Position numbers and translations under genes: made by a program. The notes under the pieces were generated by a model. The model saw only the letters and a list, made by a program, of their open reading frames with translations, was not told where the DNA came from and did no database searches. Source: Photobacterium phosphoreum (lineage in GTDB: Bacteria; Pseudomonadota; Gammaproteobacteria; Enterobacterales; Vibrionaceae). From it: a stretch of 64,000 nucleotides of DNA. The stretch spans positions 655,857 through 719,856 of the forward strand of contig NZ_MSCQ01000001.1 in assembly GCF_002954725.1 (NCBI RefSeq). The letters are read 5' to 3'. Positions 1-64,000 of this stretch are shown piece by piece; the stretch's first letter is position 1, and every line of letters begins with the position of its first letter.

Positions 1-1
1 T

Positions 2-295
2 CATGTTCAACGTTATAACGCGCAAGTGTGTCCTGAGCGTTTACGTGATGTTGCCGCAGCAATGGGTGTGAATGTGAGTGAAATGACACCACAGCAAGGC
101 GCTGCTGCTGCCATTGATGCGATCATGGTATTATCTCAAGATGTAGGTATTCCTGCTGGCTTAAAAGAGCTGAATGTAAAAGCAGAAGATATCGCTTTGT
201 TGTCTGATAATGCATTAAAAGATGCGTGTGGTTTTACTAACCCTAAACAAGCTTCTCATGAAGAAATTTCACAAATCTTTATGGATGCAATGTAA
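2..295 (+). CDS. Iron-containing alcohol dehydrogenase, C-terminal part (YiaY-like)
   Basis: The reading frame is open from base 2, so this is the 3' end of a gene that starts outside the window; the GTG at 26 is only an internal codon. The visible 97 residues resemble the C-terminal helical domain of group III iron-dependent alcohol dehydrogenases, especially YiaY/FucO-type enzymes, which oxidise alcohols with NAD. Shared features include the segment [12 protein letters not shown] and the C-terminal motif [18 protein letters not shown]. The iron-binding and NAD-binding parts lie mostly upstream and cannot be checked. The gene ends just before a strong bidirectional terminator. The family is secure; the substrate is not. 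Confidence 0.85.
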
Positions 296-337
296 CGATT
301 AATGTTAGCTATAAAATATTAGCGCTAAATAATACAT

Positions 338-371
338 AAAAAAACGCCTCGATCATCGAGGCGTTTTTGTT
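338..371. terminator. Bidirectional intrinsic terminator
   Basis: A near-perfect hairpin (ACGCCTCGAT / ATCGAGGCGT) is flanked by an A-run on the left and a T-run on the right. It can therefore end transcription of the alcohol dehydrogenase from the left and of the cardiolipin synthase gene from the right. Confidence 0.9.
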
Positions 372-372
372 T

Positions 373-1833
373 TTATAATAATGGGCTGAACATATAGAAG
401 AAGCGTTCAACAAGCTTATTGCGTACTGAGCGTTTTTCCCATTTTACTTTATCAACGGGTTCTGAGTCTGCAATGTAACTTTGCTGTAATTGGCTAAGTT
501 TATGAGTGAACTCAAGATTATCAACTGCCATTGTGACTTCGAAATTAAGCCATAAACTGCGCATATCAAGGTTAACCGTACCAATTAAGCAATGGGAATC
601 ATCAATGACCACTGATTTAGTATGTAATAGGCCACCATGAAAACGGTGAATATGTACTCCTGATTTTAAAAGGTCACTAAAGAAAGAGCGACTTGCCCAT
701 TCAACCATGGTCGAATCATTCTTCTTTGGTAGCACAATATGTACCGCAATATTACGTTCAGCCGCGCCTTTCATAGCATGTAATAAGTGCTCACTCGGAA
801 CAAAGTAAGGGGTTGTAATAACAATACTTTTCTTTGCTTGGTAAATACTTAATAGCAATACTTGATGAATAATATCATCGGGCATCCCTGGGCCTGATGG
901 GATCACTTGTACCGTGTCATACTCGGGTTTATCTTCTGTTGGTATTTTACAGGCAGGTAATGGTGGTAAAAACCGTTGTCCAGTTTCAACTTCCCAATCC
1001 CATGCTTGAATACAATTTAGTACTGAAACCGTAGGGCCACTGATTCTTACCATCACATCAACCCATTGGCCGACACCGGCATCAACTTTAAAGAAAGCAG
1101 GATCAACTAAGTTCATCGAACCGGTATACGCAATATTGTCATCAATCACCACTATTTTTCGGTGTTGACGTAAATCGAGACGGCGTAAGAACATTCTAAA
1201 GGGTGATACTGCTAGTGCTTCTACCAACTCAATTCCTGCACCACGAATCAACTTTGGCCAGTGAGAACGGAAGAAACGCATGCTGCCTGCCGAATCAAGT
1301 AATATTCGAATGTTAATACCGCGCTTAGCCGCTTGGATCAGTGCCACTCCAACTTCATCAGCAAGACCACCAGGATTCCAGATGTAAAACTCTAGATGAA
1401 TAGAATGTTGCGCATTATTAATATCAGCAATAAGAGCCCGTAAAATTTCATCTGTTGACGATTTTAAGGACAGGTGATTACCGACTAATCCTGGTAATCC
1501 AAGGCGGTTTTCACACAGATCGCTAATGGGTTTTGCTACATCACTCATATTTTGTGGCTGGTGACCGGGGCAGTCAGTGAGACATTGAAACCAGCTCGCA
1601 AAAGGGAAAAACATTTCTCGAGCACGTTCTGCCCGTTTTTTGCCAAGATTCAGTTCGCCAAATAAGAGGTAGGCGATAACACCACCAATGGGGACGATAT
1701 AAATAATCATCATCCATGCGAGAGATACACCAACAGCTCGTCGTTTGAAGACCACACGCACAGTGACAGCGGCAATTAACAGCCAATAGGCGAAAATGCC
1801 AATCCACGTTAAGATTTGATAAAACTGTTCCAT
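373..1833 (-). CDS. clsA: Cardiolipin synthase (ClsA type)
   Basis: This 486-residue protein has the same length as E. coli ClsA. It is expected to condense two phosphatidylglycerols into cardiolipin and glycerol at the inner membrane. Two hydrophobic segments lie near the N-terminus (about residues 7-28 and 38-59), followed by two phospholipase-D domains. Each carries an HKD motif: HRKIVVIDDNIAYTGSMN in the middle and HTKSVVIDDSHCLIGTVN near the C-terminus, so both catalytic halves look intact. The gene stands alone, converging on the alcohol dehydrogenase across a shared terminator. An overlapping ORF in another frame at its 5' end (1574-1849) is a shadow. Confidence 0.93.
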   Translation of the reverse strand: MEQFYQILTWIGIFAYWLLIAAVTVRVVFKRRAVGVSLAWMMIIYIVPIGGVIAYLLFGELNLGKKRAERAREMFFPFASWFQCLTDCPGHQPQNMSDVAKPISDLCENRLGLPGLVGNHLSLKSSTDEILRALIADINNAQHSIHLEFYIWNPGGLADEVGVALIQAAKRGINIRILLDSAGSMRFFRSHWPKLIRGAGIELVEALAVSPFRMFLRRLDLRQHRKIVVIDDNIAYTGSMNLVDPAFFKVDAGVGQWVDVMVRISGPTVSVLNCIQAWDWEVETGQRFLPPLPACKIPTEDKPEYDTVQVIPSGPGMPDDIIHQVLLLSIYQAKKSIVITTPYFVPSEHLLHAMKGAAERNIAVHIVLPKKNDSTMVEWASRSFFSDLLKSGVHIHRFHGGLLHTKSVVIDDSHCLIGTVNLDMRSLWLNFEVTMAVDNLEFTHKLSQLQQSYIADSEPVDKVKWEKRSVRNKLVERFFYMFSPLL

Positions 1834-2134
1834 CGAATGACTTCATCAATATATAAATACAATTTGTATGTATAGTGCATTGAAATGGAAAAAAAACCTA
1901 ATATTCACTGCTCTTTAGTGCTTATACTGAATAATCAAGGCTATTTTTGAGGGAGTGTTACCATTTCAGGGGATAAAAAAGAGAGGGGGTAATTAAACCG
2001 ATAGCATAAGGCTTAGCGATCTTTGGAATAAGGACGCTTAACGATAACCAATAATATAAACCTCAAGACTGTTCTTTTTTGAGTGGCTGGTTATACTCGC
2101 GCCATCTTTGTACCGTAAAGGCGTTATTTTCATT
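1834..2134. other. Divergent intergenic region between clsA and a pseudouridine synthase gene
   Basis: This region must hold the promoters of both flanking genes. A TATACT hexamer at 2092-2097 is a possible -10 element for the rightward gene, with only a poor -35 match upstream. A purine-rich run (about 1978-1990) is visible. I see no ORF, RNA gene or strong operator. Confidence 0.4.
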
Positions 2135-2821
2135 ATGTTTGATCTTGTTTACCAGCACTCTGATTTTTTAGTTATTAATAAACACCCTGGGATCAGTGTT
2201 CATAAAGACGATAATGATCAGCCATTACTGGCAGCCGTTGCCGAGCAAACAGGTGATGAGAAGCTCTATTTAATTCATCGACTTGATAAGATGACGTCAG
2301 GGTTATTGTTACTTGGGCGTAATAAACCCGCGGCGGCGGCATTATGTGCTAATTTTGCTGAGCGTCGGGTTGAAAAGTTTTATGTCGCTATTGCCACTAA
2401 AAAGCCAAAGAAAAAACAAGGTGTTGTCATCGGTGATATGACTCGTTCACGTCGTAGTAGTTGGAAATTAGAAATCACCAAAGTGAACCCTGCCATAACC
2501 CAGTTTTTCTCTGCCGCAGCAGGGGAAGGGCGACGGATATTTATGTGTAAACCTCACACAGGTAAAACCCATCAAATTCGTGTTGCATTACGTAGCGTCG
2601 GTTCCGGCATTACGGGTGATGATATCTATGGCAATGAAGCCGCAGATCGGGGCTATTTACACGCTTATGGTTTACGTTTTCCTTACCAAGGTGAGTTACA
2701 ACAATTTTTATGCCCGCCTAGCTTCGGAGAATTATGGTCGACAGCCGAAGCACAGTTAGCATTAGCAGAATGGCATCAGCCTTGGACGTTATCATGGCCT
2801 GTATTGGCGACTAAAAAATAG
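2135..2821 (+). CDS. RluA-family pseudouridine synthase (TIGR01621-like)
   Basis: The protein (228 residues from the ATG at 2135) belongs to the RluA/RsuA superfamily, which turns uridine into pseudouridine in rRNA or tRNA. The catalytic motif HRLDKMTSGLLLL, containing the essential Asp, lies near residue 50, and HTGKTHQIRVALRSVG is the conserved RluA-type C-terminal motif. There is no N-terminal S4 domain, and the protein is short compared with RluC/RluD, as in the TIGR01621 subgroup known from vibrios. A frame extension back to TTG 2108 exists, but the ATG at 2135 follows a TAAAGG-like ribosome site and is preferred. The target nucleotide is unknown. Confidence 0.85.
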   Translation: MFDLVYQHSDFLVINKHPGISVHKDDNDQPLLAAVAEQTGDEKLYLIHRLDKMTSGLLLLGRNKPAAAALCANFAERRVEKFYVAIATKKPKKKQGVVIGDMTRSRRSSWKLEITKVNPAITQFFSAAAGEGRRIFMCKPHTGKTHQIRVALRSVGSGITGDDIYGNEAADRGYLHAYGLRFPYQGELQQFLCPPSFGELWSTAEAQLALAEWHQPWTLSWPVLATKK

Positions 2822-2833
2822 TGATCTGAATTA

Positions 2834-2866
2834 AATATCCACAGTTAGCAATTAACTGTGGATATT
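2834..2866 (+). terminator. Perfect 14-bp hairpin after the pseudouridine synthase gene
   Basis: Arms AATATCCACAGTTA and TAACTGTGGATATT enclose the loop GCAAT. The hairpin sits 13 bases after the stop codon, where a terminator is expected, but it has no T-run. Both arms contain a sequence one base away from a DnaA box, noted under findings. Confidence 0.55.
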
Positions 2867-2960
2867 ATCAGCAATTGATTTGTAAATCGTGGATGTGCAT
2901 TTCTTTTTGGTATTGATAAATTATAATACGACAAGGGAATGTATTAGTTAGAGGTTTACA

Positions 2961-3167
2961 ATGCGCAGTGCTCATTCACGTACACTTAAAATGCGAGTTT
3001 CTCAGCAAAAACGCCAATCACATCATCGTCGAAATCGTGCCCAACAATATCTATTATTACCTGAAACTACCCCTCGTCATTTTCTCTCATCATCAGCGAC
3101 ACTTACCTTACATCCCACCAGTGTGATGGACTATTCAGTTGAATATATATTACGTGCGAAACCTTAG
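2961..3167 (+). CDS. Small very basic hypothetical protein
   Basis: This is a 68-residue ORF starting with ATG, preceded at 7 bases by AGAGG, a fair ribosome site, and further upstream by a perfect TATAAT at 2922-2927. The N-terminal half is rich in Arg, Lys and His (for example KRQSHHRRNRAQQ) and the C-terminal half is mixed. I recognise no family. The good translation and promoter signals argue for a real gene; the lack of a recognised homologue argues against. It could alternatively be the leader of the downstream methyltransferase transcript. Confidence 0.42.
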   Translation: MRSAHSRTLKMRVSQQKRQSHHRRNRAQQYLLLPETTPRHFLSSSATLTLHPTSVMDYSVEYILRAKP

Positions 3168-3284
3168 CAATTTCGCCGTAAACCATCGCCCAATACGGGC
3201 GGTGAGAAGTCACTGAATGATTCTATTTTGTCAGTGGTTGGTATTCTTAAGCGCAACGTATAGAATAGCCGCCTTAAATTGACT

Positions 3285-4241
3285 ATGTTGAATGATATTA
3301 TGGAAATTAGTGCTCTACCTACTTTAGAAGCCCATTTATTAACGGCTTTAGCAACACCACCAACAGAAGTTCGCCGATTGTTCCATGGTCGTGGCCGCTG
3401 TTGGCAAGGGCTTGAACAAATCACCGTTGATTGGCTTCAAGGTCAAGTACTGGTTTCCTTATTTAAAGAGCCTGATGCTGATTTTATGCAAGCCTTAACG
3501 GACTTGCTCGCAGCATTAACGCAAACAGATGCTTGGCAAACAAGTGGTGCCCGTTCTTTACTGTTGCAACATCGCGATCGTCAAGGTTCGCCAATGGATG
3601 TGTTGTGGGGACAAAGCTCAGACTATCAAGATGTGATTGAAAGCGGTTTAACCTACAAATTAGATTTAGGCCGCAATCAAAATAACGGTTTATTTTTAGA
3701 TATGCGTTATGGTCGTGATTGGGTCCGTGAGCATGCTGCGGGTAAACGAGTACTTAACTTATTTGCTTATACTTGTGGTTTTTCTGTGGCAGCAATCGCT
3801 GGTGGTGCAGAATTTGTGGTTAACCTTGATATGGCAAAAGCGGCATTAAGTCGTGGTCGTGATAATCACCATCTTAATAACCATGATTTAAAGAAAGTGA
3901 GTTTCCTCGGTCATGAATTATTTAAGTCGTGGGGTAAAGTGCGCAAGATGGGTCCTTATGATTTAATCATTATTGATCCGCCATCATTCCAAAAGGGCAG
4001 TTTTGCACTGACAAAAGACTACCAAAAGATTTTACGTCGTTTACCTGAATTATTAACCGCAGACGGTGTTGTATTAGCGTGTGTGAATGATCCAACGTTA
4101 ACCTGTCAATTTTTGATTGATGGTATGGCTGCTGAAGCACCAGATATGGTGTTCTCTCATCGTTTAGAAAACCCTGCTGAGTTTAAAGATATTGAGCTAG
4201 AAGCGGGTCTTAAAGCTTTAGTTTTTGAGCGCCATTGCTAA
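3285..4241 (+). CDS. Class I SAM-dependent methyltransferase (RlmI/RlmK-like)
   Basis: This is a protein of about 318 residues whose C-terminal two thirds is a Rossmann methyltransferase resembling RlmI and the C-terminal half of RlmKL, enzymes that make m5C or m7G in 23S rRNA. The SAM-binding motif I is VLNLFAYTCGFSVAAIAGGA and the catalytic motif IV is DLIIIDPPSFQKG. The PUA domain of RlmI is absent; the N-terminal 100 residues are a different domain. Possible starts are TTG 3279, ATG 3285 and ATG 3300, none with a strong ribosome site, so the start is uncertain by a few residues. Nucleic acid is the probable substrate (inference); the exact target is unknown. Confidence 0.82.
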   Translation: MLNDIMEISALPTLEAHLLTALATPPTEVRRLFHGRGRCWQGLEQITVDWLQGQVLVSLFKEPDADFMQALTDLLAALTQTDAWQTSGARSLLLQHRDRQGSPMDVLWGQSSDYQDVIESGLTYKLDLGRNQNNGLFLDMRYGRDWVREHAAGKRVLNLFAYTCGFSVAAIAGGAEFVVNLDMAKAALSRGRDNHHLNNHDLKKVSFLGHELFKSWGKVRKMGPYDLIIIDPPSFQKGSFALTKDYQKILRRLPELLTADGVVLACVNDPTLTCQFLIDGMAAEAPDMVFSHRLENPAEFKDIELEAGLKALVFERHC

Positions 4242-4288
4242 TTTTTTAGCGTTATATTTTTAGTGTTATAATAGACAGCTAAAATAAG

Positions 4289-4341
4289 AATCCCTTATCG
4301 ACTCTACTAGTTTTAGTTAAGAGTAGATAAGGGATTTTTTT
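4289..4341 (+). terminator. Intrinsic terminator after the methyltransferase gene
   Basis: A long stem (AATCCCTTATC / GATAAGGGATT, continued inward by GACTCT / AGAGT) is followed by seven T residues. Confidence 0.88.
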
Positions 4342-4521
4342 ATCTAAAATTAGCAGTAAACTTTTTATTATAACAAGTCATATGAACTTTATTGCGGTTT
4401 GTATGTTGCGTTTTTGTGGTCAGTGACAAATACTAAAATGAGCAGTTAAAAATAAAATTAATTGATTAAATTGTCAGTGCAAGGGGTGCACTCAATCCAA
4501 ATACATTAAGGATGTGTCGTT

Positions 4522-5523
4522 ATGTTTAAATCGTTCTTTCTCGATCGTCGCTGGTTCTTATGGTCGATTGTCGGTAGTGCCATTATTTTATATGTTACTT
4601 GGTATAAAGTGCAGATAGACGTAGAAGTGAATGAATGGTTTGGCAGTTTTTATGATCTTATTCAAAAAGCGTTAGCAACACCCAATGCGGTGACGTTTGA
4701 TGAATTTCTGGCTGGTTGTATTGAGTTTTTCAATATTGTATCGGTGTATATCGTTATTGCCGTTATTCTCGATTTCTTTGTTCGGCACTATGTGTTTCGC
4801 TGGCGTACCGCGATGAATAACTATTATATGAAGCATTGGGATAAAATTAGTCATATAGAAGGGGCATCACAACGAGTACAAGAAGATACCATGCGTTTCG
4901 CACGTATTGTAGAAAGCCTAGGTGTTAGCTTTATGCGATCACTCATGACGTTATTCGCATTTTTACCTATTCTATGGACGTTAAGTGAGAATATCACTGA
5001 GCTACCATGGATTGGCAGTGTTGATAGGTCATTGGTTTATTTAGCCATTATTTCTGCATTATTTGGAACGGTATTATTGGCGATTGTTGGCATTCGTTTA
5101 CCTGGTTTAGAGTTTAAAAATCAAAAAGTAGAAGCTGCTTATCGTAAAGAGTTAGTGTTTGGTGAAGATAATACCGCGCGCGCTAAGCCTGAAACCGTTA
5201 AAGAATTATTTTTTAATGTGCGTAAAAATTACTTTAATTTATATCGTCATTATTTATATTTTGATATCGCTAAATGGTCGTATATTCAATATACCGTAAT
5301 TGTTCCTTATATTGCGCTCGGTCCTGCGATTGTTTCTGGCGCGTTAACATTAGGCGTAATGCAACAAATATTAAGAGCCTTTGGGAAAGTAGAAGAGTCG
5401 TTTCAATTTCTTGTACACTCATGGAGCACAATTGTAGAATTAATGTCTATTTATAAAAGATTACGATCATTTGAAGTGCAGATTAATGATGCTATTAATA
5501 TTGAAAGTGTACCTGTTGATTGA
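4522..5523 (+). CDS. SbmA/BacA-family transporter, short form
   Basis: The protein (333 residues) matches the SbmA/BacA family, inner-membrane proteins that import peptides and peptide-like antibiotics using the proton gradient. The N-terminal pattern with NEWFGSFYDLIQKAL after the first membrane helix is typical. Membrane segments are apparent at about 10-30, 67-90, 135-155, 168-190 and 255-290. E. coli SbmA has about 406 residues, so this copy is clearly shorter, which may mark a distinct subgroup. The ATG follows AAGGATGTGTCGTT, a good ribosome site. It lies alone between two terminators, so it is probably monocistronic. Substrate unknown. Confidence 0.8.
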   Translation: MFKSFFLDRRWFLWSIVGSAIILYVTWYKVQIDVEVNEWFGSFYDLIQKALATPNAVTFDEFLAGCIEFFNIVSVYIVIAVILDFFVRHYVFRWRTAMNNYYMKHWDKISHIEGASQRVQEDTMRFARIVESLGVSFMRSLMTLFAFLPILWTLSENITELPWIGSVDRSLVYLAIISALFGTVLLAIVGIRLPGLEFKNQKVEAAYRKELVFGEDNTARAKPETVKELFFNVRKNYFNLYRHYLYFDIAKWSYIQYTVIVPYIALGPAIVSGALTLGVMQQILRAFGKVEESFQFLVHSWSTIVELMSIYKRLRSFEVQINDAINIESVPVD

Positions 5524-5538
5524 TTTATTTCGATGATA

Positions 5539-5605
5539 TAAAAGCCCTAACCAGTCTATACTCTTTCTCGTTGAAGTCGTATAGACGTTGGTCAGGGCTT
5601 TTTAT
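5539..5605. terminator. Bidirectional terminator between the SbmA-like gene and the pilotin-like gene
   Basis: Imperfect inverted repeat AAAGCCCTAACCA / TGGTCAGGGCTTT with an inner TCTATA / TATAGA pair. A-rich and T-rich flanks allow termination from both convergent genes. Confidence 0.85.
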
Positions 5606-5621
5606 ATTATCATAGTGCTAA

Positions 5622-6023
5622 TTATTTCAGAGACTCACAATATTTTTCTGTAATAGCTTGTGATACAAGTTCACGTCCACTGACATCACGAATGGTGATT
5701 AAATAATTAACCCCATGCTTGAACAGTGGTATAAGCTCAGCATTACGGCAATAATTAGTACTGGCCGTTTTGATCGCCATTGTTGGTTTGATGCGACCAT
5801 TACCACCATAAAGAATATTGATTTTTACCGTATTCTTACTCGCGTAAGCTTGAGTGATTTGGTAAGCATCAATTTTAGGATAGGGCGCTTTACTATCAAT
5901 CGCTGCAGCTCGTGATTGTGCCAGTGATTCTGCAACCATTTGTTGGTCGTGAGAAGCACAGCCACCAAGGATAAACAGACCGACAGCGGCAACCAGTAAT
6001 TTTTTTGTTTTAGTTAGGTTCAC
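5622..6023 (-). CDS. Lipoprotein, probable GspS/AspS-type secretin pilotin
   Basis: This is a 133-residue lipoprotein: a short basic N-terminus, a hydrophobic stretch and the lipobox LGGC at residues 19-22. The mature part has two cysteines (in TNYCRNAEL and near the C-terminus in TEKYCESLK) that could form a disulphide. Length, cysteine pattern and the YLITIRDVSGRELV segment resemble the AspS/GspS-beta pilotins of vibrios, which guide the type II secretion secretin to the outer membrane. No other secretion gene is present, which is usual for aspS. It follows yciI by 19 bases on the same strand. The lipoprotein call is firm; the pilotin call is by recollection. Confidence 0.65.
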   Translation of the reverse strand: MNLTKTKKLLVAAVGLFILGGCASHDQQMVAESLAQSRAAAIDSKAPYPKIDAYQITQAYASKNTVKINILYGGNGRIKPTMAIKTASTNYCRNAELIPLFKHGVNYLITIRDVSGRELVSQAITEKYCESLK

Positions 6024-6042
6024 AAGTTGATCCTGAGTATAT

Positions 6043-6342
6043 TTAAGGTAATACTTTTTTAAAGGGTTTAACGATCACATTAGCGTAAACACCAGCGTCA
6101 ATATATGGATCTGCATTGGCCCATTGTTGTGCTTGTTCTAATGACTCAAAATCAGCAATAACAGTTGAACCTGTAAAACCTGCTTCACCTGGGTTTTCAC
6201 TATCAATGGCAGGCATTGGACCCGCTACCAATAAGCGATCTTGTTGTTGAAGTTCTTTTAGACGCGCTAAGTGTTGCTCACGTACACTCATGCGGCGTTC
6301 TAGGCTATTTTCAACATCTTGAGAAAAAATTACATACCACAT
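6043..6342 (-). CDS. yciI: YciI family protein
   Basis: This is a 99-residue protein closely similar to E. coli YciI, a small ferredoxin-like alpha/beta fold of unknown enzymatic role. Conserved segments include [30 protein letters not shown] and [10 protein letters not shown]; the His-Asp pair proposed as the active site of the family is represented by the N-terminal His and the Asp of ADPY. Two in-frame ATGs occur: the upstream one (6351) directly abuts AGGGA, while the ATG at 6342 lies 9 bases after it and aligns with the start of E. coli YciI, so 6342 is chosen. Confidence 0.88.
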
Positions 6343-6457
6343 ATTAGGCATTCCCTATTTTGGTTATGGTTTACATTACGAATAACGCTTCGTACTGTTT
6401 TTAGTATGCCACCATACTAACTAAATATTGATAGCTAACAAGTAGATCTAGGGAAAT

Positions 6458-6489
6458 AATAAAAAGCACCAACGATTGTTAGTGCTTAT
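6458..6489 (-). terminator. Intrinsic terminator after yciA
   Basis: Read on the minus strand, AAGCAC-TAAC / GTTG-GTGCTT forms a stem followed by TTTTATTATTT. It separates the yciB-yciA unit from yciI. Confidence 0.85.
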
Positions 6490-6526
6490 TATTAATTACG
6501 TGTTTTTTGATTTGTGTGGTTTATTG

Positions 6527-6922
6527 CTATGCTTCAATTTTACGTGGACGGCCTTCGCTATTGATTGCGACATAATTAAATGTCGCTTCACAGACACGGT
6601 AACGTTCACCGATGCCATCAACGGCGACAGGTTTTACCCATACTTCTAAGCCCACACTCATTGATGTATTACCGATGCGTTTACATTCACCGTGGCAACA
6701 AACAACATCACCTACGCCAACAGGCGCTTTAAATTCGATTTTATCAACAGAAACAGTCACCACCCGACCGCGAGAGATCTCTTTGGCTAAGATAGCACCA
6801 GCAAGATCCAGTTGTGACATGATCCAACCACCAAAAATATCACCATTGGCATTAGTATCGGCAGGCATCGCTAAAGTACGCAGTAACAGCTGTCCACGAG
6901 GGATATTGTTTTCAGTAATCAT
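6527..6922 (-). CDS. yciA: Acyl-CoA thioesterase YciA
   Basis: This is a 131-residue hot-dog fold thioesterase matching YciA, which hydrolyses a broad range of acyl-CoAs in the cytoplasm. The segment MPADTNANGDIFGGWIMSQLDLAGAI contains the catalytic Asn/Asp-Gly pattern of the 4HBT family. The gene begins 13 bases after yciB, so the two are probably co-transcribed, and it ends at a terminator. The yciB-yciA pairing next to trp is shared with enteric bacteria. Confidence 0.95.
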   Translation of the reverse strand: MITENNIPRGQLLLRTLAMPADTNANGDIFGGWIMSQLDLAGAILAKEISRGRVVTVSVDKIEFKAPVGVGDVVCCHGECKRIGNTSMSVGLEVWVKPVAVDGIGERYRVCEATFNYVAINSEGRPRKIEA

Positions 6923-6935
6923 CGGTTATACAACT

Positions 6936-7475
6936 TTATTTATCATCAGGGCTTTTAGGTAAGTGGCGATAAATATAGCCACCCGTGGCAAAGGTAAATA
7001 GCAGCGTTAACGCTAACAAACCAAATACCTTGAAATCCACCCAAATATCAAGCGGAAAATTGAATGCAATATAAATGTTTACAATAGCACAAACAACAAA
7101 AAACACCGTCCATGCAAGATTGATACGTAACCAAACGTTATCAGGCAAGGTCATTTCTTTGCCGAGCATCGATTTAATCAATGGCTTGTGCATTATCTGG
7201 CTAATAAGCAATGCAAGTGCAAATAAACCATAAATAATAGTGACTTTCCATTTAATGAAATTTTCATCATGTAAGACCAGTGTTAAACCACCAAAAATAG
7301 CAACCATAGCAAAAGTGATGAGTTGCATTTTTTCGATTTTTTTATAGATAAACCATGTCACGATCAGTTGAATTGCTGTGGTTATAATCAATGCACCCGT
7401 TGCGACAAAAATACCACTGGTTTTAAATAACACGAAAAAGATCAGTAATGGAATAAACTCTATTAGTTGTTTCAT
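6936..7475 (-). CDS. yciB: Inner membrane-spanning protein YciB (septation protein A family)
   Basis: This 179-residue polytopic membrane protein has the same length as E. coli YciB. Five hydrophobic helices are visible (about 5-20, 22-42, 50-70, 76-92, 120-140, plus a terminal one near 150-170). Conserved features are the N-terminal [15 protein letters not shown] and the loop [18 protein letters not shown]. The family affects cell-envelope synthesis and septation through contacts with elongation and division proteins. First gene of yciB-yciA. Confidence 0.95.
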
Positions 7476-7532
7476 TGGTACTGGCTCATTAAAAAGAATT
7501 TTTCAGAGTATACCTGTTACAAGCCCTGAATG

Positions 7533-7561
7533 AAAAAAAGCTACTTAGTTGCCCAAGTAGC
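7533..7561 (-). terminator. Intrinsic terminator after the symporter gene
   Basis: On the minus strand the stem GCTACTT / AAGTAGC with an eight-base loop is followed by seven T residues. Confidence 0.9.
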
Positions 7562-7590
7562 CATTGTTCATACTATTAAATGGAGTGTGA

Positions 7591-8838
7591 TTATGATGCC
7601 GTTGCTGCTACGGGTTGCTCTTGAGTTTCATATAAACTATCAATAATCACCGCACATGCGGCATCACCAGTGATATTGAGCGCGGTACGAATCATGTCGA
7701 AGATACGATCTAGAGCAAACAATAACGGTAAGCCTTCAATTGGAATACCAGCTGAGAGTAAGACGGCAACCACTAAAAATGAGGGACCAGGTACACCTGC
7801 TTGACCAATGGCACCAATAGTTGAGGTAACAATTATCGCAATGTAAGCACTTATGCCCAGTTCAATATTAAATATTTGAGCAAAGAAAATAGCGACTAAA
7901 CCATAGTAAATAGCATTACCGCTCATATTGATCGTGGCACCAAGGGGTAATACAAATGCAGCCGTTGAATTTTTAACGCCCAACTCTTCTTCACAGGTTT
8001 CCATTGTAACGGGGAGTGTCGCCATTGATGATGCGGTCGATAACGCTACCGCTTGTGGTTTTTTCATTGCGACAAGAAATTTAAGTGGTGAGGTTTTAGA
8101 AAACAGTTTGATCATGATTGGATAACCAATAAAGCCGTAGATCAAAATAGCTGCGATATAAACAACAAAGAGTTTAAGTACAACTGTTAATGCACTGAAC
8201 CCAAAGCTACCAATAGCGTCTGCCATTAAACCAAACACACCAATTGGTGCAAATTTCATTACTACATTTATCATCCATACCATGGCATCGACAATAGCAT
8301 TTATTCCGTTAATTAAAGGTTGGCGGCGTTCGAGTTCTAATTTAGAAAGCGCAATACCAAAAAATAGACAAAAGATGAGAATTTGAAGGATATTAGCTTC
8401 ATTAAGGGAATTAAAAATATTGGTTGGGATCATGCCTAAGATGGTTGCCCAAAATGAGGGTAATGTGCCTTTATCGGCATAAGTGTTGGCAAACATGCCC
8501 GCAACACCCGATAAATCAACGCCTATTCCCGGTTGAAATACCACGCCCATCACTAGTGCTAACGCAACAGCCAGTGCTGACGTTATACCGAAGAAAGCCA
8601 ATGTTGTAATGCCTATTTTACCCGCGGCATGGCTATTACCTAAGCTTGCTGCACCAGAAATAATAGCGACCGCAACTAAAGGGATCACGAGCATTTTAAT
8701 TAGATGGATAAAAAGGCTACCAAGCGGTGCAAACATCACAGCATCATGTCCCATTATGATGCCGACGATCGTACCGATGATCATTGCTATAACAACTTGT
8801 ACACCGATATTATGTAACAGATTTTGATTTTTTAACAC
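7591..8838 (-). CDS. Dicarboxylate/amino acid:cation symporter (DAACS family)
   Basis: A sodium- or proton-coupled carrier of the glutamate/aspartate/serine/dicarboxylate family, about 415 residues. Typical signatures are the serine-rich re-entrant loop (STASSMATLPVTMETCEEELGV), the ion/substrate motif NMSGNAIYYG (NMDGTA in glutamate carriers) and the second loop GAIGQAGVPGPSFL. The Asp of NMDGT is replaced by Ser, so the substrate may not be glutamate. Another frame start lies at 8871, but the GTG at 8838 follows a GGGGT ribosome site at 8 bases and gives the usual N-terminus. It is monocistronic and lies between trpA and yciB, unlike E. coli. Confidence 0.88.
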   Translation of the reverse strand: MLKNQNLLHNIGVQVVIAMIIGTIVGIIMGHDAVMFAPLGSLFIHLIKMLVIPLVAVAIISGAASLGNSHAAGKIGITTLAFFGITSALAVALALVMGVVFQPGIGVDLSGVAGMFANTYADKGTLPSFWATILGMIPTNIFNSLNEANILQILIFCLFFGIALSKLELERRQPLINGINAIVDAMVWMINVVMKFAPIGVFGLMADAIGSFGFSALTVVLKLFVVYIAAILIYGFIGYPIMIKLFSKTSPLKFLVAMKKPQAVALSTASSMATLPVTMETCEEELGVKNSTAAFVLPLGATINMSGNAIYYGLVAIFFAQIFNIELGISAYIAIIVTSTIGAIGQAGVPGPSFLVVAVLLSAGIPIEGLPLLFALDRIFDMIRTALNITGDAACAVIIDSLYETQEQPVAATAS

Positions 8839-9145
8839 GATATATACCCCAGTGATATCGAAATAACACATTAATAATGTTGTTGGTTTGTTTTTTATTG
8901 TAAGTGCTACTGTTATTATTATTTTGTATGTTTGATATGACTTTTACACTGAAGGAGATATGTTAGCAATATATAACCATTTATTTTGGTGTGATTTTTT
9001 GCTTTTTTTGAAATGTATTGAGCATATAGCGAAGTTTTTAGTGGTTATATCATGTGGTGGCCAATGTGAATATTAATTGATTCACCATTTTGTTGTTATG
9101 TAAATGTTGCCACCAATAACGGTGTTGGTGGCAATGGAACCAGTA
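8839..9145. other. Intergenic region between the symporter gene and trpA
   Basis: The stretch is AT-rich and should contain the symporter promoter (minus strand) and the end of the trp operon. The only clear structure is the hairpin at 9107-9134. I see no ORF or RNA gene. Confidence 0.4.
9107..9134 (-). terminator. Hairpin at the end of the trp operon
   Basis: TTGCCACCA / TGGTGGCAA forms a perfect 9-bp stem just past the trpA stop. On the minus strand it is followed by CATTTACAT rather than a pure T-run, so termination may be partial or Rho-assisted. Confidence 0.6.
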
Positions 9146-9952
9146 TTAGCGAAGTGTGGCTGATTTCATATTACTGATAAAGAATCCGAGTTGATCGAGC
9201 ATTGAATCTGGATCATTAAGATTATTCTCAATAATTTTTACCACGGCTGAACCTGAAATAGCACCCGCAGCGCCTGCTTTAATGGCGGTGTTAACTTGCT
9301 CTGGGGTTGAAATCCCAAAACCGAGTAACGCTGGTGGCGCATTATGAGCTTTTAATGCGGCTAATAATGGCTCAATGGGCATTTCTGCTTTCGTTTCAGC
9401 GCCAGTGACGCCAGCACGTGAAAGGAGATAAGTATAACCGCCTCCAAGCTCTGATACTGTTTTTAACGTTTGTGCGTCAGCATTAGGCGGTGCGATAAAA
9501 ATAGGGTGAATACCATGGGTTTCTGCCGCTATTCTAAACTCGTGTGAAGCATTAACGGGTACATCGGCGATTAATACCGAATCAACCCCTGCATCAGCAC
9601 AACGACGATAAAAATCATCAATGCCAGCAGCAAACACTAAATTGGCATACATCAGTAATCCGATGGGTAATTGAGGATATTTAGCACGGATCTTAGTTAG
9701 CATCTCAAAACAGATTGTCGGGGTGGTGTTTGCAGCAAGGGCACGAATATTTGCCCCTTGGATAGTTGGACCATCAGCGAGGGGATCTGAAAAAGGAATC
9801 CCTAACTCTAATGCATCAGCGCCTGCAGTAACCAAAGTATCAATAATATCCATTGACTGTTGTGGCGTCGGATCACCAAGCGTTACAAATGGCACCAAAG
9901 CGCCTTCATTTCGTGCGCTAAGTTGAGTAAATAGGGTGTGATAACGATCCAT
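9146..9952 (-). CDS. trpA: Tryptophan synthase alpha subunit
   Basis: This 268-residue TIM-barrel protein splits indole-3-glycerol phosphate into indole and glyceraldehyde-3-phosphate, and the indole is channelled to TrpB. The catalytic Glu lies in [19 protein letters not shown], which also contains the catalytic Asp. The phosphate-binding end [10 protein letters not shown] and AISGSAVV are conserved. Its ATG shares one base with the trpB stop (TAATG), indicating translational coupling. Last gene of the operon. Confidence 0.98.
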
Positions 9953-11142
9953 TATAAGACTCCTTTTGCCGTTAAAATATCATGGACAGTAAAGATGTCT
10001 TTATCACCACGACCAGAAAGATTGACCACCAGTAATTGTTCTTTTTCGGGGTCGTCAGCAATTATTTTTAGCGCATAAGCCAGTGCATGAGCAGATTCTA
10101 GTGCTGGAATAATGCCTTCTTTTCGAGCGAGTAATTGAAAAGCCTCTAATGCTTCATCATCAGTGACAGCGCCATATTCAGCACGACCAATCGCATTAAG
10201 GTGAGCATGCTGAGGGCCTACTGATGGAAAATCTAAGCCTGCAGAAATAGAATAGGACTCTTCGACTTGACCATGTTCATCTTGCATTAACGGTGCTTTC
10301 ATTCCAAAGAAAATACCGAGTTTACCGTGTTTCAATGGTGCGCCATGCATGTCGGTATCTAAGCCTTTACCTGCGGGCTCAACCCCAATTAACCGCACAT
10401 TATTTTCTTCGATGAAATCTGCAAACATGCCAATCGCATTAGAGCCACCGCCAACACAAGCAATAACAGCATCAGGTAAACGGCCTTCTTTTTCGATAAT
10501 CTGTACTTTAGTTTCTTCACCAATGATTTTTTGAAACTCACGCACGATGGTTGGGAAGGGATGTGGACCTGCTGCAGTACCTAATAGGTAATGGGCGGTG
10601 TCATAACTGGCAGACCAATCACGCATTGCTTCATTACAGGCATCTTTTAAGGTTGCTGAGCCTGAGGTTACAGGAATAACCGTCGCGCCCATTAATTTCA
10701 TTCTAAATACATTAGGGCTTTGGCGTTCAATGTCTTTCGCCCCCATATAAATACGGCATTTTAGCCCCAGTAACGCACAAGCTAGTGCAGTAGCAACACC
10801 ATGTTGACCCGCGCCTGTTTCAGCGATAATTTCTTTTTTCCCCATTCGCTGTGCAAGCAATGCTTGGCCTAATACTTGGTTAGTTTTGTGCGCGCCGCCA
10901 TGAAGTAAGTCTTCGCGTTTAAGGTACAGTTTAGTTTTTGTGCCTTGAGTTAAATTTTGGCATAACGTTAATGCTGTTGGTCGTCCAGCATAGTCTTTTA
11001 ATAACGCTATAAACTGTTGCTGAAAGTCGGGATCTTGTTGCGCTTCAATAAAAGCATCTTCGAGTTGATCTAACGCTGGTACCAAAATTTGAGGCACATA
11101 TTGACCACCAAACTCACCAAAGTAGGCATTCAATTTACTCAT
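9952..11142 (-). CDS. trpB: Tryptophan synthase beta subunit
   Basis: This 396-residue PLP enzyme condenses indole and serine to tryptophan in the alpha2-beta2 complex. The PLP lysine lies in [17 protein letters not shown]; the phosphate-binding glycine loop is VGGGSNAIG, and the N-terminal [11 protein letters not shown] is typical. It starts two bases after the trpCF stop and overlaps trpA by one base. Confidence 0.98.
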
Positions 11143-11144
11143 AA

Positions 11145-12545
11145 TTATTTATCGTCCTTAATGTGTTTGATTGCCGTAAAGGCTGCTGTTAGTTTATGCG
11201 GATCTTTTTTGCCAGGTTTGCTTTCAACGCCCGAGTTTATATCTAAGCCACTAAAGCCTAACGAGGCTGCTTGACCGACATTTTCAGGTGTGAGGCCACC
11301 TGCAAGTAAGCTGTTTTCTTTATCATCATCAGCGATCAATGACCAATCAAAGCAAACCCCTGTCCCACCACTTTGACCTTTAATTTTACTGTCAAACAGA
11401 TGTTTATCTGCTGGCCATTGGTTGATGTCAGGAACGTTATCGGTAATGGCGTGTGCTTTCCAGATTTGGCAATCAGCGGGCAGTTTTTCGCGTAGCTGAG
11501 TGATATATTGTGGTGATTCTTTACCGTGTAATTGAACGGCAGCGAGTGCTAAATCTGTTGCGGTAGTAATAATTTCTGTGAGTGGGCTATCTTGGAATAC
11601 CCCCACAAAATCCAATGGTGCAGAAGCGACGACAGCTGCCGCTTGCTCGACACTGATATAGCGGGGTGATGATGGTACAAAAATCAAGCCACCATAAGTT
11701 GCACCTTGTTGATAAGCATTATTGGCATCTTCAGTTGACGTTAGGCCACAGACTTTATGTGCACCAAATAATACTTTTCGAACGGCTAAATCAAGGTTAT
11801 CAGCCGCCATTAATGAACTACCAATTAAAAAACCATTGGCATAAGGTGACAGTTCACGTACTTGCTGGTGGGTGTAAATCCCTGATTCAGAAATAACAAT
11901 CGTGCCTTTCGGTAAATCGGGAGCAAGTTGCTTAGTTCGATTTAAATCAATACTCAGATCGCGTAAGTTACGGTTATTAATTCCGACGACTTTTGCATTA
12001 AGGTTGATAGCACGTGTTAGTTCAGCTTCATTACTGACTTCGGTTAAAATACCTAATTGTAGCGATTTAGCCACAGCAGCAAGTGTTTGGTATTGATGAT
12101 CATCGAGTACCGATAGCATCAATAAAATGGCATCAGCTTGATAATGACGTGCTAAATACACTTGGTAGCTATCAATCATAAAGTCTTTACACAAGATTGG
12201 CTGTTTAACGAGGCTACGTACCTTGGGTAAAAATTCGACATTGCCTTGAAAATATTTTTCATCGGTTAATACCGAGATCGCACTGGCGTATTGATTATAG
12301 ACCGTTGCAATATAATCTAAGTCGAAATCTTCTCGAATTAATCCTTTTGATGGTGAGGCTTTTTTACATTCAAGAATAAAAGCCGGTCGCTGAATGCCAT
12401 TTTCGGTTGTGTTCGTGAGTGCTTGGTAGAAATCACGATCACTTAGGGTTAGTTGATGACGAAAACTGGCGAGTGGCTGAGCTTCTTTACGCGCATCAAC
12501 CCAGATTTTTTTATCAGCAATAATCTTAGCAAGTACTGTTTCCAT
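11145..12545 (-). CDS. trpCF: Bifunctional indole-3-glycerol phosphate synthase / phosphoribosylanthranilate isomerase
   Basis: This 466-residue protein is a natural fusion of two TIM barrels, as in enteric bacteria and vibrios. The N-terminal TrpC barrel (about 1-258) contains the active-site stretches [10 protein letters not shown] and [13 protein letters not shown]. The C-terminal TrpF barrel (about 262-466) starts with [11 protein letters not shown], with the catalytic Cys, and ends with the catalytic Asp region [15 protein letters not shown]. It catalyses the two steps from phosphoribosylanthranilate to indole-3-glycerol phosphate. Spacing to trpD and trpB is only two bases on each side. 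Confidence 0.97.
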
Positions 12546-12547
12546 TA

Positions 12548-13558
12548 TTAACCTCGGGCTGCCAGTTGTTCTACGAGTTGGTAAGCACTGCCTGAACGCA
12601 TTGCAGCAATCGCTTGTTGGGTATTTGCTTTAAGATCTTGGTGCCCGAAAAGACGCAGTAAGAGCGCAACATTGACCGCAATCGCGCCTTCCTGAGCAGG
12701 TGTCCCTTTACCCGTTAAAATATTTTTAATAATGGCACGATTCTCTTCTGGCTCACCGCCTTGAATGGCTTCTAATGGATAGCTTTTAAGACCAAAGTCA
12801 GCGGGAGTAAGGGTGTATTCAGTGATAACACCATCAATGATTTCAGCGACATGCGTTTCCCCATGAATCGCAACTTCATCAAGGCCGCTGCCATGTACTA
12901 CTGCGGCACGTTTTAATCCCATCGTTGCCAATGTTTCAGCAATCGGGCGAACTAACGCATTATCGTACACACCCATTAATTCAATATTAGGTTTGGCAGG
13001 ATTAATTAAAGGTCCAAGCACATTGAAAATAGTACGGGTTTTTAATGTTTGACGTACTGGCATCGCATGGCGTACACCACCGTGGTATTCCGGCGCAAAT
13101 AGAAAACATACCCCAAGATCATCTAGCGCTTGGCGGGCTGTTTGGGCTGGCATCGCTAAGTTAATACCGAATGTATCGAGTAAATCGGATGATCCTGATT
13201 TACTTGAAACCCCGCGATTACCATGTTTTGCGACCTTAACGCCACAAGCTGCTGCAACAAATGCCGCGGTGGTTGAAATATTGATAGTATTCGCACCATC
13301 ACCACCGGTACCGACAATATCAGCAAAATCATAATCAGGGCGTGGGAAAGGGCTGGCATTTTTGACTAATGCTTTCGCTGCGCCCGCAATTTCTGCAGGG
13401 GTTTCCCCTTTTATTTTTAAGGCTGTTAATACCGCCGATAACACAATCGGCTCGACTTCACCATTAATGATGGCATCAAACAGAGTATGGCTTTCTGCTT
13501 GGCTCAGTGGTTGTTGGTCGTAGAGTTTATCTGCAAGTCTCGAAATAGTAGCGTTCAT
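12548..13558 (-). CDS. trpD: Anthranilate phosphoribosyltransferase
   Basis: This enzyme of about 336 residues joins anthranilate to PRPP. The PRPP-binding motif [14 protein letters not shown] and the downstream [17 protein letters not shown] are intact. Three consecutive ATG codons (13564, 13561, 13558) follow AAGGAAG; the third has the best spacing and is chosen, a difference of at most two residues. The glutaminase TrpG is a separate protein here, not fused to TrpD as in E. coli. Confidence 0.97.
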
Positions 13559-13569
13559 CATCATCTTCC

Positions 13570-14196
13570 TTAATGGTTATTGAGGCATTGGTTAGCCGCT
13601 GTAATCCAAGCCAGAGTATGAGTGAGTAGCTCTGCGCCTTGGGTGGTGAGAATAGATTCTGGGTGAAATTGAAAGCCACAAACCTTGTCGCGCTCATTGA
13701 TAACTGCCATTACCAATCCGTTTACATCGGCAATTGTTTCAAGTTCTGCAGGCACCTCGGTAGCCACTAACGAGTGATAACGAGCAACCGCTAATGGGTT
13801 GGCAAGCTGACCAAAAACCGCATGGTGATTGTGGGTCATCATTGCGGCCTTACCATGAACAATATCACCAGCGCCCGCGACCTTACCGCCATAAGCTTCA
13901 ACAATGGCTTGATGACCAAGGCAAATCCCAAGCATGGGGGTTTTACCTTTTACACGCTGAATAAGCTCAGGCATGCATCCGGCATCAACTGGCGCACCAG
14001 GACCGGGTGATAACACTAAGACTGAGTTGTTATGTTCAAGTAATGCTTGTTCAATATGGTGTGCTGATAGGTTATTACGATAAACCGTGACCGGAAACCC
14101 AAGACTGCGAAATTGATCTACGAGGTTATATGTAAACGAATCAAAGTTATCCAGCAGCACAATATGGGGGTGATGGTGATTATTATTGATGCTCAT
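13570..14196 (-). CDS. trpG: Anthranilate synthase glutamine amidotransferase subunit
   Basis: A class I glutaminase of about 208 residues that supplies ammonia to TrpE. The triad is visible: Cys in [10 protein letters not shown], and His and Glu in [21 protein letters not shown] is the usual N-terminal motif. The frame stays open upstream to 14295 inside trpE, but the ATG at 14196 is preceded by AAGGATCACAAC and precedes the conserved domain by a short His/Asn-rich stretch ([11 protein letters not shown]), so it is taken as the start. Ten bases separate it from trpE. Confidence 0.96.
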
Positions 14197-14206
14197 GTTG
14201 TGATCC

Positions 14207-15799
14207 TTAACCTTGGTGGGTGCTACGAATAGCATTGATAACCGCTTGGGCTTTCGTTGTGGTTTCGTCGGTTTCAGATTGTGGAATTGAGTCATAAACT
14301 ACACCTGCTCCCGCCTGAACACTGGCAATACCATTTTCAACATAAGCAGAACGGATCACTATGCAGGTATCCATATCACCATGACCGGTAATATAACCAA
14401 CCGCACCGCCATAACTGCCACGTCGGCGCTGCTCTACTTCACGAATAAGCTGCATAGCTCTGATTTTAGGTGCGCCCGTTAAAGTGCCCATGTTCATACA
14501 AGCTTGATAAGCGTGAAGGGCATCGAGATCTTGGCGTAACTGACCCACGACTCGTGATACTAAATGCATGACATGACTATAGCGGTCGACATGCAATAAA
14601 TCGGCAACGTGGCGACTGCCTGCTTGGCAAATACGGGCAATATCATTACGGGCTAAATCGACTAACATCATGTGTTCGGCATTTTCTTTGGTGTCACAGC
14701 GTAGCTCGAGTTCAATGCGGGTATCGAGATCTAAATTAATTGAGCCATCACTGTTTTTTCCACGTTGACGTGTACCTGCAATGGGATAAATCTCAACTTG
14801 ATTAGATTCAGTACAATATTTTAATGCACTCTCTGGTGATGCGCCAAATAAAGTAAAATCAGTATCATGCAGATAAAACATGTACGGGCTTGGATTACCT
14901 ATCTTCAATGCTTTATAAGCGTTAAGCGGTGATGGACACGGCAGGGTAAATTGACGTGAAGGCACGACTTGGAATACATCACCGCGAATAACAAATTGTT
15001 TAAGTGCTGCTACCGTTTGGCTAAAGTCGTGATCACTAATACTGGTGTGGGGCTCACCAGCCACAACATGTTCAGCTGCGGGTAATGATTGTGGATTCAG
15101 ACAACGTTCTTTTAGTGTTGCTAAACGCTGTTGGAGTCGATCGTGTGTTTGCGAGTGATTATTACCGAACAGGGTGGCTTGCAAATGTGCTTGTTGACGT
15201 TGGTGATCGATGATCAATAATGTTTCAGCAATATAGAAAATGTAATCAGGGCAGTTATTATCAGCATCAACAGCGGCAAGAGGTTCAAAGTCAGCCACTA
15301 AATCATAGGCAAATAATCCACCAATAAATAATGCATCACGAGGGTGATTATCAGTATCAAAAGCATGTTGAATCAGACGTAATGCATCAAACGATGAGGT
15401 TTGGCGTAAACGACTATCTTCATCTAAAAGTTGATCGTGGCTTGGAAACTGTAACTGTAATCCATTAGTGCAATACGTTGCTTCAATATCAGATTTTAGA
15501 TGACTTTTTAGGGCATGTAATAATTGGCGACCGTTATCGGATTGTGGTTCTAAGACAACATTTTTTCCGCGACAAACTATCCGCACTGCGGCATCAATTA
15601 ATAATAGACTTTTCAGATCTTGTTTAGAGTCAACCTCTGCTGATTCTAATAACAGATGACAAGGACTATCACCACAAAGTGTAAAGTAAACGTCAGTTGG
15701 GTCAGCAATATAAGCCACATCGAGAGTGAGTAACTCTAGTTGATGCTGAGTTAATGCTGTCGTGTCATAAGGATGAGATCCCGTTAATTCAGTATTCAC
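14207..15799 (-). CDS. trpE: Anthranilate synthase component I
   Basis: This protein of about 530 residues converts chorismate and ammonia to anthranilate. The tryptophan feedback site motif LLLESAEVDSK is in the N-terminal domain, and the chorismate-binding domain has NPSPYMFYL, FGASPESALK, GTLTGAPKIRAM and YGGAVGYI. A frame extension to ATG 15871 exists, but the GTG at 15799 is preceded at about six bases by AGGGAGA and fits the usual N-terminus, so it is the better start. First structural gene of the operon, about 450 bases downstream of the operator-controlled promoter. Confidence 0.96.
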   Translation of the reverse strand: MNTELTGSHPYDTTALTQHQLELLTLDVAYIADPTDVYFTLCGDSPCHLLLESAEVDSKQDLKSLLLIDAAVRIVCRGKNVVLEPQSDNGRQLLHALKSHLKSDIEATYCTNGLQLQFPSHDQLLDEDSRLRQTSSFDALRLIQHAFDTDNHPRDALFIGGLFAYDLVADFEPLAAVDADNNCPDYIFYIAETLLIIDHQRQQAHLQATLFGNNHSQTHDRLQQRLATLKERCLNPQSLPAAEHVVAGEPHTSISDHDFSQTVAALKQFVIRGDVFQVVPSRQFTLPCPSPLNAYKALKIGNPSPYMFYLHDTDFTLFGASPESALKYCTESNQVEIYPIAGTRQRGKNSDGSINLDLDTRIELELRCDTKENAEHMMLVDLARNDIARICQAGSRHVADLLHVDRYSHVMHLVSRVVGQLRQDLDALHAYQACMNMGTLTGAPKIRAMQLIREVEQRRRGSYGGAVGYITGHGDMDTCIVIRSAYVENGIASVQAGAGVVYDSIPQSETDETTTKAQAVINAIRSTHQG

Positions 15800-15915
15800 A
15801 GCGTTCTCCCTGCCGTTTGTACAAAATAGCAATCCTGCTTTCATTGTTCGATAGTGGCGTAAACTTAGCATTTGAGCAAGACTAGTTTTTTACTTTTACC
15901 GACAATCATTAACAA

Positions 15916-15944
15916 GATGTATTATTGTGACTGTTTTTTGTCAA
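15916..15944 (-). promoter_or_regulatory. Possible second, internal trp promoter
   Basis: On the minus strand a perfect TTGACA (15939-15944) is followed after exactly 17 bases by TACATC (15916-15921), three of six bases matching the -10 consensus. Transcription from here would give trpE a leader of about 110 bases and would bypass both the TrpR operator and the leader peptide. The -10 match is moderate, so this is a candidate only. Confidence 0.4.
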
Positions 15945-16051
15945 ATATATAATAATCAATATATTGGGTGGTTATTGTTCGCTATATAATGACTAAAAAA
16001 AAGCCTAAGAAGATAGTTAGTTCATATGGAATTGTAAATTGTTACTACATT

Positions 16052-16129
16052 TCACACTTTACATACGCAGGAGCACCGCCAGTAAATCATGAATAAAGTC
16101 GATTGTTGGGAACTAATTTGCTGTAACAT
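16052..16129 (-). CDS. trpL: Candidate trp leader peptide, poor in tryptophan
   Basis: This is a 25-codon ORF (MLQQISSQQSTLFMIYWRCSCVCKV) between the trp promoter and trpE, with AGGA seven bases before its ATG. Its position and its MLQ-type start resemble Vibrio trp leader peptides, which carry clustered Trp codons (known from the family). Here only one TGG remains, followed by CGG, TGC, TCC and TGC, some one base away from TGG. A run of nine T lies about 50 bases downstream as at an attenuator, but I find only a 4-bp AT-rich stem before it. The peptide may therefore be a decayed leader. Confidence 0.55.
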   Translation of the reverse strand: MLQQISSQQSTLFMIYWRCSCVCKV

Positions 16130-16247
16130 GACGCTATCCTATTTGTCTGCTGCTATATCCTAGGTTTATCGAGGTGTATAGCTGTGAATTGGTTTAAACT
16201 AGCTAAAGACTACGGTTATAGAAGTTAATACCGCTCATTGTCATTAC

Positions 16248-16265
16248 GTACTAGTAAACTAGTTC
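16248..16265. promoter_or_regulatory. TrpR operator
   Basis: GTACTAGTAAACTAGTTC matches the palindromic TrpR consensus GTACTAGTTAACTAGTAC at 16 of 18 positions. Read on the minus strand it differs from the E. coli trp operator at essentially one base. It covers the -10 element of the trp promoter, as in E. coli, so tryptophan-loaded TrpR should block transcription. It is also only 27 bases upstream of rnm on the other strand. Confidence 0.92.
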
Positions 16266-16281
16266 ATAAATATAAAGTCAA
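16253..16281 (-). promoter_or_regulatory. Main trp operon promoter
   Basis: TTGACT (16276-16281) and TTTACT (16253-16258) are separated by exactly 17 bases on the minus strand. The -10 lies inside the TrpR operator, the same arrangement as in enteric bacteria. The predicted start point is near 16246, leaving a leader of about 450 bases before trpE. Confidence 0.85.
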
Positions 16282-16292
16282 GAAGTAAAGTT

Positions 16293-17186
16293 ATGTTGTT
16301 TGATTTACATTGTCATACTACAGCGTCAGACGGCCGCTTATCGCCGCAAGATCTTGTTCGACGCGCAGTTGAAATGCGGGTTGATGTGCTGGCAATTACT
16401 GATCACGATACAATTGATGGGCTTGCACAAGCCCATGCGGTTATCGAGCAAGAGCAATTACCGATTACATTAATTAATGGTATTGAGATATCAACAGTGT
16501 GGCAAAACTTTGATATTCATATCGTTGGGCTTAATATAGATCCCAATCATCCTGAGTTAATTTCATTTATTAACGCCCAAGTCGCGCATCGACTTGAACG
16601 TGCAAAAGAGATTGGCGCACGATTAGATAAAAATAAAATGCCCGGTGCTTTTGAAGGCGCTATGGCATTAGCGGGCGATGCGTCGATTACACGAGCGCAT
16701 TTTGCTCGTTGGTTAGTTGAGCAAGGTTATGCCAAAACTATGCAGGCGGTGTTTAAGAAATTCTTAACTCGCGGTAATCCCGGTTATGTACCGCCAAGTT
16801 GGTGTTCTATTGCTGATGCTGTCACCGTGATTCATGCCGCTGGTGGTCAAGCAGTTATTGCACATCCCGGTCGTTATCAAATGACGGCAAAATGGATAAA
16901 GCGTTTAATTCAACACTTTATTGAAGCGGGAGGTGATGGCATTGAAGTTGCTCAACCACAACAAGCACCGCAAGAACGACGTACCTTTGGGGATTACGCC
17001 ATCCAATATAATTTACTCGCTTCACAAGGGTCTGATTTTCATTATCCATCACCATGGACCGAATTAGGCCGTAATTTGTGGTTACCAAAAGATGTGTCAC
17101 CGCTGTGGCAAGATTGGACGGTAGAGAAAAAGCGAGTCGAGGTAGAAATAACTGCAGAGTTATCTGCCTCGAAGGAGGATAAATGA
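16293..17186 (+). CDS. rnm: RNase AM (YciV/TrpH), PHP-domain 5'-3' exoribonuclease
   Basis: A PHP-domain phosphoesterase of 297 residues matching E. coli YciV, shown to be a 5'-3' exoribonuclease (RNase AM) that matures rRNA 5' ends and also hydrolyses 3',5'-bisphosphonucleotides. Metal-binding motifs are [13 protein letters not shown] at the N-terminus, [10 protein letters not shown], the IAHPGRY region and [10 protein letters not shown] at the C-terminus. It is divergent from the trp operon across the TrpR operator and overlaps yciO by four bases (ATGA). Confidence 0.93.
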
Positions 17187-17803
17187 GTCAATTTTTTTAT
17201 GTACATCCAGAAACACCTCAAGCAAGGTTGATAACTCAAGCTGTTGATATTATCAAAAAAGGTGGGGTTGTTGTTTATCCAACAGACTCAGGCTATGCCT
17301 TGGGTTGCCAAATGGAAAATAAACAGGCACTTGAGCGTATCTGCCAAATACGACGTTTAAACGACAAGCACAATTTTACCTTGTTATGCCGTGATTTATC
17401 TGAATTATCACTGTATACCCGTGTCGATAATATCGCGTTTCGTTTGTTAAGAAATAATACCCCTGGTGCGTATACTTTTATCTTTAAAGGTACCAAAGAA
17501 GTACCACGTCGATTGATGAATGCTAAGCGTAAAACGATCGGTATTCGTGTACCTGATAACAATATTGCTCTGGCTTTACTTGAAGCTTTGGGTGAGCCAA
17601 TGATGTCGACCAGTTTAATTTTGCCGGGCAAAGACACCACAGAAGCCGATCCTGATGAAATTCGTGATCAATTAGAGCATGCTGTTGATCTGATTATGCA
17701 TGGTGGTTATCTGGGTGAACAACCTACGACGGTCATTGATTTTAGTGAAGGTGACATCGATATTGTACGTATTGGTGCTGGTGATATTACGCCGTTTGAA
17801 TAA
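17183..17803 (+). CDS. yciO: Sua5/YciO/YrdC-family protein YciO
   Basis: This 206-residue protein has the YrdC/Sua5 fold used in threonylcarbamoyl-adenylate synthesis. The N-terminal [14 protein letters not shown] and the basic patch of the nucleotide pocket ([18 protein letters not shown]) are typical of the YciO branch, which shows only weak activity of this kind in E. coli. Its start overlaps the rnm stop (ATGA), so the two are translationally coupled. Confidence 0.93.
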
Positions 17804-17853
17804 AACCGTTTAATTTACACAGTAATTGTATTGTTGTAATACCGCTTTTATAA

Positions 17854-17886
17854 ACGTATCGCATTGTTTGTGATACGTTTTTTTTA
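17854..17886 (+). terminator. Intrinsic terminator after yciO
   Basis: ACGTATCGCA / TGTGATACGT makes a 10-bp stem with one G-U pair, followed by eight T residues. Confidence 0.92.
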
Positions 17887-18111
17887 TCGCTATTTTTATG
17901 GTAAATAAGCGCTATATTTGCGATAATAATCGGCTACATATCTAGCATGATAGATTATTGATTATCGCGTTAGAATCCAAATTATTGCTATTCGCATCAA
18001 TCATCCCATGTCACTTTCTTTTTAAAGCAATGCTTGCTACTAGAACGTATCAATCGGTGGTTTTTTGATGAGAATTTCGACGCCTGTGAAGGCGACAAAG
18101 GTTTATTTACA

Positions 18112-19293
18112 ATGAGCGAAAAATTACAAAAAGTACTAGCGCGTGCTGGTCAAGGTTCTCGTCGTGAAATCGAATTAATGATTCAAAACGGCCGTGTTAG
18201 TGTTGATGGTGTTGTTGCTACACTGGGTGATCGTCTTGAAGATCTTAGCGTTAATGTACGTATTGATGGGCATAATATCGCATTAATTTCGTCAGATGAA
18301 GAAATCTGCCGAATTTTAGCCTACAACAAGCCTGAAGGTGAGTTATGTACTCGTCATGATCCTGAAGGCCGTCGTACTGTTTTTGATCGTCTACCACGTT
18401 TAACAACTGGCCGTTGGGTTTCTGTTGGTCGTCTAGATGCAAACACATCAGGTCTATTACTGTTCACGACAGACGGTGAATTAGCAAACCGTTTGATGCA
18501 CCCTAGCCGTACCGTTGAACGTGAGTACATGGTACGTGTGTTCGGTGAAGTGAACGAGCAGATGATCAAGAATGTCGTTAAAGGCGTAGAGCTAGAAGAT
18601 GGCGTCGCACGTTTTGAAGATGTTGTTTATTCTGGCGGTGAAGGTATGAACCATACTTTCTACGTAGTGATCACTGAAGGTCGTAACCGTGAGGTTCGTC
18701 GTTTATGGGATTCTCAAGGCGTAACTGTTAGTCGTCTTAAACGTGTTCGTTACGGTGATGTTTACTTAACCAAAGACATGCCTCGTGGTGGTTGGAGCGA
18801 GCTTGAATTAAATGCAGTGAACGAATTACGTGCAACGGTAGAATTACCGCCTGAAACTGAAACTGTATTAACAGTTGAAGGTCAGAAGCGTAAAAAAGGT
18901 ATCCGTCAAATTCGTCGTGCTGTTCGTCGTCATGAAGAGCGTGTTGAGACTACGGGTACAGGTGGTCGTCGCGGTCGTAATAATGATCGTCGTGCACCAT
19001 CAAGTTCAAGCCGTAATGCTGAAGTTGATTCACAACAACAAGAGCAACGTGGTGGTCGCGGTCGTACTAAACCAGCACCAGTTCGTGATAATGCTAAACC
19101 GCGTTCAGATCGCGCTCAAGGCAAACCTGTACACATTGCGGGTAAGCCAAAAGATGATGCGAAGAAGCCTTATAATGCATCAGATAAGCCACAAAGTTCA
19201 TCTGATAAGCGTAATTCAGGTAATGGGGCTAATCGTCGTAACCCGTTAGCGAATAAGCCGCAAAAACCTCAAAAGCCACGTACACGTCAGTAA
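18112..19293 (+). CDS. rluB: 23S rRNA pseudouridine synthase RluB
   Basis: This protein of about 393 residues makes the pseudouridine at position 2605 of 23S rRNA (E. coli numbering). An N-terminal S4 RNA-binding domain (about 1-60: [17 protein letters not shown]) precedes the RsuA-type catalytic domain with [15 protein letters not shown]. From about residue 250 the sequence becomes a long disordered tail rich in Arg, Lys, Asn, Ser and Gln. The frame is open back to 18034, but the ATG at 18112 begins the family N-terminus and follows AAAGG. Confidence 0.95.
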
Positions 19294-19337
19294 TGTGTAA
19301 ACACTGCTAACGCATGTAATAGTGCTATTAATACTAG

Positions 19338-19366
19338 AAAGCCGACAGCGATGTCGGCTTTTTTTA
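19338..19366. terminator. Terminator between rluB and yciK
   Basis: AAAGCCGACA / TGTCGGCTTT hairpin with loop GCGA and seven following T residues. The A-rich left side may also serve yciK from the opposite direction. Confidence 0.92.
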
Positions 19367-19399
19367 TTGCTATTATTTACTGATTACAGTACTAATTAA

Positions 19400-20170
19400 T
19401 TATTCTTCTTCGCAACTAATTCCGGGTTTACGGTGTGGCTGGGCATCAATACATTGCCCTGAAACTTTACGACTTTCAGGTCCCATTAAATATAAGTAAA
19501 GCGGCATAATCTCTTGTGGTGTTTTCAATAAACGGGCATCTTCCGCCGGAAAAGCTTGTGCACGCATTCCTGTACGAGTGCCGCCTGGATTGATAGCATT
19601 TACATTAACGGCAGTGTCACTAAGTTCGTCTGCCAGCACCTGCATCATGCCTTCGGTGGCAAATTTAGAAATAGCATACGTACCCCAAAAAGCACGACCG
19701 CTGTGACCAACCGTTGATGAGGTAAAGATAATACGCCCATCGGGTGATTGTTTGATCAATGGTAAAATAGCTTGAGTCAGTAAGAGTTGTGCTTTTACGT
19801 TTACTTGCATCACATCATCAAAAATAGCTTCTTCAATATGGTCAATGGGACTTAATGCGCCTAATAAGCCTGCATTGTGTAATACGCCATCTAAGCGACC
19901 AAATTGTTGCTTAATAGTCTCCACCATATCGAGATAATGCTGTTTAGTCGCTCCCATTAAATCTAACGGTACAATTGCAGGTTGTTTGCCACCTTTTTTT
20001 TCTATTTCATCATAAACAGCTTCAAGTTTGGCAACTGTTCTGCCTAATAAGATAACGGTCGCCCCATGAGCCGCATAGTGGATTGCTGCTTCACGACCAA
20101 TACCATCACCAGCCCCTGTTACTAAGATCACTCGATCTTTTAAATTGTCTGCCGCAATTAGATAATCCAC
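19400..20170 (-). CDS. yciK: Short-chain dehydrogenase/reductase YciK
   Basis: A 256-residue classical SDR enzyme. The cofactor-binding motif is TGAGDGIGREAA at the N-terminus; the catalytic Ser is in IIFTSSTVGHSG and the Tyr-x-x-x-Lys in YAISK. NPGGTRTGMRA is the usual post-catalytic motif. YciK is a conserved oxidoreductase of unknown physiological substrate. It is divergent from sohB. Confidence 0.92.
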   Translation of the reverse strand: MDYLIAADNLKDRVILVTGAGDGIGREAAIHYAAHGATVILLGRTVAKLEAVYDEIEKKGGKQPAIVPLDLMGATKQHYLDMVETIKQQFGRLDGVLHNAGLLGALSPIDHIEEAIFDDVMQVNVKAQLLLTQAILPLIKQSPDGRIIFTSSTVGHSGRAFWGTYAISKFATEGMMQVLADELSDTAVNVNAINPGGTRTGMRAQAFPAEDARLLKTPQEIMPLYLYLMGPESRKVSGQCIDAQPHRKPGISCEEE

Positions 20171-20433
20171 AGTAGCTTCCTTTTAAATAATGTCTTTTTG
20201 TTGTTATTTGACTGTTTTTTCGTCGAAGAACGCATCAAGTCTTGAGCTTAGCTGTAATATCGATTACTACTAAAACATATCAGAAATTACATTCTGAGAG
20301 AATGTACATTTATTTGAAGATCGTGACAGTAAGCTGATTTATTATAGTGATAAATTAAAGCTATAGCGGCGATAATGATTACACAGTTACAATAACTTAT
20401 GGCGATTTTTCTTGCCTAATTGAGGATTGAATA

Positions 20434-21495
20434 TTGGAATTTTTGTTTGAATATGGTTTATTTTTCGCCAAAATTGCGACAGTCGTTATTGCGATTGTGG
20501 GTGTATTGGTGTTAGCAAAAGCCTTAAATGGTCGACATGGTTCGCAAAAAGGTGAACTAGAAGTGATCGATTTAACTGAGCAGTATAAAGATACTGTTGA
20601 TCAGTTAGAGTCACATTTATTTGATAAAGCTTTATTAAAAGCGCGTGATAAAGCAGATAAAAAATCAGATAAAGAGCACGATAAAGCACGTCAAAATGAA
20701 GTGAAGCAAGCCGTTAAAAATGGCAATTTAGCGATAACTCGTGAACCACGTTTATTCGTGATTGATTTTCATGGCAGTATTGATGCGCGTGAAGTGTCGT
20801 CATTACGTCAAGAAATTAGTGCGATTTTAGCGATTGCGATTGAAGGTGATGAAGTGTTACTGCGCTTAGAAACGGGTGGCGGTATGGTGCATGCTTATGG
20901 TTTGGCATCATCACAGCTTGATCGTTTAAAAGCCGCAGGTATTACACTCACTATTGCCGTTGATAAAGTGGCAGCAAGTGGTGGTTATATGATGGCATGT
21001 GTAGCGGATAAAATCGTATCAGCACCGTTTGCTATTGTCGGCTCTATTGGTGTTATTGCACAATTGCCAAACTTCAGTAAAGTATTGAAGAAAAACGATA
21101 TTGAGTTTGAACAAATCACAGCGGGTGAGTTTAAACGTACGTTAACTATGTTTGGTGAAAACTCAGATAAAGCACGTGAGAAATTCAAAGAAGAAATTGA
21201 AGAAACGCACGGTTTATTTAAGCAGTTTATTGCTGTTCATCGTCCAGATCTTGATCTTAATAAAGTCGCTACAGGTGAGCATTGGTTTGGTCAACAAGCA
21301 CTTGAATTAGGTTTAGTTGATCAAATTAGCACCAGTGATGATTTGATCACCGAAGCATGTAAAGCGCGTGAAGTGCTACAAGTTAAATATGTGCGTCGTA
21401 AGAAATTAATTGAGAAGTTATCCGGCGCATCAAGCGAGGCTGCTGATACATTATTAATGAAGTGGGTTGCACGTGGTCAGCGTCCTTTCATGTAA
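20434..21495 (+). CDS. sohB: Inner-membrane peptidase SohB (S49 family)
   Basis: This 353-residue serine peptidase belongs to the protease IV/SppA group. An N-terminal membrane helix (about 5-27) is followed by a charged linker and then a periplasmic-type S49 domain; the nucleophile Ser lies in VAASGGYMMA and the general-base Lys is probably in GEFKRTLTMFG. The start codon is TTG at 20434, preceded by TGAGGATTGAATA; the resulting N-terminus MEFLFEYGLFFAK matches SohB proteins, so the unusual start is supported. Confidence 0.94.
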   Translation: MEFLFEYGLFFAKIATVVIAIVGVLVLAKALNGRHGSQKGELEVIDLTEQYKDTVDQLESHLFDKALLKARDKADKKSDKEHDKARQNEVKQAVKNGNLAITREPRLFVIDFHGSIDAREVSSLRQEISAILAIAIEGDEVLLRLETGGGMVHAYGLASSQLDRLKAAGITLTIAVDKVAASGGYMMACVADKIVSAPFAIVGSIGVIAQLPNFSKVLKKNDIEFEQITAGEFKRTLTMFGENSDKAREKFKEEIEETHGLFKQFIAVHRPDLDLNKVATGEHWFGQQALELGLVDQISTSDDLITEACKAREVLQVKYVRRKKLIEKLSGASSEAADTLLMKWVARGQRPFM

Positions 21496-21521
21496 TGTAG
21501 TAAGATAATTGATAGCGAAGG

Positions 21522-21549
21522 AAACCCGCAATGATTGCGGGTTTTTTTT
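21522..21549. terminator. Terminator between sohB and yciN
   Basis: AAACCCGCAAT / ATTGCGGGTTT stem followed by eight T residues; it serves sohB and perhaps yciN on the other strand. Confidence 0.92.
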
Positions 21550-21552
21550 GAT

Positions 21553-21810
21553 TTAAACAAGCAGTGTGCTTAGGGTAAATTCTGGTGATAATTTGTGAGC
21601 AAGGAATTTAAACATATTAAAAACAGTGGTGGTTTTCGCTGTTGGTAGACCTTCGTCATCAAGGAAGTATTCGCCTTTGAAGATCAGTACACCATCTTTT
21701 TCTGTCACAGAGGTTGCACGCATACCTTCAGCATAATCTTGGTGATCTTGAATGATTTGGTTGGCGATCATTAATAGCTCATTGATCGAAATTTCAGCTT
21801 TATTAGCCAT
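21553..21810 (-). CDS. yciN: YciN family protein (DUF2498)
   Basis: This 85-residue soluble protein resembles E. coli YciN, a stable small protein of unknown function. Recognisable segments are the N-terminal helix ELLMIANQIIQDHQDY and the following YAEGMRATSVTEKDGVLIFKG. As in E. coli it lies between sohB and topA. Confidence 0.9.
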   Translation of the reverse strand: MANKAEISINELLMIANQIIQDHQDYAEGMRATSVTEKDGVLIFKGEYFLDDEGLPTAKTTTVFNMFKFLAHKLSPEFTLSTLLV

Positions 21811-22426
21811 GCTTAATACTCATTGATAGTGAAAGCGTAATAGTCTAAGTAACTTGGTGTCAGAAAACAAATAACAGTATTGTAAATTGGTTAATATCTA
21901 TTCAGATATAAGCATTAATCAGATTAAAATAAACGGATAGTGTGATTAAATGCAAAAAAATTTAATCAGACAGATCAAATAATTCTATATAGATGGTAAT
22001 AGTAACGCGCTTTTATGTTATTACGCTGACAATAATTCAGCAAAGTGATTGTCCTATAAGGTAAATTGTGATTTTATCACCTTGTTAATCAGTACGTTGT
22101 AAATGGATTAAACTGCGCTTTATTCATATTTACAAATTAATAACAAGTGCGGAAGGTACAACCAAATAGACGAAATTAATTAAAAAGCAGTTGACCTTCT
22201 TGTTTTCTAGCCCAATATGTAAAGAGTATTTTACGTAAATGAAGTGCAATAATTAATTGCAAATATGTATCATTCTCAAATTGTAACTCATCATATTAAT
22301 TCACTGCTCTTAGGTTTTTCGATTAGTGACTTAATGAGATTGGTCGAATGTTGTGGCGCTAATGATTAGCTAAGCAGTTATTTATATTTTTAGTATTAGC
22401 GAGCACGAGGACGTAATAGGGTCATT
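21811..22426. other. Long intergenic region upstream of topA
   Basis: These 616 bases are AT-rich and hold no convincing ORF or RNA gene. A perfect inverted repeat TGCAAT-AATTA-ATTGCA lies at 22245-22261. A possible -35 TTGACC at about 22191 has only a weak -10 (AATATG) downstream. topA promoters respond to supercoiling in related bacteria, so the length may reflect several promoters; none can be assigned. Confidence 0.4.
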
Positions 22427-25078
22427 ATGGGTAAATCTCTCGTTATCGTGGAGTCCCCTGCCAAGGCGAAAACAATCAATAAGTACTTGGGCAAGGATTT
22501 CATTGTAAAATCAAGCGTTGGTCACGTACGTGATTTACCAACGGGCGCCCGCAGTGGCGGTAAAAAAGCTGTGGCAACATCGACTAAAGGGTTGAGTGTT
22601 GAAGAAAAAGCAACGATTAAACAGAAGAAAGATCGTAAAGCGCTAATCAGCAAAATGGGTGTTGATCCCTATGATGATTGGAATGCGCATTATGAAATAC
22701 TTCCGGGTAAAGAAAAAGTTGTTAGTGAATTACAAAAATTAGCAGAAGACGCTGATTTTATTTATCTCGCAACGGATTTAGACCGCGAAGGAGAAGCCAT
22801 TGCGTGGCACCTTCGTGAGATCATCGGCGGCGATGAGTCACGCTACAAACGTGTTGTTTTTAACGAAATAACTAAAAATGCGATTCAACAAGCATTTGAA
22901 CAGCCTGGTGAATTGAATATTGATGGTGTGAATGCTCAACAAACGCGTCGATTCCTCGACCGTGTTGTGGGTTTCATGGTATCACCACTATTGTGGAAAA
23001 AGGTTGCACGTGGTCTATCGGTTGGTCGTGTACAATCGGTAGCCGTTAAGCTGATTGTTGAGCGTGAGCATGAAATTAACGCGTTTGATCCTGAAGAGTT
23101 CTGGGATATTCATGCTGATACCTTAACCGTAGGCAAAGATGCTTTACGATTAATGGTGGCGCAACAGGCGGGTAAAGCATTCCGTCCTGAGAATAAAGTC
23201 GATACGATGGCTGCTAATGCGCTACTTGAAAAAGCAGCGTATGAAGTGATTGAGCGTGAAGATCGCCCAACCAGCAGTAAGCCATCTGCGCCTTATATCA
23301 CCTCAACATTACAGCAAGCGGCAAGTACACGTCTTGGTTACGGTGTTAAACGTACCATGGGCCTTGCACAGCGTCTGTATGAAGCTGGTTATATTACTTA
23401 CATGCGTACCGACTCAACTAACCTTTCAAAAGAGGCCGTTGAAGCAGCACGTGAGTTTATTGGTAACGAGTACGGTAATGAGTATTTACCTGAAAATGCC
23501 AATGTTTACGGTAGCAAGAAAAACGCCCAAGAAGCGCACGAAGCGATTCGTCCTTCAAGCGTTGAAGTAAAAGCTGAAAATTTAGAAGGCATGGATCAAG
23601 ATGCAGTTAAGTTGTATGACTTAATTTGGCGTCAATTTGTGTCTTGTCAGATGATGCCAGCAAAATATGATTCAAGTACGATCAACGTTAAAGCAGGTGA
23701 ATTCTTGCTGAAAGCGAAAGGCCGTACTTTGCGTTTTGCTGGTTGGACATTAGTACAGCGCCCATCAGGTAAAAATGAAGATACAACATTACCTGAAGTG
23801 AACGTAGGCGATATACTGAAGTTAGAGCAACTTGAGCCTAAGCAACACTTTACTAAGCCGCCAGCGCGCTTTACAGAAGCAGCATTGGTTAAAGAACTTG
23901 AAAAGCGTGGTATTGGTCGTCCATCAACGTATGCGTCGATTATTTCAACCATTCAAGATCGTGGTTATGTACGTGTTGATCAACGTCGTTTCTATGCAGA
24001 AAAGATGGGTGAGATTGTTTCTGACCGTTTAGACAATAGTTTTCCTGATTTGATGGATTTTGATTTTACTGCCCGTATGGAAGGTAATCTTGATAAAATC
24101 GCAGAAGGTGAGAAAAACTGGAAGAAAGTACTGGATGAGTTCTTCTCTGATTTTACTGCCGAGCTTCAAAAAGCAGAGCTAGATGAATCAGAAGGTGGCA
24201 TGCAGCCTAATAATATCGTGCTGACAGACATTCAATGTCCAACATGTTCTCGTCCTATGGGTATTCGTACTGCATCAACAGGGGTATTCCTTGGTTGTTC
24301 AGGTTATGCGCTACCCCCTAAAGAGCGTTGCAAAACAACAATCAATTTAGGCAGTGAAGACGGCATTGTTAATGTGCTGGAAGAAGACGTTGAAACTGCG
24401 GCGTTGCGTGCTAAAAAGCGTTGTCCTATTTGTAATACGGCAATGGATGCTTACCTTATTGATCAAGATCGTAAACTGCACGTTTGTGGTAATAACCCAA
24501 GCTGTGATGGTTACATTGTTGAAAAAGGTGAGTTTAAGCTTAAAGGCTATGAAGGCCCGTTGATTGAATGCGACAAGTGCGGTTCTGATATGGAACTGAA
24601 GAACGGTCGTTTTGGTAAGTACATGGGGTGTACTAACGAAGAGTGTAAGAACACCCGTAAGATTCTAAAGAATGGCGAAGTTGCGCCACCAAAAGAAGAT
24701 CCTGTACATTTACCAGAAATTCCATGTACACAAGACACCAACGCATACTTCGTTTTACGTGATGGTGCGTCTGGTTTGTTCATGGCAGCGAGCACTTTCC
24801 CTAAATCACGAGAAACACGTGCACCGTTAGTGGAAGAACTTGTACGCTTTAAAGAACGTTTATCACCTAAGTTCTTATACTTAACCGATGCGCCTGTTGC
24901 TGACCCTGATGGTTTACCAGCAGTTATTCGTTTTTCTCGTAAAACTAAAGAGAATTACGTGCGCTCAGAAGTAGACGGTAAGCCAACTGGCTGGACGGGT
25001 CTATTTGTGGACGGTAAGTGGGAAATTACTGATAAGCGTAAAAAGCCTAAAAAAGAAAAATCAGCAGAAGAAGAGTAA
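22427..25078 (+). CDS. topA: DNA topoisomerase I
   Basis: This 883-residue type IA topoisomerase relaxes negative supercoils. The Toprim domain starts with [18 protein letters not shown] and has [13 protein letters not shown]; the active-site Tyr is residue 325 in [13 protein letters not shown]. The C-terminal part has zinc-binding Cys clusters (for example [25 protein letters not shown]) followed by further nucleic-acid-binding repeats and a Lys/Glu-rich tail. Slightly longer than E. coli TopA (865). It is flanked by yciN and cysB-region genes as in enterics. Confidence 0.98.
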
Positions 25079-25099
25079 TTAATTATTCTTTTTTATTAA

Positions 25100-25128
25100 A
25101 AAAACCGCCAAAATTGGCGGTTTTTTTG
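25100..25128. terminator. Terminator between topA and miaE
   Basis: AACCGCCAA / TTGGCGGTT stem followed by seven T residues and preceded by an A-run, suiting both convergent genes. Confidence 0.9.
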
Positions 25129-25155
25129 TTGGTGTTAATACGCAATATTATGATT

Positions 25156-25953
25156 TTAAACACAAGCAGCGGTGGTAACAGGAATACCACTGTGAAAACG
25201 GAAAGTATCATCAGGTGTCGTAATTAATTCAGCTTCTTTGCTACCAATAGCACGAATACGATCAGCAATGTTTGTCCCTGCAATTTTTTCAGCCAGTGTC
25301 AGGTAATCTTGATAATGACGCGCTTCTGAACGTAACAATGAAATATAGAATTTTTTGAGTTCTGGATCTAAATAGGGCGCAAGTTTAGCAAATCGCTCAC
25401 AAGAGCGTGCTTCTATATATGCACCGACAATCAGTTTGTCAATTAAAGTGGCAGGTTCATGGGTGCGTACTACTTTCATTAATCCTTTGGCATAACGACC
25501 AGCATGAAGGTTACTATAAGGAATACCACGCTTATCCATGATCTCTAATACTTGCTCAAAGTGATGAAATTCTTCTTTAATTAATCGTACCATCTTATCA
25601 ATTAATTCTTGCCCATGAGAAAAATCACTGCGAGGTATTAGTGGGGCGAGTAGACCATTTTTCTTACTGTGGAAATCAACTGTAGAACGGTCATTACCGT
25701 CATAAACAAAATCTTCATATGGTTTTGCCCATGCCATTAGTGCAGCGCCACTCTGTTTATCTACCGCGTATTTACGCACCATAAACATCGCAGTCTGACT
25801 TGCTTTTAATTCACAATTACAATGATCAACCAATAATGGGATCAGATTGTCAGGTTTGATGGCTTCATCAATCCAACTATCAGGGGTTTCACATTGAAGA
25901 AATTGGTTAATAGGTTTAAGTAATTCATTAACCATGTGTTGAGTGTTATCCAT
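25156..25953 (-). CDS. miaE: tRNA-(ms2io6A)37 hydroxylase MiaE
   Basis: This 265-residue non-haem diiron monooxygenase hydroxylates the isopentenyl group of ms2i6A37 in tRNAs reading U-starting codons. Ferritin-like helices provide the metal ligands: EEFHHFEQV and SEARHYQDY carry the two Glu-x-x-His pairs, and further Glu residues lie in NCELKASQT and AYIEARSCE. The call is firm. It is followed upstream on the same strand by an unknown membrane-anchored protein gene about 90 bases away, which might share its transcript. Confidence 0.94.
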   Translation of the reverse strand: MDNTQHMVNELLKPINQFLQCETPDSWIDEAIKPDNLIPLLVDHCNCELKASQTAMFMVRKYAVDKQSGAALMAWAKPYEDFVYDGNDRSTVDFHSKKNGLLAPLIPRSDFSHGQELIDKMVRLIKEEFHHFEQVLEIMDKRGIPYSNLHAGRYAKGLMKVVRTHEPATLIDKLIVGAYIEARSCERFAKLAPYLDPELKKFYISLLRSEARHYQDYLTLAEKIAGTNIADRIRAIGSKEAELITTPDDTFRFHSGIPVTTAACV

Positions 25954-26044
25954 AAGGCATATCTTTTTATTGTTATTAATGGCGTAAAAAAGGCCGCTAT
26001 TGCGACCTCTATCGTGGAGCTAGTGTAAGACAAAGGAAATTAAA

Positions 26045-26806
26045 TCACCATTTTCGCTTAGGTTGAAATAAGACATCTAATTCATCATTATCTTTATCAA
26101 GTAATTGTTGACGTTCTTGTTCACTGCTGACGCTCATATTATTATCAATTTCATTGAGCATATATTGTAATTTTTGTTGTGCTTTAGTTGCATAGGTATC
26201 GTTACGCGATGATAAAACATCAATACCTTTCTTTAGTAATTGTTTAGCGGTGCCAAATTGACGTTTTAAGCGCGCATCGTTAGCACGTTTAACGACATTC
26301 TCAATATTGATTCTTAATTGCATGTTATCTAAGCGTGTATTTTCAAGCACGTAGGCTTGAGTCGCAATACGACCTTTACCGTGCTCTCCTTTCATTACAC
26401 TTTTTAAACGTTTAACCAGTTGCAGCATACCGATAGCTTGACGATCAGAATTAGGCACTTGGAAAGGGACAACATTGGTTTGATCAAAGTGTGTTTCTAA
26501 GTGTGATATCTGCTCATTTACGTGATGTATACGTTGTTTTAAAGAGCGATCTTTAGTGTCAACTTCAGCAATAGTTTCAAGTGCATAAAGAATTCGTTTA
26601 TTAAGACAAACTAAGAGTTCTTTACTATAAGGTAAGTGACTCGCATTACTAATGAGTTCTTCTGTGGCATCAATAATCGCAACTTGTTTGGCTAATTCTT
26701 GTTGCTTAGCACTTTCTAGTCGTTGACGATATTGAATGATTACGCTGTAACCAATAATTAAAATGAGTAGAAGACTGATTAAGCCAATAATAAGAGGGAT
26801 ACTCAT
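26045..26806 (-). CDS. Membrane-anchored hypothetical protein with helical cytoplasmic part
   Basis: I do not recognise a named family for this 253-residue protein. One strong transmembrane helix spans about residues 4-26 with few charges before it, and the remainder is highly charged, predicted helical and rich in Gln, Lys, Asp and Leu, with heptad-like stretches suggesting coiled coil (about 70-110 and 155-215). There is no visible catalytic motif. The ORF is long, uses codons like its neighbours and lies between miaE and cysB, so it is most likely real. It could be an envelope or division scaffold, but that is a guess from topology. Confidence 0.75.
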   Translation of the reverse strand: MSIPLIIGLISLLLILIIGYSVIIQYRQRLESAKQQELAKQVAIIDATEELISNASHLPYSKELLVCLNKRILYALETIAEVDTKDRSLKQRIHHVNEQISHLETHFDQTNVVPFQVPNSDRQAIGMLQLVKRLKSVMKGEHGKGRIATQAYVLENTRLDNMQLRINIENVVKRANDARLKRQFGTAKQLLKKGIDVLSSRNDTYATKAQQKLQYMLNEIDNNMSVSSEQERQQLLDKDNDELDVLFQPKRKW

Positions 26807-28275
<1,469 letters not shown>

Positions 28276-28302
28276 CAGTAAAAACTATGGTGAGCACGAT
28301 AT

Positions 28303-28329
28303 AAACCGCTAGTGATAGCGGTTTTTTTA
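28303..28329 (+). terminator. Intrinsic terminator after cysB
   Basis: AACCGCTA / TAGCGGTT stem with loop GTGA, followed by seven T residues. Confidence 0.92.
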
Positions 28330-28399
28330 TTTGGTTAATGTCTCAGACGTAAGCTTGGTATACACTAGCCCCCAATTTTTTGGTGGTAAATGGTTGTTT

Positions 28400-29596
28400 A
28401 TGTCTAACTATGTTGAGCTTTTTCATCGTCTTGATGCATTATTGGTGAAAAATCGTCAATTTTGGCAGTTTATGCCTTTTGCCGAACGTGGTTATGTTTG
28501 GCACCAAAACGTACCATTTTGCCAGTGGTTAATGACTGTAGATGACAGCCAATTACAGCTCCTGAGTGATGACATCAATAGATTAACCGCGGCATTAATG
28601 CCATGGATTGAAGATGCTCAACAGTTAACTCAGCTTACAACACAAATACAGCCTTTAGCGCGTACTGAAAGATCTGTCCCACAAGGTTTTGACAGTGGGA
28701 TCCCAGGACGAAAATGGCAACAAATTATCGCCTTTAATGAAGTATTACCTCAGTTAGGTTTACCATGGTTAGAATGGTGCGCGGGTAAGGGATATCTTGG
28801 ACGTGTACTTGCGATATCACATCAACAGCCAGTTACGAGTCTAGAATGGCAACAGCAATTATGTATCGATGGTGAGCAAGCGGCTAAGCAGCTAAAATTG
28901 AATATTAATTTTGTTCATGCCGATGCATTTAGTGCCGATAGTGATAATGCAATTTTAGCCAATCAGCATGCCGTTGCATTACATGCCTGTGGCGATCTGC
29001 ATGTGTCATTATTGCAGCGAGTTGTCGCTAGCAAAGGGGCGGCAGTCAGCATTTCACCTTGTTGTTATCATTTAATCCATCAGCCACATTATCAACCGAT
29101 ATCTGCCGTTGCGAAAACGAGCACATTAGTGTTATCGAAACATGATTTACGGCTGCCTTTACAAGAAACAGTCACCGCTGGTAATCGGGTAAGACAATTA
29201 CGGTTTGTGGAAATTAGCTTTCGTTTAGGGTTTGATTTATTACAACGTGAGTTAAACCAAACTGAGTATTACCTTTCGGTTCCCAATGTACAAAAAGCTT
29301 TATTAACGCAAGGTTTTGAAGCGTTTTGTCAGTGGGCTGCATCCAAAAAGGGAATTGATTTACCGAATAATATTGATTTTGAAATGTGGCAACGTCAAGG
29401 TGAGCAGCGATTTGCTATTACTGAAAGAATGGAGCTTGTTCGACAATTATTTCGGCGACCACTTGAAATTTGGTTAGCACTTGATCGAGCCTGTTTTCTT
29501 GAAGAACAAGGATATAACGTAGTGATCGGTTCTTTTTGTGATAAACCAATAACGCCACGTAATTTATTGATCCATGCAGAACGTAGTGATATCTGA
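28400..29596 (+). CDS. SAM-dependent methyltransferase-like protein (GSTCD/Methyltransf_32 type)
   Basis: This protein of about 398 residues has a Rossmann core resembling the Methyltransf_32 family. The SAM-binding motif I is LEWCAGKGYLGRVLA, followed by TSLEWQQQL (motif II acidic region) and a conserved segment VALHACGDLHVSLL, with SISPCCYHLI close behind; the Cys-Cys-Tyr triplet is characteristic of this group, found also in eukaryotic GSTCD proteins. The frame is open back to 28331, but ATG 28400 is taken because it precedes the homologous region. Substrate unknown. Confidence 0.78.
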   Translation: MSNYVELFHRLDALLVKNRQFWQFMPFAERGYVWHQNVPFCQWLMTVDDSQLQLLSDDINRLTAALMPWIEDAQQLTQLTTQIQPLARTERSVPQGFDSGIPGRKWQQIIAFNEVLPQLGLPWLEWCAGKGYLGRVLAISHQQPVTSLEWQQQLCIDGEQAAKQLKLNINFVHADAFSADSDNAILANQHAVALHACGDLHVSLLQRVVASKGAAVSISPCCYHLIHQPHYQPISAVAKTSTLVLSKHDLRLPLQETVTAGNRVRQLRFVEISFRLGFDLLQRELNQTEYYLSVPNVQKALLTQGFEAFCQWAASKKGIDLPNNIDFEMWQRQGEQRFAITERMELVRQLFRRPLEIWLALDRACFLEEQGYNVVIGSFCDKPITPRNLLIHAERSDI

Positions 29597-29611
29597 TAGT
29601 CAGTGTTAAAC

Positions 29612-29639
29612 ATTCCCTATCAGTCGTTGATAGGGAAAT
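29612..29639. terminator. Hairpin between convergent genes
   Basis: ATTCCCTATCA / TGATAGGGAAAT forms a strong stem around a short loop between the methyltransferase and the GGDEF-EAL gene. No clear T-run follows on the plus strand, so its efficiency is uncertain. Confidence 0.6.
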
Positions 29640-29641
29640 GA

Positions 29642-31618
29642 TTAAGCCAATAATGGGATGGTAATATTGGCTGTTTTTTTGTGAAAATATTTTCGTTCAA
29701 GCTCATGCACAGGCATTGGTTTACTAAAGAAATACCCCTGGCAATAATCAAAACCACATTGAGTGATGTAATCAAGTTGTGGTTGTGTTTCAACCCCTTC
29801 TGCGACAATTCTCAGGTTCAACTTCTCACAAATAGCTTTGGTCGCTTCAATAATAACTTTGCTACTTGTGTGTTCACCCTGCACAAAACTTTGATCAAGT
29901 TTAACTGTACTAATCGGTAGATCATGCAGTTGTGATAGGGAAGAATAACCGGTACCGAAATCATCTAAATATAACTCAATGCCCATTTTAGCTAATGCAT
30001 CTAAGCAAGGTTTGGTTTCACTGTAATCTTGCAGCATGGCGGATTCAGTAATTTCTAATGCAAGTTGTGATGGATTAACATTATATTGATTAATAATCTG
30101 TTCAATAGTGTCAGCTAAATTTGGCTGTAGTTGTGCTCGCGATAAATTAATACTGATGATAAACGTTTGTTTATAATGTTGGGTCCAATACGCTAACTGT
30201 TGGCAAGCATTATGTAAAATCCACAATCCGAGGGGGACAATTTGACCCGTCTCTTCAGCGAGTGGAATAAACTCTGCAGGTGATACTTGACCTAATGACT
30301 CATCATGCCAACGGATCAAAGCTTCAAAGCCTTTTAATTGCTTATTCTCTAAATTAATAATCGGCTGATAATATAATTCAAAATCGTGATTTTCGAGGGC
30401 TTGGGATAAATGATGACGTAAGGTCATTTTACGGTATAACGCATCAGCCATTTCTTGTAAAAAAGGATAATAACAATTACGCCCTCGTTGCTTAGCGCAG
30501 TGCATTGCCATATCTGCTTGTGTTACAAGTTGATCAAAATTATTGGCATCATTAGGATAGTTTGATGTACCGATACTGCAACTAATTGAGAGCTCGCCAA
30601 TATCTTTAATATGGAAAGGTCGATTTAAGGTGTCTATTATTTGATTTGCGAAATTGGCAATGCTGATGTAATTACGTGTTTCTATTTGAATAATAAATTC
30701 ATCACCACCAAACCGAGCGACTAAGCCTTTATCTTTAACGACATTTAATAAACGAATAGCAACCGCACGTAATAATTTATCACCGACAGCATGGCCATAC
30801 GAATCGTTGACCAGTTTAAAACCATCAAGATCAAGAAACAGTAAACTATAGTGTGCAAGATGGTGATGACTGGCTTTTAATGCAGCAGAAACGCCACGAC
30901 GATTCATTAACCCAGTGAGAAAATCATGCTCAGAATTGTATTTTTCTTTGTTGATTTTTTCTTTATCTTTAGTGACATTAACCAGTTGTAATAATAATTG
31001 AGAACTATCACATAGCCATTTGGCTTCAATATCAAACCAATAATGGCGTTGACCAGTCCAACATAAACGATTGCATTTGAACGGGTTATTTTTCTTAGCG
31101 TTATCAATCCATTGTTGTGCAATATTAATATCACCAACAAATTCTGACAGATCGATTAAATGTTTACCATAATTGCTTGAAAATGAGTCATTAGCACTAA
31201 TGAATTTGCCGTCATCACTAAAGAGAAGGGCTAAATTTGAACAGTCATAGAAAGCCAGATCACGACGTAAAGATGATTCATCAGCAATCACTTCAACCAA
31301 CATTGCGGTGCGTCCATCATTCAGTGGAATACCTGAAAATAAACACAGCATATTTTTGGTGATTTTTTTGGGGCTGAATCGCCACCAGGTTTTAATCGTT
31401 TTGTCTAATTTAAAGTCTTGTTGGTATTCTAATAATGTTGCAGCAGCTGCTGCTGACATATCTTGACCTAAATCCCGACTTAAGAGTTCTTCAATGGATG
31501 TAGCTTCCCATAAAAGCAGTGATTTATTATTTGCCCATAGGATTTTTTTATTATCAACATCAAATACCCAGATTGGATTTTGGAGATAATGTAGCGGTGA
31601 GAATGGATCCATCTCCAA
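29642..31618 (-). CDS. PAS-GGDEF-EAL cyclic-di-GMP signalling protein
   Basis: The protein (658 residues) combines PAS-like sensing domains (about 5-110 and 120-215) with a diguanylate cyclase domain (about 225-390) and a phosphodiesterase domain (about 400-645). The cyclase signature RFGGDEF is intact at 302-308; the inhibitory I-site RxxD is replaced by KDKG. The phosphodiesterase signature FEALIRW is intact, with LEITESA, LDDFGTGYSSL, KLDQSF and AEGVET. Both activities are therefore possible. There is no membrane helix, so it should be cytoplasmic. It stands alone, and its signal is unknown. Confidence 0.93.
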   Translation of the reverse strand: MEMDPFSPLHYLQNPIWVFDVDNKKILWANNKSLLLWEATSIEELLSRDLGQDMSAAAAATLLEYQQDFKLDKTIKTWWRFSPKKITKNMLCLFSGIPLNDGRTAMLVEVIADESSLRRDLAFYDCSNLALLFSDDGKFISANDSFSSNYGKHLIDLSEFVGDINIAQQWIDNAKKNNPFKCNRLCWTGQRHYWFDIEAKWLCDSSQLLLQLVNVTKDKEKINKEKYNSEHDFLTGLMNRRGVSAALKASHHHLAHYSLLFLDLDGFKLVNDSYGHAVGDKLLRAVAIRLLNVVKDKGLVARFGGDEFIIQIETRNYISIANFANQIIDTLNRPFHIKDIGELSISCSIGTSNYPNDANNFDQLVTQADMAMHCAKQRGRNCYYPFLQEMADALYRKMTLRHHLSQALENHDFELYYQPIINLENKQLKGFEALIRWHDESLGQVSPAEFIPLAEETGQIVPLGLWILHNACQQLAYWTQHYKQTFIISINLSRAQLQPNLADTIEQIINQYNVNPSQLALEITESAMLQDYSETKPCLDALAKMGIELYLDDFGTGYSSLSQLHDLPISTVKLDQSFVQGEHTSSKVIIEATKAICEKLNLRIVAEGVETQPQLDYITQCGFDYCQGYFFSKPMPVHELERKYFHKKTANITIPLLA

Positions 31619-31756
31619 CTTCTTTCTTTTTATTAAGTTACTAATTTTAAAGAGGGTAGCTGAAATGAAAGTAGTTAAATATGTTTTTATAATAACTTCG
31701 TGATATTAGTTCATGTTTTTATATGCCAATGGTGAATGTTTAGATGAAATCAGGAT

Positions 31757-31785
31757 TAAAAAATGAGGCTATTTATAGCCTCATT
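31757..31785 (-). terminator. Intrinsic terminator after the aromatic amino acid transporter gene
   Basis: On the minus strand AATGAGGCTA / TAGCCTCATT forms a 10-bp stem followed by six T residues. Confidence 0.92.
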
Positions 31786-31806
31786 AGTTTATATGTACCT
31801 ATGTTT

Positions 31807-33021
31807 TTAACCTACTGCCGGTATTATTCTAATCATTTGTAATAATTGTGCGGTGATAATAATAATACCGATGATCGTTACAATAGCTAAAGAAAGTGAT
31901 CCGCCCTTGACAACATAGCCTGAGGGGTGGTTGTTAGCTTGTTGTGCTTTACGTTGTGCGCTAACCATCGCGACGGGTAAGAATATCGCTAAAATAACCA
32001 ATGAAATGGCAGCGTAGCCTAATGCCATAATAAACCCTTGTGGGTAGAACACAGCAAATGCGAGTGGTGGCAAAAATGTAATTAACGCCGTTTGTCCGCG
32101 ACCCGCTAAGTGATTACCACGATTAAGGGTATCAGCCAGAAAATCAAACAGCCCTAAGCTCACGCCAAGGAATGATGTTGCTAATGCAAGATCGGCAAAG
32201 ATAGATACCGATTGGCCTACCATCGGGTTATGGAGTAATTGGCTTAAACTACCAATGAATGCCCCAAGAGTACTGTTAGCCATTAATTGGGGTTGCCCCA
32301 TAATGCCTTGGCTAGCCAATTGCCATAAAATGTACACCATTAATGGCAGTGCCGAGCCAAAGATCATGATTTTTTTCAGCGCTTTAATATCAATCCCAAT
32401 GTAACGAACAATAGATGGGATACTGCCGTGAAAGCCAAATGATGTAAAAATAACCGGCAAGGCAGACAGAATTAATCCTTTTTCTATTGGCATCTCAACC
32501 AGATGCTGTCCTTGAACGTGTGGCAGTAATAATCCGAGCATTATTGCCAGTGCGATGACTTTTGCCGTGAAAAGGATACGGTTAACCATATCGACACTGT
32601 GTGTGCCAATGGATACCACACTCGCTATCGCAATAGTAAAAATGACAGCACCAACTTGAGGGGCAATGCTTGTTCCTGTCCACGAGGATATTTTTTCACT
32701 TAATTGGCTACCACCACCGGCAATGTAGGCCGCGCATAATGCGTAGAATAAGAAGAACATAGCCAATGTTGCGATAGTTTGACCCTTACGGCCTAATAAT
32801 TGGTGCGCTAACGTATTTAATGTCGCCGAGGGATCGGCATGTTGATGAACTTCTAGCATCAATAACGCGGTGTAGGTCATTAATGCCCAAATACCAATCA
32901 TGATTATTGTCGCGGTGGTGAAGCCTAATCCTGCGGATGCAAGAGGAAGCGCTAGCATACCCGCACCAATTGTGGTGCCAGCAATGATCAGCATACTGCC
33001 GAATGTTTTATTTAAAGACAT
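31807..33021 (-). CDS. tyrP: Aromatic amino acid permease (TyrP/Mtr family)
   Basis: This 404-residue transporter of the HAAAP family has 11 likely membrane helices. The N-terminal signature FGSMLIIAGTTIGAGMLALPL and the segment SFGFHGSIPSIVRYIG are typical of TyrP and Mtr. TyrP-like tyrosine uptake by proton symport is the best guess; tryptophan specificity (Mtr) cannot be excluded. Upstream on the same strand lies a TyrR-box-like sequence (33132-33149), which would agree with aromatic amino acid control. It is monocistronic with its own terminator. Confidence 0.88.
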   Translation of the reverse strand: MSLNKTFGSMLIIAGTTIGAGMLALPLASAGLGFTTATIIMIGIWALMTYTALLMLEVHQHADPSATLNTLAHQLLGRKGQTIATLAMFFLFYALCAAYIAGGGSQLSEKISSWTGTSIAPQVGAVIFTIAIASVVSIGTHSVDMVNRILFTAKVIALAIMLGLLLPHVQGQHLVEMPIEKGLILSALPVIFTSFGFHGSIPSIVRYIGIDIKALKKIMIFGSALPLMVYILWQLASQGIMGQPQLMANSTLGAFIGSLSQLLHNPMVGQSVSIFADLALATSFLGVSLGLFDFLADTLNRGNHLAGRGQTALITFLPPLAFAVFYPQGFIMALGYAAISLVILAIFLPVAMVSAQRKAQQANNHPSGYVVKGGSLSLAIVTIIGIIIITAQLLQMIRIIPAVG

Positions 33022-33452
33022 GATTATGTCACTCCCTAGAGGGTAAAAATGTAACTTGGGAGAGGGTATAAATACACCTGTGGTCGCTCCCTATATATAA
33101 AGCAGGCCACAATGGCATAATCGAGATGAAGTGTTTTAAAATGTTTACACCTAGATTGAGCCACTGTGGCTATCGATAGGCAGTATTCGGATGGATAGTT
33201 CGCACGTTAGCTCTCTCTATGCTAGATATAATAACAAATTAACGATATTTGGCTGTTGCTGTAAGCGGCTACATTAACGACAGAGTTTGTCAGTGTCAAC
33301 TTATCTTTATTGTGTAAAATATTCTTTACGGCTGTTGCTGGTGAAGAGGGGAAAATAATCAATAATAGAGCTGATGCATAATATCCTATCTATGGTTTAA
33401 GGTTAGGCATAGACTGTATTTAATCAGCAAGATTTTATAGGGAATAACAACC
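33022..33452. other. Divergent intergenic region between tyrP and the CinA-family gene
   Basis: These 431 bases hold the promoters of two divergent genes. The main recognisable element is a TyrR-box-like sequence at 33132-33149. Short GCCAC/GTGGC repeats around 33104-33110 and 33161-33170 can pair with each other. No ORF or RNA gene is evident. Confidence 0.4.
33132..33149. promoter_or_regulatory. Candidate TyrR box upstream of tyrP
   Basis: TGTTTTAAAATGTTTACA has the TyrR pattern TGT-N12-ACA with the essential G and C fourteen bases apart. The right half is perfect (TTTACA), the left half weak (three of six). It lies about 110 bases before the tyrP start. The candidate rests on pattern and context only. 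Confidence 0.4.
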
Positions 33453-34670
33453 ATGCTCAGTGTAGTGATGATCAGTACGGGTGAAGAAGTACTGTATGGT
33501 GATATTACAGATACTAATGCGGCATGGTTATCAGCACAGTTTTTCGAACAGGGTTTTGCGATGACGCGCCGTGTGACTGTGGGTGATAACTATGAAGCAT
33601 TAGCGAAAGAAATTGAAATGTGCAGTTTAAGTGCTGATATTGTGATTGTGAATGGGGGCTTAGGGCCAACATCCGACGATCTTACTGCGGCATCGGCTGC
33701 AATGGCTGCCAATGTTGGCCTTGAGCAATCAGATGCTTGGGTTGATGAAATGACAGCGAAATATCAGCGAGTTGGTCGAATTATGCCAGCCGCTAATCTT
33801 AAGCAAGCAATGTTGCCTGAAGGTGCTGAATTAATTGATAACCCTGTAGGTACTGCCTGTGGGTTTATGATGCAATTGAATCGCGCGTGGTTGTTTTTCA
33901 CGCCCGGTGTGCCAAGTGAATTTAAAGTCATGGTGAGGGATCAAATATTACCGCGCTTACAGACGATGTTTAATATAACAGACCGTAAAGTTTGCCACCG
34001 TCTTTATACTTATGGTTTATCCGAATCGGGTATTAGCGATCTGTTTCAATCATTAGTCCTGCCTGAGGGGTGTAGCTTAGGTTATCGCTCATCGTTGCCT
34101 TTTATTGAAATAAAGTTATTTGCACCTCAAAATGATCATCAAGCGATAGTGTTATTATCGAAAATGACTGAATTACTGGGTGATAATATTGTTGGTGAGG
34201 GCTGTGATTTATTAAATACGATTGCGAACTTATTACCCAAGGATGCCACACTCGCATTATCAGAACAAAGCACAGGTGGGTTTGCCATTAATTGGTTACA
34301 AGATGTGTCATCATTGAGTGCAAGATTGGCAGTGAGCGAAGTGATGGCAGATAGCGTTGATAAGCATGCTTGTGCTGAAGAGTTATCAACCTTAATTGCA
34401 TTACGTGCGCAGAGATTACATTTACACGCACCTGCCACTTACACCCTCACAACAGGACCATCATTAACGGACGGCGGATTTATGCTCGGTCTTACCACCC
34501 CTGATGGTTGCTGGTGCCAGCAGTTAGTGTTTAAGCGCCAATATAGTAATTATGATCGACGTTGGGTTATCTCAACTGTATTGTTTGATATGTTACGTCG
34601 TTATTTACAAGCTAAAGACGTGTTTGGTTGTTATGAATCACTCGATCGTGTTGCAAGTGAGCGTTTATAG
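33453..34670 (+). CDS. CinA-family protein (YfaY-like)
   Basis: This 405-residue protein has an N-terminal molybdopterin-binding-type domain (about 1-170) with STGEEVLYGDITDTNAAWL and NGGLGPTSDDLT, followed by a linker and a C-terminal CinA-like domain. In CinA the C-terminal domain is a nicotinamide mononucleotide deamidase; here it keeps SEQSTGG, which corresponds to the family motif SESxTGG with one change, but otherwise diverges. That matches YfaY, for which activity is weak or absent. Role unknown, probably in pyridine nucleotide salvage. Confidence 0.85.
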   Translation: MLSVVMISTGEEVLYGDITDTNAAWLSAQFFEQGFAMTRRVTVGDNYEALAKEIEMCSLSADIVIVNGGLGPTSDDLTAASAAMAANVGLEQSDAWVDEMTAKYQRVGRIMPAANLKQAMLPEGAELIDNPVGTACGFMMQLNRAWLFFTPGVPSEFKVMVRDQILPRLQTMFNITDRKVCHRLYTYGLSESGISDLFQSLVLPEGCSLGYRSSLPFIEIKLFAPQNDHQAIVLLSKMTELLGDNIVGEGCDLLNTIANLLPKDATLALSEQSTGGFAINWLQDVSSLSARLAVSEVMADSVDKHACAEELSTLIALRAQRLHLHAPATYTLTTGPSLTDGGFMLGLTTPDGCWCQQLVFKRQYSNYDRRWVISTVLFDMLRRYLQAKDVFGCYESLDRVASERL

Positions 34671-34857
34671 CGTGTAATCATGACGATAATCTGATTTGTC
34701 TTTATCAAATGCGGAATTTTGAATACTGTATTATTGCAATGATAAGTGATAGCATTAAAGAAAAGGTAGTCACACATCATAGCATGTACGATTAAGGCTG
34801 CCGTTGGTAATAATGATTAGTCACTCAAATAAATATCCGTAAATTTAAGGAAAAATA

Positions 34858-35703
34858 ATGGCTTTCAAATTAAAAAAAGTAGTAGTAGCAACATCAGTTA
34901 TTTTGTCGGCATTAATGCTACAGGCATGTAATGATAAGGATGCGACTGTTAATGTACCTCAGCAACCAGCTGCTGTTGTTGTTAAAGCAGAGAAAGCCGA
35001 TATGAAGCCATTAGATGTTAGTGTTATTTATTTAGATCGCCGTATGTTGCCACCAGGCGCAGTATTAAATGTTGCTCTTGAAGATGTGTCACTTGCTGAT
35101 GCACCATCAGTAACATTGAGCACTGAATCAATGGATATTGCGGGTTCACCTCCTTATCCTGTTACGTTGAACTATGATGCCAATAAAGTAAAAGCGAACC
35201 ATCGTTATAATGTGCGTGCAACGGTAAAAGTCGATAATACATTGATCATGACGTCTACGTCGGCAATGGATCCATTTGCTGCTGATGCCAAACAGCCATT
35301 AGAGGTTAAATTAGATCGTGTTGCGCCAGCTCAAAATGCAGCGCCACAAGCGGATCAACCAACACTTGCAGGACCACAATGGCAATTAGTCACGTTATCG
35401 GGTCAAACTGTTAAACCAGGTGCTGGTGGCGATAGTGCTTTTATTCAGTTTGATGCAACCGCTAAAAGTGCAAATGGTTTTTCTGGCTGTAATAATTTCC
35501 ACAGTGCAGTTGAGTCTCAAACGGCAACAACTTTAACATTAGGCCAAGCAGCATCAACACGAAAAATGTGTATGGATGGTATGGAGTTAGAACAAGCCTT
35601 CTTAGCAACATTACCTAAATTTGCGACTTATAGCATTAATAATAATATATTAAGTATTAAAGATAGTAACGCGAATATTATTGCGACTTTTAAAACAAAA
35701 TAA
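34858..35703 (+). CDS. Lipoprotein with YbaY-like and META (HslJ-like) domains
   Basis: This 281-residue lipoprotein has a signal peptide ending in the lipobox LQAC (residues 21-24). The first half (about 52-155) resembles YbaY (PF09619): LDVSVIYLDRRMLPPGAVLNV and YNVRATVKVD. After an Ala/Pro/Gln-rich linker comes a META/HslJ-like domain (about 172-280) with GCNNFHSAV and ASTRKMCMDGMELEQAFLATL. Both domains are linked to heat-shock or envelope roles in other proteins, but no activity is established. A good AAGGA lies before the ATG. It is monocistronic. Confidence 0.85.
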   Translation: MAFKLKKVVVATSVILSALMLQACNDKDATVNVPQQPAAVVVKAEKADMKPLDVSVIYLDRRMLPPGAVLNVALEDVSLADAPSVTLSTESMDIAGSPPYPVTLNYDANKVKANHRYNVRATVKVDNTLIMTSTSAMDPFAADAKQPLEVKLDRVAPAQNAAPQADQPTLAGPQWQLVTLSGQTVKPGAGGDSAFIQFDATAKSANGFSGCNNFHSAVESQTATTLTLGQAASTRKMCMDGMELEQAFLATLPKFATYSINNNILSIKDSNANIIATFKTK

Positions 35704-35726
35704 TAATGTAATAAAAAATATATTAT

Positions 35727-35765
35727 AGCGTATAGAGGGGTGAATCCTTTTATACGCTTTTTTTT
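35727..35765 (+). terminator. Intrinsic terminator after the META lipoprotein gene
   Basis: AGCGTATA / TATACGCT stem with an inner AGG / CCT pairing, followed by eight T residues. Confidence 0.88.
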
Positions 35766-36002
35766 ATGAATATTATTTGTTGATAAATAAATAAAAAATC
35801 AAGGTAGTTCAAATATATATAACATGCAAAAAAAAAGATTATTTTATTATGCCCAAGTAGAAATAATTTAATATATCATTAACAAACAAACCGACCTTCA
35901 CTTTTTAAATTATACTTGTTTCGATATAAAACATTGATGACTAATTTCATTAAATTAATATTGTTTTAAAGATAATTAATAAGCTATAAGGTAGTTTACG
36001 CT

Positions 36003-37355
36003 ATGAGTTCAAACAGTAACAAAATGGGACTAATGGGATTAACGACCATAGTTACCGTTAATATGATGGGGTCGGGGATAATATTATTACCCTCTAGTTT
36101 AGCTGCAACGGGAGGCATCGCTTTACTTGCATGGGCTGTTACTGCAATAGGAGCATTAGCAATAGCTTATGCATTTGCTAAATGTGGGATGTATTGTACT
36201 GATGATGGTGGTATGTCAGCCTACGCTGAAAAAGCACATGGTAAATCCAGTTTTTTTATAGCCTCTTATACTTACTATGTATGTCTTGTTATTAGTGCAG
36301 TAGCGATTGCTGTTTCGTGTGTTGGCTATTTGGAATATTTTATTCCGTGGTTAAAAGAAACGCCTATTCATACTTTTGTTGGTGTTATTGCTATATTAAT
36401 TGTGACTATGTTTGCCAACGTTAAGGGCGCTAAAATAACAGGGCAGATATCAACCATTACCGTTTGGGGGATTATTATTCCAGTACTGGGGTTATCTATT
36501 ATTGGTTGGTTTTGGTTTGATACAAAAGTATTTGCGGAGGCATGGAATCCAAATGATATCTCTGCTGGAAGCGCGATATATGCCGGTATGTCATTAACTC
36601 TATGGGCATTTTTAGGTATTGAGTCTGCTGGTGCTAATTCTGGTACTGTTGAAAATCCAAAACGAAATGTTCCTTTAGCATGTATGCTGGCAACTGTATT
36701 TTCTGCTGCAACCTATATTGCTTCAACGACGGTTATTCAGGGTATTATTCCTAATGAGGTCTTAGCAAAATCAGATTCGCCATTTGGTTTGGTTTTCGCA
36801 CAAATGTTTAGCCCATTAGTTGGTGAAATTATTACTGCCATGGCAATTATGGCTTGTTTGGGTTCACTACTTGGGTGGCAGTTTACTAATGCGCAAGTCT
36901 CTAAAGTGGCTGCGGATATGCGTTTATTCCCTAAAATTTTTGGTGATGTGAATAAATATGATGCGCCATTCAAAGGCATGATGATTATGCTGGCATTTGA
37001 ATTGATTCTCGCCGTAATGACAATATCACCAACATTATTAAAACAATTTAATGTATTAGTGAACTTGGCCGTATTTATCAATATGGTTCCTTATGTATTA
37101 GCATTAACTGCGCTTGGCATTATTATGCGGAATGCAGATGTTAATCAAAAAGAATATAACAACGGTATTATTATTGGTTCTGTTGCCGTTCTATATAGTA
37201 TATATGGCGCATATTCTACGGGTGAGGAAGCCGTATTCTATGGTGCTATTATTACGTTACTTGGTTATTTCTTCTATGGGTTTATTGCTAGCCGTGAAAA
37301 TGTAATTAAGGAAAATATAATTAAGGAAGATGTAATTAAGAAGGTGTCCTCGTAA
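36003..37355 (+). CDS. Basic amino acid/polyamine antiporter, PotE-like, paired with arginine decarboxylase
   Basis: This 450-residue APC-superfamily transporter has 12 predicted membrane helices. By recollection it is closer to PotE (putrescine-ornithine antiporter) than to AdiC or CadB: NMMGSGIILLPSSLA, GQISTITVWGIIIPVLGLSIIGWFWF and LGSLLGWQFTNAQV. Because adiA follows 58 bases downstream, the expected job is exchange of external arginine for internal agmatine (inference). The C-terminus ends in a threefold five-residue repeat (VIKEN/IIKED/VIKK), encoded by a 15-bp tandem repeat at 37296-37340. It starts at ATG 36003 after AAGGTAG. Its base composition looks more AT-rich than that of adiA. 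Confidence 0.85.
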   Translation: MSSNSNKMGLMGLTTIVTVNMMGSGIILLPSSLAATGGIALLAWAVTAIGALAIAYAFAKCGMYCTDDGGMSAYAEKAHGKSSFFIASYTYYVCLVISAVAIAVSCVGYLEYFIPWLKETPIHTFVGVIAILIVTMFANVKGAKITGQISTITVWGIIIPVLGLSIIGWFWFDTKVFAEAWNPNDISAGSAIYAGMSLTLWAFLGIESAGANSGTVENPKRNVPLACMLATVFSAATYIASTTVIQGIIPNEVLAKSDSPFGLVFAQMFSPLVGEIITAMAIMACLGSLLGWQFTNAQVSKVAADMRLFPKIFGDVNKYDAPFKGMMIMLAFELILAVMTISPTLLKQFNVLVNLAVFINMVPYVLALTALGIIMRNADVNQKEYNNGIIIGSVAVLYSIYGAYSTGEEAVFYGAIITLLGYFFYGFIASRENVIKENIIKEDVIKKVSS

Positions 37356-37413
37356 GTTTCATTGTTTAAACGAAATTTTAATTATTAATCTGATAGATAT
37401 TAAAGGATTGTAT

Positions 37414-39705
37414 ATGTTGAATTATGGTAAGCATATGAGAGTGTTAATTTTTGATAACTCTCAAGCTACGGGGGTGGTTGCTAATGCTATCGACCGATTA
37501 GTTGAACAATTTGAAGATGAATCAATTATTGTCGCCAAAGCATCTACTTACGATGATTGTTATTCAATGCTTAATGTCAATATGGCTATTGATTGCTTTA
37601 TGTTGACCTCTAGCATGACCGGGCAACAACAAGAAGAGAATGATATGTTCTTTTCACTGATTGAAAAATTGAATCAGCGTCAGCAAGGTGTGCCCGTTTT
37701 CTTACTCGCTGAACGTAAAAAAATGACCTTAACTGTCGATCGTCATCTGATGTCATTAGTCAGTGAATTTGCATGGATTTTAGAAGATACGTCTGATTTT
37801 ATGGCTGGTCGAGCTATGGCAGCCATGCACCGTTATCGTGAGCAATTATTACCGCCGCTCGCGAATGCAATGATGAAGTACGACAGTATTCATGAATATT
37901 CATGGGCTGCACCAGGTCACCAAGGTGGGGTGGGTTTCTTAAAAACACCAGAAGGTCAGCGGTTCTATAATTATTATGGAGAAGGGCTTTTCCGCTCAGA
38001 CATGGGTATTGAGCGTGGTTCGCTGGGTTCATTACTTGATCATACAGGCGCTTTCGGTGAAAGTGAAGATTATGCCGCGAAAGTCTTTGGAGCTGATAAA
38101 TCCTATTCATTGGTAACGGGTACTTCAGGTGCAAACCGTACCATCATGCAAATTTGTATGCGAGAAAACACCTTAGCGATTTGTGATCGAAATTGTCATA
38201 AATCGATAGAACAGGGGTTGATGTTAACTGGCGCATTACCAGTTTATATGGTGCCAACGCGTAACCGTTACGGCATTATTGGTCCAATTTACCCTGATCA
38301 AATGTCGCCTGAAGGTCTGAAAAAATCAGCAGAAAGTAGTGAACTAACCAAAGCTCAAGCTGGCGGACAGGCAACTTATGCGGTGGTGACAAACTGTACT
38401 TATGATGGCTTATGTTATAACGCTAAACGTGCTCAAGATATTTTAAGTGAGAGTAGTAATCGCATTCACTTTGATGAAGCATGGTATGGCTACGCGCGTT
38501 TTAATCCTATTTATACCGATCACTTTGCAATGCGCGGCGAGCCACAAGATACACCAGATGATGGACCAACGGTGTTTGCAACTCATTCAACCCATAAATT
38601 ATTGAATGCACTTTCTCAAGCATCGTGGATTCATATTCGTTATGGTAAAGATCATATTAATTTTGAGCGTTTTAATCAGTCATACATGATGCATGCAACC
38701 ACATCACCGCTGTATGCGATCAGTGTTTCAAATGATATTGCGGTCTCACAAATGGACGGTAATCGGGGTGAGTCATTAACTAATGAGGTCATTAAAGAAG
38801 CGATTGATTATCGTCAAGCAATGGGACGTTTACATCGAGAGTTTGTTGCTGATGGTGATTGGTTCTTTAAACCATGGAATGCAGAATCTATCGTTGATCC
38901 AGAAACGGGGATTGAATATGGTTTCGAAGATGCACCAGCAGAGTTGTTAGCGACTAATCAAGATTTTTGGATCATGAAGCCGGGTGATAAATGGCATGGT
39001 TTCGACGATATTCCAAAAGATTGGTGTATGTTGGATCCAATTAAGGTCAGCATCTTAGCACCAGGTATGGGAGATGACGGTAAGTTACTGGATACAGGGG
39101 TTCCTGCTGCGTTGGTCACTCAATATCTCACCCGTTTTGGTATTGTGCCAACCCGTACCACTGACTTCCAAGTAATGTTCTTGTTCTCAATGGGGATAAC
39201 TAAAGGTAAGTGGGCAACGTTAGTTAATACCTTACTGAGCTTTAAAACTCATTATGATAATAATACGCCACTGAAATCAGTATTACCTGATCTAGCTGCA
39301 AGTCACCCGCAAGTTTATGGCGATTTAGGCTTGAAAGACTTGGGTGATAAAATGTTTACGTATCTGAAAACCCATACGCCATCTGAAATGTTGAATGCGG
39401 CTTATTCGACTTTACCTAAAGCCGATATTACTCCACGAGCAGCGTTTGAAGCGATAGTGGATGATAATGTTGAAATGGTACCATCAAATAAACTGCAAGG
39501 ACGTGTTGCTGCAAATGCGGTTATCCCTTATCCACCAGGTATTCCAATGTTGATGTCAGGTGAGAACTTTGGTGATGCAAATAGCCCTCAAATTGGTTAT
39601 TTACATAGTTTAGAAATTTGGGATAAAGAATTTCCTGGTTTTGAGCATGAAACCGAAGGGACTGAAGTTGAAGATGGTGTATATCATGTGATGTGTGTGA
39701 AGTAA
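37414..39705 (+). CDS. adiA: Arginine decarboxylase, acid-inducible type
   Basis: This protein of about 763 residues is strikingly similar to E. coli AdiA from end to end, including IHEYSWAAPGHQGGVGF, TGTSGANRTIMQ, the PLP-binding lysine region THSTHKLLNALSQAS and the C-terminal FEHETEGTEVEDGVYHVMC. It has the N-terminal wing, PLP core and C-terminal domains of the fold I prokaryotic basic amino acid decarboxylases, which assemble as decamers. It converts arginine to agmatine and CO2, consuming a proton. Start codons at 37408 (TTG), 37414 and 37435 are possible; ATG 37414 lies eight bases after AAGGA. The lack of an adiY-type regulator next to it is notable. Confidence 0.97.
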   Translation: MLNYGKHMRVLIFDNSQATGVVANAIDRLVEQFEDESIIVAKASTYDDCYSMLNVNMAIDCFMLTSSMTGQQQEENDMFFSLIEKLNQRQQGVPVFLLAERKKMTLTVDRHLMSLVSEFAWILEDTSDFMAGRAMAAMHRYREQLLPPLANAMMKYDSIHEYSWAAPGHQGGVGFLKTPEGQRFYNYYGEGLFRSDMGIERGSLGSLLDHTGAFGESEDYAAKVFGADKSYSLVTGTSGANRTIMQICMRENTLAICDRNCHKSIEQGLMLTGALPVYMVPTRNRYGIIGPIYPDQMSPEGLKKSAESSELTKAQAGGQATYAVVTNCTYDGLCYNAKRAQDILSESSNRIHFDEAWYGYARFNPIYTDHFAMRGEPQDTPDDGPTVFATHSTHKLLNALSQASWIHIRYGKDHINFERFNQSYMMHATTSPLYAISVSNDIAVSQMDGNRGESLTNEVIKEAIDYRQAMGRLHREFVADGDWFFKPWNAESIVDPETGIEYGFEDAPAELLATNQDFWIMKPGDKWHGFDDIPKDWCMLDPIKVSILAPGMGDDGKLLDTGVPAALVTQYLTRFGIVPTRTTDFQVMFLFSMGITKGKWATLVNTLLSFKTHYDNNTPLKSVLPDLAASHPQVYGDLGLKDLGDKMFTYLKTHTPSEMLNAAYSTLPKADITPRAAFEAIVDDNVEMVPSNKLQGRVAANAVIPYPPGIPMLMSGENFGDANSPQIGYLHSLEIWDKEFPGFEHETEGTEVEDGVYHVMCVK

Positions 39706-39746
39706 GAATATTACGCGGTAGAATACCTAAATAAAAATAGTCCTTT

Positions 39747-39778
39747 ATTCCTTATCTTGATTTTACAGGGTAAGGAAT
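39747..39778. terminator. Probable terminator between adiA and yfaE
   Basis: ATTCCTTA / TAAGGAAT arms flank a 14-base loop between two convergent genes. The stem is short and AT-rich, so strength is uncertain. Confidence 0.55.
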
Positions 39779-39780
39779 AT

Positions 39781-40080
39781 TTAAAGGGCTATTTTAGTTT
39801 TAGCTGATTGGTGATTAGTATTGAGTTGGTAATCAAAGTTAATATTAATATCTTGCTGTGGAATAGAACAGCAGCTTAATATTTCATTCGGACCAATAAA
39901 AGCTAGCGCATCTTGTTGAGTGACAGCGCCTGAGATAAGTTTACAGCGACAAGCACCACACATACCATTACGACATTGGTACTCTGGTTTAATACCGGCA
40001 TTTTCTAATTGGGTAAGTAAAGGTTCATGGCGATTGCCACAAACCTTAATACCGTTAACCAGAATGGTTAATTGACTCAC
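39781..40080 (-). CDS. yfaE: 2Fe-2S ferredoxin YfaE (NrdB cofactor maintenance)
   Basis: This is a plant-type ferredoxin of 99 residues. The cluster-binding motif is [11 protein letters not shown] with the fourth Cys toward the C-terminus (LSCCSIPQQ). YfaE delivers electrons to regenerate the diferric-tyrosyl cofactor of NrdB. It starts with GTG overlapping the nrdB stop (GTGA), showing tight coupling; this conserved placement supports the call. Confidence 0.94.
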
Positions 40081-41210
40081 AATTCAAAATCACCAAGATC
40101 ATCAGCGCTAATGTCATTGTCGATTTGACCAACAAGATACGAGCTAATCTCTGCTTCCTGAGGTGCAACTTGAACGTTATCTGATGATAACCAAGAGTTG
40201 ATCCATGGGATTGGATTTTGATTTGCACCATCATAAGCAGAACGTAGACCAACAGCGGCCATGCGCAAATTAGTAATATATTCGACGTATTGGCACAAAA
40301 TTTCTTTGTTTAAGCCAATCATTGAGCCATCTTTAAATAGGTACTCTGCCCATTCTTTTTCTTGTTCTGCTGCCGCTTTAAAGATGCTAAAACATTCTTC
40401 TTCACATTCCGCTGCAATGATTGCCATTTGTGGATCATCATGGCCATTACGTAACAAGTTCAGCATGTGCTGAGTGCCTGTTAGGTGTAGTGCTTCATCA
40501 CGTGCAATCAGCTTAATGATTTTGGCATTACCTTCCATCACTTCACGTTCAGCAAAAGCAAATGAACACGCGAAACTGACGTAGAAACGAATCGCTTCTA
40601 ATGCATTAACTGACATTAGGCACAGGTAAAGTTTCTTTTTGATTTCATGTAAATCAACAGTGAAAGCAATACCATTAGCTGAATGATGGCCTTCACCATA
40701 ACGGTGATAATCATTAGTCGCAGCGATTAAATCATCATAATATTTAGAAATGTCACCAGCACGCTTAATGATATGTTCATTACGGACAATATCATCAAAA
40801 ATAATCGAAGGATTATTGACGATATTACGAATGATATGTGTATAAGAGCGTGAATGAATCGTTTCTGAAAACGACCATGTTTCAATCCATGTTTCTAATT
40901 CAGGCAGAGAAACGATAGGCAATAATGCAACGTTAGGGCTACGACCTTGAATGGAATCAAGCAGTGTTTGGTATTTTAAATTACTGATGAAAATATGTTT
41001 TTCGTGATCTGGCAAATTATTGTAATCAATGCGATCACCAGAGACATCCACTTCCTCTGGACGCCAGAAAAAGCTTAATTGCTTTTCGATAAGTTTTTCG
41101 AAAATTTCAAATTTTTGCTGGTCATAACGAGCAACATTCACAGATTGACCGAAGAACATTGGTTCTTTAAGTTGATCGTTACTTGTTTGACAAAAAGTAC
41201 TGTAGGCCAT
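40077..41210 (-). CDS. nrdB: Class Ia ribonucleotide reductase beta subunit
   Basis: This 377-residue protein has the length of E. coli NrdB (376). It carries the diiron-tyrosyl radical: the radical Tyr lies in [16 protein letters not shown] together with iron ligands Glu and His; further ligands lie in [13 protein letters not shown] and [13 protein letters not shown]. The C-terminal tail that docks to NrdA is intact ([12 protein letters not shown]). It is separated from nrdA by 44 bases holding a perfect hairpin. Confidence 0.98.
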
Positions 41211-41224
41211 GATATCCTCAAATC

Positions 41225-41248
41225 AAAGGGAGCCATATGGCTCCCTTT
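41225..41248 (-). repeat. Perfect 24-base palindrome between nrdA and nrdB
   Basis: AAAGGGAGCC-ATAT-GGCTCCCTTT reads the same on both strands and gives a 10-bp hairpin in the nrdAB mRNA, just before the nrdB ribosome site. No T-run follows, so it looks like a stability or attenuation element rather than a full terminator. Confidence 0.85.
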
Positions 41249-41254
41249 TAATGC

Positions 41255-43522
41255 TTAAATTTTACAACTAGTACAATCATCGCCACTTAGATCGCTCTGG
41301 CTATCAGATGCGCCATCTCGAGTGTTATGGTAGTACAGTGTTTTAATACCTAATTTATAAGCATGAAGCAGATCTTTTAGTAGCAGTTTCATTGGAATTC
41401 TGCCACCAGGTTGTTTACTCGGATCATAGTTAGTATTTGCCGAGATAGCCTGATCAATAAACTTCTGCATAATGCCAACAAGTTGTAGGTAGCCATCGTT
41501 ACTGCCAATGTTCCAAAGTAACTCATAGTTGTCTTTGTACTTAGCAAACTCAGGAACAACTTGCTTGAGGATACCATCTTTTGATGCCTTTACGGAAACG
41601 TATCCACGTGGTGGTTCAATACCATTAGTCGCATTTGAAATTTGCGATGATGTCTCTGATGGCATTAATGCTGTTAGTGTTGAGTTACGCAAACCATGAG
41701 TTTTAATCTCTTCACGTAATGTTTCCCAATCGTAACGTAATTCAGCATTGCAAATATTATCGATTTCTTTTTTGTAAGTATCGATAGGCAAAATACCTTG
41801 CGAATACGTGGTCTCGTTAAATGACGGACATGCACCGTATTCTTTGGCTAAATTTACCGAAGCTTTTAATAAATAATATTGAATCGCTTCAAATGCTTCA
41901 TGGGTTAGATTATTGGCACTACCATCGGAGTAACGGACACCGTGTTTTGCTAGGTAGTATGCAAAGTTAATCACACCCACACCTAATGTACGGCGATTCA
42001 TGGTTGAACGACGTGCTGCTGGCAGTGGATAATCTTGATAATCTAACAAGGCATCGAGTGCACGAACCGTTAATTCAGCCAGTTCCTCAAGATCATCGAG
42101 TGTGTCAATGGCACCTAAGTTAAATGCTGACAGTGTACATAATGCGATTTCACCATTTTCATCTTCAACATTCTTTAATGGCTTGGTTGGCAATGCAATT
42201 TCAAGACATAAGTTTGATTGACGAATTGGCGCTACAGCCGGATCAAACGGGCTGTGTGTATTACAGTGGTCAACGTTTTGAATGTAGATTCGACCTGTTG
42301 ATGCACGTTCTTGCATTAACAATGAGAACAGTTCGATTGCTTTAATCGATTGTTTCTTGATGCTGTCGTCTTGTTCATACAAGTTGTACAAACGCTCAAA
42401 TTCTACTTGATCGGCAAAAAATGAATCATATAGCCCAGGAACATCAGAAGGAGAGAACAATGAGATGTTCTGACCTTTGATTAAACGGGTGTACATTAAT
42501 CGGTTAATTTGTACGCCGTAATCCATATGACGAACACGGTTTTCTTCTACACCGCGGTTGTTTTTAAGGACTAACAGTGATTCAACTTCACGGTGCCAAA
42601 TAGGGTAGAACAATGTTGCTGCACCACCACGAACACCACCTTGAGAACAGCATTTAACTGCGGTTTGGAAGTATTTGTAGAATGGAATACAGCCAGTGTG
42701 AAATGCTTCACCACCACGAATTTCAGAGCCTAATGCACGAATTCGACCCGCGTTAATACCAATACCTGCACGTTGTGAAACATAACGTACAATTGAGCTT
42801 GCCGTTGCATTAATTGAATCAAGGCTATCATCACATTCGATCAATACACATGAGCTAAATTGACGTGTAGGTGTACGTACACCAGACATGATCGGTGTTG
42901 GTAATGAAATCTTGAACGTTGAAGAAGCATCATAAAAACGTTTGATGTAATCAAGACGTGTTTCTTTCGGGTATTTATTAAACAGTGCTGCTGCAATTAA
43001 TAAATAAAGAAACTGTGCGCTCTCAAAAATTTCACCAGATACACGGTTTTGAACGAGGTATTTACCTTCAAGTTGCTTAACCGCGGCATACGAGAAATTC
43101 ATATCGCGCCAGTGATCGATAAACGTATCCATCACTGCAAATTCTTCTTTGGTATAATCGTCTAGTAAGTGGCTATCGTACTTACCTTTTTCAACCAAAT
43201 TTTTAACATGGTCATACAAAGCAGGTGGCTCAAATTGACCATAGGCTTTTTTACGAAGATGGAAAATTGCCAATCGAGCAGCAAGGTATTGGTAATCAGG
43301 TGTTTCTTCTGAGATCAGATCCGCAGCCGCTTTGATGATAGTTTCGTGAATATCATCTGTACGAATACCGTCATAAAACTGGATGTGTGACTTTAGTTCG
43401 ACTTGAGAGACAGAGACATTTTCTAGGCCTTCTGCAGCCCAGTCGATGACACGATGGATTTTGTCGAGATCGATAAGTTCTTTACGACCGTTGCGCTTGG
43501 TAACTGTTAATTGTTGAGTCAT
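41255..43522 (-). CDS. nrdA: Class Ia ribonucleotide reductase alpha subunit
   Basis: This 755-residue catalytic subunit reduces ribonucleoside diphosphates. An N-terminal ATP-cone (TVTKRNGRKELIDLDKIHRV) gives allosteric control of activity. Active-site cysteines are in SSCVLIECDDSLDS and QSNLCLEIALPT, and the redox-active C-terminal pair is CTSC at the very end. Lengths and motifs match E. coli NrdA (761). It is the first gene of nrdA-nrdB-yfaE, with a long upstream region that contains a DnaA box. Confidence 0.98.
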   Translation of the reverse strand: MTQQLTVTKRNGRKELIDLDKIHRVIDWAAEGLENVSVSQVELKSHIQFYDGIRTDDIHETIIKAAADLISEETPDYQYLAARLAIFHLRKKAYGQFEPPALYDHVKNLVEKGKYDSHLLDDYTKEEFAVMDTFIDHWRDMNFSYAAVKQLEGKYLVQNRVSGEIFESAQFLYLLIAAALFNKYPKETRLDYIKRFYDASSTFKISLPTPIMSGVRTPTRQFSSCVLIECDDSLDSINATASSIVRYVSQRAGIGINAGRIRALGSEIRGGEAFHTGCIPFYKYFQTAVKCCSQGGVRGGAATLFYPIWHREVESLLVLKNNRGVEENRVRHMDYGVQINRLMYTRLIKGQNISLFSPSDVPGLYDSFFADQVEFERLYNLYEQDDSIKKQSIKAIELFSLLMQERASTGRIYIQNVDHCNTHSPFDPAVAPIRQSNLCLEIALPTKPLKNVEDENGEIALCTLSAFNLGAIDTLDDLEELAELTVRALDALLDYQDYPLPAARRSTMNRRTLGVGVINFAYYLAKHGVRYSDGSANNLTHEAFEAIQYYLLKASVNLAKEYGACPSFNETTYSQGILPIDTYKKEIDNICNAELRYDWETLREEIKTHGLRNSTLTALMPSETSSQISNATNGIEPPRGYVSVKASKDGILKQVVPEFAKYKDNYELLWNIGSNDGYLQLVGIMQKFIDQAISANTNYDPSKQPGGRIPMKLLLKDLLHAYKLGIKTLYYHNTRDGASDSQSDLSGDDCTSCKI

Positions 43523-43980
43523 TTGTTGTTATTTTCCCAGTTTTCCTTGCAGATGATATTTTTTTGCAATTTATCTATTAGATTAGCAAAGAATGTGATC
43601 TTTATTATAAATATTGTTATTCAGCAAAAACACTACATGTTGGGGTGTTGAGCGAAAGTGCTTACAAGATAGTGGTGAATGCGTGTCTTTGCAAGATGGT
43701 ATTTTTTGACCAGCTGTGGATAACATGGGGATTTCAATAAAAAAGTTAGTACCAACTCACCGATGTGGCGAATAGCATCAAATAGATAGTAAAAATCAAT
43801 GCCTTTTAGGTTGTTTTTTTAGATAAATAAAATTTATTTTTATTGCTTTTTTAGTTCGAATTTGGGTTGGACAACTGGAGGGTATTTGACGAAAGATTGC
43901 GTTAATACCCCTTGATCTTATTGGTTTTTTTTGGTTGTAAAAATAGTAGCTGTAATTGTATTTGTTAGCAGAATGTAGCT
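43523..43980. other. nrdA upstream regulatory region
   Basis: About 460 AT-rich bases hold a perfect DnaA box (43715-43723) and one NrdR-box-like sequence (ACACTACATGTTGGGG at 43630-43645, about 12 of 16 positions). NrdR usually binds a pair of boxes; I could not find a convincing second one at the usual spacing. No ORF is evident. Confidence 0.45.
43715..43723 (-). promoter_or_regulatory. DnaA box upstream of nrdA
   Basis: TGTGGATAA is the perfect complement of the DnaA box TTATCCACA. DnaA boxes are established regulators of E. coli nrdAB, so the location about 190 bases before nrdA makes sense. Confidence 0.6.
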
Positions 43981-44004
43981 AAAGGAGATAAAGTGATCTC
44001 CTTT
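43981..44004 (-). terminator. Hairpin after ubiG
   Basis: AAAGGAGAT / ATCTCCTTT, nine base pairs with a six-base loop, lies 20 bases after the ubiG stop on the minus strand. Only a short T-run belongs to the stem end, so termination may be moderate. It isolates nrdA from ubiG. Confidence 0.7.
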
Positions 44005-44023
44005 AATATTCGTTTTAGGTCTA

Positions 44024-44734
44024 CTACAATGGTTTTATCGTATGAACGATATAATTCACATCGACGTTATTGCCAAGACTATAGGTGTTGGTGAGGGGAT
44101 TGTAGTGAAGTCCAATAATATGACGATCTTGTAGTGGCGTTTGATCTACCATCGCGATTAATTCTGATGGACGAATAAATTTGTGATGGTCATGGGTCCC
44201 TTTAGGCACTAGCTTCATGACATATTCTGCACCCACAATCGCAAATAAATAAGATTTAATATTACGATTAAGGGTTGAGAAGAAAACATGTCCGCCAGGT
44301 TTAACCATTTTGGCGCATGAAGCAATAACTGAAGCGGGATCGGGGACGTGCTCTAACATTTCCATGCATGTGACTACATCATAAGTTTCATGATGATGTT
44401 CTGCATGCTCTTCTGCTGTGCATTGAACATAGTCCAGTTTTGCACCCGTCTCTAAAGCATGTAACTTTGCCACCATTAAAGGCTCTTTACCCATATCAAG
44501 GCCGATTACATTAGCCCCTTCAACGGCCATACTTTCAGCTAAAATGCCACCACCACAACCAACATCAAGGACTTTTTTACCAAATAAGCCATTGGCATTG
44601 TCAATAATGTAATTTAAACGTAATGGATTAATTTGATGAAGCGGCTTAAATTCGCCTTCTAGATCCCACCAGCGTGAAGCTATTTGTTCAAATTTTTCGA
44701 TTTCTGCAAGGTCAACATTGCGTGATTTGGTCAT
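44024..44734 (-). CDS. ubiG: Ubiquinone biosynthesis O-methyltransferase UbiG
   Basis: This 236-residue SAM-dependent methyltransferase carries out both O-methylation steps of ubiquinone synthesis. The SAM motif is [16 protein letters not shown], followed by [20 protein letters not shown] and [12 protein letters not shown] are the usual later motifs. N-terminal [21 protein letters not shown] is diagnostic. As in E. coli it lies next to gyrA and is divergent from it. Confidence 0.97.
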
Positions 44735-44897
44735 GTTAATGGTGCCATTTTCCTTAATTGATACGCGCTATTATGCGAAATTAAGTGTTAGTTGCAAAGG
44801 ATAACTGCGATAAACGCTGACAGAAGAGTGGAATAGGCACAATAAGAAAAGCATATGGTCGCCAAGCACAATAATCTACTTGGCGAAATTAAGCATT

Positions 44898-44936
44898 ACT
44901 CATTGAAGCTACTCATTGAAGCTACTCATTGTGGCT
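44898..44936. repeat. Three tandem copies of a 13-base repeat
   Basis: ACTCATTGAAGCT occurs at 44898-44910 and 44911-44923 exactly, and at 44924-44936 with two changes. It overlaps the 3' end of the 47-codon ORF on the minus strand. Confidence 0.9.
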
Positions 44937-45052
44937 GGAATGAGTTCTGGTGAGAACCCACCACCAAATAAGGTGATAATGCCAAGGATGACCATTAAAA
45001 TATATTTACCGATAATGATTGATATACCAATCATGTTAATTGCTGCACCCAT
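44909..45052 (-). CDS. Small membrane protein, 47 residues, unrecognised
   Basis: The ORF starts with ATG, preceded by GAGGACAAAGTG, a good ribosome site. It encodes an N-terminal hydrophobic region with one or two membrane-spanning helices (about residues 5-31, rich in Ile, Leu and Gly), then GGGFSPELIPATMSSFNE. Codon content and the clean signal-to-stop layout suggest a real small membrane protein; the region is otherwise an unexplained 800-base gap between ubiG and gyrA. The last codons lie within a 13-bp tandem repeat. I cannot name a family; small inner-membrane proteins of this kind are often missed by annotation. Confidence 0.6.
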   Translation of the reverse strand: MGAAINMIGISIIIGKYILMVILGIITLFGGGFSPELIPATMSSFNE

Positions 45053-45540
45053 CACTTTGTCCTCAGTGAATTTATGCTTCTAAAAGCATGGAATGTTCAA
45101 TTTAACGATAGGGTTATTTTAAACATCAAGGTATTAACCATTACGAAAATTCATGAATTATTGAAATGGATAATAACGACTTATAGTGTGCTAAGAATGA
45201 CGATTGATAAACGGTCAAATGTCGCATTTTTGATTTTATTTTGTTAATTTTAAGAAGTTCTACTTATAAAACTGTGTTACATCTTGTTTTTACAAATAGT
45301 TACATACTCTATAGGCTAAAAAGAGTAGTTTAGATGATTGGTGTAATGAACAAGAAATAAACAGTAATTTGTGGTTAATCCACAGATGTGACGATGTTTG
45401 TTTCTGTTTTCTTCAAATTCCGCTAAATTACTCATAACATAAGTCGTGAAAGGTGTGCCTATTAAGGCTGAAATATGCTATATTATTGCACCTTGCACGT
45501 ATAAAAATACGACAGAAATTACCTGAGGGATATTGGCTCC
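45053..45540 (+). promoter_or_regulatory. gyrA upstream region
   Basis: A TATATT hexamer near 45479-45484, about 57 bases before gyrA, is a plausible -10, without a good -35. A 15-base palindrome TGTGG-TTAAT-CCACA lies at 45370-45384 and includes a sequence one base from a DnaA box. Nothing else is recognisable. Confidence 0.4.
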
Positions 45541-48210
45541 ATGAGCGATCTTGCAAAAGAGATCACGCCCATAAATATTGAAGATGAGCTGAAAAGCTCT
45601 TATCTCGACTATGCGATGTCAGTTATCGTTGGTCGTGCTCTTCCTGATGTGCGTGATGGCCTTAAGCCTGTGCACCGCCGCGTTTTATTCGCGATGAATG
45701 TGCTAGGCAATGACTGGAATAAAGCATATAAAAAATCTGCCCGTGTGGTAGGTGATGTTATCGGTAAGTATCACCCACATGGTGATAGTGCGGTATACGA
45801 TACTATTGTACGTATGGCGCAACCGTTCTCACTTCGCTACATGCTCGTAGATGGTCAAGGCAACTTCGGTTCAATCGATGGCGACTCTGCCGCTGCGATG
45901 CGTTATACCGAAGTCCGTATGTCTAAAATTGCCCATGAATTATTGGCTGATTTAGACAAAGAAACGGTTGATTACGTTCCTAACTATGATGGAACCGAGC
46001 AAATACCTGCAGTTTTACCAACGAAGATCCCTAACTTATTAGTGAATGGTTCTTCTGGTATCGCGGTAGGTATGGCAACGAATATACCACCCCATAATCT
46101 TGGCGAAGTGATTGACGGCTGTTTAGCGTATATCAATGATGAGAGCATCACTATTGATCAGCTAATGGAATATATTCCAGGCCCTGACTTCCCAACTGCT
46201 GCGATGATCAATGGCCGTAAAGGTATCATTGATGCTTATCATACTGGTCGCGGTAAAGTTTACATGCGTGCCAAAGCTGAAATCGAAACTGAAAAGAATG
46301 GTCGTGAAACTATTCTTGTTCATGAGATTCCATATCAAGTTAACAAAGCCCGTTTAATTGAAAAAATTGCTGAGCTTGTTAAAGATAAGAAAGTTGAAGG
46401 CATTAGTGCACTACGTGATGAGTCTGATAAAGACGGCATGCGTATTGTTATCGAATGTAAGCGCGATGCTGTGGGTGAAGTTGTTCTGAACAACCTTTAC
46501 TCTCAAACGCAATTGCAAACGACATTTGGTATCAACATGGTTGCGCTTGATAATGGCCAACCAAAGATCTTCAACTTAAAAGAAATGATCAAGTGCTTCG
46601 TTAATCACCGCCGTGAAGTGGTGACACGTCGTACGATTTACGAATTGCGTAAAGCACGTGATCGTGCTCATATTCTTGAAGGTTTAGCACTTGCACTTGC
46701 GAATATCGATGAAATTATTGAATTAGTTCGTCAAGCAAATACCCCTGCAGAAGCGAAAGCAGCATTAGTTGCTCGTGGTTGGCAGTTAGGTAATGTTGCC
46801 GCTATGCTTGAGCGTGCTGGTACTGATGCTGCGCGTCCAGATTGGCTAGAAGAGCAATTTGGTATTCGTGATAATCAATACCACTTAACTGAGCAACAAG
46901 CGCAAGCTATTCTTGATCTTCGTTTACATAAGTTAACAGGTCTTGAACACGGTAAGATTCTTGAAGAATATAAGCAACTTCTTGAAGAAATTGCTGAATT
47001 AATGTTCATTCTATCAAGCTCTGAGCGTTTGATGGAAGTGATCCGTGAAGAACTCGCGTTAGTGAAAGAACAGTTTAACGATGAACGTCGTACTGAAATC
47101 ACAGCAGCAAGCAATGATATTGATCTAGAAGATCTGATCCCTAGAGAAGATGTTGTTGTTACGCTTTCTCACGAAGGTTACGTTAAGTACCAAATTCTGA
47201 GCGATTACGAAGCACAGCGTCGTGGTGGTAAAGGTAAAGCAGCAACGCGCATGAAGCAAGAAGACTTCATTGAACGTTTGTTGGTTGCTAATACCCATGA
47301 CACGATTCTATGTTTCTCAAGCCGCGGTCGTATGTACTGGCTGAAAGTATACCAATTGCCATTGGCTAGCCGTACTGCTCGTGGTAAGCCAATTGTGAAT
47401 ATTTTACCACTAGAAGAAAATGAGCGTATTACCGCTATTCTTCCTGTACGTGAATACACAGAAGATAAGTTTGTCTTCATGGCAACAGCTGATGGTACCG
47501 TGAAGAAAACACCATTAACTGACTTTAGTCGTCCTCGTAGTGCCGGTATTATTGCCGTTAACTTACGTGAAGGCGATTCATTGATCGGTGTTGATGTTAC
47601 TGATGGTGACTGCGATATCATGCTGTTCTCAGCATTTGGTAAAGTAGTACGTTTCTACGAAAGCCCTGTTGTTATTGACGACGAAGGCAATACCAAAGGT
47701 GGCGTACGCGGCATGGGTCGTACTGCGGCAGGTGTTCGTGGTATTAAACTTGCTGAAGGCGATAAAGTTGTTTCGCTAATTGTTCCACACAATAAAGGCG
47801 ATATTCTTACAGTAACTGAAAATGGTTATGGTAAGCGTACTGGTCTTGATGAGTACCCGGCAAAGAGCCGTGCAACTCAAGGTGTAGTATCAATTAAAGT
47901 CTCTGAGCGTAACGGTAGCGTTGTTGGTGCTGTTCAAGCTGAAGACGGCGACGAATTTATGATGATCACCAATGGTGGCACATTAGTTCGAACTCGTGTT
48001 GCTGAAGTAAGCCGTGTAGGTCGTAATACTCAAGGTGTTACACTTATCCGTACTGCTGAAGACGAAAAAGTTGTTGGCCTACAACGTATTGATGAGCCAG
48101 CAGAAGTTGAATTAATTGAAGATGCTGAATTAGTTGATGGTGAGACTGTTGAAAATACAGAACTACCAGCAGCAGATGCAGAATCAGGTGATTCAACCGA
48201 GCAAGAGTAA
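45541..48210 (+). CDS. gyrA: DNA gyrase subunit A
   Basis: This 889-residue subunit cuts and rejoins DNA during ATP-driven supercoiling. The active-site Tyr lies in [13 protein letters not shown]. In the quinolone-resistance region ([13 protein letters not shown]) Ser83 and Asp87 are the wild-type residues. The C-terminal beta-pinwheel with the GyrA-box [12 protein letters not shown] is intact, followed by an acidic tail. Start ATG 45541 follows TGAGGGATATTGGCTCC. Confidence 0.98.
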
Positions 48211-48237
48211 GCCTTATAGTGCTTTATTCTGAATAAG

Positions 48238-48265
48238 ACGCAGCCACTAGGCTGCGTTTTTTTTA
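48238..48265 (+). terminator. Intrinsic terminator after gyrA
   Basis: ACGCAGCC / GGCTGCGT stem with loop ACTA, followed by eight T residues. Confidence 0.92.
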
Positions 48266-48477
48266 TCTTCGTATTTATAAACAAAGGAATGTTTAATTAA
48301 GCCTTTAAAGTTGCGCAAGAAAGGTGTAAAAATAAATAAGTGATCATTATCTCAATATTGAGATTTATTATTAATGTCTGTTTTGTAATGCTAAAAGTAG
48401 TACGATTGTGATGCTATTAGCTTTATGAAGCAGTGAATTTTTATTTTTGTAACTCGAGCAGGAGCAAGTACAGCATT

Positions 48478-49560
48478 ATGGATAAGGTTTATAACTTTTG
48501 TGCCGGTCCGGCAATGATCCCCACTGATGTTATGGCGCAAGCCCAGCAAGAATTAATTAACTGGCAGGGCTTAGGTATTTCCGTTATGGAAGTCAGTCAT
48601 CGTAGTAAAGAATTTCTTGCGGTTGCCGCTCAGTCAGAACAAGATTTACGTGACTTACTGAATATTCCTGCTAATTACCACGTATTATTTTGTCATGGTG
48701 GTGCGCGTGGTCAATTTGCTGCTGTGCCATTAAATTTATTGGGTGAGGCAGCAACTGCTGATTATATGGATGGTGGTTTTTGGGCGCACAGTGCGATCGA
48801 AGAAGCCTCTAAGTATTGTCAGCCAAACAGAGTTGATATCACTTGCATTAAAGAGGGTAAAAAAGCGATTCTACCCGCAGTAGAATGGCCGCTTTCAGAT
48901 GATGCTGCATTTGTGCATTTTTGTCCGAATGAAACCATTGATGGTATTGAAATTCGAGATCTACCTGTAACGGATAAACCGATTGTCGCTGATATGTCAT
49001 CGACTATTTTATCACGCCAAATTGATGTGTCTAAATACGGTGTGATCTATGCTGGTGCGCAAAAAAATATTGGTCCAGCAGGTTTAACTATTGTTATTGT
49101 TCGTGATGATTTATTAGGTAAAGCAAAATCAATTTTACCAAGTATTTTAGACTATACAGTTTTAGTTGATAAAGAATCGATGTTTAATACTCCACCAACA
49201 TTTGCATGGTATTTAGCGGGTGAAGTGTTCAAATGGCTTAAAAGCGTTGGTGGGGTTGCTGTAATGGAACAGCGTAACCTTGCGAAAGCTAAATTATTGT
49301 ATGATTTTATCGATCATTCTGATTTCTATATTAATAATATCCATGCAGATAATCGTTCACTAATGAACGTGCCATTTCAATTGAAAAACCCTGAGCTTGA
49401 TGAAGCGTTTTTAGCACAAGCAGACATCGGAGGATTAAAAGCATTGAAAGGCCATCGAGTTGCTGGCGGTATGCGTGCCTCTATTTATAATGCGATGCCA
49501 TTAGAAGGTGTTCAGGCTTTGGTTGACTTTATGCAAATGTTTGAAAAAAATAATGCATAG
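48478..49560 (+). CDS. serC: Phosphoserine aminotransferase
   Basis: This PLP enzyme of about 360 residues makes phosphoserine (and acts in pyridoxal phosphate synthesis). N-terminal [29 protein letters not shown] and the PLP lysine in [14 protein letters not shown] are conserved; [20 protein letters not shown] is the usual C-terminal motif. A frame extension to 48433 exists, but ATG 48478 is the family start. The best ribosome site, AGGAG at 48460-48464, is 13 bases away, longer than usual. In E. coli serC and aroA are adjacent; here other genes separate them. Confidence 0.97.
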
Positions 49561-49585
49561 CTAACAAGAATATTGAATTTATAAA

Positions 49586-49616
49586 AAATACACACTTTTT
49601 ACGTGTGTATTTTTTT
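49586..49616 (+). terminator. Intrinsic terminator after serC
   Basis: AAATACACAC / GTGTGTATTT stem with seven T residues following. Confidence 0.9.
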
Positions 49617-49719
49617 ATAGATAATACGCAGTGGTAATACTTGGTTACAATATTTTATCTTGAGCATTTTTGATTGCTCTATATAATCCAGAGCTCATTT
49701 CTATTGCTACTGTGAATGT

Positions 49720-51753
49720 ATGTATAAAAAATCAATATTAAAGGCATATTACAATAATTATATTCGTGATATTTCGATTGTTTTTTTATTATTACTGCCT
49801 CTTATTATTTGTAATGCAATTACATTATTTGTTGGTCATGGTTTAAACCTGATTAAGTTTAATGAATTAGCCAATAGTCTCTTTTATTTGTCTAATTTAT
49901 TAATTGGTATTTACCCGATAGCACTATGTTTGATCACCAGTTATTATATCGCGACAAAACATGGCGTGAATGCCATGGTCGTTGTGCCATATTCATTAGT
50001 ATTATTTATTGCGGTATCTGTTCCTAATGAATTAGTGTCAGTACATAGTGGGTTACCTAATAATCCACTTATTGCATTACTCGCTGCACTTATTTCAGCA
50101 CTGTGTTGTACTTCCTTTCGTCTTTTTCCGCTTGATCCCTCACGGATTGATTTTGTGAAAACGCTTTATAAACATGTATTACACTTTGTTTGCTTCCTTC
50201 TGTTAACGGTTATCTTGGTGAGATTAACGACACTTGTTATTGATATAAGTAAAGAGACACAGCATTATCTTTCTCTTAATCCTCTTACTTTTTATGGTGG
50301 GTTAGCATACCAATTTATTTTAGGATTATTAGGGGCTATTGGTATTAACGGCCATAACTTCCTTTTTAGAGCTAAGCAGCAATTATTTGAGGATACACAA
50401 CAAAACATTACTGCATGGCAAGCGGGAGAAGCCCCTTTAAATGTGCTTGGACAGGGGTTTTATGATGCTTTTCTCTCAATGGGAGGGTCGGGTAATACGA
50501 TTAGCTTGTTGTTGTGTATTTTATTATTTTCAAAAGAGAGACGTCATATAACATTGGCATTCTCGGCATTACCGTTAGTTATTTTTAATATTAACGAGCT
50601 TTTATTATTTGGTTTGCCGGTTATTTTTAATCCAACATTAATTATTCCTTTTGTCTTAGTGCCTTTAGTGAGTTTTGTTGTTGTATATAGTGCGATCACA
50701 TTAGGTTTTGTGAATCCAGTGAGTACTATTGTTGATTGGATGACGCCTCCTTTTATTAGCGGCTATATTGCAACTCAGCACAGTTTATCTGGTGTGATAT
50801 TACAAATTGTGGTGGTTATAATAGGTATTGTTATTTATCGTCCTTTTTATCTCCATTATGCAGGCAGAAGTCCAAGTAATAATATAGCGATAAGCCATCA
50901 GTACGAACTCAGTCGTAGTACGTTAAAATCATTTTTAGGCGATGTGAATCAAGCCATGAGCAGCTATATCAGCAAACATGATATTAGTCGTCGTGTGAGT
51001 CGAATGCTGAGTTGTGGTGAATTTGTGATGCATTATCAACCGCAAATCAATTTGAATAATGATCAGCATTTATCTTTTGAAGCACTTCTTCGCTATAAAG
51101 ATCCTGGTGGAAAATTATTACCACCGCTATTTATCCACGATTTTCAGCAATTGGGTGCAATGAAGCAATTGGATAAAATGGTGATCGATTTAGTGTTGAC
51201 CGATATGCAAAAAATGCCATTAGAGAGTGGTTGTAAGGTGGCGATTAATATATCCGCAGAAACCATTTCTGATAAACATATTGTGGCTTATATTGTCGAG
51301 CGATTACGTTTTTTTAATATTTTACCTGAAGCTTTGGAAATAGAAATTACAGAGGAAGTGATTATTGTTGATGATAAGGGGGTCTCTGAAAATATCGCGG
51401 TATTGCAAGCGTTAGGGATTACTGTTGCTATTGATGATTTTGGGTCTGGTTATGCCTCTTTTCCACATTTATTAAAATTTAATTTTGATAAGGTGAAGTT
51501 AGACCGTTCGTTATTATTTAATATTGAAAATGAGCGTGAAAAAAACCTATATCAATTATTAGCTAAAATCAGTGAAGTAACCGGCTGTGTCTTGGTTGCG
51601 GAAGGGGTTGAAACAGAGATAGAAAAACAGTTTGTGCAACAATGTGGTATTGATATCGTTCAAGGTTTCTATTTTTCCAAGCCAATGACGCTTAATAATG
51701 CTTTGTCATGGATGAAAACGGTTACTATTGGCAATAAAACGATCGTGGAATGA
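49720..51753 (+). CDS. PTS EIIC-like membrane domain fused to an EAL phosphodiesterase
   Basis: This 677-residue protein joins an N-terminal membrane domain (about 1-380) like the lactose/cellobiose-type EIIC permeases to a C-terminal EAL domain (about 425-670). EIIC hallmarks include GINGHN (His212), MGGSGNTISLLL, FNINELLLFGLPVIFNP (Glu293) and WMTPPFISGYIAT. The EAL domain keeps all usual catalytic residues: Glu454 in FEALLRY, Asn510, Glu545, Asp572-Asp573 in IDDFGSG, Lys593, Glu628 in AEGVET and Gln648. No EIIA or EIIB gene is nearby. A reasonable reading is a sugar-sensing phosphodiesterase that lowers cyclic-di-GMP. The ribosome site is weak. Its base content is AT-rich. Confidence 0.9.
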   Translation: MYKKSILKAYYNNYIRDISIVFLLLLPLIICNAITLFVGHGLNLIKFNELANSLFYLSNLLIGIYPIALCLITSYYIATKHGVNAMVVVPYSLVLFIAVSVPNELVSVHSGLPNNPLIALLAALISALCCTSFRLFPLDPSRIDFVKTLYKHVLHFVCFLLLTVILVRLTTLVIDISKETQHYLSLNPLTFYGGLAYQFILGLLGAIGINGHNFLFRAKQQLFEDTQQNITAWQAGEAPLNVLGQGFYDAFLSMGGSGNTISLLLCILLFSKERRHITLAFSALPLVIFNINELLLFGLPVIFNPTLIIPFVLVPLVSFVVVYSAITLGFVNPVSTIVDWMTPPFISGYIATQHSLSGVILQIVVVIIGIVIYRPFYLHYAGRSPSNNIAISHQYELSRSTLKSFLGDVNQAMSSYISKHDISRRVSRMLSCGEFVMHYQPQINLNNDQHLSFEALLRYKDPGGKLLPPLFIHDFQQLGAMKQLDKMVIDLVLTDMQKMPLESGCKVAINISAETISDKHIVAYIVERLRFFNILPEALEIEITEEVIIVDDKGVSENIAVLQALGITVAIDDFGSGYASFPHLLKFNFDKVKLDRSLLFNIENEREKNLYQLLAKISEVTGCVLVAEGVETEIEKQFVQQCGIDIVQGFYFSKPMTLNNALSWMKTVTIGNKTIVE

Positions 51754-51857
51754 TGTTATTTATCAATCTAATCTTTCATTTGTTCATAGTTAATTGTGCG
51801 GTATGAGTAAAAATAAAGTGTAGGATCAAAAACAGTTTTTCACTGTATAAGAATATT

Positions 51858-52583
51858 ATGGATCCCCTTGTTTTTTTTATTTGCCTATTAGTTTTTATTT
51901 GTGGGTGTTTTATCCAAAGTACTATTGGCTTTGGGATGGGTGTATTAGCAGCTCCATTTATTCTGTTGCTTGAACCACGTTTAATGCCGAGTGCCATTGT
52001 TTTTATCGGTATGTTTATGTCTGCCATTGTGTGGTATCAATATCGACATGCTTTATCTCTACGCTTTTTAATCTTTGCTTTTTTAGGGCGCTTACCGGGT
52101 ACATTAGTTGCTGCTTATGTCTTAATGGTCATTTCTACGGATCAATTAGAGATTATGCTCGGAGTAACAGTATTAGCTGCAGTGATATTAAGTTTAGCAA
52201 AATTACGGTTAGCACCAACCCCGATAAATTTATTCATTGGTGGTTTTATTTCAGGGGTAACAGGTACAGCGACAGGCATTGGGGGACCCCCTATAGCTTT
52301 GCTTATGCAAGCTGAAGAACCCGATCATATTCGTGCTAATCTAGCTGCATTTTTTTGTTTAACTAATATTATATCATTGGTGGCATTGCATTATTCAGGA
52401 CGGTTCACAATGGCTGATTTTAGTTCGATTGTGTGGTTATTACCCGCACCGATTATTGCTAGTGTTATTGCATATCGTATTCGCCATAAAATTAAAAAAC
52501 AAGTGATGCAATATGGCGTATTAGTCTTATGTTCGTTATCTGCAGTAGTTTCATTATCGCAAGGTTTACATATTTTTAGTTAG
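51858..52583 (+). CDS. TauE/SafE (TSUP) family membrane transporter
   Basis: This 241-residue protein has about seven to eight hydrophobic helices in two halves, as in TSUP proteins that export sulphite, sulphoacetate or other organosulphur anions. The two family motifs are visible: STIGFGMGVLAAPF near the N-terminus and GVTGTATGIGGPPIALLMQ in the second half. It lies about 100 bases after the EIIC-EAL gene without an obvious terminator between, so co-transcription is possible. Substrate unknown. Confidence 0.88.
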   Translation: MDPLVFFICLLVFICGCFIQSTIGFGMGVLAAPFILLLEPRLMPSAIVFIGMFMSAIVWYQYRHALSLRFLIFAFLGRLPGTLVAAYVLMVISTDQLEIMLGVTVLAAVILSLAKLRLAPTPINLFIGGFISGVTGTATGIGGPPIALLMQAEEPDHIRANLAAFFCLTNIISLVALHYSGRFTMADFSSIVWLLPAPIIASVIAYRIRHKIKKQVMQYGVLVLCSLSAVVSLSQGLHIFS

Positions 52584-52586
52584 AGT

Positions 52587-52620
52587 AATAACCGCTTAAA
52601 TTGATAGGTAAGCTGTTATT
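52587..52620. terminator. Bidirectional terminator between the TSUP and lipocalin genes
   Basis: AATAACCGCTTA / TAAGCTGTTATT arms (11 of 12 pairing) enclose a ten-base loop between two convergent genes. Confidence 0.65.
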
Positions 52621-52643
52621 GTTAGTGCGAGAATATAGTGCCG

Positions 52644-53168
52644 TTATTGTTGAGGATAAATTAATTTATTTGTATCAAAGCCTGCTTGTTTAGCAAGAGC
52701 AAGATAACGATGAAGTAATTCAGGCGATATGTCTTTTTCGCGAGCTAAAATCCATAAATAATCATAATTATAGCTACTGACTAATGCAGCGGAATAATCA
52801 TCTTCAAGTGCAAAGATAATATAGCTACCATAAAAGGGCCCAAAGAAAGACACTTTGAGATGACCAATATTGGGTTGGTTAACCAATTTAGCCTTGCCTT
52901 GGGCTTGTTGCCACTGTTGATTTTCACTATTAAAGCCACGATTAATGACTTTAATACTACTGTCTGGATTTAAGCTATAAGTAGCTGTTACTTGATCTAA
53001 TCCACGCTCAAAACTATGATCCAATCGTGCTATTTCATACCACTGACCGAGATAACGATTCACATCAAAATGTGTAACTGGTTCGACGTTAGTTGGTTTT
53101 CCCGTTGTACAACCACTGAGTATGGTTAATAAACAAAGATTGAAAATCCATTTAATATAAATCAGCAT
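52644..53168 (-). CDS. blc: Outer-membrane lipocalin Blc
   Basis: This 174-residue lipoprotein has a lipobox LSGC at residues 17-20 and a lipocalin barrel. Signature segments are FDVNRYLGQWYEIARLDHSFERGL near the N-terminus, LKVSFFGPFYGSYIIFALE and YDYLWILAREKDISPELL. Bacterial lipocalins bind lysophospholipids or fatty acids and are induced under envelope stress. It follows the histidine kinase gene by 15 bases, so it is probably the third gene of a regulator-kinase-lipocalin operon, which suggests a sensor for envelope state (inference). Confidence 0.93.
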   Translation of the reverse strand: MLIYIKWIFNLCLLTILSGCTTGKPTNVEPVTHFDVNRYLGQWYEIARLDHSFERGLDQVTATYSLNPDSSIKVINRGFNSENQQWQQAQGKAKLVNQPNIGHLKVSFFGPFYGSYIIFALEDDYSAALVSSYNYDYLWILAREKDISPELLHRYLALAKQAGFDTNKLIYPQQ

Positions 53169-53183
53169 CCATTCTTCCTTAAT

Positions 53184-54434
53184 TTATGGTTGCGGTGGTG
53201 AAAAAATGACTTCAGCGGTAAAAGTAACCTCATTGTCTGTAATTGTGAATGGCCACTGCATACGTTCACAAATACGCTGCACTATTACTAATCCGCAGCC
53301 ATAACCTTGGTTATAGATTTCATTGCCATCATGGCGATTGATAACTATAAGGTGATCATGCGCCAATTTTATTTCTATATCACCAATACTGTAGCTAAAT
53401 GCATTTTTTATCAGATTATTAATGATTATAGTGATAAAACTGAGTGGAGCACTAATAGTGGCTGAGTGATTAATCTCAAGATAGTAGCTTGCATCTTGTT
53501 TAGCAAATAAAGGTTCCATGATCACTAATTGCTTATGAAGCTGATCAGCTAAATGACATTGATTAAAATGATGTTCTTCAATCGATTCTTTGCCTAATAA
53601 GAGGAAAGTCTCCGTTAAGATCCGCATATCATCACTGGCTTGGTGTAATCGATTAATGGCTTTTTTTGCAACGTTGGGTTGGTTGGGTACTTTATTGAGT
53701 AAATCAGCCGAGCCTTGAATGATCATAATCGGCGTACGCAATTCGTGGGATGCAAAACGACTGAATTCCTTTTCCCGCTGAAAAAATCCCGCAATATTAT
53801 TCTTACTATCCAATAATGCTTGTTCAATCTTTCGGGTTTCACGGTATTGGGTTTCGACTTCAAAAGATGGTTGATCAGGTGGCATTTGGCGAATTTTCTG
53901 ATCTATTTTGGCTAATGGTTGCGATAGCGAACGAACAAAATAGAAGCTATATCCACCCATGATTAACGAGAGCAATAGCCCAAAAATGAAAGTAAAATAA
54001 TGGAGGCTATCTTCATAGTCATCAAGATAATCATCGGCATCATCCTGATAGATCACATACATTAATCCTCGTCCTGATGGGTGATCAAAGACTAAAAAGT
54101 GTTTATCTTCAGTACCTCGTAAATGCTCAAAAAAACCTGGCTGATTATATTTTTCTAGCCATTTTGGCAATGATTTCTCACTCCAGTAACTTTTGAATTC
54201 ACTGTTATTAGGCAGGGGAGCATTATCCCCCATTTCTTTATAGTCGATAACATATTGACTTGATTCTTTATCCAGCCAATGATGAAGACTAATGACTTCT
54301 AATTGATTCTCAGCAACATAAATAACCGCCCAAAATAAGATGAACATACCAAAGGTCATTAGCCCAAAGCTTAAACCGACCTTGCGATAAATGCTGGGAA
54401 AACTATGTGGTTTTGATGCGGTAACCTTGTCCAT
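53184..54434 (-). CDS. Sensor histidine kinase
   Basis: The kinase (416 residues) has two membrane helices (about 19-40 and 147-168) bracketing a periplasmic sensor of about 105 residues, a HAMP-like linker and a catalytic part. The phosphoacceptor is His230 in SRFASHELRTPIMIIQGS. The ATP-binding domain has the N-box INNLIKNAFSYS and a G2-like GYGCGLVIVQRI; the G1 box is abbreviated (INRHDG), as in some QseC-like kinases. The first 32 bases of the gene overlap the end of the regulator gene. The signal is unknown. Confidence 0.92.
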   Translation of the reverse strand: MDKVTASKPHSFPSIYRKVGLSFGLMTFGMFILFWAVIYVAENQLEVISLHHWLDKESSQYVIDYKEMGDNAPLPNNSEFKSYWSEKSLPKWLEKYNQPGFFEHLRGTEDKHFLVFDHPSGRGLMYVIYQDDADDYLDDYEDSLHYFTFIFGLLLSLIMGGYSFYFVRSLSQPLAKIDQKIRQMPPDQPSFEVETQYRETRKIEQALLDSKNNIAGFFQREKEFSRFASHELRTPIMIIQGSADLLNKVPNQPNVAKKAINRLHQASDDMRILTETFLLLGKESIEEHHFNQCHLADQLHKQLVIMEPLFAKQDASYYLEINHSATISAPLSFITIIINNLIKNAFSYSIGDIEIKLAHDHLIVINRHDGNEIYNQGYGCGLVIVQRICERMQWPFTITDNEVTFTAEVIFSPPQP

Positions 54435-55074
54435 GAATTGTCTCTAATCGTGAAGTAGTAAAACCTTTATCAATCGCATTACGTAATCCATAAATATGGC
54501 TGCGTAAAGCATCGCTAGAAGGGGAGTCTTCCCCCCAAATGGTATCAATGACTTGCTGGCGGCTAACAATATTCGGTGCATGATGTAATAACACTTTCAG
54601 TATTTTAAATTGAATGCGGCTTAGTTTAATGGTTTTACCATCACGGCTAACTTCATCACTGCGGTTATTCATTATAATATCAGCATATTTTAATATGCCA
54701 ATATCTTGCCTTGGGCCTCTATTTGCTAAGGCGTACAGCCGTAAACATAGCTCTTCCATCGCAAAAGGCTTTAATAAGTAATCATCGCCGCCGGCTTTAA
54801 ATGCTGCCACTTTATCTTCAAGAGTATCTTTGGCAGTTAAGAATAGAATTGGTGTGCCACAATAGAGTTCATTACGTATTTTTTGAACCGCGGCAATACC
54901 ATCTATTTTAGGCATCATGATATCCATAATAATGACGTCATAATGGTTATTTTCAATAAAGGTAAGTGCTGCTTGACCATGATAAGCACAATCAGCAGTC
55001 ATACCTTCAAGTTCTAGATAATCTGCAATAGTTTCTACAATCTGATAGTTATCATCAACAATAAGAATTTTCAT
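54403..55074 (-). CDS. OmpR-type response regulator
   Basis: This regulator (223 residues from ATG 55074; an in-frame GTG at 55095 is the alternative) has a receiver domain with the phosphoacceptor Asp in DVIIMDIMMPKIDG, the acidic pair VDD near the start, the conserved Thr in FLTAKD and Lys in LLKPFA. The C-terminal winged helix (about 130-223) is of the OmpR type, with SSDALRSHIYGLRNAIDKGF. It is the first gene of an operon with the kinase and lipocalin, and divergent from the DUF5666-like lipoprotein about 100 bases away, a likely target. Confidence 0.92.
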   Translation of the reverse strand: MKILIVDDNYQIVETIADYLELEGMTADCAYHGQAALTFIENNHYDVIIMDIMMPKIDGIAAVQKIRNELYCGTPILFLTAKDTLEDKVAAFKAGGDDYLLKPFAMEELCLRLYALANRGPRQDIGILKYADIIMNNRSDEVSRDGKTIKLSRIQFKILKVLLHHAPNIVSRQQVIDTIWGEDSPSSDALRSHIYGLRNAIDKGFTTSRLETIHGQGYRIKTT

Positions 55075-55174
55075 CTTTTCAATTAAGCTCTTCACGAATA
55101 CTTCACGTTTGATGATCTAGTATACCCACCAATAAAACAATATTCATAATTTGTTAATCAAAAGGTTTGTATTC

Positions 55175-56362
55175 ATGAAGAAAATCACATTAGCGACATT
55201 GATTGGTCTAGTTCTTACGGGTTGTGGCGGTGGCGGCGGTGATGATAGTACTGCACCTCAACCTCCTGTTGAGACCAAGCCTCAGTTGGTAATGGGTACG
55301 ATTGACCGTATTGATCCTGTTAATAATGAAATTACAGTCAATGGCATGCCATACCAAGTTAATGATGTTGAATACGCAAATAAACCGTTAGCAGATGGTA
55401 TTGCACTATTACAGCCTCAGATGATGGTTGAATTAACTGCATTAACTAAGTCAAATGTAACTGTGAGTATTGAACCGACAATGGTTGGTATCATTAGTGA
55501 TATCACAGCTAATACATTTGTAGTAAATGGCGTTACATTAAATTATGCAGTCCATTCCGATTTGAAAAATGGTGAGTGGGTAATGGTGTCGTCATTACCA
55601 GTTGTGACAGAATTAGGCCTTGGTTATAAAGTGTTATCTGTTATTAAAATTGAAAAAAATGATTTTGGTAATCGCTACGAGCTTGAAGGACGTTTAACTA
55701 ATTTAAATAAAGTGGATCAGACATTTAAAATTGGTGCTAGCACGTTAGTTAATTTTTCTAATGCTGCGACTAATAGTACAATTGAATGTGAAAATGGTCG
55801 TAACGATATTCAATGTTTAATTGATGCTGATCGTCAATGGGTTGAAGTTAGTGGTAAAATGCAAGACGGTATTTTCATGGCTGATGAAGTCGAGATTGAC
55901 AGTGATAATGCTGAAGGACAAGAAGTTGAAATTGAAGGTATCATTACTGATATAAATGCCGATAAAACTAAATTTACCCTTAATGCACGAAATAAATTTA
56001 CCGTTAGCCATCAAACAAAAATTGAATATAGTAATAGCAATAAACCAGCAGATAAAAGCAGGCTTGCTATAGGCTCATTTATTGAGGTTGAAGCGTTAAA
56101 TGGCGTTGCTCAAGAGATAGAGTTAGATTCTGATGATAGTAATGTATCGGGTTTTCGTGAATTTGAATATAGCGGTACAGCATTAAGTACTGGTGATCGA
56201 GGTAGCTTTACTGTAGATGGAAATCTGATCCATATTGATACTCATACTAAGTTTGATGATGATTTAAATGAGTATAATATTGATAGTCAGAGTGTTGAAG
56301 TTGAAGGTGTAATTATTAACGGTAAAAACGTTGCCCGCGAAATCGAACGTGAAGATGATTAA
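55175..56362 (+). CDS. Lipoprotein with repeated OB-like (DUF5666) units
   Basis: This protein of about 395 residues starts with a signal peptide and lipobox LTGC followed by a Gly-rich linker. The remainder consists of repeated beta-rich units of about 65-75 residues, each around a pattern like GxIxxIxxxxxxFxVNG, as in DUF5666 proteins. The C-terminal half is strongly acidic (Asp/Glu). ATG 55175 follows AAAGG; an earlier TTG at 55151 is unlikely. Function is unknown. Its position divergent to a two-component system suggests surface or periplasmic sensing of metals or stress (inference). Confidence 0.82.
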   Translation: MKKITLATLIGLVLTGCGGGGGDDSTAPQPPVETKPQLVMGTIDRIDPVNNEITVNGMPYQVNDVEYANKPLADGIALLQPQMMVELTALTKSNVTVSIEPTMVGIISDITANTFVVNGVTLNYAVHSDLKNGEWVMVSSLPVVTELGLGYKVLSVIKIEKNDFGNRYELEGRLTNLNKVDQTFKIGASTLVNFSNAATNSTIECENGRNDIQCLIDADRQWVEVSGKMQDGIFMADEVEIDSDNAEGQEVEIEGIITDINADKTKFTLNARNKFTVSHQTKIEYSNSNKPADKSRLAIGSFIEVEALNGVAQEIELDSDDSNVSGFREFEYSGTALSTGDRGSFTVDGNLIHIDTHTKFDDDLNEYNIDSQSVEVEGVIINGKNVAREIEREDD

Positions 56363-56364
56363 AT

Positions 56365-56396
56365 AACCTCGAACCTCGAACCTCGAACCTCGAACC
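56365..56396. repeat. Heptamer tandem repeat AACCTCG, four and a half copies
   Basis: Four exact copies of AACCTCG followed by AACC lie directly after the lipoprotein stop codon and just before its terminator. Such short repeats can change length by slippage. Confidence 0.95.
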
Positions 56397-56425
56397 AAAA
56401 GCGCCTATATATTGAGGCGCTTTTT
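56397..56425 (+). terminator. Intrinsic terminator after the DUF5666-like gene
   Basis: AAGCGCCT / AGGCGCTT stem with an eight-base loop and five T residues. Confidence 0.88.
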
Positions 56426-56504
56426 GCGTTTAAGAGCGTTTGGTTTTATTAATTGTACTTATACTAATCCCATTAATTAAGTGGTCGTCTTTCAAAAGCA
56501 TTAG

Positions 56505-56542
56505 ATTCCCTATCGCCCTCGCGGGCATTCACTGTAGGGAAT
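56505..56542. repeat. REP-like palindromic element
   Basis: ATTCCCTA (56505-56512) and TAGGGAAT (56535-56542) form an outer stem, and GCCC-TCGC-GGGC (56515-56526) an inner hairpin. The nested GC-rich palindrome next to TGACG resembles repetitive extragenic palindromes seen in many bacteria. Confidence 0.6.
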
Positions 56543-56589
56543 GACGAAAGAGGACATTAAATTGAGTCAGAAACTTATTGTGATTGGTA

Positions 56590-57018
56590 TTACTCACTAA
56601 TACAAAACTGTTGTTCTAAGTAACATCGGATTGATTGCTCACTAGCATCAAATTGTGGTGAGGGGACTTGAGTTGGATCAACCCATAGCCAACCTTCACA
56701 TTTATCGGGTTCTTTCAAGGTTAACTCACCGCTGAACTCGGTTGCGAGTAGAGCAACGCTAATATAATGCTTACCTGATTCAGAATAGGTAGCAAGGTTA
56801 TTGGTTACCGCAATCACTTGTGGCTTATAAATCGTGAGCCCCGTTTCTTCTTCTACTTCACGAATAGCACACTGACTAAAAGTTTCGCCTAATTCCATAT
56901 GACCACCAGGGATAGAATAGTACGGCGCATGACTGTTTTTACGCTTGCCAATTAATATTTGACCCTGCTGATTAACAATAATAATCCCAATTCCAACCAT
57001 GGGCGTTATAGCACTCAT
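56590..57018 (-). CDS. NUDIX hydrolase
   Basis: This 142-residue protein (ATG 57018, preceded by GGAGTAATA; a frame start at 57036 is less likely) contains the complete Nudix box GGHMELGETFSQCAIREVEEETGL-type motif with its Glu cluster for Mg binding, around residues 39-61. The enzyme hydrolyses a nucleoside diphosphate linked to another group. Its arrangement, with IPGGHMELGE, resembles NUDT15/MutT-like dNTP hydrolases, but the substrate is not readable from sequence. It is probably monocistronic and divergent from aroA. Confidence 0.88.
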   Translation of the reverse strand: MSAITPMVGIGIIIVNQQGQILIGKRKNSHAPYYSIPGGHMELGETFSQCAIREVEEETGLTIYKPQVIAVTNNLATYSESGKHYISVALLATEFSGELTLKEPDKCEGWLWVDPTQVPSPQFDASEQSIRCYLEQQFCISE

Positions 57019-57191
57019 TATTACTCCAATATTCATTGCTGTTATAGGAAACCACTTTACCGTAATTAGTCAGTAGATGGTGGAACAATATTAAACAGAG
57101 TTATCAAATACTAAAAAAACTGCTGCTAGATAACTGTGACATTATTGGGTACTCTGCTAGATAAGAAAAATTAGGATTGGAAGAATAATAA

Positions 57192-58472
57192 ATGGAAAGT
57201 TTAACCCTAGAGCCGATTGCCAAAGTTAACGGTGAAGTGAACCTGCCGGGTTCTAAGAGTGTATCAAATCGTGCTTTGTTATTAGCCGCGCTAGCAAAAG
57301 GCACTACACGTTTAACTAACTTATTAGATAGCGACGATATTCGCCATATGCTTAATGGATTAAAGCAACTTGGGGTTAATTATCGATTATCAGCAGATAA
57401 AACCGAATGTGAAGTAGACGGTTTGGGTCATGCTTTTACGACGATAGAGCCGCTTGAATTGTATTTAGGTAATGCGGGAACAGCAATGCGACCATTAGCG
57501 GCCGCGCTGTGTTTAGGCGCTGGAGAATATACGCTTACCGGCGAGCCAAGAATGAAAGAGCGCCCAATAGGTCATCTCGTTGATGCTCTGCGAAGTGCAG
57601 GGGCAGATATTCAATATCTAGAAAATGAACATTATCCACCATTAAAGATAACGGGTACTGGCATTGTGGGTGGTGACGTTGAGATTGATGGTTCGATTTC
57701 AAGTCAGTTTCTAACGGCTTTTTTGATGGCAGCGCCATTGGCAAGTGCTGATACGGTGATCAGTATTAAAGGTGATTTGGTATCAAAGCCTTATATTGAT
57801 ATTACCTTACACATAATGGCGCAATTTGGGGTTGAGGTTGAAAACCGTGATTACCAACAATTTGTAGTAAAAGGTTGTCAGCAATATCAATCGCCTGGTG
57901 AATTTTTAGTTGAAGGTGATGCATCATCGGCCTCTTATTTTCTAGCGGCAGCTGCGATTAAAGGCGGCGCTATTAAAGTGACGGGTATTGGTAAAAACAG
58001 TATTCAAGGCGATATCCAATTTGCTGATGCTCTGGCGGCCATGGGAGCGGATATTGAATGGGGTGATGATTACGTTATTGCTCGCGGTGGTGAATTAACG
58101 GCCATTGATATGGATTTTAACCATATACCTGATGCCGCAATGACAATCGCAACCACCGCTTTGTTTGCTAAAGGGACAACGTCGATTCGTAATGTTTATA
58201 ACTGGCGTGTTAAAGAAACTGACCGTTTAGCAGCCATGGCGACTGAGCTACGTAAAGTCGGCGCGAAGGTTGAAGAAGGGGATGACTATATTACGATCAC
58301 TCCACCAACAAAATTGAACCACGCAGAGATAGATACTTATGATGATCATCGAATGGCAATGTGCTTTTCGTTGGTGGCATTAAGCGATACAGCAGTGACG
58401 ATTAATGATCCTAAATGTACCTCAAAAACATTTCCTGATTATTTCACTAAACTTCAGAGTTTAAGTGTCTAA
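57192..58472 (+). CDS. aroA: 3-phosphoshikimate 1-carboxyvinyltransferase (EPSP synthase)
   Basis: This 426-residue enzyme of the shikimate pathway has the length of E. coli AroA (427). [20 protein letters not shown] and [15 protein letters not shown] are the substrate-binding motifs, with [19 protein letters not shown] and [14 protein letters not shown] near the C-terminus. A Gly-Asn-Ala-Gly-Thr-Ala-Met-Arg-Pro motif marks a class I, glyphosate-sensitive type. It feeds chorismate to the trp operon further left. Start ATG 57192 follows GGAAGAATAATAA. Confidence 0.98.
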
Positions 58473-58515
58473 CAGCGAACGTTCTATTATTGATATTTAA
58501 GTTTGCAGTAGTGGT

Positions 58516-58543
58516 AGCCTGATGTGATTGCATCAGGCTTTTT
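58516..58543 (+). terminator. Intrinsic terminator after aroA
   Basis: AGCCTGATG / CATCAGGCT stem with a six-base loop, followed by TTTTT. Confidence 0.9.
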
Positions 58544-58685
58544 AATTGGTGTAAAAAGGTATGATAGAAAAGGCAATAACTATATAAATTTAAGATTTTT
58601 TTCCGTATAATGTGCCACCGTTTGATGGCTAACCCTAATTGGGGTTAAGTTATAGCTATTACGGATACATATTCGGAGAAAACTT

Positions 58686-59363
58686 ATGTCTACTCATGCT
58701 CCAGTCATTACTGTTGATGGGCCAAGTGGTGCAGGTAAAGGCACACTTTGTATGCTATTGGCAGAAAAACTTGGCTGGAATCTGCTCGATTCTGGTGCTA
58801 TTTACCGTGTGCTTGCACTTGCTGCACTTCATCATGGTGTAGATACTGAATCAGAAGATGCTTTAGTACCACTAGCTGCACATCTCGATGTTCAGTTTGT
58901 TGCAGAAGGTGAGTTGGTTCGAGTTATTCTTGAAGGCGAAGATGTTTCTGATACTCTTCGTACTGAAAAAGTAGGTAATGCAGCTTCAAAAGTCGCAGCA
59001 TTACCACGAGTACGTGAAGCATTATTACGTCGCCAGCGTGCATTTAATGAACAACCTGGTTTGGTTGCTGATGGGCGTGATATGGGTACAGTTGTATTCA
59101 CATCTGCTGAAGTGAAAATTTTCTTAGATGCTAGCGCTGAAGAACGTGCAACTCGTCGTATGAATCAGTTGCAAAAAAAGGGCTTAGATGTTAGTTTTAC
59201 CAGCCTTTTAAGCGAAATCCAGGAGCGAGACTACCGCGATCGCAATCGTGCTGTAGCGCCTTTACGCCCTGCTGATGATGCTTTGGTACTTGATTCAACT
59301 GAAATGTCTATTGAACAAGTATTGGAAAAAGTCTTGGCATATGTTGATGCTAAGCTAAAATAA
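58686..59363 (+). CDS. cmk: Cytidylate kinase
   Basis: This 225-residue kinase phosphorylates CMP and dCMP. P-loop [10 protein letters not shown] at the N-terminus, the CMP-binding insert and [11 protein letters not shown] are typical; the C-terminal [13 protein letters not shown] is conserved. A ribosome site GGAG precedes ATG 58686. The cmk-rpsA-ihfB order is as in enteric bacteria. Confidence 0.98.
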
Positions 59364-59372
59364 ACGAATCCT

Positions 59373-59396
59373 ATTTAGTTGCGTAAGCAGCTAAAT
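59373..59396 (+). promoter_or_regulatory. Hairpin upstream of rpsA
   Basis: ATTTAGTTGC / GCAGCTAAAT (one G-U pair) with loop GTAA lies between cmk and rpsA and is not followed by a T-run. It may belong to the cmk transcript end or to the rpsA leader, where S1 autoregulates its own synthesis in E. coli. Confidence 0.5.
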
Positions 59397-59486
59397 AACG
59401 TCGGTGTCATGGATGATAACTGACTTTATTATCAACCCCATGCGGTAGGATACCCATGGTTGTTTATCATATTGAAGATTAATTAA

Positions 59487-61157
59487 ATGACTGAATCTTT
59501 TGCTCAACTCTTTGCAGAGTCGCTAAACCAAGTTGAAACTCGCCCAGGTGCCATCGTTAAAGGTACTGTAATTGCTATCGAAAACGGTTACGTATTAGTT
59601 GACGCTGGTCTAAAATCTGAGTCATCTATTCCTGCTGAAGAATTCAAGAACGCTGCTGGCGAACTTGAAGTTGCAGTTGGTGATCAGGTTGATGTTGCTC
59701 TTGACGCGATCGAAGATGGTTTTGGTGAGACTAAACTTTCTCGTGAGAAAGCTAAGCGTCACGAAGCTTGGATCCAGCTTGAAAAAGCTTATGAAGATGC
59801 TGAAACAGTTGTTGGTATCATCAACGGTAAAGTTAAGGGCGGCTTCACAGTTGAACTTAACGGCATCCGTGCGTTCCTACCAGGTTCTCTAGTAGACGTA
59901 CGTCCAGTTCGTGACACTGCTCACCTTGAAAACAAAGAACTTGAGTTCAAAGTAATTAAGCTTGACCAGAAGCGCAACAACGTTGTTGTTTCACGTCGTG
60001 CTGTTATCGAATCTGAGAACAGTGTTGAACGTGATGAGCTACTTGCTTCTCTACAAGAAGGCATGGAAGTTAAAGGTATCGTTAAGAACCTTACTGACTA
60101 CGGCGCATTCGTTGATCTTGGCGGTGTTGACGGTCTTCTACACATCACTGACATGGCTTGGAAGCGTGTTAAGCACCCTTCTGAAATCGTTAATGTTGGC
60201 GATGAAATCAACGTTAAAGTTCTTAAGTTTGACCGTGAGCGTACTCGCGTATCACTAGGTCTTAAGCAACTTGGCGAAGATCCATGGGTTGCAATCGCTA
60301 AGCGTTACCCAGAAAGCACTAAGCTTACTGGTCGCGTAACTAACCTTACTGACTACGGCTGCTTCGTTGAAATCGAAGAAGGCGTTGAAGGTCTTGTTCA
60401 CGTTTCTGAAATGGATTGGACTAACAAAAACATCCACCCATCTAAAGTTGTTAACGTGGGCGATGAAGTTGAAGTTATGGTTCTTGATATCGACGAAGAA
60501 CGTCGTCGTATCTCTCTAGGTCTTAAGCAGTGTAAAGCTAACCCATGGCAGTCATTTGCAGAAATGCAAGCTAAGGGCGACAAAGTAACTGGTAAGATCA
60601 AGTCAATCACTGATTTCGGTATCTTCATCGGTCTTGAAGGCGGCATCGACGGTCTAGTTCACCTATCTGACATTTCTTGGAATGTTTCTGGTGAAGACGC
60701 GGTTCGTGACTTCAAGAAAGGCGACGAAATTTCTGCAGTAGTTCTTGCAGTTGACGCAGAGCGTGAGCGTATCTCTCTAGGCGTTAAGCAAATCGAAGAA
60801 GACCCGTTCAACAGCTTCGTAGCTGACACTAAGAAAGGCACTCTAATAACTGGTAAAGTTATTGCAGTTGACGCTAAAGGCGCAACTATTGAGCTAGCTG
60901 AAGGTGTTGAAGGTTACTTACGTGCTTCTGAAGCATCTGTAGACCGTGTTGAAGACGCAACTCTAATTCTTGCAGTTGGCGACTCTATTGAATCTAAGTT
61001 CACTGGTGTTGACCGTAAGAACCGCGTAGTTAACCTTTCTGTACGTGCTAAAGACGTTGCTGAAGAGCAAGAAGCAATGGCTACACTAAACAAAGCTGAT
61101 GACGCTGCGTTTGGTAATGCTATGGCTGACGCTTTCAAAGCTGCTAAAGGCGAATAA
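59487..61157 (+). CDS. rpsA: 30S ribosomal protein S1
   Basis: This 556-residue protein has six S1 (OB-fold) RNA-binding repeats, the first two mediating ribosome attachment. Repeats are recognisable by motifs such as [24 protein letters not shown] and [25 protein letters not shown]. Codon choice is strongly biased as expected for an abundant protein. Length matches E. coli S1 (557). Confidence 0.98.
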
Positions 61158-61237
61158 TTGAGCGTTGAGGGAAATCGCTTTAGCTTTTTCCCTCTAAACG
61201 GCTATACTATTGAGAAACTTACTAAAACGGAGTGTTT

Positions 61238-61528
61238 ATGACAAAGTCTGAATTAATTGAAAGACTGTGCAGTCAACAAACACATCTTTCTGCCAAACAG
61301 GTAGAAGATGCAATCAAGGATATTCTTGAACATATGGCGAACACACTTGCAGAAGGTGATCGCATTGAGATCCGTGGCTTTGGTAGCTTCTCTTTGCATT
61401 ACCGTGCTCCTCGCGTTGGCCGTAATCCAAAGACAGGTGATAAAGTTGAGTTGGACGGCAAGTACGTTCCTCACTTTAAGCCAGGAAAAGAATTACGTGA
61501 CCGTGTTAATGCATCAATAGCTGCTTAA
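61238..61528 (+). CDS. ihfB: Integration host factor subunit beta
   Basis: This 96-residue HU-family DNA-bending protein has the beta-arm motif [22 protein letters not shown] with the Pro that intercalates in DNA. It pairs with IhfA. ATG 61238 is preceded by GGAG; the in-frame start two codons earlier is less likely. It has its own terminator. Confidence 0.97.
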
Positions 61529-61542
61529 CCGCGAATAGAACA

Positions 61543-61578
61543 AAAAAACGGCATACTCTCGGTATGCCGTTTTTTTAT
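61543..61578 (+). terminator. Intrinsic terminator after ihfB
   Basis: AAACGGCATAC / GTATGCCGTTT stem followed by seven T residues. Confidence 0.92.
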
Positions 61579-61656
61579 GTCTATAGATCATGGTTTGATC
61601 TGTAAAATTACTGCATAATCAGTACTTATGATTTAGATTTAGTGAGAGGATTCACG

Positions 61657-61941
61657 ATGAAGATTTTAGGAATTATTGTTCTAGTAGCCGCCTTTTTAAT
61701 CACTCTGGCTCTTGGTGCGCAAAATCAAATAATGGTTAGCTTTGATTATTTAATCGCTCAGGGTGAATTCCAACTTTCTACGCTATTAGGCACAGCATTT
61801 GGTGCCGGTTTTGTTATTGGTTGGGTGATCTGTGGTACTTTATACCTTAAAGCTCGATTTGCTAAAAATCGTTTAATGAAGAAAGTAACGAAGCAACAAC
61901 AAGAACTTGATCAGCTTCGTGCTAAGCCAATTAAGGAATAA
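61657..61941 (+). CDS. lapA: LapA family membrane protein
   Basis: This 94-residue protein has two membrane helices (about 4-22 and 42-64) and a short basic coiled C-terminus, as in YciS/LapA, partner of LapB in LPS assembly. ATG 61657 follows GAGAGG; the frame start at 61642 is less likely. lapB begins six bases after it. Confidence 0.93.
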   Translation: MKILGIIVLVAAFLITLALGAQNQIMVSFDYLIAQGEFQLSTLLGTAFGAGFVIGWVICGTLYLKARFAKNRLMKKVTKQQQELDQLRAKPIKE

Positions 61942-61947
61942 ATATTA

Positions 61948-63117
61948 ATGCTTGAATTGTTGTTCCTACTTTTACCTATTGCAGCCGCTTATGGCTGGTA
62001 TATGGGTAACAGGAGCGCAAGTAACCAAAAGCAAGAAAAGTCTGACCACTTATCTCGCCAATATGTAACAGGTCTTAATATGCTGTTATCAGACGAATCT
62101 GATAAAGCAGTAGACCTGTTCATTGAGTTGCTGCAGGTTGACAGTGAAACTATTGATACTCATCTTGCTCTCGGTAATTTATTCCGCAGCAGAGGAGAGG
62201 TCGATCGCGCCATTCGTATTCACCAAAACTTGATAGCAAGACCTAATTTATCGATTGAACAGCGTAATTTAGCCTTACAGCAATTAGCTAAAGATTATAT
62301 GGCTGCTGGTTTTTTTGATCGCGCAGAGCGTATTTTTGAGCAGTTGTTGGATGAGCCTGATTATCGCAAGCCTGCATTACAACAATTATTAGCTATTTAT
62401 CAACAAACGCGAGAGTGGGAAAAAGCCATTGATATGGCAACCCAGTTGGTGAAATTAGGTAAAACAAAACTAAAGCATGATATTGCCCATTATTGGTGTG
62501 AACTTTCCATGCTTGAGCTGAGTGCTCAGAATCAAGATAAAGCGATTCAGTTATTAAAAAAATCCCTATCAGTGGATAAAAACTGTGTGCGAGCTTCGAT
62601 TGCGATGGCGAAAATACAGGTTAAGCAGCAAGAATATAAGCAAGCTGCAAAAATTTTAGAACGGATCTCAGAGCAAGATATTGAGTTTGTTGGTGAGGCT
62701 TTACCCTTATTGCTTGAGTGTTATGAAGCAATGAATAATCAAACCGCATGGTTGAAGTATTTACAGTATTGTGTCGAACAAAAAGCAGGGGCCAGTGCTG
62801 AATTAATGCTCGCTGATGAAATTGCTAAACATGATGGCACAGTGACGGCACAGTCTTTTATGACACGCCAACTTCAAAAAAATCCAACCATGAAAGGCTT
62901 TTATCAATTGATGGAATATCATCTTGATGAAGCAGAAGAAGGCCGCGCTAAAGAAAGTTTAACCAGTTTGCGTCACTTAGTGGGTGAACAGCTTAAAGTG
63001 AAACCCCGTTATCGTTGTCGTCAATGTGGCTTTGCGACTCATGCTTTATATTGGCAGTGTCCATCTTGTAAGAGCTGGGGGCAAATCAAGCCAATTAGAG
63101 GGCTTGATGGTGAATAA
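61948..63117 (+). CDS. lapB: LPS assembly regulator LapB (YciM)
   Basis: This 389-residue protein has one N-terminal membrane anchor, nine or so tetratricopeptide repeats (about 35-340) and a C-terminal rubredoxin-like zinc ribbon with CRQCGF and CPSCKSWG. LapB brings LpxC to FtsH for proteolysis and so limits LPS synthesis. It forms an operon with lapA. Confidence 0.96.
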   Translation: MLELLFLLLPIAAAYGWYMGNRSASNQKQEKSDHLSRQYVTGLNMLLSDESDKAVDLFIELLQVDSETIDTHLALGNLFRSRGEVDRAIRIHQNLIARPNLSIEQRNLALQQLAKDYMAAGFFDRAERIFEQLLDEPDYRKPALQQLLAIYQQTREWEKAIDMATQLVKLGKTKLKHDIAHYWCELSMLELSAQNQDKAIQLLKKSLSVDKNCVRASIAMAKIQVKQQEYKQAAKILERISEQDIEFVGEALPLLLECYEAMNNQTAWLKYLQYCVEQKAGASAELMLADEIAKHDGTVTAQSFMTRQLQKNPTMKGFYQLMEYHLDEAEEGRAKESLTSLRHLVGEQLKVKPRYRCRQCGFATHALYWQCPSCKSWGQIKPIRGLDGE

Positions 63118-63138
63118 TTACCCTCATCTGTTTTTTCT

Positions 63139-63169
63139 AAAACCAGTGCAGTAATGTACTGGTTTTTTT
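63139..63169 (+). terminator. Intrinsic terminator after lapB
   Basis: AACCAGTGCA / TGTACTGGTT stem (one G-U pair) followed by seven T residues. Confidence 0.9.
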
Positions 63170-63215
63170 ATAGTTGTAGCTATCAAATTTATTGGATTGA
63201 TGTAAAATCCTGCCG

Positions 63216-63232
63216 GCGGTTGGGACAACCGC
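63216..63232 (+). promoter_or_regulatory. Hairpin at the 5' end of the pyrF message
   Basis: GCGGTTG-GGA-CAACCGC lies just after a likely -10 (TAAAAT at 63203-63208) and 35 bases before the pyrF start, so it would be at or near the mRNA 5' end. It could protect the message or tune its translation. Confidence 0.5.
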
Positions 63233-63266
63233 ATAATGGATGTATTTAGACATAATAGGAGCCTCA

Positions 63267-63977
63267 ATGCTAGACGCTAAAGTAACAGACCCTAAAGTAA
63301 TCGTTGCCCTTGACTATGATAATCATAATGAGGCGCTCGCTTTTGTCGATCGTATTGAGCCGGGAAGTTGCCGTTTAAAAGTCGGTAAAGAGATGTTCAC
63401 TTTTTTTGGCCCTGATTTCGTGCGTCAATTACATGATCGAGGCCACTCGGTATTTTTGGATTTGAAATTTCATGATATTCCAAACACATGTTCAAAAGCG
63501 GTAAGAGCGGCGGCTGAATTAGGGGTGTGGATGGTCAATGTGCACGCCAGTGGTGGTGAGCGAATGATGACAGCATCGCGTGAAATTCTAGAGCCGTATG
63601 GTAAAGATCGTCCATTACTAATTGGCGTAACGGTATTAACCAGTATGGAAGCGAATGATTTAGCCGGTATTGGTATTTCATGTCAGCCACAACAACAAGT
63701 ATTAAATTTAGCGACATTGACTAAAAATAGTGGCCTTGATGGCGTAGTATGTTCAGCGCAAGAAGCTAATTTATTAAAAGCGCAATTGGGGCAACAGTTT
63801 AAATTGGTCACACCGGGTATTCGTCCAGTTGGCAGTGAAGCTGGTGATCAGCGTCGAGTGATGACGCCTGTTGAAGCAATTGCTGCGGGATCTGATTATT
63901 TAGTGATTGGTCGTCCAATTACTCAAGCCAGTGATCCAGCTGCAGTATTAGCGGCTATTAATAAAACATTGGCTTAA
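63267..63977 (+). CDS. pyrF: Orotidine 5'-phosphate decarboxylase
   Basis: This 236-residue TIM-barrel enzyme makes UMP. The catalytic motif [17 protein letters not shown] holds the Asp-Lys-Asp residues; [14 protein letters not shown] and [20 protein letters not shown] complete the site. ATG 63267 follows TAGGAGCCTCA; the frame start at 63240 is less likely. Confidence 0.97.
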
Positions 63978-64000
63978 TTTTTAATAAATAAGCAAACGAT

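Follow-up and report, generated by a model that had tools for sequence, protein, structure and literature searches.

One gene of Photobacterium phosphoreum joins a PTS permease domain of the lactose/cellobiose type (EIIC) to a C-terminal EAL domain, and its product is probably a membrane c-di-GMP phosphodiesterase in which the EIIC part, no longer engaged in sugar phosphorylation, serves as the sensor. The protein holds the two domains, the EAL catalytic residues, Glu293, Trp340, Asn210 and a conserved pocket half, and lac-type PTS partners were not found for it. This branch lost the residue that normally serves when the sugar is phosphorylated, so that the EIIC part probably senses a sugar and does not transport it. 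The gene lies in the window, i.e., the whole 64,000-nucleotide stretch of DNA that was analysed, and its features are collected in Table 1.

Table 1. Features of the EIIC-EAL gene and its upstream region (window coordinates; residues are numbered in the encoded protein)
Feature	Coordinates	Strand	Remarks
AT-rich inverted repeat, terminator-like, between serC and the fusion gene	49580..49619	+	Seen by eye; absent from the scan output
Sigma-70-like promoter match upstream of the fusion gene	49660..49687	+	Motif scan; 10/12 positions
EIIC-EAL fusion gene	49720..51753	+	Single open frame, 677 aa; Pfam PTS_EIIC and EAL
PTS_EIIC domain	49783..50664	+	Pfam, residues 22-315; similarity to 3qnq reaches residue 377
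Gly205 codon	50332..50334	+	Trp245 of 3qnq
Asn210 codon	50347..50349	+	Position of the phosphorylation-site His250 of 3qnq
His212 codon	50353..50355	+	Taken as the functional His in the initial annotation
Glu293 codon	50596..50598	+	Glu334 of 3qnq; no exception among 139 fusions and 97 free EIICs
Trp340 codon	50737..50739	+	Trp382 of 3qnq
Linker	50866..50988	+	Residues 383-423; last hydrophobic segment ends at 382, EAL starts at 424
EAL phosphodiesterase domain	50989..51684	+	Pfam, residues 424-655; ten examined catalytic positions all there

The fusion gene is preceded by serC (named by eye) and followed by a same-strand frame at 51858-52583. The 159 bases separating it from serC contain the inverted repeat and the promoter-like match; the scanned stretch has 16 sigma-70-like matches and shuffled sequences have 11.8 on average (sd 3.2), which is no clear excess. 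The gene is probably transcribed alone.

The fusion proposed in the initial annotation was borne out by the domain search, in which the one open frame exceeded the curated Pfam cut-offs for both PTS_EIIC (48.1 bits, cut-off 30.7) and EAL (202.2 bits, cut-off 31.3). The proposed likeness to lactose/cellobiose permeases was also recovered. The NCBIfam models of this group, whose cut-offs are 236 and 434.45 bits, matched residues 188-377 with a score of 142.9 bits, and the protein accordingly failed the test for the TIGR00410 lacE subfamily (cut-off 236). The N-terminal half of the EIIC part lay outside this match, and the closest solved structure for the membrane part was 3qnq, a PTS cellobiose-specific IIC (E = 2.2e-28, residues 174-377). 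An AlphaFold2 model (24 close orthologs) had a mean pLDDT of 55.8, with the EIIC part mostly below 60, a quality too low for conclusions about the pocket. Compared with ChbC/LacE (PF02378, TIGR00410, 3qnq), the protein thus shares the same domain over residues 22-377, the glutamate, the equivalent of Trp382 and the GGSG and NINE motifs, but it falls below the lacE cut-off, carries Asn at the phosphorylation-site histidine, is without detected lac-type EIIA and EIIB partners, and has gained a C-terminal EAL domain.

In the alignment with 3qnq, GINGH of the window protein lies over GIHGA with no gap, so that His250 corresponds to Asn210 and His212 stands two residues off. The assignment of His212 as the functional histidine was therefore not sustained. 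His250 and Glu334 of 3qnq reportedly sit at the sugar hydroxyl to be phosphorylated. Glu293 of the NINE motif, which had been named as a retained EIIC residue, does align with Glu334, and a glutamate occupies this position in 139/139 distinct fusions and 97/97 free-standing EIICs. Because the histidine at the functional position is replaced by Asn210, the pocket is partly substituted, an outcome that the initial annotation had listed as refuting its own proposal; the retention of Glu293 and Trp340 speaks against a dead pocket. Of the 139 fusions, 93 have Asn at position 210, 45 have His and one has Gln, and of the 97 free EIICs, 92 have His and five have Asn; in an initial set of 20, taken from relatives in Photobacterium, every free EIIC had His. 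Position 205 was Trp in 94/97 free EIICs and Gly in 49/139 fusions, all 49 of which, the window protein included, also carry Asn210.

The idea that the replacement of His by Asn proves a loss of the chemistry was dropped. Asn in 5/97 free EIICs means that the change is not exclusive to fusions, and since one of these (L282) stands beside a lac-type EIIB, Asn is no proof of lost phosphotransfer. Moreover, as 45/139 fusions keep His, the chemistry may not have been abandoned throughout the family.

The PTS partners were sought by profile search. Matches to lac-type EIIA (PF02255) were absent from the whole 4.55-Mb genome, and none of the six EIIB matches (PF02302) fell inside the window, in agreement with the original remark that no EIIA or EIIB was nearby. 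A lac-type EIIB model built here did not match any of these six loci. The only lacE-type matches in the genome were two fusions below the cut-off, namely the window gene and a paralog on contig C2 (36% identical), and no free lac-type EIIC exceeded the lacE cut-off. Twelve PTS_EIIC matches were counted in this genome, both fusions among them, and other PTS families are thus present.

The lac-type EIIA and EIIB models were built from the neighbours of free EIICs and matched 17 and 19 of 21 free-EIIC loci, respectively (partly their own training sequences). The same models matched none of 153 fusion loci with flanks of 1.5 to ~6 kb (99 of the loci are longer than 8 kb, and some represent one place twice) and none of 13 further fusion loci. 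In the wider set, EIIA or EIIB was found for 57 of 77 free EIICs. Within ~1.5 kb, such partners accompanied 74/92 His-type and 1/5 Asn-type free EIICs (Fisher p = 0.009, a comparison of small numbers and related sequences), leaving 18/92 His-type EIICs with no EIIA or EIIB detected at that distance. Among 12 genomes carrying a window-type gene, which were counted by hand with one fragmentary genome omitted, a free lac/cel EIIC over the lacE cut-off was missing in nine. Four free EIICs (L260, L236, L281, and L283) had Asn at the phosphorylation histidine and no lac-type EIIA or EIIB within ~1.5 kb, and their neighbours resemble, by eye, an asparaginase-type hydrolase or a fucosidase; they are possible non-phosphorylating EIICs.

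It is quite unlikely that the EIIC part is still coupled to the PTS, with an EIIB of another family docking on it and either sugar phosphorylation or the docking itself setting EAL activity. One of the six PF02302 proteins could in principle serve the EIIC, L282 shows an Asn-type EIIC adjoining an EIIB, His is retained in part of the fusions, and the idea resembles that of a review whose available text treats PTS_EIIC as a receiver (PMC8846402). However, lac-type EIIA or EIIB was found near none of the examined fusion loci, the six EIIB loci of this genome fail the lac-type model, and His is replaced in the window clade.

Selection was estimated in four ortholog comparisons, excluding the linker, which was too short and gave undefined values in two of the four. 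The dN/dS ratio was 0.048-0.059 for the pocket half (residues 186-380), 0.084-0.110 for the EAL domain and 0.137-0.183 for the N-terminal EIIC half; synonymous distances were high (0.33-1.25), and the ratios are therefore rough. The strongest constraint lay on the sugar-pocket half, and the order of the parts was the same in all four comparisons. A role of the EIIC part as a mere membrane anchor or dimerisation platform that binds no ligand is very unlikely: the N-terminal half indeed evolves fastest and lies outside the lac/cel match, but an anchor would need neither a pocket half that evolves the slowest of the parts compared nor a glutamate kept in every fusion.

The EIIC part might instead act as a working facilitator that moves unphosphorylated sugar, with the EAL domain reading the transport cycle as in a transceptor. 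The whole EIIC domain is retained, Glu293 and the motif glycines 256 and 258 are kept in 139/139 fusions, and the EIICs of ChbC and MalT are described as dimers with elevator features in the accessible portion of PMC7329351. On the other side, the genome search found no lac-type partners, the neighbouring frames, judged by eye, did not include an operon for sugar uptake or catabolism, and import without a kinase would be expected to bring little gain; this alternative is unlikely. The sensor reading fits best, because lac-type partners were not found, His is replaced, Glu is invariant and the pocket half is the most constrained. Of the original suggestion of a sensor or facilitator coupled to c-di-GMP breakdown, the sensor is thus the favoured form and the His212 detail falls away.

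For the output domain, ten catalytic positions were examined, the choice of which we take to be that of the EAL literature. All ten are present in the window protein, as had been claimed, and at each of them no more than two of the 142 aligned rows (139 distinct fusions plus three present twice) deviate. The exceptions are L223, a truncated protein, and L095, with Asn in place of Asp573. Phosphodiesterase activity is therefore likely, judging from these residues. Degenerate EAL proteins can serve as receptors, and LapD and FimX were among the weaker matches; still, with all ten examined positions present, a c-di-GMP-binding effector without turnover is most improbable.

Besides Vibrionaceae, nine further families of the order contributed to the 139 aligned fusions, as did other Proteobacteria and Clostridia. 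Duplicates L214-L216 were dropped and two short proteins were kept, L115 with 479 aa and L223 with 584 aa and a truncated EAL domain; as the fusions were picked by models from the first 90, very distant ones could be missed. The free EIICs came from the same order. A first sample of 23 EIIC-only frames gave 20 after removal of two weak fragments and one duplicate, and the 80 loci L227-L306 yielded 78 free EIICs, 77 of them distinct (L232, a duplicate, L267, and L301 contributed none), for 97 altogether.

In the EIIC tree, with the root placed within the free EIICs, all 139 fusions formed one clade (support 0.994) apart from the 97 free EIICs. In the EAL tree with 32 other EAL domains, 132 fusions stood together with a support of only 0.545, six others grouped elsewhere (0.99) and one stood apart, so that a single fusion event is not proven from the EAL side. 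The window clade of 90 fusions (support 0.945 in the tree with the 97 free EIICs and 1.0 in another tree run) had Asn210 in 89 members and His in one, L095, the same protein that has Asn for the catalytic Asp573. On our reading of the tree, starting from His, Asn arose once for the window clade, L209 and L110 acquired it in addition, and Gln appeared in L221. There is about an even chance that the EIIC-EAL proteins are one ancient receptor family common to Proteobacteria and Clostridia and derive from a PTS permease that became a disaccharide receptor with direct control of c-di-GMP, and that in the window branch the phosphorylation histidine was replaced once and stayed so (89/90). If this is the case, its replacement there implies that this branch senses sugar independently of the PTS phosphate relay.

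The distribution of the fusion was surveyed in genome samples, of which those of the order, class and phylum overlap. Among the Vibrionaceae, 146/329 genomes matched the window protein at E <= 1e-40, a threshold that EAL-only proteins of the own genome did not reach (1.8e-33 for the best of them). Coverage was seen among the better matches listed (to ~2e-70), and since 7/146 genomes had a best match weaker than 1e-55, some of these may be non-fusions. In the order sample, at least 44/394 genomes had a match into both domains, 13 from the same family and 31 from nine others (two candidates per genome scored; one with an internal stop and one cut short). In the class sample, both-domain matches occurred in 2/369 genomes among the matches listed (the own genome and G748). 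The phylum sample gave 18/398 at E <= 1e-75; the own genome is among them, further families of its class are represented, and one genome belongs to a different class.

Seven of 72,556 plasmid records matched, each into both domains and none over 80% of the query; they came from Photobacterium, Vibrio, Tritonibacter (three), Clostridioides difficile and Acetoanaerobium, and the three that were fetched all had an open frame with both domains. In the C. difficile record, labelled a plasmid (L212), the EIIC-EAL gene adjoins rlmH and chromosomal-looking genes, and the record may be a mislabelled piece of chromosome. Surveys of c-di-GMP proteins in C. difficile are said to mention EIIC-bearing EAL proteins. 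The fusion L198 had no DNA-level match in 20,395 E. coli records, a search whose reach does not extend to diverged copies.

The gene contexts of other fusions were varied. In Enterovibrio, window-type orthologs have a GH18 chitinase (cluster 15, eight loci) two to four frames away, and a CBM5/12-type protein (cluster 27, six loci) is encoded at a distance of two or three frames from several Vibrio-type fusions, with one representative of each cluster searched for domains. This chitin context was not counted as evidence on the ligand, being two synteny blocks among many contexts with no background comparison. Five fusions (L194, L195, L196, L101, and L104) stand between an SBP_bac_3-GGDEF cluster gene and an EAL cluster gene, the latter cluster with weak SBP_bac_3 and GGDEF matches (one representative searched per cluster); this is a conserved c-di-GMP gene group. 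At L209 (G562:C76), three EIIC-EAL genes lie in one cluster, and the gene after them groups with a MASE1-EAL protein (search of the representative, from L200). Asn occupies position 210 in each of these three fusions, a change apparently independent of that in the window clade. At L063, L070, L071 and L073, two EIIC-EAL paralogs lie close together, ~50% and 31-34% identical to the window protein. At L198 and L199, the fusion lies between frames that resemble a response regulator and a histidine kinase (by clustering), near Tus-family and YdgH-like genes, a layout that resembles the enterobacterial rstA-rstB pair with the fusion inserted.

A transporter-derived sensor is known in CbrA, an SLC5-like histidine kinase, which likewise uses a transporter fold as signalling input, with a fold and an output that differ from those of the EIIC-EAL proteins. 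In the open-access literature searched, PTS_EIIC and EAL appeared together only in the 2022 review, whose available text counts PTS_EIIC among the domains of GGDEF/EAL/HD proteins in a Pfam 34 census and treats it as a rare phosphoreceiver domain, with the output domain unnamed in that text (PMC8846402). Unlike such a phosphoreceiver, the window protein lacks the phosphorylation-site His, and lac-type partners were not found for it. In PdeS (VC1710) of Vibrio cholerae, a PAS-EAL protein is controlled by separate soluble EIIA-Glc, according to the accessible sections of PMC6877527; as here, PTS sugar status is tied to an EAL phosphodiesterase, but in the present protein the permease domain itself is fused to EAL. 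The EIICs in the available parts of PMC10100716, PMC11878068 and PMC10513181 are ordinary PTS permeases. A search for a functional study of an EIIC-EAL protein found none in the open-access literature, a scope that excludes most subscription papers.

In the mechanism we propose for the sensor, the EIIC part would be a homodimer carrying the sugar pocket; it would bind a beta-linked disaccharide without phosphorylating it and then shift conformation, and this shift, relayed by the linker of ~40 residues to the EAL pair, would alter c-di-GMP breakdown. EAL domains usually work as dimers. Our best guess for the ligand, by descent, is a disaccharide of the chitobiose/cellobiose class.

To our knowledge, the input signals of most c-di-GMP phosphodiesterases are unknown. 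Since the ancestral ligand class of this sensor is known, ligand screens can begin with a few disaccharides. If the proposal is true, an outside sugar would be linked directly to the switch between motility and biofilm, bypassing the PTS phosphate relay, and the family would offer an example of a transporter turned receptor in which extant His-type and Asn-type relatives can be compared.
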